From a bacterium (GTDB lineage Bacteria; Patescibacteriota; Patescibacteriia; JAGPKW01): 45,959 nucleotides of DNA. The notes beneath the pieces are model-generated. The model searched no databases and was not told the origin of the DNA. It worked only from the letters and a program-made list of their open reading frames with translations. The position numbers and the translations under genes are program-made. Location: positions 367,923 through 413,881 of the forward strand of contig JAJXYN010000009.1 in the NCBI GenBank assembly GCA_021780535.1, written 5' to 3'. Every line of letters starts with the position of its first letter. Position 1 is the stretch's first letter. Of the stretch, positions 1 to 45,959 are shown piece by piece.

Positions 1-1521
1 TATTGCTCTTATAAAAGCTATTATTTGTTTTTGCCCAAGACTAATATTGTCAGTATTATATGTTATTTTTGTACTAATTCCATTCTCAAAATCCTTTATT
101 AAATCTTCTAAATTATTATCTTTTAGAATTTTTATAAAATCATCATCTGAATATTTTAAATATTCTTCATTCCCATATAAAATATTTTCTTTTATTGTAC
201 CAGTAAATAAAAATGGTTCTTGTAATATAAAACCTATTCTTTTAGTTCGTTCATCTTTAGTATATGATTTTATATTTTTTCCATCTAATATAATTTCTCC
301 ACTTGTTGGATCATATAATCTTGCCATAAGTGAAGCTGTTGTTGTTTTACCACCACCAGTTGGACCAACCAATGCATAAGTTTTTCCTTTTTCTAAAGAA
401 AAATTAATATTTTCAAAAATAGAATTTCCTACATCATATCTAAAGGACACATTTTTAAATTCTATTATATATTTTGAATTTTCTGTTATAGTATCTGCTT
501 GTATAACTTCTAAATTTGATTTTAATAATAATATTTCTGAAATACGTTCCAGAGCTGCTAACGACGTTTGTACCGTTGACCAAACAGATGCAAATCTTCT
601 AAGTGGAGCATAAAAACGATCAACATAAAGAAAAAATCCAATTAAAAGACCGACCGTAAACTGACCATGAATTATTAAAAAAATTCCATAACATAAAACT
701 ATCAACTGCGCTAAATTTGATACTAACCCATATATTGGATTAAAAATATTATTTGATATTCCTGATTTTATTGATGCTTTATAATTATCATTATTAAAAT
801 CATTAAATCTTTTATTAAAATAATCTAACCGATTAAAAACCTCCACAACCTTAAAATTATCCATACTTTCTTGAATTTCTGCACTCATGTTTCCTAACGA
901 TTCTAAACTTTTTAAATTTCTATTTTTTACCCATTCAGAAAGTAATTTCGTAATAATAACAACCAATAATGCTGGTAATAACGCTATTAATCCTAATTTT
1001 GGCTTAACAATTATCATAAATGCTCCAACACCAACAGTTGATACAATTACCTCAAAAAATTGATTAAATGCTTGAGCAAAAAATTGATTTAATTTATCTG
1101 TATCATTATTTATTCTAGAGATTAAATCCCCTGCTTTATTTTGATTAAAAAATGCTAATGGCAATTCTTGTAGTTTATTAAATATTTCATTACGTAAATT
1201 AAATAATATTCTACGGCCAACATTACCCATTATAATCGTTTGGAAATAACCAGAAATCAAGCTAATCAAAAACAATATCATTAAAATAAATATAAACAAA
1301 AACATTCCATTAAATTGTTTATTCACTATACATATATCTATTGCTTTACTTATTAATATAGGGACTACAAGTGTTATTATTGAATTTAACATTGTAAGCA
1401 TAAAAGCTAAAAATACATTTCTTTTTTCAGTTTTTATTAAATTAAACAATTTACCAATTGATAAGGATAGGTTTTTGTTTTTTGATTTTTCGCTTGAGCT
1501 TGTTTTAAGAGTGTAATTCAT
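1..1521 (-). CDS. ABC transporter ATP-binding/permease protein (partial, runs off window start)
   Basis: Reverse-strand translation begins MNYTLKTSSSEKSKNKNLS at 1521; Walker A VGPTGGGKTTTASLMARLYDPTSG near 310-370 and signature SLGQKQIIAFIRAI at the window edge. Overlaps the end of the upstream ABC gene by 17 bp. Not in the ORF track because it is truncated. Confidence 0.88.
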   Translation of the reverse strand, partial: MNYTLKTSSSEKSKNKNLSLSIGKLFNLIKTEKRNVFLAFMLTMLNSIITLVVPILISKAIDICIVNKQFNGMFLFIFILMILFLISLISGYFQTIIMGNVGRRILFNLRNEIFNKLQELPLAFFNQNKAGDLISRINNDTDKLNQFFAQAFNQFFEVIVSTVGVGAFMIIVKPKLGLIALLPALLVVIITKLLSEWVKNRNLKSLESLGNMSAEIQESMDNFKVVEVFNRLDYFNKRFNDFNNDNYKASIKSGISNNIFNPIYGLVSNLAQLIVLCYGIFLIIHGQFTVGLLIGFFLYVDRFYAPLRRFASVWSTVQTSLAALERISEILLLKSNLEVIQADTITENSKYIIEFKNVSFRYDVGNSIFENINFSLEKGKTYALVGPTGGGKTTTASLMARLYDPTSGEIILDGKNIKSYTKDERTKRIGFILQEPFLFTGTIKENILYGNEEYLKYSDDDFIKILKDNNLEDLIKDFENGISTKITYNTDNISLGQKQIIAFIRAI

Positions 1522-3238
1522 AATTATTAATACTTTTTTGTGAATTATAAATTTGAACATATTCTGAAGATTTAGCCAACAAATCTTCATGTTTTCCAAT
1601 CATTAAAATATCCCCTTCCATTAATAATATTATCTGATCATAATCTTTTATTGGAGATATTTTCTGAGTTATTGATATTAGTGTTATATTTGGATAATTT
1701 TTTTTAATATTTTCTAGAATTTTTTGTTCTGTTTTATTATCTATTCTTGCTGTAAAATCATCTAAAAATAATATTTTTGGATTAATAGCTAATGCCCTTG
1801 CTAATGTTATTCTTTGTTTCTGACCACCAGACAAATTTGATCCTCTTTCTGTGATTACAGTGTCTAATTTATTTTCTAAAGAATCAATAAAATCCTTTAA
1901 TTCAGCTGTGTCTATGGCTTTATATAAATCTTGTTCATTAATATTATTACTAAAAGCTATATTTTCTCTTACAGTTATATTAAAAATAATACTATCTTGA
2001 AAAACAAAACCTATTTGTTTATAAAAAGATGCCTTATTATAATCATAAACACTTATCCCATCATATCTTATTTCTCCCCCTGTTGGCCTTATTAGCCCTG
2101 ACAATAAATAAAACAACTGTGTTTTACCAGCCGCCGTTGGACCAATTATTGCAGTTTTTGAGTTTTTATTTATTTTAAAAGAAATATTTTTTAATATTTC
2201 TTTATTATCTATCCTTAAAGAAATATTATTAAGTTCAATGTTATCGCTAAAATCAAATTCTTTAGCCCCCCATTGTAGAATATCTTCTGAATCTAATATC
2301 TCACATATACGAGAATAACTAGCCCCGGCTTGAGCTATCATATTACTAATAAACCCCAACATCACAACCGGAAAAATAAGTATGAGCAAATAATTATTAA
2401 ATGCTGAAAAATCTCCAATACTCATATGACCTAAAACAACAAAATGGCCACCAAATACCAATATTACCAATGTAGCAATATTAACCATAAAACCCATAAA
2501 TGGAATTAAACTGGCAAATAATTTCACAATACTAAGCCCAATATCTTTAGCTTCTTTATTCGCTTCTAAAAACTTTAAATACTCCTGCTGTTGACCATTT
2601 AATAGTCTTATAATCGCTGAACCAAGAATACTTTCATTAATTACTTTATTTAACCAATCAATTGCTTCCTGGGCTTTTTTAAACAATCTTTTTATCTTTC
2701 CAAAAATAAGAAAAAAAATCGTTATAGTAATAGGGACAACCCCAATAATAGACAATGCTAACTTCCAATCCATTAAAAACAATATAATACCAACTCCGAA
2801 TATTAAAAAAACGGACGATACCATAGAAGAAATCGCTTGAGATATAAAAATTTTTACAGAATCCACATCTGCAGTTAAATTTGTCAAAATTTTTGATGAA
2901 GATATTTTTTGAATAAACGAATATTCTTTTTTTGATATCTTTTCTATTAATTTTGTACGAAGATCTTTTGCTACTTTTTCTGATACATAAGTTTGCAATA
3001 TGCTTTGTAAATACCCCAACACAAATACACCTATTGAAACTGTAGAAAATTCAATAACTATATTTAAAACATTAAAACCACCAACACCATAAGAATCTAT
3101 AGACTTTGATATTATTTTAGGAATAAATAAATTTAATCCATTACTCAAAATCGTTAATATTATTAATGGCGCCACTAAAGGTACATACAATTTAATCAAA
3201 CCAAATATGTTTAAATTTTGTTTTTTACTTATTTTCAT
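1505..3238 (-). CDS. ABC transporter ATP-binding/permease protein (heterodimeric exporter half)
   Basis: 577 aa; N-terminal TM domain, Walker A IIGPTAAGKTQL, signature NLSGGQKQRITLARAL, Walker B KILFLDD. Confidence 0.93.
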   Translation of the reverse strand: MKISKKQNLNIFGLIKLYVPLVAPLIILTILSNGLNLFIPKIISKSIDSYGVGGFNVLNIVIEFSTVSIGVFVLGYLQSILQTYVSEKVAKDLRTKLIEKISKKEYSFIQKISSSKILTNLTADVDSVKIFISQAISSMVSSVFLIFGVGIILFLMDWKLALSIIGVVPITITIFFLIFGKIKRLFKKAQEAIDWLNKVINESILGSAIIRLLNGQQQEYLKFLEANKEAKDIGLSIVKLFASLIPFMGFMVNIATLVILVFGGHFVVLGHMSIGDFSAFNNYLLILIFPVVMLGFISNMIAQAGASYSRICEILDSEDILQWGAKEFDFSDNIELNNISLRIDNKEILKNISFKINKNSKTAIIGPTAAGKTQLFYLLSGLIRPTGGEIRYDGISVYDYNKASFYKQIGFVFQDSIIFNITVRENIAFSNNINEQDLYKAIDTAELKDFIDSLENKLDTVITERGSNLSGGQKQRITLARALAINPKILFLDDFTARIDNKTEQKILENIKKNYPNITLISITQKISPIKDYDQIILLMEGDILMIGKHEDLLAKSSEYVQIYNSQKSINNYELHS

Positions 3239-3282
3239 TTTCTAGAATTTATTAAACTCCTTAATATAAAACACAATATGAT

Positions 3283-3288
3283 ATTATA
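3283..3288 (-). promoter_or_regulatory. -10 box (TATAAT) upstream of ABC gene 1505-3238
   Basis: Reverse strand GGGGGGTATAATATC about 45 nt before the ATG, followed by AAGGAG at a long spacing. Confidence 0.5.
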
Positions 3289-3330
3289 CCCCCCACAATT
3301 ACATAATAGCAAGTAAAAATAAATAAAAAA

Positions 3331-3370
3331 TAAAAAAGACAAGGCGTTCCTTTCCTTATCTTTTTTAAAA
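3331..3370 (-). terminator. Rho-independent terminator, possibly bidirectional
   Basis: Reverse strand AAAAAAGATAAGG-aaaggaacg-CCTTGTCTTTTTT followed by ATTTTTTATTT; ~13-bp stem with one G-U. Confidence 0.7.
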
Positions 3371-3761
3371 ATTGTAATTATTTATTTTGTAAAATAACCA
3401 AAACTTCTCTCTAGTGTTGCATAGCAACAAATTATTTATAGAAAAGTTCAATAGAACATCAACCAATATCTTCCAATTTTTCTATTTTTGTTTGAAAAAT
3501 GTTTTTTGATAAAATAATAAAAATCAGAAAATATTTTTTACAACAAACTCCAAATAAATAAATCTATGTTTTATTTATCTAAAAATCCTCCTTACCTTTT
3601 ATAAAGACCTCCTTAATTTTCTCTCCTTTTTTGATATTTTCCTCCTTGACCTTTTCTCCTCCTTATTAAAATATATAAAATAAACCTTTGTTTTGTTTGA
3701 CTAAAAACCATCCTCCTTACCTTTTATAAAAACCTCCTTTTGAAAAACCTTTACAATACAA

Positions 3762-3899
3762 TTAAGATTAATATGAAATTATAGGACATTTTACTTTTTA
3801 GGTAACGAACTCATTTGTTAAATAAATACCGAAATTAACTTAACAAATCAGTTTTGTTACCCAAAGAGTTGTCATAGAATTCTTCTATATCAATCTTAA
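3762..3899 (-). repeat. Large imperfect inverted repeat / predicted hairpin
   Basis: Outer arms ttaagattaatat / atatcaatcttaa, middle arms gaaattataggaca / tgtcatagaattc, inner arms ggtaacgaactcatttgttaa / ttaacaaatcagttttgttacc. Confidence 0.6.
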
Positions 3900-4183
3900 A
3901 ATAAACCACCCCCTTAAAAATATACTTATAAAATTACAAAAAGTAACTTTATACCTCAAGAAATAAATTGTCCTCCACACTATAACCTCCTTATAAAAAA
4001 CAAAAAACCTTGCAACCAAATAGCAAAGCGACAAACATAATATTCACTTAAAAATCTTTAATTTTGATTATTTAAAGATATAAATGTTTTTGTTTTTGTT
4101 TAATCTTTTAAAACTTTGTCTTGGTTTTTGTTTTAAACTTCCCTTTGTTTTAGAAAGTTCTTTTTTGTTTCCTACTTGAATAT

Positions 4184-4192
4184 ATTATACCA
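4184..4192 (-). promoter_or_regulatory. Extended -10 promoter TGGTATAAT
   Basis: Exact TGnTATAAT on the minus strand; same extended -10 as found upstream of pilT (30427-30435). Confidence 0.5.
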
Positions 4193-4323
4193 TATTTTTG
4201 ACACCAAGAAAACAATAGTCTATAAATATTCATATCATACATTTTATTAGCTAAAATAAGCATAAAATATTTATAACACTAATTTGACAAAAAGTTAATT
4301 TACTAACATTATTCACAAGTTAT

Positions 4324-5073
4324 TCACAAGTTATTTAAAACACTATTTTTACTTAATATAATTTTTACCTTTTCTTTAAAAATATCCACTTGAATATTGT
4401 TTGCTTTATAAAAAATACCATTTACAACATATTTAATATTAAATTTTGAATTTATATTCAATTTTTTAGCTTTAAATCTTCCAGCAACTTCCCTTTTATT
4501 CTTTAATTTAGAATACAACAAAATATCAAAAAAACCATCACTTGAATTACTCAAACCATTAATATTGTTATCAAAAAACATGCTACCAACAACAATCTCA
4601 CAATTATTTTTAAAATTTATAATATAGCTAGCATCAATCTCTATATTAAAACCATAAGAAAAAACAAAATTAATAGAATCAAAAAAATACTTATTATTAA
4701 CAACACAAACATCAATCCTCTTATTCAATCTCTGAGAAATACAAAACATATCCCTGTCAACAGACCCAGTCATTCCAAATATCTTAGACATAGAATCAAG
4801 CTCAATAGGAATCAAACCAAAAACAACATCATCAACCCTATCAAGCTGGAAAACAACATCCATAACTCTATTTAAAGAACCATAATTACCCACCACAATA
4901 ATAGTATTAGTTCTATCTTTTATATTAGCCAATACCTCTTTCTTAAGATCATGTAAAATAGAAATATAAACAAAAGAACCCTCTATATTATATTGCTTAG
5001 AGAGACTTCGTATTTGAGAAACAATATTCGTTTTTTGCTTAATTACAGCAGTATCAATAATGTAAACGTACAT
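4324..5073 (-). CDS. Diacylglycerol kinase-like (DAGK_cat fold) protein, divergent
   Basis: 249 aa; ...TIIVVGNYGSLNRVMDVVFQ...FGLIPIELDSMSKIFGM aligns by eye with GGDGTvneV...GiiPlGTgNdfar of the DGK/sphingosine kinase family, but catalytic residues are replaced. Confidence 0.5.
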   Translation of the reverse strand: MYVYIIDTAVIKQKTNIVSQIRSLSKQYNIEGSFVYISILHDLKKEVLANIKDRTNTIIVVGNYGSLNRVMDVVFQLDRVDDVVFGLIPIELDSMSKIFGMTGSVDRDMFCISQRLNKRIDVCVVNNKYFFDSINFVFSYGFNIEIDASYIINFKNNCEIVVGSMFFDNNINGLSNSSDGFFDILLYSKLKNKREVAGRFKAKKLNINSKFNIKYVVNGIFYKANNIQVDIFKEKVKIILSKNSVLNNL

Positions 5074-5090
5074 TTATACCAAAAAAACAA

Positions 5091-5549
5091 TTAATTCTTT
5101 AAATCTTTAACCTGCTTTTTACCCTTAATTTTTACACCAATATTAGTCATATTATCAATAACATCCCCTTCAACAACATTATTTTTACCAACATCTTCCA
5201 ATTTCTTATCTTCTCTAATAATACACTTACCATTAAAAATAGCACCTTTTTCAATATTAATAACCTTAGTAGAAACGTCACCATTTATCTTAGCAGAAGC
5301 AGAAACTCCAACATATTCCAAACAATCAACATTACCATTAACAACACCGTCTAAAAATAAATTCTTAGCCTTAATATCAGCATTAACAACAGAAGATTGT
5401 TTAATATAAACATCAGCCGAAGTTTTAATAATTCCATTAAGTTTACCATGCACAACAACATCCTCTAAACAATCAAAAGTCCCCTCAATCAAAACAGATT
5501 CACCAATAATACTACTATTAATTTGTTCCTTTGAATTTTTACTAAACAT
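5091..5549 (-). CDS. Bactofilin / polymer-forming cytoskeletal protein
   Basis: SSIIGESVLIEGTFDCLEDVVVHGKLNGIIKTSADVYIKQSSVVNADIKAKNLFLDGVVNGNVDCLEYVGVSASAKINGDVSTKVINIEKGAIFNGKC is a typical beta-helix bactofilin. Internal Met (MFSKNSKEQ) preferred over the ORF-track start at 5585. Confidence 0.88.
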   Translation of the reverse strand: MFSKNSKEQINSSIIGESVLIEGTFDCLEDVVVHGKLNGIIKTSADVYIKQSSVVNADIKAKNLFLDGVVNGNVDCLEYVGVSASAKINGDVSTKVINIEKGAIFNGKCIIREDKKLEDVGKNNVVEGDVIDNMTNIGVKIKGKKQVKDLKN

Positions 5550-5655
5550 AGTGTAATATTTATTTAAGTTTATTATAAGACACAAATAATAATAAAGATT
5601 TTATAGCATAGTCCCAAAAAAAGCAATTCATTAACCAAAAAAATAAAAAAATATC

Positions 5656-5731
5656 GCCCTCATAGTTCAAATGGATAGAACAAGGGATTCCTAATCCCTA
5701 AATCCAAGTTCAATTCTTGGTGAGAGCACCA
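5656..5731 (+). tRNA. tRNA-Arg (anticodon CCT), CCA encoded
   Basis: Acceptor GCCCTCA/TGAGAGC (one mismatch), D arm GTTC..GAAC, anticodon arm AGGGA-TTCCTAA-TCCCT, T arm CCAAG-TTCAATT-CTTGG, then ACCA. Confidence 0.9.
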
Positions 5732-5739
5732 AATCAGAT

Positions 5740-5780
5740 AAAATAAAACAGATGTTTAAAAACACCTGTTTTATTTTACT
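5740..5780 (+). terminator. Hairpin terminator after tRNA-Arg
   Basis: aaaataaaacagatgtttaaaaacacctgttttatttta: long A/T-flanked stem. Confidence 0.6.
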
Positions 5781-5832
5781 AGAATTCAAAATTCAAATTT
5801 AAAAACCACCACTAAACCATTATAACACTTTA

Positions 5833-6048
5833 TTATTCAATAAATCTAAACCTAGGAATAGAAATACCTTTAACATCAACAATTTCCAAAAACATTTCCT
5901 TTGGTCTAACCCACAAATCCCCTACTCCATATAAAGCTTTATAAACAACCATGTCTTCTAAAGTTTCACTATGTTTTGCCACACCCAATACTTGATACTT
6001 ATTGCCTTTATAATGTTCATAAACTCCCTTTATTATAATATCCTTCAT
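5833..6048 (-). CDS. DUF1653-type small protein
   Basis: MKDIIIKGVYEHYKGNKYQVLGVAKHSETLEDMVVYKALYG.GDLWVRPKEMFLE matches the DUF1653 pattern (GxYrHyKG..Y.v...A.HsET.E..VvY.aLYg...lWvRP...F.E). Start at 6048 preferred over 6147. Confidence 0.85.
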   Translation of the reverse strand: MKDIIIKGVYEHYKGNKYQVLGVAKHSETLEDMVVYKALYGVGDLWVRPKEMFLEIVDVKGISIPRFRFIE

Positions 6049-6334
6049 GTGTTTTGTTATTATATAGTTTGTTATTTTATTATTTAATTCTAACAAAAAA
6101 CAAAAAAATACACTAGCTAGATTAATATTTTTCTTATATACATGCACTATAACTTTCCCATCTTCTTATACTACAGGGGTACAATTTTAAAAACATACAA
6201 ATAAAACACCGTGCCAACAATATCTATGTTTTGTTTATTATTTAGTTATACTACATTACTATAACTTCCCTATTTTGGTTTTTATTTTGTGTTTTTTTAT
6301 TTTTCTTATATATACCCTATATAACTTTAACCAT

Positions 6335-6620
6335 AAAGTTATATATATGTACTATAACTTTATTAATTAAATATATTTTAGCATAATCATGTTATTAATA
6401 TTTTTATTAATTATTAATAGTTTTCTGTGAAACAATATATTTTATATTAAAAATTATGTATATATTAGCTATTTTTAAACTATATATAAAATTGTTTCAC
6501 ATGAAATTATTAATTTTATTATATTTTTATAATCCACTTTAAATTAAATTTAATAAAATAAAGTTATATATATGTACTATAACTTTCTATATTTAGTTAT
6601 ATATATGTACTATAACTTTT
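6335..6620. repeat. Repeated palindrome AGTTATATATATGTACTATAACTTT (3 near-identical copies, plus degenerate copies at about 6125-6155 and 6234-6270)
   Basis: Copies at 6336-6361, 6560-6586 and 6595-6620; each arm AAAGTTATA..TATAACTTT. Confidence 0.7.
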
Positions 6621-6820
6621 CACATACTAAGTAAAGCATACCACGCGAAACATAAAACAATAAACTAGAAATAATTCAGATTAATTAATTTATAAAATAA
6701 TAAATAGGTGATTATTAACCCCCAATAATAGACGTGGCTTGCTTTTTTTAAATATTTGATATATAATCAAAAATACAAAAATGACTAACATTTCTACAAA
6801 ATAAATTAAAAAAATACTTC

Positions 6821-8863
6821 ATGGCTATAAGCGTTTCAGAAATAGCAAGAAAATTAAAAATTACAAATCTTGAACTTATAGAGAAAGCAGAATCTCTTGG
6901 TTTTGATATTGGAAAAAAAGCTATAAAAATAAATGAAAATACTGCAAATCAAATTATTGAAAAAATAAGAGATTTTGAAAAAGGAAAAAAGGGAAGAGAG
7001 AGAATGGATAAATTAAAAGAAACTTTTTTAAAATCTGAGAATAAAAAAGTAAATAAGGACGAGATTGTTGAAGAAAAAGTTGTTGCTATTGATAAAACTA
7101 TTATTGTCCATGAATTTGCTAAAAAACTTAATTTACCCGTTACAAAGGTTATTTCTTGTCTTATAAATAATGGTATAATGGCTAACTTAAATCAAACTAT
7201 TGATTTTGAGATTGCTTCTATTATTTCTGAAGAACTTGGATATAGAGCTATATTACAAGAAGAGGGAATTGTTGAAACTGAAAATCAAGTTATTAAAAAA
7301 GAATTAAAAAATTTAATAAAAGAAAAAAACGCTGACATTAACTCTGATCTAACATATAGAGCTCCTGTTGTTGTTGTTATGGGTCATGTTGATCATGGTA
7401 AAACAAAATTACTTGATGCTATTAATAATACAAATAAAGTTGCTAAAGAGAGTGGTGGAATAACTCAACACATTGGGGCTTTTCAGGTTACTAGAAATGG
7501 TAGGGATATAACTTTTATTGACACACCTGGACATGAAGCATTTCAAGCAATGAGAGCTAGAGGTGGAGAAGTTGCTGATGTTGCTATTTTGCTTGTTGCT
7601 GCTAACGAGGGTATTAAACAACAAACCATAGAAGCGATTAAAATTATTCAAGAAGAAAAACTTCCATTTGTTGTTGCTATAAACAAAATAGACTTACCGG
7701 ATGCAAATATTGATAAGGTTAAATCTGACTTATCTGAATTGAATCTTGTCCCAGAAGAATGGGGTGGAGACACTATATGTGCTCCTGTTTCTGCTGTTAA
7801 AAAAGAGGGGATAGACGAATTACTTGATCTTGTTTTACTTGCTGTTGATATTAATAAAGATAAGCTTCTTGCTAATAAAAATATACCCGGAATGGGGACT
7901 GTTATAGAATCTAGAATTGATAGAAACGAAGGAATAAAAGTTTCTGTTATTTTGCAAACTGGAAGGCTTGAAAAAGGTGATGATATTATTATTAATGGCG
8001 CTAATGGCAGAGTAAAAGCTATTAGAAACGATAAGGGCGTGCTACTTTCTGAAGCTCTCCCTGGTGATGCTGTAGAAATATTGGGTATTAAAAATTTACC
8101 TAATATTGGCGATATTATACAAGTTATAAATAATAAAAAAGAATTTAAAAGAAAGATTAAGGAATATTCAAATATTAAATCTTCTCAGAATAGTAAAATT
8201 GCTATTGTTCAAAAAACAAAAAAAATAGAAGGTTCTGCAAATATAAATATTATTATTAAATCCGACTTTACTGGATCATCAGAAGCTTTAAATTATTCTA
8301 TTTCTAAAATATCATCAGAAAATGCTGACATTTCTATTAATATACTAAGAAATGACATAGGTAATATTAATGAAGGTGATATATTTTTAGCCGAGCAAAC
8401 CAATTCTGTTGTTCTTGGTTTTAATGTTGTCATGGGACCTCTTGCATCTATGCTTGCTAGAGAGAAAAAAATAAAAATAAAAAATTCTAAGACTATATAT
8501 GAACTTATTGATTATGTTTATGATGAGGCTGAAAAAATAATTCCAGCTGAGAATAGGGTTGATGTTTTTGCAAGAGCCAAAATACTTAAAATTTTTGCAA
8601 ACTCAAAAAAGAACAAAATTATTGGTTGTGCTATATTAGAAGGGGAAATAAAAACTAATGATCAATTTTGTATTAAAGAAAAAGAAAATATTATTGCTAC
8701 TGGATTTGTTGAGAAATTAAAAATAGAAAAAAATGAAGTAAACAAAGTTGTTCCAGGAAATGAGTGTGGTATGTCTATTGTAACAAATTATGAAATACAA
8801 GAAGGGGAAATAATAGAATTTTATAAAGAATCTCAAATAAAAAAGAAACTAAAAAGAATATAA
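6821..8863 (+). CDS. infB: Translation initiation factor IF-2
   Basis: 680 aa; APVVVVMGHVDHGKTKLLD, FIDTPGHEAFQAMRARG, NKIDLP. Confidence 0.98.
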   Translation: MAISVSEIARKLKITNLELIEKAESLGFDIGKKAIKINENTANQIIEKIRDFEKGKKGRERMDKLKETFLKSENKKVNKDEIVEEKVVAIDKTIIVHEFAKKLNLPVTKVISCLINNGIMANLNQTIDFEIASIISEELGYRAILQEEGIVETENQVIKKELKNLIKEKNADINSDLTYRAPVVVVMGHVDHGKTKLLDAINNTNKVAKESGGITQHIGAFQVTRNGRDITFIDTPGHEAFQAMRARGGEVADVAILLVAANEGIKQQTIEAIKIIQEEKLPFVVAINKIDLPDANIDKVKSDLSELNLVPEEWGGDTICAPVSAVKKEGIDELLDLVLLAVDINKDKLLANKNIPGMGTVIESRIDRNEGIKVSVILQTGRLEKGDDIIINGANGRVKAIRNDKGVLLSEALPGDAVEILGIKNLPNIGDIIQVINNKKEFKRKIKEYSNIKSSQNSKIAIVQKTKKIEGSANINIIIKSDFTGSSEALNYSISKISSENADISINILRNDIGNINEGDIFLAEQTNSVVLGFNVVMGPLASMLAREKKIKIKNSKTIYELIDYVYDEAEKIIPAENRVDVFARAKILKIFANSKKNKIIGCAILEGEIKTNDQFCIKEKENIIATGFVEKLKIEKNEVNKVVPGNECGMSIVTNYEIQEGEIIEFYKESQIKKKLKRI

Positions 8864-8865
8864 AT

Positions 8866-9243
8866 ATGGTTAGACAAAATGCTGGATCTTTTAGAATGAA
8901 GCAAATTAACGAATTGATCATGAGATCTTTATCTTCTATTATTTTACAAACGGTAGATTTCCCAGATGGATTAATTTTTACTATTACAAAAGTTATAACA
9001 AGTAAGGACTTTGCCACATGTAAAATATTTTATATTTGCAATCCTGAAGAAAAACATGCTATTTTTGCTAATATTATTAAGAAAAATTTAAAAGAAATCC
9101 GAGAAGTGCTTGCTGATGAAATTGTTATAAGAAAAATGCCTTCGTTGAAATTTATTTTTGATGCAAAAGAAGCTGAGGCTCTTCATATGGATTTATTAAT
9201 TGACGGTTTACATATTCCAAAAGAAGATAGAAGGGGGGAGTAA
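8866..9243 (+). CDS. rbfA: Ribosome-binding factor A
   Basis: 125 aa directly after infB; RMKQINELIMRSLSSII...ITKVITSKDFATCKIFY...RKMPSLKFIFD pattern. Confidence 0.92.
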   Translation: MVRQNAGSFRMKQINELIMRSLSSIILQTVDFPDGLIFTITKVITSKDFATCKIFYICNPEEKHAIFANIIKKNLKEIREVLADEIVIRKMPSLKFIFDAKEAEALHMDLLIDGLHIPKEDRRGE

Positions 9244-9294
9244 AAAACAATGTTTGAAATTGTTTTTAAATTTTAAATTTTAAATTTTAAATTT

Positions 9295-9867
9295 ATGTTA
9301 ATTCCTACAATTATTGATAAAACCCCTAATGGCGAAAGAGCTTATGATATTTATTCTAGACTTCTTAAAAATAGGATTATTATAGTTGGCGAAGTAATAG
9401 ACAATGACCTTGCAAATTCTGTTGTTGCTCAATTATTATTTTTGGATTCGGAAAATAGTGAAAAAGATATAAAGATATATATTAACTCTCCAGGTGGTTC
9501 TGTTGTTTCTGGTCTTGCTATTTATGATACTATGAGAATTATTAAGTCTCCTGTATCTACTATTTGTATGGGACAAGCTGCTTCTATGGGTGCTTTTTTA
9601 CTTGCCGGTGGAGATAAGGGTAAAAGATTTGCTTTGCCTAATTCTGAGATATTAATTCATCAAGTTATGGGTGGGGCAGAAGGACAAGCTACTGATATCA
9701 AAATACATGCAGAAAATATTTTAAAAACAAAGGATAGATTAAATAAAATATTAGCAGAAAACACTGGACAAACTATTAAAAAAATCACAAACGACACAGA
9801 AAGAGATTATTATATGACAGCAGAAGAAGCTTTAGAATATGGGGTAATAGATGGGATTATTAAATAA
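9295..9867 (+). CDS. clpP: ATP-dependent Clp protease proteolytic subunit
   Basis: 190 aa; [15 protein letters not shown] (catalytic Ser), [18 protein letters not shown] (catalytic His). Confidence 0.98.
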
Positions 9868-9869
9868 TT

Positions 9870-9892
9870 AAACGGGCGAATCCGTTTTTTTA
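9870..9892 (+). terminator. Rho-independent terminator after clpP
   Basis: AAACGG-gcgaat-CCGTTTTTTT. Confidence 0.75.
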
Positions 9893-10062
9893 TTTACAAA
9901 ATGTCTTATTTTATGTAATATTATATTTGATTTTACTGCTTATGTCTTATTTAATTTAATAACTTTAGGATGTTGAATTTGAATTATAATTTTATTTCCA
10001 ATATTTGCAAAAAACTAAATAATATTGATCTTATTTTTAATTTAAATCTGACTTTGTCCTAA

Positions 10063-11595
10063 ATGAGGATTTTATATATGCTAGAATTTTTATTGACGGC
10101 TATTGGTCTTGCCGTTGGAGCTTTTCTAGGCTTTCTGTATAACAAAAAACAATCAGAAAACAGCCTAGACTCAGCCGAACAAAAGTCCAAAAAGCTATTG
10201 GAGGATACCAAAAACAAATCTCAATCTATGATCTTTGAAGCACAGGAAAAATCTTTAAAGATTTTAAATGATGCTAAAAATGAAATATCCGAGGAAAAAA
10301 AATCTCTTAAAACAGAAAAAGAGAGTTTTCAAAAAAGAGAAATTATTTTTGACGAAAAACTTCTTTCTCTTGAAGATAAACAATCTAAATTGGCTACAGA
10401 AAAAGAAAATTTAGAGAAAGAACGAATTAAAATCAATGAATTGGTTGATGAACAATCTAAAAAACTTCAAGAAATTGCCACTCTTACAAAAAACGAAGCA
10501 AGAGATTTGTTGATGAAAACTATAGAAAACGAATTTGCCCCTGATATTGCTAAAAAAATTAGAGAGGTCCAAAAACTTGGCATAGAAGATTATGAAAAAG
10601 AGGCTAAAAAGATTTTAATGCTTGCTATGCAAAGATTTTCTATACCGCTTGCAAACGATATTACAACAACAAATATTCAAATACCAAACGACGAAATGAA
10701 GGGTAGAATTATCGGAAAAGAGGGAAGAAATATTAAAATTTTTGAACAAATTACTGGGGTTGAACTTATTGTTGATGATACTCCTGGTGTTATAACAATT
10801 TCTTCTTTTAATCCTATTAGAAGGCATATTGCTAAAAAAACATTAGACATGTTAATTGCTGATGGAAGAATCCAGCCAGCCAGAATAGAGGAGTTTGTTG
10901 AAAGAGCCAAAGAAGATCTTGCTCTTGATATCAAAAAGGCTGGAGAAGAGGCTGTTGCGGAAGTTGGTGTTGGTGGGCTTGATTCAAAATTGGTTCAAAT
11001 TCTTGGAAGATTAAAATACAGAACTAGTTATGGTCAAAACATATTAAACCATTCTATTGAGGTTGCTATTATTTCTGGTCTTATAGCATCTGAAGTGGGT
11101 GCTGACGTTACTGTGGCTAGAAAAGGTGGACTTCTTCATGATATTGGTAAGGCTGTTGATTTTGAAGTCCAAGGAACCCATCCTGAAATAGGTAAAAATA
11201 TTGCTATTAAATTTGGGCTGCCTGATAGTATTGTTGCTCCCATTGCATATCATCATGATGACATCCCACCAACACTTGAAGCTAGTATAGTTAAAGTAGC
11301 TGATGCCATATCTGGCTCTAGACCAGGCTCTAGAAAAGATAGTATAGAAAACTACGTCCAGAGATTAAACGATCTTGAGAATATTGCAACAAGAAACGAT
11401 CACATATCCAAAGCGTATGCTATTTCTGCTGGAAGAGAGTTGAGAATCTTTGCAAATAGTGATCTTATGAGTGATTTGGATGCATTAAATCTCGCTAAAA
11501 AAATTGCGAACGATGTTGAGAATGAATTAAAATATCCTGGAGAAATTAAAATAACAATGATAAGAGAAAAAAGAATTATTGAATATGCTAAATAA
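10063..11595 (+). CDS. rny: Ribonuclease Y
   Basis: N-terminal TM, coiled coil, KH motif GRIIGKEGRNIKIFEQITGVELIVDDTPG, HD domain LLHDIGKAVDFEVQGTHPEIG. Start may be the second Met (10078). Confidence 0.97.
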   Translation: MRILYMLEFLLTAIGLAVGAFLGFLYNKKQSENSLDSAEQKSKKLLEDTKNKSQSMIFEAQEKSLKILNDAKNEISEEKKSLKTEKESFQKREIIFDEKLLSLEDKQSKLATEKENLEKERIKINELVDEQSKKLQEIATLTKNEARDLLMKTIENEFAPDIAKKIREVQKLGIEDYEKEAKKILMLAMQRFSIPLANDITTTNIQIPNDEMKGRIIGKEGRNIKIFEQITGVELIVDDTPGVITISSFNPIRRHIAKKTLDMLIADGRIQPARIEEFVERAKEDLALDIKKAGEEAVAEVGVGGLDSKLVQILGRLKYRTSYGQNILNHSIEVAIISGLIASEVGADVTVARKGGLLHDIGKAVDFEVQGTHPEIGKNIAIKFGLPDSIVAPIAYHHDDIPPTLEASIVKVADAISGSRPGSRKDSIENYVQRLNDLENIATRNDHISKAYAISAGRELRIFANSDLMSDLDALNLAKKIANDVENELKYPGEIKITMIREKRIIEYAK

Positions 11596-11622
11596 AAAAC
11601 GAGGCTTTGCTTCGTTTTTTTA
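11595..11622 (+). terminator. Rho-independent terminator after rny
   Basis: AAAAAACGAGG-cttt-GCTTCGTTTTTTT. Confidence 0.7.
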
Positions 11623-11664
11623 TTAGTGTTATATTTTATATATTATAGAAATAATTTTAAAATA

Positions 11665-13461
11665 ATGGCAAATAGTTATAAAACAGAATGGAATTTTTCT
11701 TTACTATATAATGACGAAAATGACCCAAAAATAGAATCTGATATAGCAGAAGTTTTAAAAAATTCTTATTTGTTTGTTGATAAATGGAAGAATAGAGAGG
11801 ATTACTTGTGTAATGAAAATATATTAAAAGAAGCTCTTGATGAATATGAAAAATGGGCTCGTTTTTATGGATGTTGTTCATCTCAATCATATTATTTTTG
11901 GCTTAGACTCTCAGTTGATCAAAACAATGGAAATCTTAAAGCTAAATATAATAAAATTAATGATATTTCTACTAAAATTAGAAATGATATTTCTTTTTTT
12001 GAATTAAATTTGTCAAAAATAAATAAAAATACTCAACAACTTTTTTTGAATAGCGAACTATTAAATGATTACAAAAACTATTTAACAAATATTTTTAACA
12101 ATGCGAAATATTGGCTATCTCTGAAAGAAGAAAACATAATAACATTAAAAAACAAAACGTCTTTTGAAAATTGGGCTAATTTAATGGATGAATTATTGTC
12201 AAAAGAAGAAAGAACTATTTTTACCGGAGAAATGTTTGAAAGTAAAAATTTTAGCTCTATTATTGGAGAAATTACTAATAAAAATAAAAATATTAGAGAT
12301 TCTGCATTTGAGGCTATTAATGATATTTTATTAAAAAATTCTCATATTGCTGAAATTGAATTTAATTCTATTCTTGAAGATCATAGAATTAATAAAAAAA
12401 TAAGAGGATTTGAAAGATTTGATTCTCAAAGACACCTTTCTGACAATATTAGTTCAAATATTGTTGATTCTCTTATTAACTCTGTTTCGTCTAATTTCAA
12501 TATCTCTCGTGAATTTTATGAAATTAAGGCCAAGCTTTTTGGTGTAGAAAAACTTAAATACAATGAAAGATCTTTAGAATATGGACAAATTAACAAAAAT
12601 TATAATTACAACGAATCCATAAATCTTATTAAAGAAACTTTTAAATCTATTGATTTTGATTTTTATAATATTTTATTAGAACTTTTAGATGGACATATTG
12701 ATGTTTTTCCAAAAAAAGGTAAGTCTGATGGGGCTTTTTGTGCCACTGGCTCTATAGAAAATCCTGTTTATATAATGTTAAACCATAGCAATAAACTTAA
12801 TGATGTGTTAACTATTGCTCATGAGTGTGGACACGCAATAAATGACTACTTAATGATTAACAAACAAAATTCTTTGAATTTTGGCAACTCTCTTGCTATT
12901 GCAGAGGTTGCTAGTACTTTTTTTGAGGATTTTGTTCTTGAAAAGATGCTAGAAAAAGCAGATGATGAATTAAGACTTACTATAATGATGATGAAATTAA
13001 ATGGAGATATTTCTACCATTTTTAGACAAATTGCTTTTTATAAATTTGAATCTGAAATTCATCTTAATGCAAGCGAAAACGGATATTTATCCAAAAAAGA
13101 TATTGGTTTTATATTTCAAAAACACATGAAAGATTATATGGGTGATTCTATAGATCATTCTTCTGGTACTGAAAATTGGTGGATTTATGTTAGTCATTTT
13201 AGAAATCCTTTTTATGTATATTCTTATGCTAGCGGGCTTCTCATCTCTAAAGCTATGCAAAATAATTTAAAAAAAGATACGAATTTTATCTTTAAAATTA
13301 AAAAATTTTTATCAGCAGGAACTTCCAAATCTCCCGAGGATATATTTTTAGATATGGGCATTGATATATCTAATGAAAAATTTTGGATTGATGGAATTTC
13401 TGAAATTTCTAATTTATTGGAAAATACAAAAGAGTTAGCTAAAAAACTTGGTAAGATATAA
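11665..13461 (+). CDS. pepF: M3 family oligoendopeptidase (PepF-like)
   Basis: HExxH zinc motif in TIAHECGHAINDYLM and EVASTFFEDFVLEKML; start MANSYKTEW preferred over the ORF-track start at 11626. Confidence 0.92.
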   Translation: MANSYKTEWNFSLLYNDENDPKIESDIAEVLKNSYLFVDKWKNREDYLCNENILKEALDEYEKWARFYGCCSSQSYYFWLRLSVDQNNGNLKAKYNKINDISTKIRNDISFFELNLSKINKNTQQLFLNSELLNDYKNYLTNIFNNAKYWLSLKEENIITLKNKTSFENWANLMDELLSKEERTIFTGEMFESKNFSSIIGEITNKNKNIRDSAFEAINDILLKNSHIAEIEFNSILEDHRINKKIRGFERFDSQRHLSDNISSNIVDSLINSVSSNFNISREFYEIKAKLFGVEKLKYNERSLEYGQINKNYNYNESINLIKETFKSIDFDFYNILLELLDGHIDVFPKKGKSDGAFCATGSIENPVYIMLNHSNKLNDVLTIAHECGHAINDYLMINKQNSLNFGNSLAIAEVASTFFEDFVLEKMLEKADDELRLTIMMMKLNGDISTIFRQIAFYKFESEIHLNASENGYLSKKDIGFIFQKHMKDYMGDSIDHSSGTENWWIYVSHFRNPFYVYSYASGLLISKAMQNNLKKDTNFIFKIKKFLSAGTSKSPEDIFLDMGIDISNEKFWIDGISEISNLLENTKELAKKLGKI

Positions 13462-13464
13462 TTT

Positions 13465-14271
13465 ATGAAAAATATAGAAAATATAAAATTTCTCTTTATT
13501 GGTGATATTGTTGCTAAATTTGGCAGAAAAACTATTATAAAAGTTCTACCTAAATTAAAAACTGATTTTAATATTACTTTTGTTTCTGCAAACTGTGAAA
13601 ACATTGCTCATGGTAGTGGAGTCACAAAAGCATCTCTTGATGAAATATTATCTGCTGGTGTTGATTTTTGTACATCAGGAGATCATATTTTTAAAAATCC
13701 AACAAATCTTATTGAGGTTTTTGAAAATTATCCAGTTTTAAGACCAGCAAACTATCCAGATGGTGTAATAGGAAATGGATATAAAATTATTAATATCAAT
13801 GGATATAAAATTCTTTTTATTAATTTAATTGGTAGAGTTTTTATGAAAGGAGATTTTGATTGTCCTTTTAGAAAATTTGATGCCATTTATGAAGAAAATA
13901 AAAGAAAAAAAATAAACTGTATTATTGTTGATTTTCATGCTGAAGCAACCAGCGAGAAAAAAGCTTTTTTTGAATATGTTAAAACACGGGCGAATATTGT
14001 TTTTGGAACACACACACATGTTGGAACTAGCGATTTAGAAAATATAAACAATAAAGCATATATAACAGACATTGGAATGGTTGGGGCAAAAAATTCTAGT
14101 CTTGGGGTGGATTTTAAAAACATAATCAACACTTTTCTTTATCAAACTCCGCAGAAACATGAATTTCCAGAGGATGGAGAATATTTATTTAACTCTGTAT
14201 TGGTTGAATATAACCCAGTTAAAAAAGAGGTTATTAAAGTTAATAGAATTGATAGAATAGGAACACTTTAA
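13465..14271 (+). CDS. YmdB-like metallophosphoesterase (TIGR00282 family)
   Basis: FLFIGDIVAKFGRKTI, FVSANCENIAHGSGVT, FCTSGDHIF, VFGTHTHVGTSD, TDIGMVGAKNSSLGV. Confidence 0.93.
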   Translation: MKNIENIKFLFIGDIVAKFGRKTIIKVLPKLKTDFNITFVSANCENIAHGSGVTKASLDEILSAGVDFCTSGDHIFKNPTNLIEVFENYPVLRPANYPDGVIGNGYKIININGYKILFINLIGRVFMKGDFDCPFRKFDAIYEENKRKKINCIIVDFHAEATSEKKAFFEYVKTRANIVFGTHTHVGTSDLENINNKAYITDIGMVGAKNSSLGVDFKNIINTFLYQTPQKHEFPEDGEYLFNSVLVEYNPVKKEVIKVNRIDRIGTL

Positions 14272-14385
14272 TAAAAAATAAAATAAAATTTATTAATTAT
14301 ATAAAAATTATTTTAGCTTCTTTTATTCTGCTATTATTACCAATTTTCTAATTTATACTATACTAATTCATTTTTTCTATTTTTG

Positions 14386-14414
14386 TTGACAATTATTTTT
14401 TTTTCGTCTAATAT
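14386..14414 (+). promoter_or_regulatory. Sigma70-type promoter for HU gene
   Basis: TTGACA (14386-14391), 17-bp spacer, TAATAT (14409-14414). Confidence 0.75.
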
Positions 14415-14454
14415 TAAGTAAATCTTAAATATTTAAAAAATAATTGAAACGAAA

Positions 14455-14739
14455 ATGAATAAAGCTCAACTTTGTGAACTTTTATCAGAAAAATTCAAAT
14501 TATCTAAAAAAGTTTCTGAAGATGTTATTGTTACAATTTTTGACACCTTTATTAATGAATTAAAAAATAATAATAAAGTAAATGTTGTTGGTTTTGGTTC
14601 TTTTATATCAAAGAATAGACATGCTAGAAAAGGTGTTGACCCAAGAAAACCAGACACTATTATCAATGTTCCAGAAACTCGTGTCGCTAAATTTAAAGCT
14701 GGTAAAAAACTAAAAGATGCTTTAAATGGTAGAATTTAG
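14455..14739 (+). CDS. DNA-binding protein HU
   Basis: 94 aa; VNVVGFGSFISKNRHARKGVDPRKPDTIINVPETRVAKFKAGKKLKDALN. Confidence 0.97.
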   Translation: MNKAQLCELLSEKFKLSKKVSEDVIVTIFDTFINELKNNNKVNVVGFGSFISKNRHARKGVDPRKPDTIINVPETRVAKFKAGKKLKDALNGRI

Positions 14740-14741
14740 GT

Positions 14742-14819
14742 TTATAACAAAAACAACTTCTAAAATGGGGTTGTTTTTAGTTTTAAACATGTTTTAAAAA
14801 AGGGGTTTTTGTTATAAAA
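14742..14819 (+). terminator. Nested hairpins after HU gene
   Basis: Inner aaaaacaac...ttgttttt; outer tttataacaaaaac...gtttttgttataaa. Confidence 0.55.
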
Positions 14820-14861
14820 TAGTAAAAGATATTGTGTTTCTTAATTATTAATAAAAAACGA

Positions 14862-16691
14862 ATGGCAGATAAGCAAAAAAATGGTATTTTATGGAAAAAT
14901 TTAATTATTTTTATTGTTGTTTTTATTGGATTGGGTTTGATTTTTAATTTTTATAAACCTTCAGTTGTTAATTACCAAGAAATAAATATTAATGATTTTA
15001 TAAACCAAGTAAATCAAAATAATATTGATAATATAAAAATTTCTGCGGATAAGGTATCTATAAAAACAAAAGATAATAAAAATGAATTTTTTTATAAAGA
15101 AACAAACGAAACATTAAACGATGTTTTTAAAACTTATCAAATAGATTTAGGTAAAATTAGTTCATTAAAAATAGAAGTTGATAATTCTTCTAATAACAAT
15201 TTATTTGTAAATATAATTTTACCATTTGTTTTCCCTGTGGTATTAATAATATTTTTTATATTGTTTTTGTCTAAACAAATAAATGGTTCTGCTAATAAAA
15301 CCTTTAGTTTTGGACAAAGCAACCTAAAACAAGTTGATGCTAAAAAACAAAAAACAACTTTTAAAGAAGTGGCTGGCAACGAAAATGCAAAAGATGAATT
15401 AAAAGAAATTGTTGATTTTTTGAAAAATTCTAAAAAATATACACAAATGGGGGCAAAAATACCACACGGAGTATTGCTTGTTGGTTCTCCTGGAACTGGT
15501 AAAACATTACTTGCTAGAGCTGTTGCCGGAGAGGCTCAAGTTCCTTTTTTTACAATATCTGGTTCAGAGTTTGTTGAGATGTTTGTGGGTGTTGGAGCTT
15601 CTCGCGTTAGAGATCTTTTTGCAAAAGCGAGAAAACAATCTCCATGTATAGTGTTTATTGATGAAATAGATGCTGTTGGAAGACAAAGAGGTGTTGGTGT
15701 TTCTGGTAGTCATGAAGAAAGGGAACAAACATTAAATCAAATTTTGGTTGAAATGGATGGTTTTGATAATGAAACAAATATTATTATAATAGCCGCTACA
15801 AACAGACCTGATGTTTTAGATAAGGCACTACTTAGACCAGGAAGATTTGATAGAACAATAACTCTTGATGAACCAGACTTAAAAGACAGGGAAGCAATAC
15901 TTAAAATACATGCGAAAAACAAACCACTTGAAAAAAATATTGATTTAAAATTAGTAGCGGAAAGAACTCCAGGTTTTTCTGGAGCCGATTTAGAGAGTTT
16001 ATTAAATGAGGCTGCTATAAGATCCGCTTCTATAAATAAAAAAACAATAACCCAAAATGATGTTTTAGAAAGTATAGAAAAAGTATTACTTGGACCAGCA
16101 AGAAAAAGTCACATCTTGTCAGATCAAGATAAAAAACATACCGCTTATCACGAATCTGGACACGCTATAGTTGGTCATTTTTTACCAAATTGTGATACTG
16201 TTCATAAAATAAGTATAATATCAAGGGGAATGGCTGCTGGTTATACTTTAAACCTTCCGGAAAAGGAAACATTTATACACTCTAAAGAATATTATATAGA
16301 CACAATGGCTATGATACTTGGTGGGTATGTTGTAGAAAAAGAGGTATTAGGGTATTTAACAAGTGGTCCCTCTAATGATTTAAAAAAAGTTACCGAGTTA
16401 GCTAAAAAAATAGTATTAGAATTTGGAATGAGTAATAAACTTACTCCAAGAACATATGGCGAAAAAGATGAATTATTCTTTTTGGGAAACTCTACTGTTA
16501 AACAAGATTTTAGCGAACAAACATCTCAAACAATAGATAATGAGGTTGATGTAATAATAAAAGATGCTTACGAAAGGGCTAAAAATATAATTATAAAAAA
16601 CAAAAAACTTCTTGATAAATTAGCTTCTATATTAATTAAACAAGAAACTATAGAAAAAGAAGAATTTAATAAAATAATGAAAACAAATTAA
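14862..16691 (+). CDS. ftsH: ATP-dependent zinc metalloprotease FtsH
   Basis: [31 protein letters not shown] region [20 protein letters not shown], zinc motif HESGH. Start MADKQ preferred over 14832. Confidence 0.98.
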
Positions 16692-16706
16692 TAATAATTT
16701 AAATAT

Positions 16707-17642
16707 ATGTTAGATTATAAAAAGGTTTTAAAAAATATTATTAGTCTTCTAACTGAAAATAAACTAATAATTGTTTTAACTTTAATAATAAGTTTATCTG
16801 GTGTTTTATTTTTTAGTAATATTTTAAGTAATTATAATTACTTTTTAAATCACAAATATTTTATTTCTTTTGCTAAAAACATTCAGGAGTTAGCGACTAT
16901 TTTTCAGTCTTTTATATATAATAGTGTTGTGGCAAATGCTGGCGAATCAATAACAACATTGTTTAATATAAATAATATTTATAATAATGCTCCATTAATT
17001 AATAAATCTGTATTGTTTGGAATAATAGCTTTTATTATTATTTTAATAATGTTTTTTTTAACAAACATATTATCAACTTTTGTAATATATTCTTCAAAAA
17101 AACAAAAAATTGTAGATTTATTTAAAGAAACTAAGGGTGTTTTAAAAAATGTTTTATTATTAGATTTAATAAGAATATTATCTATAATTATAATTTTTGG
17201 AATAATGGTTTTTATTAGTATATTGTTTTCTTTAAATTCTTATTTGTTTATTATAATAAGTTTTATATTGTCTGGTTTGTTGTTTTTTATATTGTTTTTC
17301 ATATTACAATATTCTTTAAGATATATTATATTTTTTAAAAATAATATTACTGATTCTATTAAAAAATCTTTTACTTTATTTTTTAATAATTTAAAAGAAA
17401 ATATATTAAATATATTATTGTTATTAATTCAATTATTATTATTATTTATTGCTCTTATAATAATATCTTTACCTATAATATTATTTAATTTTTATTTTAT
17501 TAATTCTGGTTATTTAATATTTAATACTATTAATATAATTTTTATTAATATAATAATATTAGTATTAACTACTTTAGGTAATATTTATATAATTAAATAT
17601 TTAAATGAATTGTTTGGTGGTCTTATATTAAAAAATAAATAA
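16707..17642 (+). CDS. Polytopic membrane protein of unknown function
   Basis: 311 aa, extremely I/L/F/N-rich with several predicted TM segments; follows ftsH by 15 bp. Confidence 0.75.
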   Translation: MLDYKKVLKNIISLLTENKLIIVLTLIISLSGVLFFSNILSNYNYFLNHKYFISFAKNIQELATIFQSFIYNSVVANAGESITTLFNINNIYNNAPLINKSVLFGIIAFIIILIMFFLTNILSTFVIYSSKKQKIVDLFKETKGVLKNVLLLDLIRILSIIIIFGIMVFISILFSLNSYLFIIISFILSGLLFFILFFILQYSLRYIIFFKNNITDSIKKSFTLFFNNLKENILNILLLLIQLLLLFIALIIISLPIILFNFYFINSGYLIFNTINIIFINIIILVLTTLGNIYIIKYLNELFGGLILKNK

Positions 17643-17675
17643 ATTTAAAAACCAGTATTATACTGGTTTTTAAAT
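17643..17675. terminator. Perfect palindromic terminator
   Basis: ATTTAAAAACCAGTAT-T-ATACTGGTTTTTAAAT. Confidence 0.75.
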
Positions 17676-18067
17676 TACTATTAATAACTAAAAAATAACA
17701 GTTAATAAAAAGATAATTTAATAATTAAAAAATGGTATTAAATATTAATAACTAAAAAATAAGTTGTTTAAAAATTGTTAATTAAAAAAACTTAAAAACA
17801 AACAAAAGTCAAAGATTGCAAAGTTGTTATAAAAAAGTTATTTATTTTCAATACGTAATATTAACAATTTTTGTAAAAAACAAATACTAAAATAAGAGAT
17901 AAAACAAAGTTATTAATAAAATACACAGCCTTACTAACTACTAACTACTAATAATAAATAAATAATAATATAAGAATTAAAAAAGAAATAAAAAAATAAA
18001 TAAATTGAAATAAAAAAATAGTGTGTTAGAATTAAATTAAGAAATTAAGAAATTAAGAAATTAAAAG

Positions 18068-19174
18068 ATGAAAATAGAATGCATACAAGAAAATTTAAAT
18101 AAAGGCTTAAATATAGCAAGTCATATAGTTAATAAAAATAATAGTTTACCAATATTAAATAATATATTACTTGAAACACATGAGGATAATTTAAAAATAA
18201 TATCAACAAATTTAGAAATAGGAATAGAATTTAATATAAGATGTAAAGTTGATGTTTCTGGTAAAATAGTTGTTCCTGCACAATTATTTAATAATTATAT
18301 ATCTACATTACCATCTAAAAATATTAATTTAAGTTTAGAAGATAATAAATTAAATATTTCTTGTGATAAATTTAATACAAAAATAAATTGTTTATCAGCA
18401 GAAGATTTTCCTATAATTCCAGAAATTAATAAAAAAAATAAATATAGTATATCTTGTAAAGATTTTAAAAATATATTACCTAGGGTTATTGGTTCGGTAT
18501 CAAATAATAATTCTAGGCCAGAAATTAATGGAGTATTGTTGAATTTTGAAGAAAATAAACTTACTATAGTTGGTACTGATGGTTATAGATTAAGTGAGGG
18601 GAAGATTAATATTCAAAATGAGAACAACACAAACGAACAAATTATATTACCATTATTTACAGCCCAAGAAATTAATAAAATATTACAAATAGAAAACGGA
18701 AATATTAATATATTTACATCAGATACTCAAATTTTGTTTGTTTTTGAAAATATAAAATTAATATCAAGAGTTATTTCTGGTAATTACCCTGATTATAAAC
18801 AAATAATCCCAGATAATTTTAAAACAGAATTTAATGTTGTAAAATCAGATTTTCTATCAATAATTAAAAATATAGGATTATTTGCTGATAAAAATATTAA
18901 TGATATTAAAATTATTATTAATAATAATAAAGTAAAAATTGAATCAAAAAACAATGAAATAGGTGAAAATGTTGTAGAATTAGAAACGGATGTTGTTGGT
19001 ATAAATAATAATATAATTTTTAATTATCAATATCTAATAGATGGTTTAAATAATATATCTAGTAAAAATATTAAAATTAATATTTTTGATGAAAATATGC
19101 CATCTTTGATATGTGGATTAGAAGATAATGAGAAAGATATATATAAATATATTCTTATGCCTATTAGGGGATAA
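18068..19174 (+). CDS. dnaN: DNA polymerase III beta subunit (sliding clamp)
   Basis: 368 aa; MKIECIQENLNKGLNIASHIVNKNNSLPILNNILLET, VGTDGYRLSEGK, C-terminal YKYILMPIRG. Confidence 0.96.
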   Translation: MKIECIQENLNKGLNIASHIVNKNNSLPILNNILLETHEDNLKIISTNLEIGIEFNIRCKVDVSGKIVVPAQLFNNYISTLPSKNINLSLEDNKLNISCDKFNTKINCLSAEDFPIIPEINKKNKYSISCKDFKNILPRVIGSVSNNNSRPEINGVLLNFEENKLTIVGTDGYRLSEGKINIQNENNTNEQIILPLFTAQEINKILQIENGNINIFTSDTQILFVFENIKLISRVISGNYPDYKQIIPDNFKTEFNVVKSDFLSIIKNIGLFADKNINDIKIIINNNKVKIESKNNEIGENVVELETDVVGINNNIIFNYQYLIDGLNNISSKNIKINIFDENMPSLICGLEDNEKDIYKYILMPIRG

Positions 19175-19179
19175 TAAAA

Positions 19180-19213
19180 ATAAAAAATTGCAAAATAATT
19201 GCAATTTTTTATT
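19180..19213. terminator. Bidirectional terminator between convergent dnaN and PBP genes
   Basis: AATAAAAAATTGCAA-aataa-TTGCAATTTTTTATTT. Confidence 0.75.
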
Positions 19214-19215
19214 TA

Positions 19216-22071
19216 TTATTGAACTTGGATATAATCTATATTTGATTGAACAACTTCTTGTGTGTCTTTTTTTGTTATCTCAGAATATATTTTATAAGTT
19301 CCAGCAACTTCCGGAGTTAAAATTGTTTTTATATTTCCAGAATCAGGATTGTTTATAAAGGATAATAAATTTTTAACCCCATTTTGTTCATAATATATTT
19401 TTACCACATCTATATTGCTTATATTATTTACTGATAAATTAATAGAAATAGGGTCCCTAACTTTATAATTTTTATTATCTACTTGCAGATTTAGTGATGT
19501 GTTTGATAAATTTTGATAAAAATTAATACTATCAGATTTACTATTTAAAAATTCATCAAATAATTGTACTTCTAATAAATGATAACCCGTATCTATATTA
19601 CTTATGTTTAAAACATGATCATTAAATGGTTCTTGTGTTACTGTTTCTTGTATTACTCCATCTATAAGATAATTTACCTTACTTATTTTATTGTTTAATA
19701 AATAAATTAACTTAACTTCTAGTTGATTTGAATTTATTGATGAATTGTTTGTTGGAGAAGATATGTTTAATGTTTGTATAGCATTACTATCGTGTACAGT
19801 GTCTTTGTTTTTTGGAGCATTATCTAATACGTAGTTTTTAAGATCATCTGTTGGGCTTGCTCCTAATGATAATAATAATGTTTTAATTAAATCTTGTTCG
19901 TCTTGAGTTTTGTCTTTTTTGTTTAATAATGTTGTAAACCAATTTTTAACACCAGCTTCCCAATTTTTATATTGAGGATCTTTTTCTGGATTTGTTACAA
20001 CTTCTTGTGTTAAATCATCTTTATTTACATAATTTAATATACTGTGTAGGTCTATATAACTTTTTTCTTGTACTAGTTCTGGTGGGGTATTTTCTGTTGC
20101 TAGATTACCAGAAATACTATCTATTTTAATTTTTACTATATTTTTATAATCCCCATTTAACATTAAATTATTTTTATTTTCATATACTGGTTTTGGAAAA
20201 TTTTCTATTTTGTCATTTTTAGTTGAATATTCCATATATTCTTGCCATATAGGAGCTCCAATTACTGCTCCGGTGGCTTGTTTCATTGGCGTGTCGTCGT
20301 TGTTACCAACCCATACAGCGGTTACGATATTTGGAGTATATCCTATTGTCCAAGCATCTTTATAATCGTTTGTTGTACCAGTTTTTGCAGCTACCGGTCT
20401 ATTACTTAATATTAGGTTATTTTTTTTACCAAAAACATAACTTCTAGCATCATTATCAGATAATATACTATTTATTTGTCTTGCTACATCTTTATCTAAA
20501 ACTCTATTACTTGTTGTTTGAGAATTATCTTCTAATACTTTTCCATTACTATCTGTTACTTTTAATATAGACTTAAGATCGTTTGCAACTCCATCGTTTG
20601 CAAATATTGAAAATGCGTGAACATGATCTATCATTGGAACCTCTGCTGATCCTAAAGCTAATGTTAAACCATACTTGTCTTTATCTTCTTGTAATATTGT
20701 TGAATATCCCATTTCTCTCGCTAGGTTTATAACATTATCAGCACCTGTTAAGTATAATGTTTTAACGGCGGGGATATTAAGAGAACCAGCTAGAGCTTTT
20801 CTTATACTTACTGGACCACGTTCTTTTAGATCGTAATCTTTTGGGATATAGCTTTGTCCAGCATTTGTTCCAAAATTAGTTACAGTATCAAATAAATAAG
20901 TGTCTGGCGTAAAACCTTTTTTAAATGCCGCAGCATAAACAATTGGTTTAAAAGTTGAACCTAATTGTCTTTTGTTTATTGTTACATTAAAATTACCATA
21001 TTTGTCATTAAAATAATCTTTAGATCCAACCATTGCTTCTATTTCACCAGTTTTTGCATTAACTGACAAAAGTGCAGCATTTGAGGCATTGAATCTTTTT
21101 TCTATACTATCCATGTCTTTTTTGATGATGGATTCTGCTTTTTGTTGTTTGTCGTAATCAAGAGTTGTAATGATGTTTAAACCACCTTGTTCTACTAATG
21201 TGTCTCCGTATTTTTCTTCTAATAATTGTTTAACATACATTACAAAATGAGGGGCTTTTATTTCTTCTTTTTTTGGTTTTATTGTGGATAAAATATCTGT
21301 ATTTATTGCTGTGTTATATTCGTCATTTGTTATATAATTTTGATCTTTCATTTGCTTTAATACAAGCTTATACCTTGCTATTAATTGATCTGTGTGTGAT
21401 CCATAAGGAGAAAGAATAGATGGTGATTGTGGTAATGACGCTAGTAATGCTGATTCTTCTATTGTTAAATCTTTTGCAGATTTGTTAAAAAATGTTTGAG
21501 AAGCAGATTCTATACCATAAACAATAGATCCGTATGGTATTTCGTTTAAATACATTTTTAAAATATCATCTTTAGAAAACTTCTTTTCTATTTTATAAGA
21601 CAATATAAGTTCTTTTATTTTTCTTTCTACGCTTTTTTCATTTGTAAGGATTGCGTTTTTAACTAATTGTTGTGTTAGAGTAGAACCGCCTTGTGATAAT
21701 TTTCCAGAAAATACATCTATTATTATAGATCTTATTATACTTTTTATATCAAAACCAGAGTGAGTATAAAAATTTTTATCTTCTATTGCTATAGTTGCGT
21801 TTATGAGGTTTTTATTTACATCTTTTAATTCTACGATTGTTCTTTTTTGATCACCATGTATTTCATATAATAAAACTTTTCCTGTTTTGTCATATATTTT
21901 TGTACTTTGTGCCACATTTCTTTCTATTAGTTTGTTTGGACTAGGAATTTCTTTATTATATTTGGCTAATAGTATAGAAAATCCAAATATAAATACTATA
22001 AGACCAATAAGAAACAATATTAATGATGCAGATAATATGTTTTTTAAAATTTTTTTGTTGTGTTTTTTCAT
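19216..22071 (-). CDS. Class A penicillin-binding protein (PBP1A family) with C-terminal Ig-like extension
   Basis: 951 aa; glycosyltransferase AIEDKNFYTHSGFD, GGSTLTQQLVKN; transpeptidase GSTFKPI, SLN, AAKTGTTNDYKDAW. Confidence 0.96.
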   Translation of the reverse strand: MKKHNKKILKNILSASLILFLIGLIVFIFGFSILLAKYNKEIPSPNKLIERNVAQSTKIYDKTGKVLLYEIHGDQKRTIVELKDVNKNLINATIAIEDKNFYTHSGFDIKSIIRSIIIDVFSGKLSQGGSTLTQQLVKNAILTNEKSVERKIKELILSYKIEKKFSKDDILKMYLNEIPYGSIVYGIESASQTFFNKSAKDLTIEESALLASLPQSPSILSPYGSHTDQLIARYKLVLKQMKDQNYITNDEYNTAINTDILSTIKPKKEEIKAPHFVMYVKQLLEEKYGDTLVEQGGLNIITTLDYDKQQKAESIIKKDMDSIEKRFNASNAALLSVNAKTGEIEAMVGSKDYFNDKYGNFNVTINKRQLGSTFKPIVYAAAFKKGFTPDTYLFDTVTNFGTNAGQSYIPKDYDLKERGPVSIRKALAGSLNIPAVKTLYLTGADNVINLAREMGYSTILQEDKDKYGLTLALGSAEVPMIDHVHAFSIFANDGVANDLKSILKVTDSNGKVLEDNSQTTSNRVLDKDVARQINSILSDNDARSYVFGKKNNLILSNRPVAAKTGTTNDYKDAWTIGYTPNIVTAVWVGNNDDTPMKQATGAVIGAPIWQEYMEYSTKNDKIENFPKPVYENKNNLMLNGDYKNIVKIKIDSISGNLATENTPPELVQEKSYIDLHSILNYVNKDDLTQEVVTNPEKDPQYKNWEAGVKNWFTTLLNKKDKTQDEQDLIKTLLLSLGASPTDDLKNYVLDNAPKNKDTVHDSNAIQTLNISSPTNNSSINSNQLEVKLIYLLNNKISKVNYLIDGVIQETVTQEPFNDHVLNISNIDTGYHLLEVQLFDEFLNSKSDSINFYQNLSNTSLNLQVDNKNYKVRDPISINLSVNNISNIDVVKIYYEQNGVKNLLSFINNPDSGNIKTILTPEVAGTYKIYSEITKKDTQEVVQSNIDYIQVQ

Positions 22072-22235
22072 ATAATCTAATGTTTTTTCATATTAAAATT
22101 TATCTAAATTTAACACAAAACAATAGAAAAGTAAACTAAAAAACTAAAAATAAAGAATTGAAAAATTGAAAAAATAAAGTTTTGTTGGTAATATATAGAT
22201 AATTTTAAAACATATAAATTTTAAATTTTAAAATA

Positions 22236-23444
22236 ATGGTGATTACCGATGAAAATAAAATAAAAGAACTTTTAACTAGGGGTGTTGATGAGGTTATTGA
22301 TAAAGATGATTTAGAAAAAAGGTTAAAAAGCGGGAAACAACTTAGAATTAAACTTGGCATTGATCCTACTAGTCCAAATATTCATCTAGGAAGATCGATT
22401 CCTATTTTAAAATTAAGAGACTTCCAAGAATTGGGGCATAAAATAGTGTTTATTATTGGTGATTTTACTGGTGTTATTGGTGACACTTCTGACAAAGATA
22501 GTGAGAGACCAATGCTTGAAGAAGAAAAGATTAAGGAAAATATGAAAAACTATATTGATCAGGCTGGAAAGATTATTGATATAGATAAATGTGAAATACA
22601 TCACAATGGTGACTGGCTTTCTAAATTAACTTATTTAGAAATATCAAAACAAACAAATATTTTTTCTGTTAACGAGTTTATATCTAGGGAAAATATTCAA
22701 AAAAGACTAAACGAAGGCAAGAGAGTTTCTCTTAGAGAGGTTTTATATCCAATAATGCAAGGATATGATTCTATTGCTATAAAAGCTGATGTTGAGCTTG
22801 GTGGTACAGACCAAAGATTTAATCTTTTAGCCGGAAGAGAAATGCAAAGATATTATAAACAAGAACCTCAAAACATTGTTACCAACCCATTAATAGAAGG
22901 ACTAGATGGTAGAAAGATGAGTTCTAGTTGGGGTAATACTATTAATCTTTTTGAAAATTCAAAAGATATGTTTGGTAAAATTATGTCTTTAAAAGATGAA
23001 TTTATTATTAAATATTTTATTTTTGTTACTAGGGTTGATTTGAATATTATAAAAGAGTATGAAAAAGATTTGAAAAATAGCGTTAATCCTAGAGATATTA
23101 AGTTAAAATTAGCCCATGAGATTGTGAGAATGTATCATGGTGAAGAAGTTGCTAAAAAAGAGGTAGAGAATTTTATTTCACAATTTAGTGAAAAGAAATT
23201 GCCAGAAGACATGAAGGAATTTAAAATCAAAAATCAAAAATCAAAAATCATAGATTTATTAATAGAAACCGAACTTTGTTTTAGTAAAACGGAGGTAAGA
23301 AAAATGATAGAACAGGGTGCTGTTAAGGCTTACGATAAAAATGAAAACGTGAGAAAAATTTCAGATGTTAATGAAGTTGTTGATATTGATAAAGAAAATA
23401 TTATCCAAGTTGGTAAATTAAAATATATTAAGATAGTGAAATAA
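22236..23444 (+). CDS. tyrS: Tyrosyl-tRNA synthetase
   Basis: 402 aa; GIDPTSPNIHLGRSIPILKLRDFQ (HIGH-like HLGR), ADVELGGTDQRFNLLAGR, KMSSSWGN (KMSKS-like), C-terminal S4-like region. Confidence 0.93.
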   Translation: MVITDENKIKELLTRGVDEVIDKDDLEKRLKSGKQLRIKLGIDPTSPNIHLGRSIPILKLRDFQELGHKIVFIIGDFTGVIGDTSDKDSERPMLEEEKIKENMKNYIDQAGKIIDIDKCEIHHNGDWLSKLTYLEISKQTNIFSVNEFISRENIQKRLNEGKRVSLREVLYPIMQGYDSIAIKADVELGGTDQRFNLLAGREMQRYYKQEPQNIVTNPLIEGLDGRKMSSSWGNTINLFENSKDMFGKIMSLKDEFIIKYFIFVTRVDLNIIKEYEKDLKNSVNPRDIKLKLAHEIVRMYHGEEVAKKEVENFISQFSEKKLPEDMKEFKIKNQKSKIIDLLIETELCFSKTEVRKMIEQGAVKAYDKNENVRKISDVNEVVDIDKENIIQVGKLKYIKIVK

Positions 23445-23465
23445 TATTGATAGAGGTGCATTGCA

Positions 23466-23924
23466 ATGCACCCATACAATTATAATTATATGTATATAAA
23501 ATATAAAAATAAAGATTTTGTTGGTTTTGATGATATTAGACATAAAGATCTTTATAATAGATATAATAATTTGAAAAAAAAGAAAGACGAGCTTTTAAAA
23601 GAAGGTTTTTCTGTTAATAATTTTAATATTTATAAAAATTTATTTGATAAATATGATTTTTATGATCGAATAAATAGAAAAATTTTAACACTTATTAATC
23701 TTTATAGAAGAGAAAACTTAACAGAACAAATTAATGAAATTAATTTGAGATATCGCCAAAAAATTGAAAGCATTGTTGATAATGGTCAAAATAGAAGTCA
23801 AACTCATATTTTTGTTAGATTGTTTTGGTCAACATCTTTTTTTAAAGAATATTTTATTTTTGGTTTGATAATTTTTAAAAGAAATTTTTTAAATGGAATT
23901 AAAAGTAGAAGAAGAACTCATTAA
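23466..23924 (+). CDS. Hypothetical protein
   Basis: 152 aa, K/N/Y/D-rich, overlaps rnhB start by 32 bp; no recognised family. Confidence 0.4.
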   Translation: MHPYNYNYMYIKYKNKDFVGFDDIRHKDLYNRYNNLKKKKDELLKEGFSVNNFNIYKNLFDKYDFYDRINRKILTLINLYRRENLTEQINEINLRYRQKIESIVDNGQNRSQTHIFVRLFWSTSFFKEYFIFGLIIFKRNFLNGIKSRRRTH

Positions 23925-24528
23925 TAAGGGTTTTAAATATGTTTGTGGTGTTGATGAGGTTGGTAGGGGTCCACTTGCTGGTCCTATTGTTATTTGTTGT
24001 TATATAGTAGATATTTCCGCTTTCACTAAAGTTATGGCGGACAAGGAAAATAATAAAACAAGTCTAATAAATGATTCTAAAAAACTTTCCGATAAAAAAA
24101 GGAGGGAATTAGTTGATATTATTAAGGATTTTGCTATGGATTTTTCTATAGGAGAGGCAACTAATGTTGAAATTGATAATTGTGGTATAATAGAGGCAAA
24201 TAGGTTAGCTATTTTAAGAGGGGTAAATAATTTAAAAATTAAACCAGATTATTATTTGTTTGATTATAATACTTGTTTGGTTGATTTTTTAAATACTCCT
24301 TATGAAAAAATTATAAAAGGTGATTCTAAAATATTTTCTATTGCTTGTAGTTCTATTGTTGCTAAGGTTTATAGGGATGATTTAATGATTGAATTTTCAA
24401 AAAAATATGATAAATATGGTTTTGAAAAACATGTTGGATATGGAACGGAAAAACACATAAAAGCAATAAAGGAATTTGGTTTATCTGATTTGCACAGAAA
24501 GAGTTTTTGTAAAAATTTTATTAACTAA
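23893..24528 (+). CDS. rnhB: Ribonuclease HII
   Basis: YVCGVDEVGRGPLAGPIVICC, NDSKKLSDKKR, IACSSIVAKVYRDDLM, GYGTEKHIKAIKEFG. Confidence 0.96.
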   Translation: MELKVEEELINKGFKYVCGVDEVGRGPLAGPIVICCYIVDISAFTKVMADKENNKTSLINDSKKLSDKKRRELVDIIKDFAMDFSIGEATNVEIDNCGIIEANRLAILRGVNNLKIKPDYYLFDYNTCLVDFLNTPYEKIIKGDSKIFSIACSSIVAKVYRDDLMIEFSKKYDKYGFEKHVGYGTEKHIKAIKEFGLSDLHRKSFCKNFIN

Positions 24529-24551
24529 TTATTTTATTAAATTATTAAATG

Positions 24552-24723
24552 GTTTATTAAATTTTCCGTGAGTTCAATTTTTTAATTTTCTATATTAAAA
24601 ATTTCAAAAATTCTATTCTAAAATTTAAACCACTCAAGACTGTTTTGAAATTTAAGCTACGAGTTTTTTCAATTTTTAACATGAAAATTTAAATAAATTT
24701 CACAAACTCCAAATTTAATAAAC
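24552..24723. repeat. Large imperfect inverted repeat (intergenic)
   Basis: Outer arms gtttattaaattt / aaatttaataaac; internal arms pair with mismatches along most of ~170 bp. Confidence 0.6.
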
Positions 24724-24763
24724 TATTTAATTAATAAACTATTTAACTATTTAACTTAATTTT

Positions 24764-25315
24764 ATGCCAGAAAGTTCTCAAATTAATCTTGATATGATTA
24801 TTGCTAAGTCAAAAATCAAAAAAGGGATGGTTGTTGCTGATTATGGTTGTGGTTCGGGGTTTTTTACTAGAAAAATTGCTCCTATTATAACAAACACGGG
24901 GATTGTTTATGGTGTTGATGTTATGAAGGATGTTCTTGTGAGTCTTCAAAAGCTTGCTAATATGACGGGATTACAAAATATTAAAACCGTTTGGTCGGAT
25001 CTAGAAAGACTTGGTGCTACTGATATTGCTACAAATTCTGTAGATGTGGGGTTTATTATGAATACTTTATTTCAAACAAATAAAGAAAAAGAATTTTTAA
25101 CTGAAGTTTCTCGTATGATTAAAATAGATGGTCTTGTTGTTATTGTTGATTGGACTGATGAGGCGGTTTCTATGATTGCTCCATCTGCTGATAATAGAAC
25201 AGGATTAGGAAAAGTTAGGAGTGTTGCTAGAGAGGTTGGTTGCTTAAAAGAGATTGATGTTTTTGTTCCTGGGACACACCATTATGGTATTGTTTTTCAA
25301 AAAATAAATGCTTAA
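24764..25315 (+). CDS. Class I SAM-dependent methyltransferase
   Basis: Motif I VVADYGCGSGFFTRKIAP, GIVYGVDVMKDVL. Confidence 0.88.
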   Translation: MPESSQINLDMIIAKSKIKKGMVVADYGCGSGFFTRKIAPIITNTGIVYGVDVMKDVLVSLQKLANMTGLQNIKTVWSDLERLGATDIATNSVDVGFIMNTLFQTNKEKEFLTEVSRMIKIDGLVVIVDWTDEAVSMIAPSADNRTGLGKVRSVAREVGCLKEIDVFVPGTHHYGIVFQKINA

Positions 25316-25397
25316 TTTAAAAATTTGATTTATATCTCGTTGATTTTTAAGTTAAATTGTATTAAATTATTTTTATCTAATTTATTAATCTGATTGT

Positions 25398-26294
25398 ATG
25401 ATTTACGTTGTTGGACACAAAAATCCTGATACAGATTCTGTTGTTTCCGCTTATGTTTACGCTAAATTTAAAGGTGATGGTTTTATGCCCGCTGTTTTGG
25501 GTGAGTTAAATAATGAAACTAAATTTGTTTTTGAGAAGTTTAACATTACTCCTCCTGTTTTACTTTCTAATATTAAAGAAGATGATAAATTTGTTTTAGT
25601 TGATCATAATGAAATTACTCAAATTGCTGACGGTATGAAAGTTGATCAAATTATTGAAATATTAGATCACCACAAAGTTAATGTTTCTTTTTCTAATCCA
25701 ATTTATATTACAACCAAACCTTATGGTAGTACTGCATCTATTGTTACGGAAATATTTTTAGAAGAAAAAAGAGAGGTTAATAAAACATTGGCTGGACTTC
25801 TTTTGTCTGCTATTTTGTCTGATACTATTATTTTTAAATCCCCAACCACTACAGAAAAAGATAAACAATTTGCTGTTGTATTGTCAGAAATATCTGGTGT
25901 TAAAAATGTTGAAGAATATGGTATAGAATTATTTAAAAAGAAGGCCGAAGTTGCTTCTAAGTCTCCATCACAAATTATTTTTAATGATTTTAAAGATTTT
26001 GATTTTAAGGGTAAGAAGGTTGGTATTGGCCAAATTGAATTAATAGATGTTAATGATCTTTATATTAGAAAAGATGAGATCTTACCTCAGATGGAGATCA
26101 TTAAAAATGATAATAGTTATTTTGCTGTTATTCTTGTTGTTACTGATATTATGAAGGAGGGTAGTTATCTTTGGGTTGTTGGTAATAAAGAATCTATTTA
26201 TGATATTTTTAGAATTAATGATGAGAATAATTATAAAGAAGGAATTATGTCTAGAAAAAAACAAGTTGTTCCGTTGTTAGAGCAAAATTTATAA
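25398..26294 (+). CDS. ppaC: Manganese-dependent inorganic pyrophosphatase (DHH family)
   Basis: VVGHKNPDTDSVVSAYVYA, LVDHNEITQ, EILDHHKVNVSF, SDTIIFKSPTTTEKD. Confidence 0.93.
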   Translation: MIYVVGHKNPDTDSVVSAYVYAKFKGDGFMPAVLGELNNETKFVFEKFNITPPVLLSNIKEDDKFVLVDHNEITQIADGMKVDQIIEILDHHKVNVSFSNPIYITTKPYGSTASIVTEIFLEEKREVNKTLAGLLLSAILSDTIIFKSPTTTEKDKQFAVVLSEISGVKNVEEYGIELFKKKAEVASKSPSQIIFNDFKDFDFKGKKVGIGQIELIDVNDLYIRKDEILPQMEIIKNDNSYFAVILVVTDIMKEGSYLWVVGNKESIYDIFRINDENNYKEGIMSRKKQVVPLLEQNL

Positions 26295-26323
26295 AAAAAA
26301 TCGGATTTAATTCCGGTTTTTTT
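26293..26323 (+). terminator. Rho-independent terminator after ppaC
   Basis: AAAAAAATCGGA-ttta-ATTCCGGTTTTTTT. Confidence 0.7.
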
Positions 26324-26348
26324 AATTAAGAATTAATTTGAGCTAATT

Positions 26349-26457
26349 TATGATTTGCTGGAGCTTTAAATTCCGAGTGATTTTTCTATCTTCATTTTTT
26401 TAAGTTCTTACTATCGTTCGAATTAAAAATAACGAAGCATAGAAAAACACTATTTAA
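26349..26457. repeat. Interspersed palindromic repeat, copy A
   Basis: GTGATTTTTCTATCTTCATTTTTTTAAGTTC...GAATTAAAAATAACGAAGCATAGAAAAACAC. Confidence 0.75.
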
Positions 26458-26539
26458 GTTTTTGGTTTTTTGATTAGTGTTTTAATATATTAATTTCTAA
26501 TTATAAACTTTAAACTATTAACTATTTAACTTTCTTCTT

Positions 26540-26902
26540 ATGAAAACTGAAAAACGTAAATTTGGTGATTTTGGTGAAAGAATTGCTTGTAATTTTTTAA
26601 TTAAAAAGGGATATAAAATTATTGAAACTAATTTTTTTTGTAAATATGGTGAACTTGATATTATTGTCTCTAAAAACAATGAACTATTTTTTGTAGAAGT
26701 TAAAACTAGATCCATTAAGGATTATGTAAATTATCCTGAAAATGCTGTTGATTATTTTAAAAAAATTAAACTTCAAAGAACTGCCGAAGTTTATTTAAAC
26801 AAAAAAAGAATAAAAAGTATTTTTTATTCTTTTTCGGTTATTGCTATTATTATTGATATGAATAATAAAATGGCAAAAATTAAATTTTTTGAAAGAGTTT
26901 AA
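26540..26902 (+). CDS. YraN/UPF0102 family endonuclease-like protein
   Basis: GERIACNFLIKKGYKIIETNFFCKYGELDIIVSKNNELFFVEVKTRS. Confidence 0.93.
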   Translation: MKTEKRKFGDFGERIACNFLIKKGYKIIETNFFCKYGELDIIVSKNNELFFVEVKTRSIKDYVNYPENAVDYFKKIKLQRTAEVYLNKKRIKSIFYSFSVIAIIIDMNNKMAKIKFFERV

Positions 26903-26907
26903 ATGTT

Positions 26908-28071
26908 TTATTTTGTTTCTTCTATAATCTCGTCTTCTTTTGTTTCTTTAATAACATTTTCTTCTTTTGGTTTTATTTCATTAATGTTTTCTGGGGTAAT
27001 GTTTATTTTGAATCCTGTTAGTCTTGATGCTAATCTTACATTTTGTCCCTTTTTGCCTATTGCAAGAGAAAATTGATCATTTGAAACTACTACTTGCGCT
27101 TCTTTTTTTTGTTCGTCTATTGTTAAGTTTAATATTTTTGCTGGCAATAAAGCATTTGCTATATATTTGTTTATATCTTTATCGTATTCTATTATGTCTA
27201 ATTTTTCATTTCCGAGTTCGTTCATTATAGCATTTATTCTAACTCCTTTTTGCCCAACGCATGACCCTATTGGATCTATATTTTCTTGAGCTGTTGTTAC
27301 TGCGACTTTTGACCTTGATCCAGCTTCTCTTGCTATATTTTTTATAATTACTATCCCATCATTTATTTCTGGGATTTCAAGCATAAATAAGTGTTTTGCA
27401 AATTCTGCATTTGATCTAGAAAGTAATATTTGTATTCCCTTTGGGGATTCTTCTATTAATTTTACATAAAATTTCATTTTTGTTCCTGGTGTGTATATTT
27501 CATTATCTATTTGATCTTCTCTTTTTACTACACCAACTCCATGTCCTAAATTAACAAAAACTATGTCATTTTCAACTTTTTGTATTGTCCCTATTACTAT
27601 TGTTTTTTCTTTTTCTTGAAATTCGCTTAATATTGATTCTTTTTCAGCTTCTTTTATTTTTTGTATTATTACTTGTTTTGCGGTTTGGGCGGCAACTCTA
27701 CCAAAGTCACTAGGTGATTCTAGCTCTGTGTCTATAACATCTCCTATTTTTGATCCTTTCTTTGCGTCTTTGATCATTAATTGTGTTTTTGGGTTGAATC
27801 TTATTAAATCTTCTTCTGGTGTATTTTCTGGTTGAATTACGTTTCCTTCTTCGTCTAATTCATAATTTTCACAAATTGTTTTTGAGTCCCAAACTCTTAT
27901 TTGATTTGTTTCTATGTTGAAATCTGCTTTTATGTTTAGATTTTTTTCTTTTGTGTAATCTTTTCTGTATGCTGCAGCTAATGCTTGATTTATTGCTTCC
28001 ATTATTTTTTCAAATTTTATGTGTTTTTCTTCACATATAAAATCTATGGCATCTCTAATTTCGCTAGACAT
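26908..28071 (-). CDS. nusA: Transcription termination/antitermination factor NusA
   Basis: IMEAINQALAAAYRKDY, S1 domain, IAREAGSRSKVAV, DPIGSCVGQKGVRINAIMNELGNEKLDIIEY, FSLAIGKKGQNVRLASRLTG. Confidence 0.96.
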   Translation of the reverse strand: MSSEIRDAIDFICEEKHIKFEKIMEAINQALAAAYRKDYTKEKNLNIKADFNIETNQIRVWDSKTICENYELDEEGNVIQPENTPEEDLIRFNPKTQLMIKDAKKGSKIGDVIDTELESPSDFGRVAAQTAKQVIIQKIKEAEKESILSEFQEKEKTIVIGTIQKVENDIVFVNLGHGVGVVKREDQIDNEIYTPGTKMKFYVKLIEESPKGIQILLSRSNAEFAKHLFMLEIPEINDGIVIIKNIAREAGSRSKVAVTTAQENIDPIGSCVGQKGVRINAIMNELGNEKLDIIEYDKDINKYIANALLPAKILNLTIDEQKKEAQVVVSNDQFSLAIGKKGQNVRLASRLTGFKINITPENINEIKPKEENVIKETKEDEIIEETK

Positions 28072-28183
28072 AGTAATTTAAATTATTATTTAAAAAAAGA
28101 ACCAATCGTAATGATTGATTCTTTGTATGGTTTTAGTATATCATAAATAATAGAAATTAGCAATGTTTTTTGTTTTGTTATTT

Positions 28184-28299
28184 TATGATTTGCTAAAATT
28201 TTGAGATTATAGTGATTTTTCTATCTTCATTTTTTTAAGTTCTCACGCATACACGCGTTCGAATTAAAAATAATGAAGTATAGAAAAACACAATTTAAC
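28184..28299. repeat. Interspersed palindromic repeat, copy B
   Basis: tatgatttgct...gtgatttttctatcttcatttttttaagttct...cgttcgaattaaaaataatgaagtatagaaaaacacaattta; near-identical to copy A at both arms. Confidence 0.75.
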
Positions 28300-28326
28300 T
28301 TTTTTATGTTTATATTTTTGATATTC

Positions 28327-30099
28327 ATGTTTAAATTTGATTCTAAAAAAATCCCGTCTAGTCCTGGTGTTTACATCTTTAAAAATAAAGACGGTGTTAT
28401 TATTTATGTTGGTAAGGCTAAAAATCTTAAAAATAGAGTATCCAGCTATTTTTTAAACAACCAAGATAGGCTTTATAAAAAACATTTAATTGTGGATTCT
28501 ATTTTTGATATTGAAACTATTTCTACTAACTCTGAAAAAGAGGCTTTAATTCTTGAATCTAATTTGATTAAAAAAAATTCTCCTAAATATAATGTTTTAT
28601 TAAAGGATAATAGTGAATATTGTTTTGTGAGAATAGGAAAGGGGAAGAATAATTTTTATTCCACTGTTGATATTGTTAGAAAAAAGACGGAATCTGCTTT
28701 TATTGAGACTCTAGTGGGTAATGAAACTAAAAAAAATAAAAAAGAGAATAATTATAAATATTTTGGACCTTATACTTCTAAAAAAGATATTCTTAATATT
28801 CTTGATAATATTTCTAAAGTTTTTCCTTATAAATGTTTGAAAATTAAACAATTAAATATAAGGATGCAAAATGTTATATTACAACCATTGTCGCCTTGTT
28901 TTAATTATTATATTAAAAAATGTCCAGGAATTTGTTGTGATAAATGTTCTGATTTGGAATATGAAGAAAATATTAAAAATTTAATTAATTTTTTAAATGG
29001 CAAAAATGATGTTATTTTAGAATATTTAAATTTAAAAATGATGAATTTTGCTGCTAAGAAAAATTATGAAGTAGCCGCTTTATATAGGGATAAAATAAGC
29101 ATTATAGAAAAAATTTCTAATAAGCAATTTGCTAGAAGTGTTGATAATAAAAGTGTTGATATTATTAGTATTTATAAATATGCTGACTTGGCTTGTGTTA
29201 ATTTATTTAATATTAGAAATGGAGTACTTCTTGGTAAAAGAAATTTTATTTTGAAAAATGTTTTGAGTGGTTTTATTTTTGAAGATCAAACTAGAGAACA
29301 CGAATCTATTTTGATTGAAAAATTTATATCTTCTTATTATTTAGATACAATGGAAAATGTTAATTTGGTTACTCAGTATGATGTTGATTCAAGTATTTTG
29401 GTTATAAATCCTTGTATTTTGTCTGCTAAAAAAGCTAGTAATGAAAAACAGAAAAATCTTGTTGAACTTGGAGAAAAAAACGCTATGGAATATATTAATA
29501 AGAATCAGATTAATGGAAAAAATTTAGAAAAAATAAAAGATAGATTGGCTCTTGATAAAACTCCAAAAAGAATTGAATGTTTTGATATTTCAAATATTGG
29601 TGGTAGTTTTGCCGTTGGTTCCATGTCTGTTTTTATTAATGGGTTACCAGCAAAAGAAGAATATAGAAAATTTAAAATTAAAAATATTAATTTAAAATTG
29701 GTAAACGGAGAACCGAATGATTTTGCTATGATGGAGGAAGTGCTAGAAAGAAGACTTTCTGAAAAAAATTTGAAAGAATGGGGTTGGCCAGATTTGATTG
29801 TACTTGACGGTGGTTTACCACAGCTTTCTACTGTTTTAAAACTAATTGGAAGATTGTCTGCTACTGCTAAAATGAAAGCAAGCAAAGAAAATAAAAATTA
29901 TGTTGAAAAATTAAAAAATATTAATTTAGTCTCTCTTGCTAAGAGAGAGGAAGATGTTTATGTTCCTCAAAATGATAACAGTGTTAAGCTTGTTCAAGCT
30001 AAGAGTCTTTATATTTTGAGACAAATTAGGGACGAGGCTCATAGGTTTGGTGTCGGTTATTTTAGAAAATTATATAGAAAACAATTTAGTGGTAAATAA
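28327..30099 (+). CDS. uvrC: Excinuclease ABC subunit C
   Basis: GIY-YIG domain IPSSPGVYIFKNKDGVIIYVGKAKNLKNRVSSYF; C-terminal RIECFDISNIGGSFAVGSMSVF, DLIVLDGGLPQL, RDEAHRF. Upstream Met at 28273 lies inside repeat copy B, so the internal start is preferred. Confidence 0.96.
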   Translation: MFKFDSKKIPSSPGVYIFKNKDGVIIYVGKAKNLKNRVSSYFLNNQDRLYKKHLIVDSIFDIETISTNSEKEALILESNLIKKNSPKYNVLLKDNSEYCFVRIGKGKNNFYSTVDIVRKKTESAFIETLVGNETKKNKKENNYKYFGPYTSKKDILNILDNISKVFPYKCLKIKQLNIRMQNVILQPLSPCFNYYIKKCPGICCDKCSDLEYEENIKNLINFLNGKNDVILEYLNLKMMNFAAKKNYEVAALYRDKISIIEKISNKQFARSVDNKSVDIISIYKYADLACVNLFNIRNGVLLGKRNFILKNVLSGFIFEDQTREHESILIEKFISSYYLDTMENVNLVTQYDVDSSILVINPCILSAKKASNEKQKNLVELGEKNAMEYINKNQINGKNLEKIKDRLALDKTPKRIECFDISNIGGSFAVGSMSVFINGLPAKEEYRKFKIKNINLKLVNGEPNDFAMMEEVLERRLSEKNLKEWGWPDLIVLDGGLPQLSTVLKLIGRLSATAKMKASKENKNYVEKLKNINLVSLAKREEDVYVPQNDNSVKLVQAKSLYILRQIRDEAHRFGVGYFRKLYRKQFSGK

Positions 30100-30101
30100 T
30101 A

Positions 30102-30213
30102 TATGATGTACTGAAAATTTAAGTTCCGAATGATTTTTTGATCTTACATTTTTGAAAGTTTTTCGTTGTCACTCAAAATTTCAAAAACGAAGCATCAAAA
30201 AACACAATTAAAC
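30102..30213. repeat. Interspersed palindromic repeat, copy C
   Basis: atgattttttgatcttacatttttgaaag...tttcaaaaacgaagcatcaaaaaacacaatt; arm changes relative to A/B are compensated on both sides. Confidence 0.65.
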
Positions 30214-30227
30214 AATTTTTTCAAATT

Positions 30228-30258
30228 AAAAAACTCGATTCTTTACCGAGGTTTTTAT
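30228..30258 (+). terminator. Rho-independent terminator
   Basis: AAAAAACTCG-attctttac-CGAGGTTTTTATTTTT. Confidence 0.65.
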
Positions 30259-30426
30259 TTTTGTTTTGGCACGACTTTAAGCGGTTTTTTGTTTTAACTG
30301 TCTATATACTATTGGTTTTATTGTTTTGTGTAAATGGTTTCTTTTTTTGCGTGTATTCGCAAATAGGATTTTTTATCCACAAATAGAAAAACTAAAAATC
30401 AAAAACTAAAAATCAAAAATTAAGTA

Positions 30427-30435
30427 TGGTATAAT
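30427..30435 (+). promoter_or_regulatory. Extended -10 promoter TGGTATAAT upstream of pilT
   Basis: Exact TGnTATAAT about 85 nt before the pilT ATG. Confidence 0.55.
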
Positions 30436-30518
30436 ATTATGTAAATATAGAAAGATGTAAAAGTAATGGTATTTTCATATTTATATATTTTTTCATATTT
30501 ATATATTTAATTTTTTTT

Positions 30519-31541
30519 ATGGATAATTTATTAGATAAGATTTTAATTGAATCTTATGAGTTGTGTGCGTCTGATATTCATTTGGTTGTTGGGTCTAAAC
30601 CAATTTTTAGAATTGATGGGGAACTGATTTCTAGGGAAGAATATATTACTATTACTCGTGAATCTATTTTGGATTTGATAAAATCTTTTTTACAAGAAGA
30701 ATATTTTAATAGATTCTTAAAAAATAAAGAACTTGATATTTCTTATGATATTAAAAATATTAGTAGATTTAGAGTAAATCTTTATTTTGAAAGAGATAAT
30801 CCTTGTTTTGTTGCTCGTATTATTTCTAAAAAAATTCCAAAGATGGAGGAATTGAAGCTTCCTTCTGTTGTTTCTGATTTAGTCAGTTCTTTTAGGGGGT
30901 TGGTTCTTGTTACTGGACCTACTGGTTCTGGTAAATCCACTACTCTTGCTTCTATGGTTGATTTTATAAACGAAAACCAAGCTAAAAATATTATAACGAT
31001 AGAAGATCCTATTGAATTTGTTTATGAGTCTAAAAAAAGTTTAATAACTCAAAGACAATTTGATATAGATACTTTTAGTTATAATGAAGCTTTGAAGCAT
31101 GTTTTAAGACAAGACCCCAATGTTATTATGGTTGGGGAAATGAGGGATCTTGAAACTATAGCTTCTACAATAACTCTTGCGGAATCTGGTCATCTTGTTT
31201 TTTCAACATTACATACTTTTAATGCTTGCCAGACTATAGATAGAATAATTGATGTATTTCCTGTTTCTGCTCAAGCTCAAATAAGAACTCAATTATCTAT
31301 GACACTTTCTCTTGTTGTTTCTCAGAGGTTAATACCAAAAATTGGTGGTGGCAGAGTTGCTGTTCGTGAAATAATGATAAATACTCCTGCCATAGCTAAT
31401 CTTATTAGAGAGGGGAAGACTTCTCAGATTAATAATATTATTCAAACCAGTTCTGCTGAAGGTATGTTTACTATGAAGCAGAATGTTGAACAACTTATTA
31501 ATATGGGTGTTGTTGATAAAAAGTATGAAGATTTGTTTTAA
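30519..31541 (+). CDS. pilT: Type IV pilus retraction ATPase PilT
   Basis: Walker A VTGPTGSGKSTTLASMVDFIN, Asp box TIEDPIEFV, Walker B VIMVGEMRDLETI, His box HLVFSTLHT. Confidence 0.96.
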   Translation: MDNLLDKILIESYELCASDIHLVVGSKPIFRIDGELISREEYITITRESILDLIKSFLQEEYFNRFLKNKELDISYDIKNISRFRVNLYFERDNPCFVARIISKKIPKMEELKLPSVVSDLVSSFRGLVLVTGPTGSGKSTTLASMVDFINENQAKNIITIEDPIEFVYESKKSLITQRQFDIDTFSYNEALKHVLRQDPNVIMVGEMRDLETIASTITLAESGHLVFSTLHTFNACQTIDRIIDVFPVSAQAQIRTQLSMTLSLVVSQRLIPKIGGGRVAVREIMINTPAIANLIREGKTSQINNIIQTSSAEGMFTMKQNVEQLINMGVVDKKYEDLF

Positions 31542-31674
31542 TAAAACTGGATAAAATTATTTTATTTTAGCTTGTTTTATGTATTTTTATTAGACTTTTT
31601 TTAATATTTTGTTATAATACTTTTGCTCTAAAGTTTTTTTTATTTTATATTTTATATTAGAGAAAAAACTAATT

Positions 31675-33027
31675 ATGTCTGATTTTTTAATTAAAATTAA
31701 GTTATTTTTTCTTAATATTTTTGACAAAATTCTTGTATTTTTAAATAAAATAGCAAGATTTTTTAAGTTTTTATTTATAGATATATTTTATGGAAAAATA
31801 TTGTTTAATTTATTTTTTCTTCCTTTATATAAAATATATAAAAAACTTGTTAGAGATATAATCGTCCAAAACAATCTGCAGTTAAATTTACTTGGCAGAA
31901 TGTTTGCTGTTTTATTTAATAAAAAAATTGTTGGTTTGGTTATAGTTTTTCTTATTTTTTCTTGGGTTATTGTAGATAATGTGAGGGTTTATAGTATATA
32001 TGATAAAGAGTTAAAACTTAATAATAGTATATTTTTTATTCTTGCTGGAGATAATTCAAATATAGACTCTGTTATTGTTGATAATACTGTTATAGGTAAA
32101 AAAAATAATCCAAAAAACGGATCTTATTTATCCCAAGGTGATATAAGTGTTGATGTTAAATCAGATTTTGTTCCTATTGATCCCGAAGATATAACTTATT
32201 TTACTTTTAATAATGGCTCTGTTGTTAAACCACAAATAATGAATTATCCAGGATCTTCTACTGGTGATTCTACTGTTATTGTGGATAATAGTAATGATAA
32301 TTCTAGATTTGCTTCTAAAGTTATTTATGTTGTTAGAAGTGGAGATACTCTTGCTGGTGTTGCTAAAAGTTTTGGTGTTAGTAAAGATACTGTTTTATAT
32401 GAAAACAAAATGAATGAAGGAGATGTTTTAAAGATTGGTCAAAAACTTTCTATTTTACCATTCACTGGGTTAAGTTATAAAGTTGAATATGGAGACACTC
32501 TTCTTGATTTATCAATTAAATACAATGCTTCCTTGGATAAAATTAGACAATATAATTTTATAAGAGGGGATGTATTAAGACTTGGACAAACACTTATTAT
32601 TCCTACAACCAGTATTCCTAGATATTCTAATATTGCTATTAGACCTGTTAGAAAGAATTCCTCAATTAGTATTCTTTATCCAAATGTTTCTCCTATACAG
32701 GGTGATGGTAGTGATTTGGAGGCTCACAAGTTTCCTTATGGTCAATGTACTTGGTATGTTGCTACTAGAAGATTTGTTCCTTGGGGTGGTAATGCTAAAA
32801 GTTGGCTTCTTAATGCACAAAGATATGGTTATGATATTGGTAAAAAACCAGTTATTGGCGCTATTGTTGTTACAAGGGAAAATGCTTTATACGGTCATGT
32901 TGCTTATGTTGAAGATGTTACGAGTGATGTGATAGTTATTTCTGAAATGAATTTTAGAGGTTGGGGTGTTGTTGATAAGAGAGAACTATCTATTGATGAT
33001 TGGAGAATTTTGGGATATATATATTAA
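31675..33027 (+). CDS. Membrane-anchored LysM (x2) + CHAP domain peptidoglycan hydrolase
   Basis: N-terminal TM; LysM VRSGDTLAGVAKSFGVSKDTVLYENKM and VEYGDTLLDLSIKYNASLDKIRQYN; CHAP YGQCTWYVA...GHVAYVEDV. Confidence 0.92.
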   Translation: MSDFLIKIKLFFLNIFDKILVFLNKIARFFKFLFIDIFYGKILFNLFFLPLYKIYKKLVRDIIVQNNLQLNLLGRMFAVLFNKKIVGLVIVFLIFSWVIVDNVRVYSIYDKELKLNNSIFFILAGDNSNIDSVIVDNTVIGKKNNPKNGSYLSQGDISVDVKSDFVPIDPEDITYFTFNNGSVVKPQIMNYPGSSTGDSTVIVDNSNDNSRFASKVIYVVRSGDTLAGVAKSFGVSKDTVLYENKMNEGDVLKIGQKLSILPFTGLSYKVEYGDTLLDLSIKYNASLDKIRQYNFIRGDVLRLGQTLIIPTTSIPRYSNIAIRPVRKNSSISILYPNVSPIQGDGSDLEAHKFPYGQCTWYVATRRFVPWGGNAKSWLLNAQRYGYDIGKKPVIGAIVVTRENALYGHVAYVEDVTSDVIVISEMNFRGWGVVDKRELSIDDWRILGYIY

Positions 33028-33029
33028 AA

Positions 33030-33063
33030 ATTAAAAAATCTCGCATTAGCGGGATTTTTTAAT
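33030..33063 (+). terminator. Rho-independent terminator after CHAP gene
   Basis: TTAAAAAATCTCGC-atta-GCGGGATTTTTTAA. Confidence 0.8.
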
Positions 33064-33065
33064 TA

Positions 33066-33141
33066 TGGTAGGCCCTGCGGGAGTTGAACCCGCGACCATC
33101 AGCTTAAGAGGCTGTTGCTCTACCAACTGAGCTAAGGACCT
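33066..33141 (-). tRNA. tRNA-Lys (anticodon CTT), CCA encoded
   Basis: Reverse strand AGGTCCTTAGCTCAGTTGGTAGAGCAACAGCCTCTTAAGCTGATGGTCGCGGGTTCAACTCCCGCAGGGCCTACCA; T arm GCGGG-TTCAACT-CCCGC. Confidence 0.95.
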
Positions 33142-33166
33142 GATTGGATTGTTGTATAGCTTGAAA

Positions 33167-33196
33167 ATTATAACAAATATTTGTTGATTTTGTCAA
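33167..33196 (-). promoter_or_regulatory. Sigma70-type promoter for tRNA-Lys
   Basis: Reverse strand TTGACA, 18-bp spacer, TATAAT. Confidence 0.75.
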
Positions 33197-33228
33197 CAAA
33201 GAATGTATAATGATTGTTGTTATAAATA

Positions 33229-33262
33229 AATTAATAATGAAGCATAGAAAAAAACAATTATA
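33229..33262. repeat. Interspersed palindromic repeat, copy D (right arm only)
   Basis: attaataatgaagcatagaaaaaaacaatta, matching the right arm of copies A/B. Confidence 0.5.
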
Positions 33263-33312
33263 GTATTATAAATTATTTAATTTTTTAATTCTTTAACTCT
33301 TTAACTCTTTTC

Positions 33313-34224
33313 ATGGATTTACTTGAGCGAACTCTTGATCTTTGTAAGTTATATAAAATTGTTCCTAATAAACTTTTGGGGCAGAATTTTTTAATTAATG
33401 AGTTTGTTCTTGATGATATTATTTCTAATGTTGAGGAGATTAAAAAAGAAAGAAATGTTAAGAAATTAAATATTTTGGAAATTGGTGGTGGTTTTGGTGT
33501 TTTAACCAATAGATTGGTGGGTATTGCTGACAAGGTTTTTCTTATAGAAAAAGATGAAAAACTTTTTGAGGGTCTTTTAAAGATTGAAAAAAGCTTTCCT
33601 GGTAGATTGAAAGTTGTTCTAGATGATGCATTAAAATTGGGAGATGTTGAGAAGCGAAATGATGGAGATATTGAGAATAATGATTTGTTAATTGATAAAG
33701 TTAAGGAGTTTTTTGGTGGAGAAGAATTTTTTGTTGTTGCTAATATTCCTTATTCTATTACTTCTCATATTATTAGAATACTTTTAGAGATTACTTATAG
33801 CCCTGCGGAAATTATTATAATGATTCAAAAAGAAGTTGCAGAGAGAATATGTGCTAAAGATGGTGACGATAGTGTGCTTTCTATTTCTGCGAAATTTTAT
33901 TCTTTTCCTTCTATTTTATTTTTAGTTTCTAAAGATTGTTTTTACCCAGTTCCTGCTGTTAATTCAGCTGTTATTAGATTGTCTAAAAATAATAAATTAA
34001 AAATTTCTAATAAAAAAGATATTGATAATTTTTTTAAATTTATTAAATCTGGTTTTTCTAATAAAAGAAAAATGCTTTATCATAATATAGCTTCTATTTA
34101 CAGAAAAGATAAAGATATTGTTAAAAAAATATTAATAAATTCAAGTTTATCAGATAAAACCAGGGCTCAAGATTTGTGTTTGGATGATTGGCTTAGGTTG
34201 TGGTATAATTTTAATAGATATTGA
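33313..34224 (+). CDS. rsmA: 16S rRNA (adenine1518-N6/adenine1519-N6)-dimethyltransferase
   Basis: IVPNKLLGQNFLINEFVLDDII, ILEIGGGFGVLTNRL, VANIPYSITSHIIRILLE, PVPAVNSAVIRL. Confidence 0.95.
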   Translation: MDLLERTLDLCKLYKIVPNKLLGQNFLINEFVLDDIISNVEEIKKERNVKKLNILEIGGGFGVLTNRLVGIADKVFLIEKDEKLFEGLLKIEKSFPGRLKVVLDDALKLGDVEKRNDGDIENNDLLIDKVKEFFGGEEFFVVANIPYSITSHIIRILLEITYSPAEIIIMIQKEVAERICAKDGDDSVLSISAKFYSFPSILFLVSKDCFYPVPAVNSAVIRLSKNNKLKISNKKDIDNFFKFIKSGFSNKRKMLYHNIASIYRKDKDIVKKILINSSLSDKTRAQDLCLDDWLRLWYNFNRY

Positions 34225-34312
34225 GAAAATGATCATACTTTAGAAAGTGTGAAATAATCATCTTTGATGAATGAGAATAAATTAAAATTAAATCAATTAT
34301 TAAATAAATTAT

Positions 34313-35305
34313 ATGGATATTAGTAAGATTAAAAAATATTTTGTTGATTTTTATAATGATTTTAAGCATGATGAACAAAAAAGAAATAGAGTTTTGATTT
34401 TGTTTTTGATTTTTATTGGAGCATGTTCTGTCGTCCTTGGTTTTTCTAATACTAAGCAGAACATTAAAAAGCCTTTTATTGATGAGAATGCTGATGCGGT
34501 TTCTAGTGTATATGATACATATAATAAATTAAAAGCTCAGGGTAAGATAGTGGATGATACTACTGGTGCTAATACTACCAATACTACCAATACTATTACT
34601 ACTAATAGTACAAACAACACAAACACATCTAATACTAGTGTTCCATATCCTGGCTTTCCATCTAAAACAGTGGATACTGATGGAGATGGTCTTTCTGATT
34701 ATGATGAAGTAAACGTCTTCCACACATCTCCATTTTTAGCTGATAGTAATAGTGATGGTATTAATGATTATGACTCTATTAAAAGAGGTATAGATCCAAA
34801 TGCTATCAATGCTAATTCAAATACTATTACTAATACTCCTACTACAAATACTACTACTAATAACAATAGCGCAACTACTATTGCGAACACCATTGATCCA
34901 ACCAAGATAGATGTTGCACAAGCCAGAATTGAACTTGCTAAAATAATTCCTGAAAGTTTAAAACCAATGCTTGCCAATATGACCGATGATCAAATAAAAT
35001 CTCTTATGTCTCAATTATATTCAGGTACAGTTACTCCTAATAATACTTCTACAAATGTGGTATCAACTAATAATGCTACTACTAATACTAATACGACGAA
35101 TAATACAAATATTAATACAATTACTGATTATAAATCCGTGTTAAAATCTAAATTGCCGCAATTTACTGTTGCTCAAATATCAACTATAAAAGCAATGAAT
35201 GAAATTGATATTAAAAAATTGTTGTTAGATTCTAATGTTGCAGATGAATCTTTGCTTTCCCAATTTAAAACAGGGGAATTAAAAAGTACGGTTTTGGGAG
35301 AATAG
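34313..35305 (+). CDS. Membrane-anchored protein with thrombospondin type 3-like Ca-binding motif and Asn/Thr-rich linkers
   Basis: N-terminal TM (VLILFLIFIGACSVVLGF); DTDGDGLSDYDEVNVFHTSPFLADSNSDGINDYDSIKRGIDPN; T/N repeats. Confidence 0.75.
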   Translation: MDISKIKKYFVDFYNDFKHDEQKRNRVLILFLIFIGACSVVLGFSNTKQNIKKPFIDENADAVSSVYDTYNKLKAQGKIVDDTTGANTTNTTNTITTNSTNNTNTSNTSVPYPGFPSKTVDTDGDGLSDYDEVNVFHTSPFLADSNSDGINDYDSIKRGIDPNAINANSNTITNTPTTNTTTNNNSATTIANTIDPTKIDVAQARIELAKIIPESLKPMLANMTDDQIKSLMSQLYSGTVTPNNTSTNVVSTNNATTNTNTTNNTNINTITDYKSVLKSKLPQFTVAQISTIKAMNEIDIKKLLLDSNVADESLLSQFKTGELKSTVLGE

Positions 35306-35337
35306 ATGAATTTAACGATGAATAATGAATAATGAAT

Positions 35338-35372
35338 AATGAGTTACTTTTATGTGGCTCATTATTTTTTAA
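35338..35372 (+). terminator. Hairpin terminator
   Basis: AATGAGTTAC-ttttat-GTGGCTCATTATTTTTT. Confidence 0.6.
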
Positions 35373-35504
35373 TATTTAATTGATATATTTATTAATTAAA
35401 TATTTTTTAACTTTTGAATTATTTACAAATGTTTTTTCCACAGTAATTATTATTAATTTTATGATATAATTTAGTCAAATGTTAATTTTTATACTCCTAC
35501 AAAA

Positions 35505-38072
35505 ATGTCCCAAAAAATAAACAAAAAAGGTTTACTAAAAAGAAAATTTATTTCTGGTTTTCTTTTAATTTCTTTTGTATTTTCTCAGATTTTAATTCCA
35601 ACAAAGCAAGTTGAAGCTTTGGATATTAATCAAATGATTGCAAATATAATGAGTGTCACAAAAGGAATAAGTGATGCAATAGAGAAAGTAGGAGGTGGGG
35701 TTCTTAAGGCTGGTGTTGCTACAGCTCTTAATACTTTTGCTCAAAACTTGGCCACAAGTACAGTGACTGGTATGGCTACTGGTAATTGGGGCTCTCAACC
35801 TTTATTCTTTCAGTTTCCATTAGAAGATATGTTAAAACAAGTGGCAGATCAAGCTACTGGGGATTTTCTTGATAAAATCGTAGCACAAACAGGATTTGAT
35901 GTGTGTAAACCTATTGATGCTGACTTAAATTGGAAATTTAAGCTTCTTTTAAATATTGTGGCTTCGCCTACGCAAGAAACTATTACACCACCAACATGTA
36001 CTCTTTCTAAATTTGTTGATGCTGTTAATCAAAGTTTTGAAAATATTTCTACAACTTTAAGAAAGACTTTTGCGGCTGATTGTTTTGATGAATTTAAACC
36101 AGTTTCTATTGCTGGTATATCAACTTCTGATATTAATAATAATAATTCTGGTTTGAGTAATAATATTTCGTCTAGTGTAAATAGTGCTGCAGATAATGTT
36201 ATAGATTCTGTTTATACTGCTGGCGGTGCTTTTGCTAGTTTTACATATGAAGGATTAAAAGATTATTATTTATATAATGTTGCTTCTTTAACTAGCCCTG
36301 CAAAAGCAGAAGCTTCTTATTTTTCAAAAAAAAGCAATTTATTATAAACAACAAAATATAAATCCGAAATGCACTTCTTATGCAGCTACTACTTGTGATG
36401 AATATGATATAACAACAACTACTGATAGCAACGGAGTTCAAACAACAACAAGGGGTGATTGTAAAGCTGGACATATGGTTCCTGGATCTTATCTTTGCAA
36501 AACAACAGAAGAACCAAATGCTAATAAAACAACTAACTGTGTTACAGATGCCTTAAATACTGTAACTCTTGATGTTGTTGGAACTTCCGCGGCTATTAAT
36601 CAAGGTAATTGTATTTCATATACGTTGCCAGATAAAACTTCTACTGGAGCTTATGTTGCTGATATTACTAAACAAAAAAAGTTTTTAACTCAGTATAAGA
36701 GTTGTTTTCTGACAAAAATGGCATCAACATTTAAAGGATTAATTGAAACCGGAACATTACCAAAACAAGAAATCCAAGCTCAAAAAGCTAAGCAGGATTG
36801 TGCTAGTATTGTTGATTCATTAATAACTTATAGTAATGATGGTGGTAATAAAAATGCGGCAGAATTCTATGGTGCTTATGATGTAGAATTTAAAAATAAT
36901 TTTTGGGATAAGGGTTTAGTATTAGGTAAGGATAATCCAGATTTATATAAAAAAGTTATAAGAGCTGCATTACTTTCTAAAACTGCTGGAATGTATAATG
37001 CTAATGGATTAATGTTTTCTGGATATTTGAAATCTCATATGAGTCTTTTTGGCCCATTTGAACAAGCTCTTGTTAATTGCTCTAGTGTTAGTAATAGTAA
37101 TTCTGGTTCACTTATTTCTATGCAGTGTGGATCTGAAAAAGATAGTAATAATGATGGAGTAATAGATTCTAATGATACAAACTTATCTCAAACAACGACT
37201 GCAAGTAATTTTTATAGTCCTTTTATTGGTTTAATGATTAAGAGTTTGCCATCAGATTCTTCTGGTACTATTTTTGTGGATGATATAAATAATCCAACTA
37301 CTCTTTATATTAATGAAGATGGTGGATTATGGTTTAGTTTAATAACAAATGGCAATTTAACTGATGATAATTCTAAAATTTTAAATATTAGAGATGATTT
37401 GATTAATGTTTGTGAGTTTAATGCTCAAAATCAAGTTGCTGCTATGGGATATGTTCAAACATTAGCTAACCAAGATTATATAGATAAAACAAATGAAAAA
37501 AACTTCTTGATATTCAAAATCAACAAGATATAATTAAAGCTGATGTTGCTAAGAGTGATGTTAAACCTGTTAGTGAGCCTATTAGTCATGAAATAAAATC
37601 TACTCCTGGTATGGTTACATTTAATCTTGAAGAGGCTTTGGGTTCTGGCAAACAAATGTTACAACCTACTGGAGATTTATTTATAGATCCTATTAAACTT
37701 TTTGTTACAACTCTTCTTAGTGAGGGTTCAAAAAAACTTATGCAAGGTTTATTTTCTAGAGCATTCCCAACTACTGGCGTTGATCAAGACCTTTCTGCTT
37801 TAAATGGAATACAAACAGCTCCTGATGTAACTAATACCTCAACTACTTCTTCTGATACTGGTAACACTTCTTCTACTTCTTCCGGAACTGGTAATGGACA
37901 AACAACTACAAATCTTTGTACTGTACCTGGGCCTTTGAATGTTGGAGATGTTTGTATTGTTGACGGTAAATTTAATAATGGAGCTTGTAAAACATGTTAC
38001 TGTGAGTCTAAAGTTGGTATAACTAATGCTGCTGGAATTACTACATATGGAACGTGTCAACAAAAACAATAA
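35505..38072 (+). pseudogene. Secreted/membrane protein gene interrupted by two compensating frameshifts (ORFs 35505-36347, 36475-37533, 37611-38072); may still be functional by slippage or be an assembly artefact
   Basis: Signal-like N-terminus KFISGFLLISFVFSQILIPTKQVEA. Reading continues at A8 (36326-36333) with one A removed (SYFSKKAIYYKQQNINPKCTSYAATTCDEYD...) and at A7 (37496-37502) with one A added (NEKKLLDIQNQQDIIKADVAKSDVKPVSEPISHEIKSTPGMVTF). First and third ORFs share a frame. Confidence 0.8.
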
Positions 38073-38090
38073 ATAATAAAATTATAAAAT

Positions 38091-41000
38091 ATGAGAATAT
38101 TAAAATATGAGAATATTAAAATATTGAAAAAAATGTTTTTCATTTTTGTATTTTTATATTCTTTGTTTGGTTTTAATTATTCTAGTGCTGATAGTATAAA
38201 ACCTTATTCAACACCATCTTCATGCTCTAGAGATTCAGAATGCGCTTCTATTTATGGTAGTGGTTCTTGTTGTATGGCTGATATATATTCTAATACATCG
38301 TTATTTAATTATTACGTTTGTATTTCTACTTCAAAAACAGTATCTTCTTGTTCTATGTACACTGGATCGGTTTCTAACAAATGTTGGCCAGACATTGTTT
38401 GCTCTAATGGTTTAGATTATGCTGTTGCTGGGATTGTTCCAATAAATGGATCTTGTGGGCCTGTTGTTGGTTTTGCTTCTTTGGTTGGTACTTCTATGGG
38501 AGTTTTAAATGATACTCGTATAACTACTAGTAATAAAAATAGTCAATTTTGTTCTACTGGGACAATGTCTTCTTCGGATCCAAAATTAAATACTGCTACA
38601 AAAATGTGGACATGGACATGTTCTGGTCAAAATAGTGGATCTAATGCTACTTGTTCTGTAAATTATTCAAGTGTCCCTAACTTACAAATAAATGGTGTTT
38701 GTCATGTTTATAGTTCTCCACTTATGGCTGAACCAACGGATCTTTGTGTATCTGGTGTTTCTGGAACTGTTGTTTTGAATGATGGTGTTTTTTCTTGGAC
38801 CTGCTCTGGTCAAAATGGTGGGGGTAGTGTTAGTTGTTCTGCTGATGCTAAAGCTACACCAATAATTGTTACACCGGAAGTAGATCCTTTTGCTACTTTA
38901 GTTAATGACCCATTAGTAAAACCAGCTACAAAAGATCAAACCGTTCAAACTGAAATTGTATCTTCTTATCCTACTATAGAACAAAAACCTGCAAATATTT
39001 CTAGTTATAGTTTGCTTGAAAAATATTCAACTCCTTGCTCTATTAAATTTGATTCGGAATGTGAAGTTTTAGATCAAAAACTTTTGGATGTTGTAAAGGC
39101 TGGTATGTCTATAAAAGACGCAGTTGATTCTGGAAAATTAAATGGTAATATGATGGTTGCTAGACTTAGTAATGATACTCCTCCAAAAGAACTTGATAAT
39201 TATAAGACGGGACTTACTTTAACTAACATACAAAAGCTTAGAAAGGCTAGAGTTTTTCCTGTTGGTATGGAATTAGCCGCTATGTGTATTACTGGACAAA
39301 TTCCTTGTTCAGATGGTTATATTTATAATGGCAATAGTACTGATACTGCTGATTGTCCTGATAAATCTGTGGCTTGTCATAAGGCAAGAATGAGCGATAT
39401 TACTTTAACTAGAATATTGACTGGATATTCTATCTGCGATCCTTTTGCTACTGGGTATAGTTCTAAAAATGATCCTTTTTGTCATTTGGTAAACCCTAAT
39501 TGGATATTAAAAGATCCAAAATATATGTGTGAGTCTGGTGTTAAAAATGGATCACTTCTTTATGTAACAGATCAGCAATCCCAATCTAATATTAGATATG
39601 AATCATGTCCAGATGTTTCTACTTGTTTAACCGAAAAAGATAATGGTGAATGTAATGCTTATGGATATTGTTTGAGAGAAAAAAATATTTGGAGATTTGA
39701 TTTGTCTGCAGATTCTTGTTTTAGTCAAAATGTTGGTTGTGCAAAATATACTTATGCTATGGGGGGCTCTACTACTACTCTTGGTTTTATTGCTGATACT
39801 ACTGATAAATCTGTTTGCGACCAGAGTAATAGTGGTTGTAGATCATATAGTTTGGTTAAAACTGGTTCTGCTTCTACTGATTGGAGTCATGATGATTCCG
39901 CTAAAATATTTTTAAATAACAAAATAACACCTTGTGATTCTTCTCAAGAGGGTTGTACGGCTTTTATAAGGAGAGATACTGCTAATTTGATTAAGAATTC
40001 AAGTTTTGAAGAATATAATCTTTCAGCAGATTTAACTACTAAACAAGCTTTGCTTTGGATACCTCATAATGATAAGCCATTATCTGATAGTGTTGATTTA
40101 GAAAGTACCGGGGATAATGCCCCTGTTTATGATGGCTCTAACTCTCTTGTAATGAAAAGACTGTCTTCTTCTGATGAAACTTCTTATGTTGGTTATAGTT
40201 TAAATAAAGATTATTTTATTGATGTTGAGCCAAATAAAACATATACTTTAAGCTATTATGTTTTAGGTTATAATACTAATTTCCCTGCGGATAGTATTTC
40301 TAAATATTCACAAGGAGCTTTTGTTAATGTTAAGGAATATGATCAATCTAAAAATTTAATAACTAAACAAGTTTGTACAAGCGGGGATGATACACTTTTA
40401 GGATCTGTTTGTAATTCTAATACTGATTGTATTGAAACTAATAACCCTAATAATAAAATCGGAGTTTGTGATTCTTCTTCTGCAAATAATATTATTGATA
40501 TAGATGCTTTGAGATATGTTAATACTTTTATGTCTCCTACATGGACAAGAAAAACAGTTTCTTTTAAGACTGGTCTTGATACTTATTATTTAGATATACT
40601 TCCTGTTTTGTCTAGAGTAAAAGCTGTAACGGATGATAATCCTGTGACTGCTGTTTTTGATGCTATTCAATTACAAGAGGGAAGTGTTGCTACTACATAT
40701 GCTTTATATGAAAATTCTAAGGTTAATTATTTAAAAAAAGCACCGGATTATGCTAATTGTTATTCTTCATCTTCTGATAAAGACAAAATATTTTGTAGTA
40801 ATTTTATAAAATCTTGTGATAAAAAAGATGTTGGCTGTAGAAAATATGAAAAGAAGGATAATTCTGATTATTGGTTGCCTGGTAAGCCGAATGAAGAAAA
40901 TTATTGTACGGCAGAATGTAAGGGTTATCAATTATATAAAGAATCTGGTCCTTCTTATGATCCTGCTATTGGATCTACTTTTCAATCTCTTATAGCTACA

Positions 41001-44000
41001 ACTGCTAAACCTTGTTCTTCTTCTGAAGCTGGCTGTTCTCAATATAAGAATTTATCTACTGGAGGGGATGAATATTTTTCTTCTATAAGGACTTGTGTTA
41101 AAGAAACAGATGATATAGGCACTTGTAAAAATGATGATTCTTTTAAGGGTAATATTTGTAAGTCTGATGCTGATTGTGGTGCTATTGTTGGTTCTTGTAG
41201 TAAAGCAACAGCTCAATATACTGATTATTTTACATATACTGGATCAGAAACTTCTGGATATAAGTTGAATGTTTATAGATTGCTTAGAACAAAAGCATGT
41301 AGTAATGATAAAACGGTGAAATGTTCCGTTGATTCTGATTGTGGTTCTGGAACATGTAGCTATTATGATGATGTTTATGATCCTGCTACTGTAGCTTCTA
41401 GTTCTTTTAATGCTTGTAATGCTGAGGCATATAAAAAACAAGATCATGACCCTGATTGTAGAGAATTTCATGGTCCTAGTGATGCTAGTTCTGCTTCTGG
41501 TGCAGCAACTGGTAACTATGTTCTTTACTATGCAAATATGAGTGAAGTTATTTATGTTTCAGATACAGATTGTTCTTATTATTCTATCGTGCCATATCAA
41601 AGTGTTGTTTCTCAATCTAAATGTGATTCTATATCTTACTTAACTACAGGTTTGAGATATAATACTTCTACTAATACTTGTAATATAGGTATATATATTC
41701 CAGAATCTGTAACGTGTTCTAGTGATGTTTTGAATTGTAGAGAATATAATGGTACTTCTATATCGTCAGAAACATTATTTACTGATGGTTTTGAAGATGG
41801 TGCAGATGGTTGGAAGAATAGTGCAGGAAATGCTCCTACAATATCAACTGAATCTATTTTCGTTAATGAACATTCTGCTAAAATTGCTTATCCTGATTAT
41901 ATAAGTAAGGTTGTTGTTCCTGATATTATTGATCCAAAAGAAAAAGCTCTTTATAAGTTAAGATTGTATGCTAAGAATGATTCTGCAAATGGTACTTTAT
42001 CTTCTGTGGAGCTTAGAGTTGGAGATACTTTTGTTAGTACAAAACAAATTAATAATGATTGGAAATTTATTGGTTTTGATGTTTTCTCATCTTCTAATTT
42101 AACAACTGTTCTTAATAGTATTCAGATTAGTAATAAAGGTTTGGTAAATAATGGTGGAGCTGTTAATTTGTTTGTTGATTATATATCAGTAGAAAAATCA
42201 TCATCTATTTATGTTATTAAAAATTCTTGGACAACTCCTGTAAGTTGCGATAATGATATAAGTAATCCTACTGGTGCTTGTAATGCTGAAGGTGTTGCTA
42301 ATGGTTTTTGTACTATGGTTCCAAATAAAGTTTGTTTAACTGGAACTAATGTTGGAGCTGTTTGTACTGATGCTACTGTTGCTGCTGATTGTGGAGATGT
42401 AACGGATACTTGTACTTATGCTAATAAGGTTTGTAGATGGGGTGATAATAAAAATTCTTCATGTAATAGTGATGATGATTGTTACAATAACCCTACTGAT
42501 CCTGTTAATGTGGCGGTAAAAACCGGTTCTTGTTTCTATACTACTAATGGGTATAGATTAAATTTAGGAAAAATGATTGGTTGTGATGAATATATTGATT
42601 CTTATAGTAATGATGAGTTTTATGTATTTAACGATTTGAATTTGTGTAGTGCTGACAAGATGGGTTGTGAAGCTCTTTATGATACGAAAAATTCAAAAAG
42701 TTATCAAAGTCAAGAATTTAATAAAAACGTAGATTATTCTAGTGTTGTTGCTTATTATACTTTTGATGATAAAAACAATATTGCAAAAAATGATTTTTCA
42801 TCTAATTTAATGACAAATAATAATAATGTTGTTTATGTTAAAGATGGAGTTTCTGCTGGCGCAGCCTTATTTAATGGGACTAATAATATTTCTGAAGTTA
42901 TTAATGATTCATTAAAATCAGTTACTTCTAATGTGTCTATTTATTCTTGGGTTAGACCAAATTCTTTTGGAGGTTCAATAGTTTCTCTTGGAAATTATTA
43001 TAATTTATCTATTCTTCCTGATGGAGAAGTACAATGCGTATTTAATAATGATAATACTCAATTATTAAAATCAGGTTCTAATTATTTGCTAACACTTAAT
43101 AAGTGGCAAAATGTTCTTTGTGTATATGATGGAGATAGAATAAAAATGTATATTAATGGTGAACTTGTTTCTTCTTCTGGAGATGTAACTATGAATTTCA
43201 ATTATGGAACAGATGCAACTTCTTTACTTAAAATTGGTTCTGGACTTGTAGGAAGTATTGATGATTTGAGAATATATAGTAAGTTTTTTGATTCTAAAGC
43301 CGCTTATGATTCTTATAATGATTATAAAGATAATTATACCGTAGGAGCTGATGAACTTGGTTATTATATTATTGATAGTAATTATTCTTGTGATGCTAAA
43401 TATAAGGGTTGTACGGCTGTTGGAAGAAGTGACGATAGATATGATTCTCCTGATTTTGATTATTCAACTGCATATTTTGTTATAGACCCTGATAAATTTA
43501 AATCGTCTGGAAATTATTCAACTACAGGTGTTTATGATGCTACTATGTGTACAGCAGAAGAGGCAGGATGTTATTCTTTCCAAGATTCTAAAGGTGCTAG
43601 TGTTAATTTTAAATTTCCAAAATCGCTTTGTGTTTATAAAACAAATGTTGATGTTGGTGTTTCTGATACAAATACAGGAACCCCAAAACTTCAAACAGGT
43701 TGGTTTAAATATGATGTTAAATCTAAATCTATTTCTGATGAAGGTTGTTATTATGCTGATGTTTTAGGTAGTAATACAGATGCGACTTCTGTAAGTGCTG
43801 CGAAAATAAACCCTGATTCATATAAAATAGTTAAAGCTTCTGATTGTGAATATAGAAAAGATCCTGTTGTAATTAGGAGAACTTTTGAAAGTACCACAAC
43901 TAATGGTGTTACAACTACTACAACAAGACCAAAACAGACTACTTATTATATTTATACTGGAACATGTAGTGATGGTTCTGGTATAAATTGTAGTGATGAT

Positions 44001-45878
44001 ACTATGTGTAGTAGTGGATATTGTTTATTAGAAAGAACGAATACTAAATGTGCTTCTACTTCTGGAGATCCTTATTGTAAGCCTTATGGTTATGATGAAA
44101 ATCCTGGTATTATAGATCAATTTTCTAATAAATCTTTTGAATTTAATGTTTGTCAGGGTGGAAATAAGGTTGGTTCTTATTGCTCTGTTGATAATGATTG
44201 TCCTGGCTCAACTTGTGATGCCCCGTGGACTGTTATTGGTTGGTTTAAGAAAAATTCTACCAAAGGATGTTCGGATAATGGTTTAGAGTGTGTTGGTGGT
44301 ACAAAAACTGGAAATTCTTGTGTTTCTGATTCTGATTGTGTTGATAATAATGGTGTTGTTGATGGTGTTTGTAAAGATGTTATAGAAGCATCTGATTATA
44401 TGAGAAATTATAATGGAGCTGTTGGTATTTGTAATGAATATGATTGTACTAATTTTATTGAACCAACAGAAAAAAGTTGTAAAGCTGGTAATTTAGATGG
44501 ATATGATTGTTCTAGCGATAATGATTGTGGTGAGAATGGAGTTTGTGTAACAGATGATGTTAATGGTTCTAAATATTGTAAGGCTAAGGTTGATGGCACT
44601 CCTGTAAATAAGTTAAATCTTCCTTGTGTTTTTGATAAGGATTGTGGTTTTGGTGGTGTGTGTGTTGGTAATAATATTTATTCTTATATTAATAATAGTA
44701 AAATTAATAGTGCCGGATGTAATGGTAAGGTTTCTCGTGAATCCGGATGTGCTTTATTTGATGATACAAGTAATCCTTTATTAAATTTCTCTTCAAAATT
44801 AACTTATGCTGGAGTTAAAAATGGTATTGCTGTTTCGGCTGTTACTGGTGATAATTCTGGTGGTGATAGTCAAAAAGATTCTAATTTAATTATTAAAGTT
44901 AATCGTGATAGAGAATGTTCGGAATGGATAACTTTTGATAGTGCTGGATCTCCAACGAAGCAAGATTTTGATCCTGCTGCTGCCGATAGCACTAATAATA
45001 CTATGTCAACTTGTAAGGAATTATCTCAAAATAATAAATGTTTAGATGGTCAACATGGTAGTGGTTGGTCTGGTTCTCTTAGCACTGATTTTTATATAAA
45101 ACAGATGAATGGTAATTGGTTTAATGAGGATTTTTCTGGTATGGCCATTCCTCTTGAGCCTAGTATTGATAATAGTAGTTCTTCTTGGTGGAAGAATGCT
45201 TCTGTTGGTTCTAATTCTATATTGTCTAGTAATGCTAGTAATGCTGATCATGTTATTTGTAAATCTTATCCTGAAACTGATTCACCATTTAATTTTATTG
45301 ATAAATATAATTTAAATCTAGTTGATTGTACTTGTGATTCTACTATAAAAATAGGTGAACAATGTACTGCTTCTGGTAATGATAAGTGTTTGGCTATTAA
45401 TGGGAACCCTACAAAACTTTCATGGATTAATGGTAAAATAACCTATTTAACTTATGATCAGTTTAAAAGTTTAACTCCTAAAGATTATTTTAAAAATGTA
45501 AATAGTGGCATTACTATTCCTTATGCTACTAATTCTAGTGGCACAGAGAGTGACAAGCAGGCTCTTTATAGAATAGATAATAATCAAGATTGTTATTATC
45601 AAAAAGTAAATTATAAGGATGTTTTAAATCCTAGACAACAGTATTTTGGGAATGGACTTTCTTGGAATTTGCCGGCCAGTATTTATGTTGATTGTACTTC
45701 AAGCGATGTGGTTGATTGTAATGCAAAAAGTTTAGAATCTAAGGTTGCTGATTATACTGATAGTAAATTAAAATACAAAGGGTATTGTGCGGAATATGAT
45801 TATTCTCATGAGATATATTATCCTGGTTCTGGTAAGTATAATTGTCTTACATGGATTCCTGGTTTTATAAATCAATAA
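38091..45878 (+). CDS. Giant Cys-rich secreted protein with LamG-like domain and repeated Cys motifs
   Basis: 2595 aa; signal peptide-like KKMFFIFVFLYSLFGFNYSSADS; two N-terminal W(T/S)WTCSGQN(S/G)G..(S/A)(T/S)CS repeats; ~10 CxxxxxGCxxY-like motifs; ~9 GxxCxxDxDCxxGxC-like motifs; LamG-like VVAYYTFDDKNNIAKND...YSWVRPNSFGGSIVSLGNYY...KWQNVLCVYDGDRIKMYINGELVSS...IDDLRIYSK. Confidence 0.85.
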   Translation: MRILKYENIKILKKMFFIFVFLYSLFGFNYSSADSIKPYSTPSSCSRDSECASIYGSGSCCMADIYSNTSLFNYYVCISTSKTVSSCSMYTGSVSNKCWPDIVCSNGLDYAVAGIVPINGSCGPVVGFASLVGTSMGVLNDTRITTSNKNSQFCSTGTMSSSDPKLNTATKMWTWTCSGQNSGSNATCSVNYSSVPNLQINGVCHVYSSPLMAEPTDLCVSGVSGTVVLNDGVFSWTCSGQNGGGSVSCSADAKATPIIVTPEVDPFATLVNDPLVKPATKDQTVQTEIVSSYPTIEQKPANISSYSLLEKYSTPCSIKFDSECEVLDQKLLDVVKAGMSIKDAVDSGKLNGNMMVARLSNDTPPKELDNYKTGLTLTNIQKLRKARVFPVGMELAAMCITGQIPCSDGYIYNGNSTDTADCPDKSVACHKARMSDITLTRILTGYSICDPFATGYSSKNDPFCHLVNPNWILKDPKYMCESGVKNGSLLYVTDQQSQSNIRYESCPDVSTCLTEKDNGECNAYGYCLREKNIWRFDLSADSCFSQNVGCAKYTYAMGGSTTTLGFIADTTDKSVCDQSNSGCRSYSLVKTGSASTDWSHDDSAKIFLNNKITPCDSSQEGCTAFIRRDTANLIKNSSFEEYNLSADLTTKQALLWIPHNDKPLSDSVDLESTGDNAPVYDGSNSLVMKRLSSSDETSYVGYSLNKDYFIDVEPNKTYTLSYYVLGYNTNFPADSISKYSQGAFVNVKEYDQSKNLITKQVCTSGDDTLLGSVCNSNTDCIETNNPNNKIGVCDSSSANNIIDIDALRYVNTFMSPTWTRKTVSFKTGLDTYYLDILPVLSRVKAVTDDNPVTAVFDAIQLQEGSVATTYALYENSKVNYLKKAPDYANCYSSSSDKDKIFCSNFIKSCDKKDVGCRKYEKKDNSDYWLPGKPNEENYCTAECKGYQLYKESGPSYDPAIGSTFQSLIATTAKPCSSSEAGCSQYKNLSTGGDEYFSSIRTCVKETDDIGTCKNDDSFKGNICKSDADCGAIVGSCSKATAQYTDYFTYTGSETSGYKLNVYRLLRTKACSNDKTVKCSVDSDCGSGTCSYYDDVYDPATVASSSFNACNAEAYKKQDHDPDCREFHGPSDASSASGAATGNYVLYYANMSEVIYVSDTDCSYYSIVPYQSVVSQSKCDSISYLTTGLRYNTSTNTCNIGIYIPESVTCSSDVLNCREYNGTSISSETLFTDGFEDGADGWKNSAGNAPTISTESIFVNEHSAKIAYPDYISKVVVPDIIDPKEKALYKLRLYAKNDSANGTLSSVELRVGDTFVSTKQINNDWKFIGFDVFSSSNLTTVLNSIQISNKGLVNNGGAVNLFVDYISVEKSSSIYVIKNSWTTPVSCDNDISNPTGACNAEGVANGFCTMVPNKVCLTGTNVGAVCTDATVAADCGDVTDTCTYANKVCRWGDNKNSSCNSDDDCYNNPTDPVNVAVKTGSCFYTTNGYRLNLGKMIGCDEYIDSYSNDEFYVFNDLNLCSADKMGCEALYDTKNSKSYQSQEFNKNVDYSSVVAYYTFDDKNNIAKNDFSSNLMTNNNNVVYVKDGVSAGAALFNGTNNISEVINDSLKSVTSNVSIYSWVRPNSFGGSIVSLGNYYNLSILPDGEVQCVFNNDNTQLLKSGSNYLLTLNKWQNVLCVYDGDRIKMYINGELVSSSGDVTMNFNYGTDATSLLKIGSGLVGSIDDLRIYSKFFDSKAAYDSYNDYKDNYTVGADELGYYIIDSNYSCDAKYKGCTAVGRSDDRYDSPDFDYSTAYFVIDPDKFKSSGNYSTTGVYDATMCTAEEAGCYSFQDSKGASVNFKFPKSLCVYKTNVDVGVSDTNTGTPKLQTGWFKYDVKSKSISDEGCYYADVLGSNTDATSVSAAKINPDSYKIVKASDCEYRKDPVVIRRTFESTTTNGVTTTTTRPKQTTYYIYTGTCSDGSGINCSDDTMCSSGYCLLERTNTKCASTSGDPYCKPYGYDENPGIIDQFSNKSFEFNVCQGGNKVGSYCSVDNDCPGSTCDAPWTVIGWFKKNSTKGCSDNGLECVGGTKTGNSCVSDSDCVDNNGVVDGVCKDVIEASDYMRNYNGAVGICNEYDCTNFIEPTEKSCKAGNLDGYDCSSDNDCGENGVCVTDDVNGSKYCKAKVDGTPVNKLNLPCVFDKDCGFGGVCVGNNIYSYINNSKINSAGCNGKVSRESGCALFDDTSNPLLNFSSKLTYAGVKNGIAVSAVTGDNSGGDSQKDSNLIIKVNRDRECSEWITFDSAGSPTKQDFDPAAADSTNNTMSTCKELSQNNKCLDGQHGSGWSGSLSTDFYIKQMNGNWFNEDFSGMAIPLEPSIDNSSSSWWKNASVGSNSILSSNASNADHVICKSYPETDSPFNFIDKYNLNLVDCTCDSTIKIGEQCTASGNDKCLAINGNPTKLSWINGKITYLTYDQFKSLTPKDYFKNVNSGITIPYATNSSGTESDKQALYRIDNNQDCYYQKVNYKDVLNPRQQYFGNGLSWNLPASIYVDCTSSDVVDCNAKSLESKVADYTDSKLKYKGYCAEYDYSHEIYYPGSGKYNCLTWIPGFINQ

Positions 45879-45879
45879 G

Positions 45880-45918
45880 AAACAAAAATAAGATTAAAAA
45901 TAGTCTTATTTTTTGTTT
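45880..45918 (+). terminator. Rho-independent terminator after giant gene
   Basis: AACAAAAATAAGA-ttaaaaatag-TCTTATTTTTTGTTT. Confidence 0.7.
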
Positions 45919-45922
45919 AATT

Positions 45923-45949
45923 AAAAAACCAACCTTTTTAAGGGTTGGC
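45923..45949 (-). terminator. Minus-strand terminator of a gene outside the window
   Basis: Reverse strand GCCAACCC-ttaaaaa-GGTTGGTTTTTTAATT. Confidence 0.6.
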
Positions 45950-45959
45950 AAATCATATT

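Follow-up and report, generated by a model that had tools for sequence, protein, structure and literature searches.

The open reading frame at positions 38,091 to 45,878 of the forward strand encodes, as judged by sequence comparison, a lineage-specific version of a class-wide family of giant, secreted, cysteine-rich proteins, and the reading to which we give about even credence is that its product is associated with the T4SS, acts outside the cell in contact with the host in the manner of an adhesin, and has its cysteines oxidised by DsbA-like enzymes. The window, i.e. the whole stretch of DNA analysed, comprises 45,959 nucleotides of a patescibacterial contig. In the accessible part of the openly licensed literature, such a giant disulfide-rich secreted family has apparently not been described.

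Architecture of the giant protein

The frame runs uninterrupted for 2595 codons, as the initial annotation had it. The chance of such a stop-free run is about 10^-93 (stop triplets 7.9%, window 27% GC), and the homology search of other genomes found the protein conserved in relatives; thus, the ORF is real, and an assembly artefact or chance frame was rejected. The true start is uncertain (38091 or the in-frame ATG at 38133), since a 16-bp tandem repeat (38085-38124) spans the start codon. The gene and its features are as follows.

38091..45878, + strand: gene of the giant secreted Cys-rich protein, 2595 aa, 126 Cys, one frame from start to stop
38091..38192, + strand: signal-peptide-like N-terminus, aa 1-34 (sequence, hydropathy maximum; N-termini of relatives alike)
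38613..38822, + strand: two WTCSGQN[SG]G motifs, aa 175 and 236 (sequence)
38985..40010, + strand: family-defining core, the best-conserved Cys framework block, aa 299-640 (alignment A5, 33 sequences; class and phylum surveys)
39984..40706, + strand: predicted jelly-roll, carbohydrate-binding-module-like domain 1, aa 632-872 (AlphaFold model, Foldseek to CBM4/16/22; CBM_4_9 in relatives)
40638..41126, + strand: conserved CX5GC-type Cys block 2, aa 850-1012 (sequence alignment)
41763..42284, + strand: predicted jelly-roll-like domain 2, aa 1225-1398, kin of domain 1 (hhalign probability 95%, E 2e-8)
42903..43283, + strand: LamG / concanavalin-A-like domain, aa 1605-1731 (PF13385, E 1.7e-16)
45880..45918, + strand: intrinsic-terminator-like hairpin directly 3' of the stop (fold of 45876-45959, z-score -5.9)

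The N-terminus consists of a basic n-region followed by the hydrophobicity maximum of the protein, ending in SSA followed by DS, and hydropathy analysis found no second stretch of equal hydrophobicity elsewhere in the window protein. In most relatives, too, the N-terminus is hydrophobic and has an AxA-type site, which supports the signal peptide proposed earlier as a prediction. Two further descriptions had to be adjusted: both WTCSGQNGG repeats exist as motifs, but this exact form occurs only at aa 236, the one at aa 175 reading WTCSGQNSG; and the C-terminal third, which had been called very Cys-rich, is richer only slightly (4.5%, 4.6% and 5.4% Cys by thirds, from N to C), because the cysteines are distributed over the whole protein.

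The two putative jelly-roll domains, starting with NLIKNSSFEEYN at aa 632 and with TLFTDGFEDG at aa 1228, are mutually related by hhalign. In the AlphaFold model, of moderate overall confidence (pLDDT 71, pTM 0.49), domain 1 is a jelly roll matching the structures of CBM4/16/22 (Foldseek, target TM-scores up to 0.77), and Pfam CBM_4_9 (PF02018) is matched by 9 of 16 relatives; the window protein itself gave no CBM_4_9 match over the curated cut-off, so that its support comes from the relatives and the model. Unlike the known CBM_4_9 and CBM4, 16 and 22 domains, those of the giant are inserts within the Cys framework and have no enzyme attached. The LamG domain, also proposed there, was recovered at 61.2 bits (curated cut-off 27.6) as the sole Pfam match over cut-off in the window protein, and is present in 2 of the 16 members scanned. 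No catalytic, glycoside hydrolase, transport, toxic or enzymatic domain was found by Pfam in these 16 members, NCBIfam returned weak, unrelated matches only, and the PDB sequence searches with the giant core gave nothing convincing.

The window protein ends 11 residues past the start of a CLTWxP anchor. Most relatives possessing this anchor extend about 490-1045 aa beyond it, and a PKD-like DWGD motif is frequent in this extension; L067, an exception, is truncated by the end of its contig. The C-terminal PKD-like module was not found elsewhere in the genome by the profile A4, in a search of a 91% complete genome without positive control. Because of this, and of the terminator-like hairpin after the stop, the loss of the module from the window protein looks genuine at the sequence level.

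Distribution, cysteine framework and oxidation of the family

The window protein was matched in 50 of the 57 genomes searched, including its own; most intact relatives consist of one ORF of about 2000-3900 aa, their Cys content being 2.9-5.7%. By the core profile A5, built on the best-conserved block in the alignment of 33 sequences, the family occurs in 335 of 381 genomes of the class, which appears to be ABY1, and in 291 of the 319 good ones; in the phylum-wide sample of 380 genomes, it was found in all 33 of the same class and in 0 of 347 of other classes, class membership being counted from the VirB4 survey of the same sample. The check on phylogenetic distribution suggested earlier has thus yielded a class-restricted family. 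The assignment to ABY1 is inferred from the named relatives and the comF/recG/radA context: the VirB4 scan matched contigs named Falkow-, Buchanan-, Kerfeld-, Magasanik-, Uhr- and Komeilibacteria and BM507, the last being an ABY1 order (PMC11809585), and the ABY1 T4SS loci carry comF, recG and radA according to the accessible part of PMC12102498, a description that by inspection fits the unlabelled neighbour clusters of the giant loci. Near the giant of one member of the window's family (L051, G002:C5), a second large ORF of at least 1768 aa with 14 Cys was observed, which in part matches the window protein at its LamG region.

Among 16 aligned members, 47 of the 126 cysteines of the window protein are conserved in at least 85%, while 70 of 126 are conserved in less than 50%, and among the latter are those of lineage-specific inserts, which contain C..D.DC motifs (window protein 8, after shuffling 0.3). 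The CX5GC motif is found 5-11 times per family protein, vs about 0.1-1.1 expected after shuffling.

The initial annotation had remarked that no Dsb gene is visible in the window, which is true because the one DsbA-like (Thioredoxin_4) match of the genome, a membrane-anchored protein (at least 358 aa) bearing a CPYG motif, is encoded on another contig; Thioredoxin_4 was matched in 57/57 genomes. The concern about missing oxidation is answered by this protein in part, yet VKOR, the other target of the genome search then proposed and the candidate re-oxidant, was not found in the window's own genome. Enrichment of an MdbA-like oxidoreductase with VKOR among CPR bacteria has been reported (PMC6744442). 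In 9 loci the fetched stretch contains DsbA-like genes, whose products may act on both the giant and the pilins.

The T4SS neighbourhood and the N-terminal domain

The relatives share the gene order RsmA - TSP3 membrane protein - giant - VirB6 - (c4) - PrgI/VirB3 - VirB4 N-part - VirB4 - c8 - pilins - propeller protein - DsbA. The partners were identified by Pfam as TrbL/VirB6 (below cut-off), PrgI, the TraG-type VirB4 ATPase, T4SS_pilin and the DsbA-like thioredoxin; six aligned VirB4 members are 72-75% identical to the first sequence, and VirB4 occurs phylum-wide in 362 of 380 genomes. The TSP3 protein lies within 3 genes upstream of the giant in 34 of 37 loci and RsmA within 6 genes upstream in 31 loci. 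VirB6 is found within 3 genes downstream in 18 of the 30 loci with flank and is not that close in the other 12; in 5 more cases it was located at another place of the fetched stretch. The upstream part of the locus in the window is composed of the following.

31675..33027, + strand: membrane LysM-CHAP peptidoglycan hydrolase, VirB1-like candidate (PF01476, PF05257; cluster c14 in 9 loci)
33313..34224, + strand: RsmA/KsgA rRNA dimethylase, conserved locus flank (PF00398)
34313..35305, + strand: TSP3-repeat (calcium-binding type) membrane-anchored protein, usual upstream neighbour of the giant (PF18884)
35505..36347, + strand: signal sequence and first part of the helical N-terminal domain (NTD profile without the window's family, E 6.9e-31 on the open frame 35475-36347)
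36475..37533, + strand: insert region of the N-terminal-domain gene in shifted frame (frameshift near an A8 run at about 36328)
37611..38072, + strand: end of the N-terminal-domain gene, first frame again (NTD profile E 1.8e-13 on the open frame 37497-38072; frameshift near an A7 run at about 37500)

The window's genome agrees with the relatives in having RsmA and TSP3 upstream of the giant, but its VirB6-VirB4 genes are located on a separate contig (C7), with recA upstream, not adjoining the giant. On this contig VirB4 was matched by the profile A2, and the PrgI and VirB6 family profiles also match, so that MPF-FATA-like T4SS genes (VirB4/TraG-type ATPase, PrgI/VirB3) are present in the genome. 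It also has 11 T4SS_pilin (PF18895) matches on the contigs C1, C6, C8, C11 and C12, several of them clustered (C12, C1). T4SS pilins were found in 7/7 genomes tested; two near-complete genomes, G020 and G031, contain the giant and the pilins with no VirB4 match. Upstream of VirB6 in the window's genome (L099, 3681-6161), an 826-aa secreted protein was seen in which, by eye, a right-handed beta-helix-like part comes after a C39-like peptidase.

In other families the giant begins with a helical N-terminal domain, which in the window's family is a separate upstream gene. This split is common to the family, since in its two other members, G001 and G002, an intact single ORF of 748 and 674 aa, respectively, stands before a separate giant. 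The two frameshifts, both near A-runs, occur in the window alone, where either sequencing errors or gene decay may account for them.

Most of the other-class loci read have a gene before VirB6 whose product is shorter (about 360-820 aa) and poor in Cys. In four of these loci (E 7e-17 to 8e-7, 1057 proteins), the NTD profile, trained without the window's family, matched either this slot protein or its immediate upstream neighbour; a further match in L129 (E 9e-13) was dropped because it was not recovered by this profile. Read most simply, these sequence matches would point to an ancient component linked to the T4SS that was extended in ABY1 by a giant extracellular tail. The identity of the N-terminal domain with the VirB5 pilus tip is unsupported, no VirB5/T4SS family being among the Pfam matches of 30 members; its low-confidence model matched no PDB structure at E <= 0.001, and PDB sequence searches with the domain gave nothing convincing. 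In another-class genome (G078; L218, 12428-18308, reverse complement), a different secreted protein of 1959 aa with 27 Cys was observed before VirB6 and after a TSP3-like protein.

Possible role at the cell surface

In the proposed mechanism, the ORF would encode the ABY1-class version of a secreted protein of the patescibacterial chromosomal T4SS locus, whose helical N-terminal domain would fill the slot beside VirB6, retained in several classes of the phylum. To this ABY1 would have added a very large extracellular tail with dozens of conserved cysteines, repeated CX5GC motifs and sugar-binding-type jelly rolls, with LamG in some lineages and the C-terminal PKD-like module in most. Export would be through Sec, DsbA-like thioredoxins would form the disulfides, and the giant would remain on the cell surface near the T4SS, with which it may be in contact or on which it may depend, and there it may bind glycans of the partner cell and stabilise the contact, in a role analogous to that of PrgB or TraN in conjugation. 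It is a good candidate for the host-cell contact part because it is near class-wide, disulfide-rich, secreted and usually encoded beside T4SS genes. Accordingly, from the earlier notion of an extracellular adhesin in need of disulfides, the extracellular, multi-domain, disulfide-dependent and adhesin-like character is supported by sequence, relatives and model, and adhesion itself is what we infer. The sequences themselves establish the family and its cysteine framework, domains, export signal and class restriction, together with its T4SS linkage in many genomes.

The suggested resemblance to known contact proteins is one of architecture and context. The PrgB-like adhesins of Gram-positive conjugation (MPF-FATA T4SS) are, like the giant, large secreted multi-domain surface proteins encoded with the same type of monoderm T4SS, whereas the giant is Cys-rich and without a visible anchor, and no PrgB family or domain set was found in it (Pfam, 16 members; NCBIfam). 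TraN, the contact adhesin of F-type conjugation, which has about 600 aa and sits in the outer membrane of diderms, is, like the giant, a Cys-rich extracellular protein linked to a T4SS with pilins; no match between the two was found. The predicted giant adhesion proteins of Patescibacterium danicum and other Patescibacteria are also of ABY1 bacteria; the survey describing them counts proteins above 4000 aa, which lack full-length homologues and many of which have FhaB or DUF2341 domains (PMC11809585), whereas the present family is of 2000-3900 aa, Cys-rich and class-wide, with CBM-like domains.

In the accessible part of PMC12102498, the T4SS genes are reported as essential for the epibiotic growth of a Saccharimonadia strain, and this 2025 survey of patescibacterial T4SS found no PrgB-type adhesin in the phylum; these passages do not mention the giant. 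A tentative extension, to which we give less credence than to the host-contact reading itself, is that ABY1 joined a giant glycan-binding module framed by disulfides to a small helical part of the ancestral secretion machine, a fusion that would be the class-specific host-recognition part of the patescibacterial T4SS and the adhesin not found by the earlier survey. Against the host-contact reading count the unlinked T4SS core in the window's genome, the 12 of 30 loci without close VirB6, the two genomes without VirB4 match, and the freshwater ABY1 cells of one family reported as unattached to other cells (PMC9166423). Moreover, the giant locus lies in a housekeeping cluster, and therefore the neighbourhood alone could be chance retention.

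The same unlinked core and VirB4-less genomes would suit a class-specific surface scaffold or coat, exported and disulfide-bonded, which structures or protects the envelope with no direct part in the T4SS, its gene being merely in a stable cluster; that the giant is near-universal, long even in reduced genomes and shows no catalytic domain in Pfam also agrees with this explanation. We nevertheless regard it as rather unlikely, since the low conservation outside the Cys framework and the variable inserts, such as LamG, suit a recognition surface better than a lattice, and the homologues of the N-terminal domain keep the slot beside VirB6 in other classes. The CBM-like and LamG domains, together with some ABY1 cells seen on lake snow (PMC9166423), could instead indicate binding of glycans or particles for feeding or attachment to aggregates, not to a living host, which is improbable in view of the T4SS linkage in many genomes and of the lack of glycoside hydrolase or transport domains among the 16 members in Pfam. 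That the T4SS delivers the giant as an effector, to the surface or the interior of the partner cell, might be suggested by its place beside T4SS genes in many loci but is very improbable for a heavily disulfide-bonded giant that would hardly fit through the channel, has a Sec-type signal sequence and in which Pfam and NCBIfam found no toxic or enzymatic domain.

For the question of how the ultra-small Patescibacteria recognise and exploit their partner cells, a near-universal, class-specific giant at the T4SS locus, read here as a host-contact protein, offers a concrete ABY1 candidate for localisation and binding tests. The family is also usable as a class marker, and the slot RsmA - TSP3 - X - VirB6 may point to the matching contact proteins in other classes.
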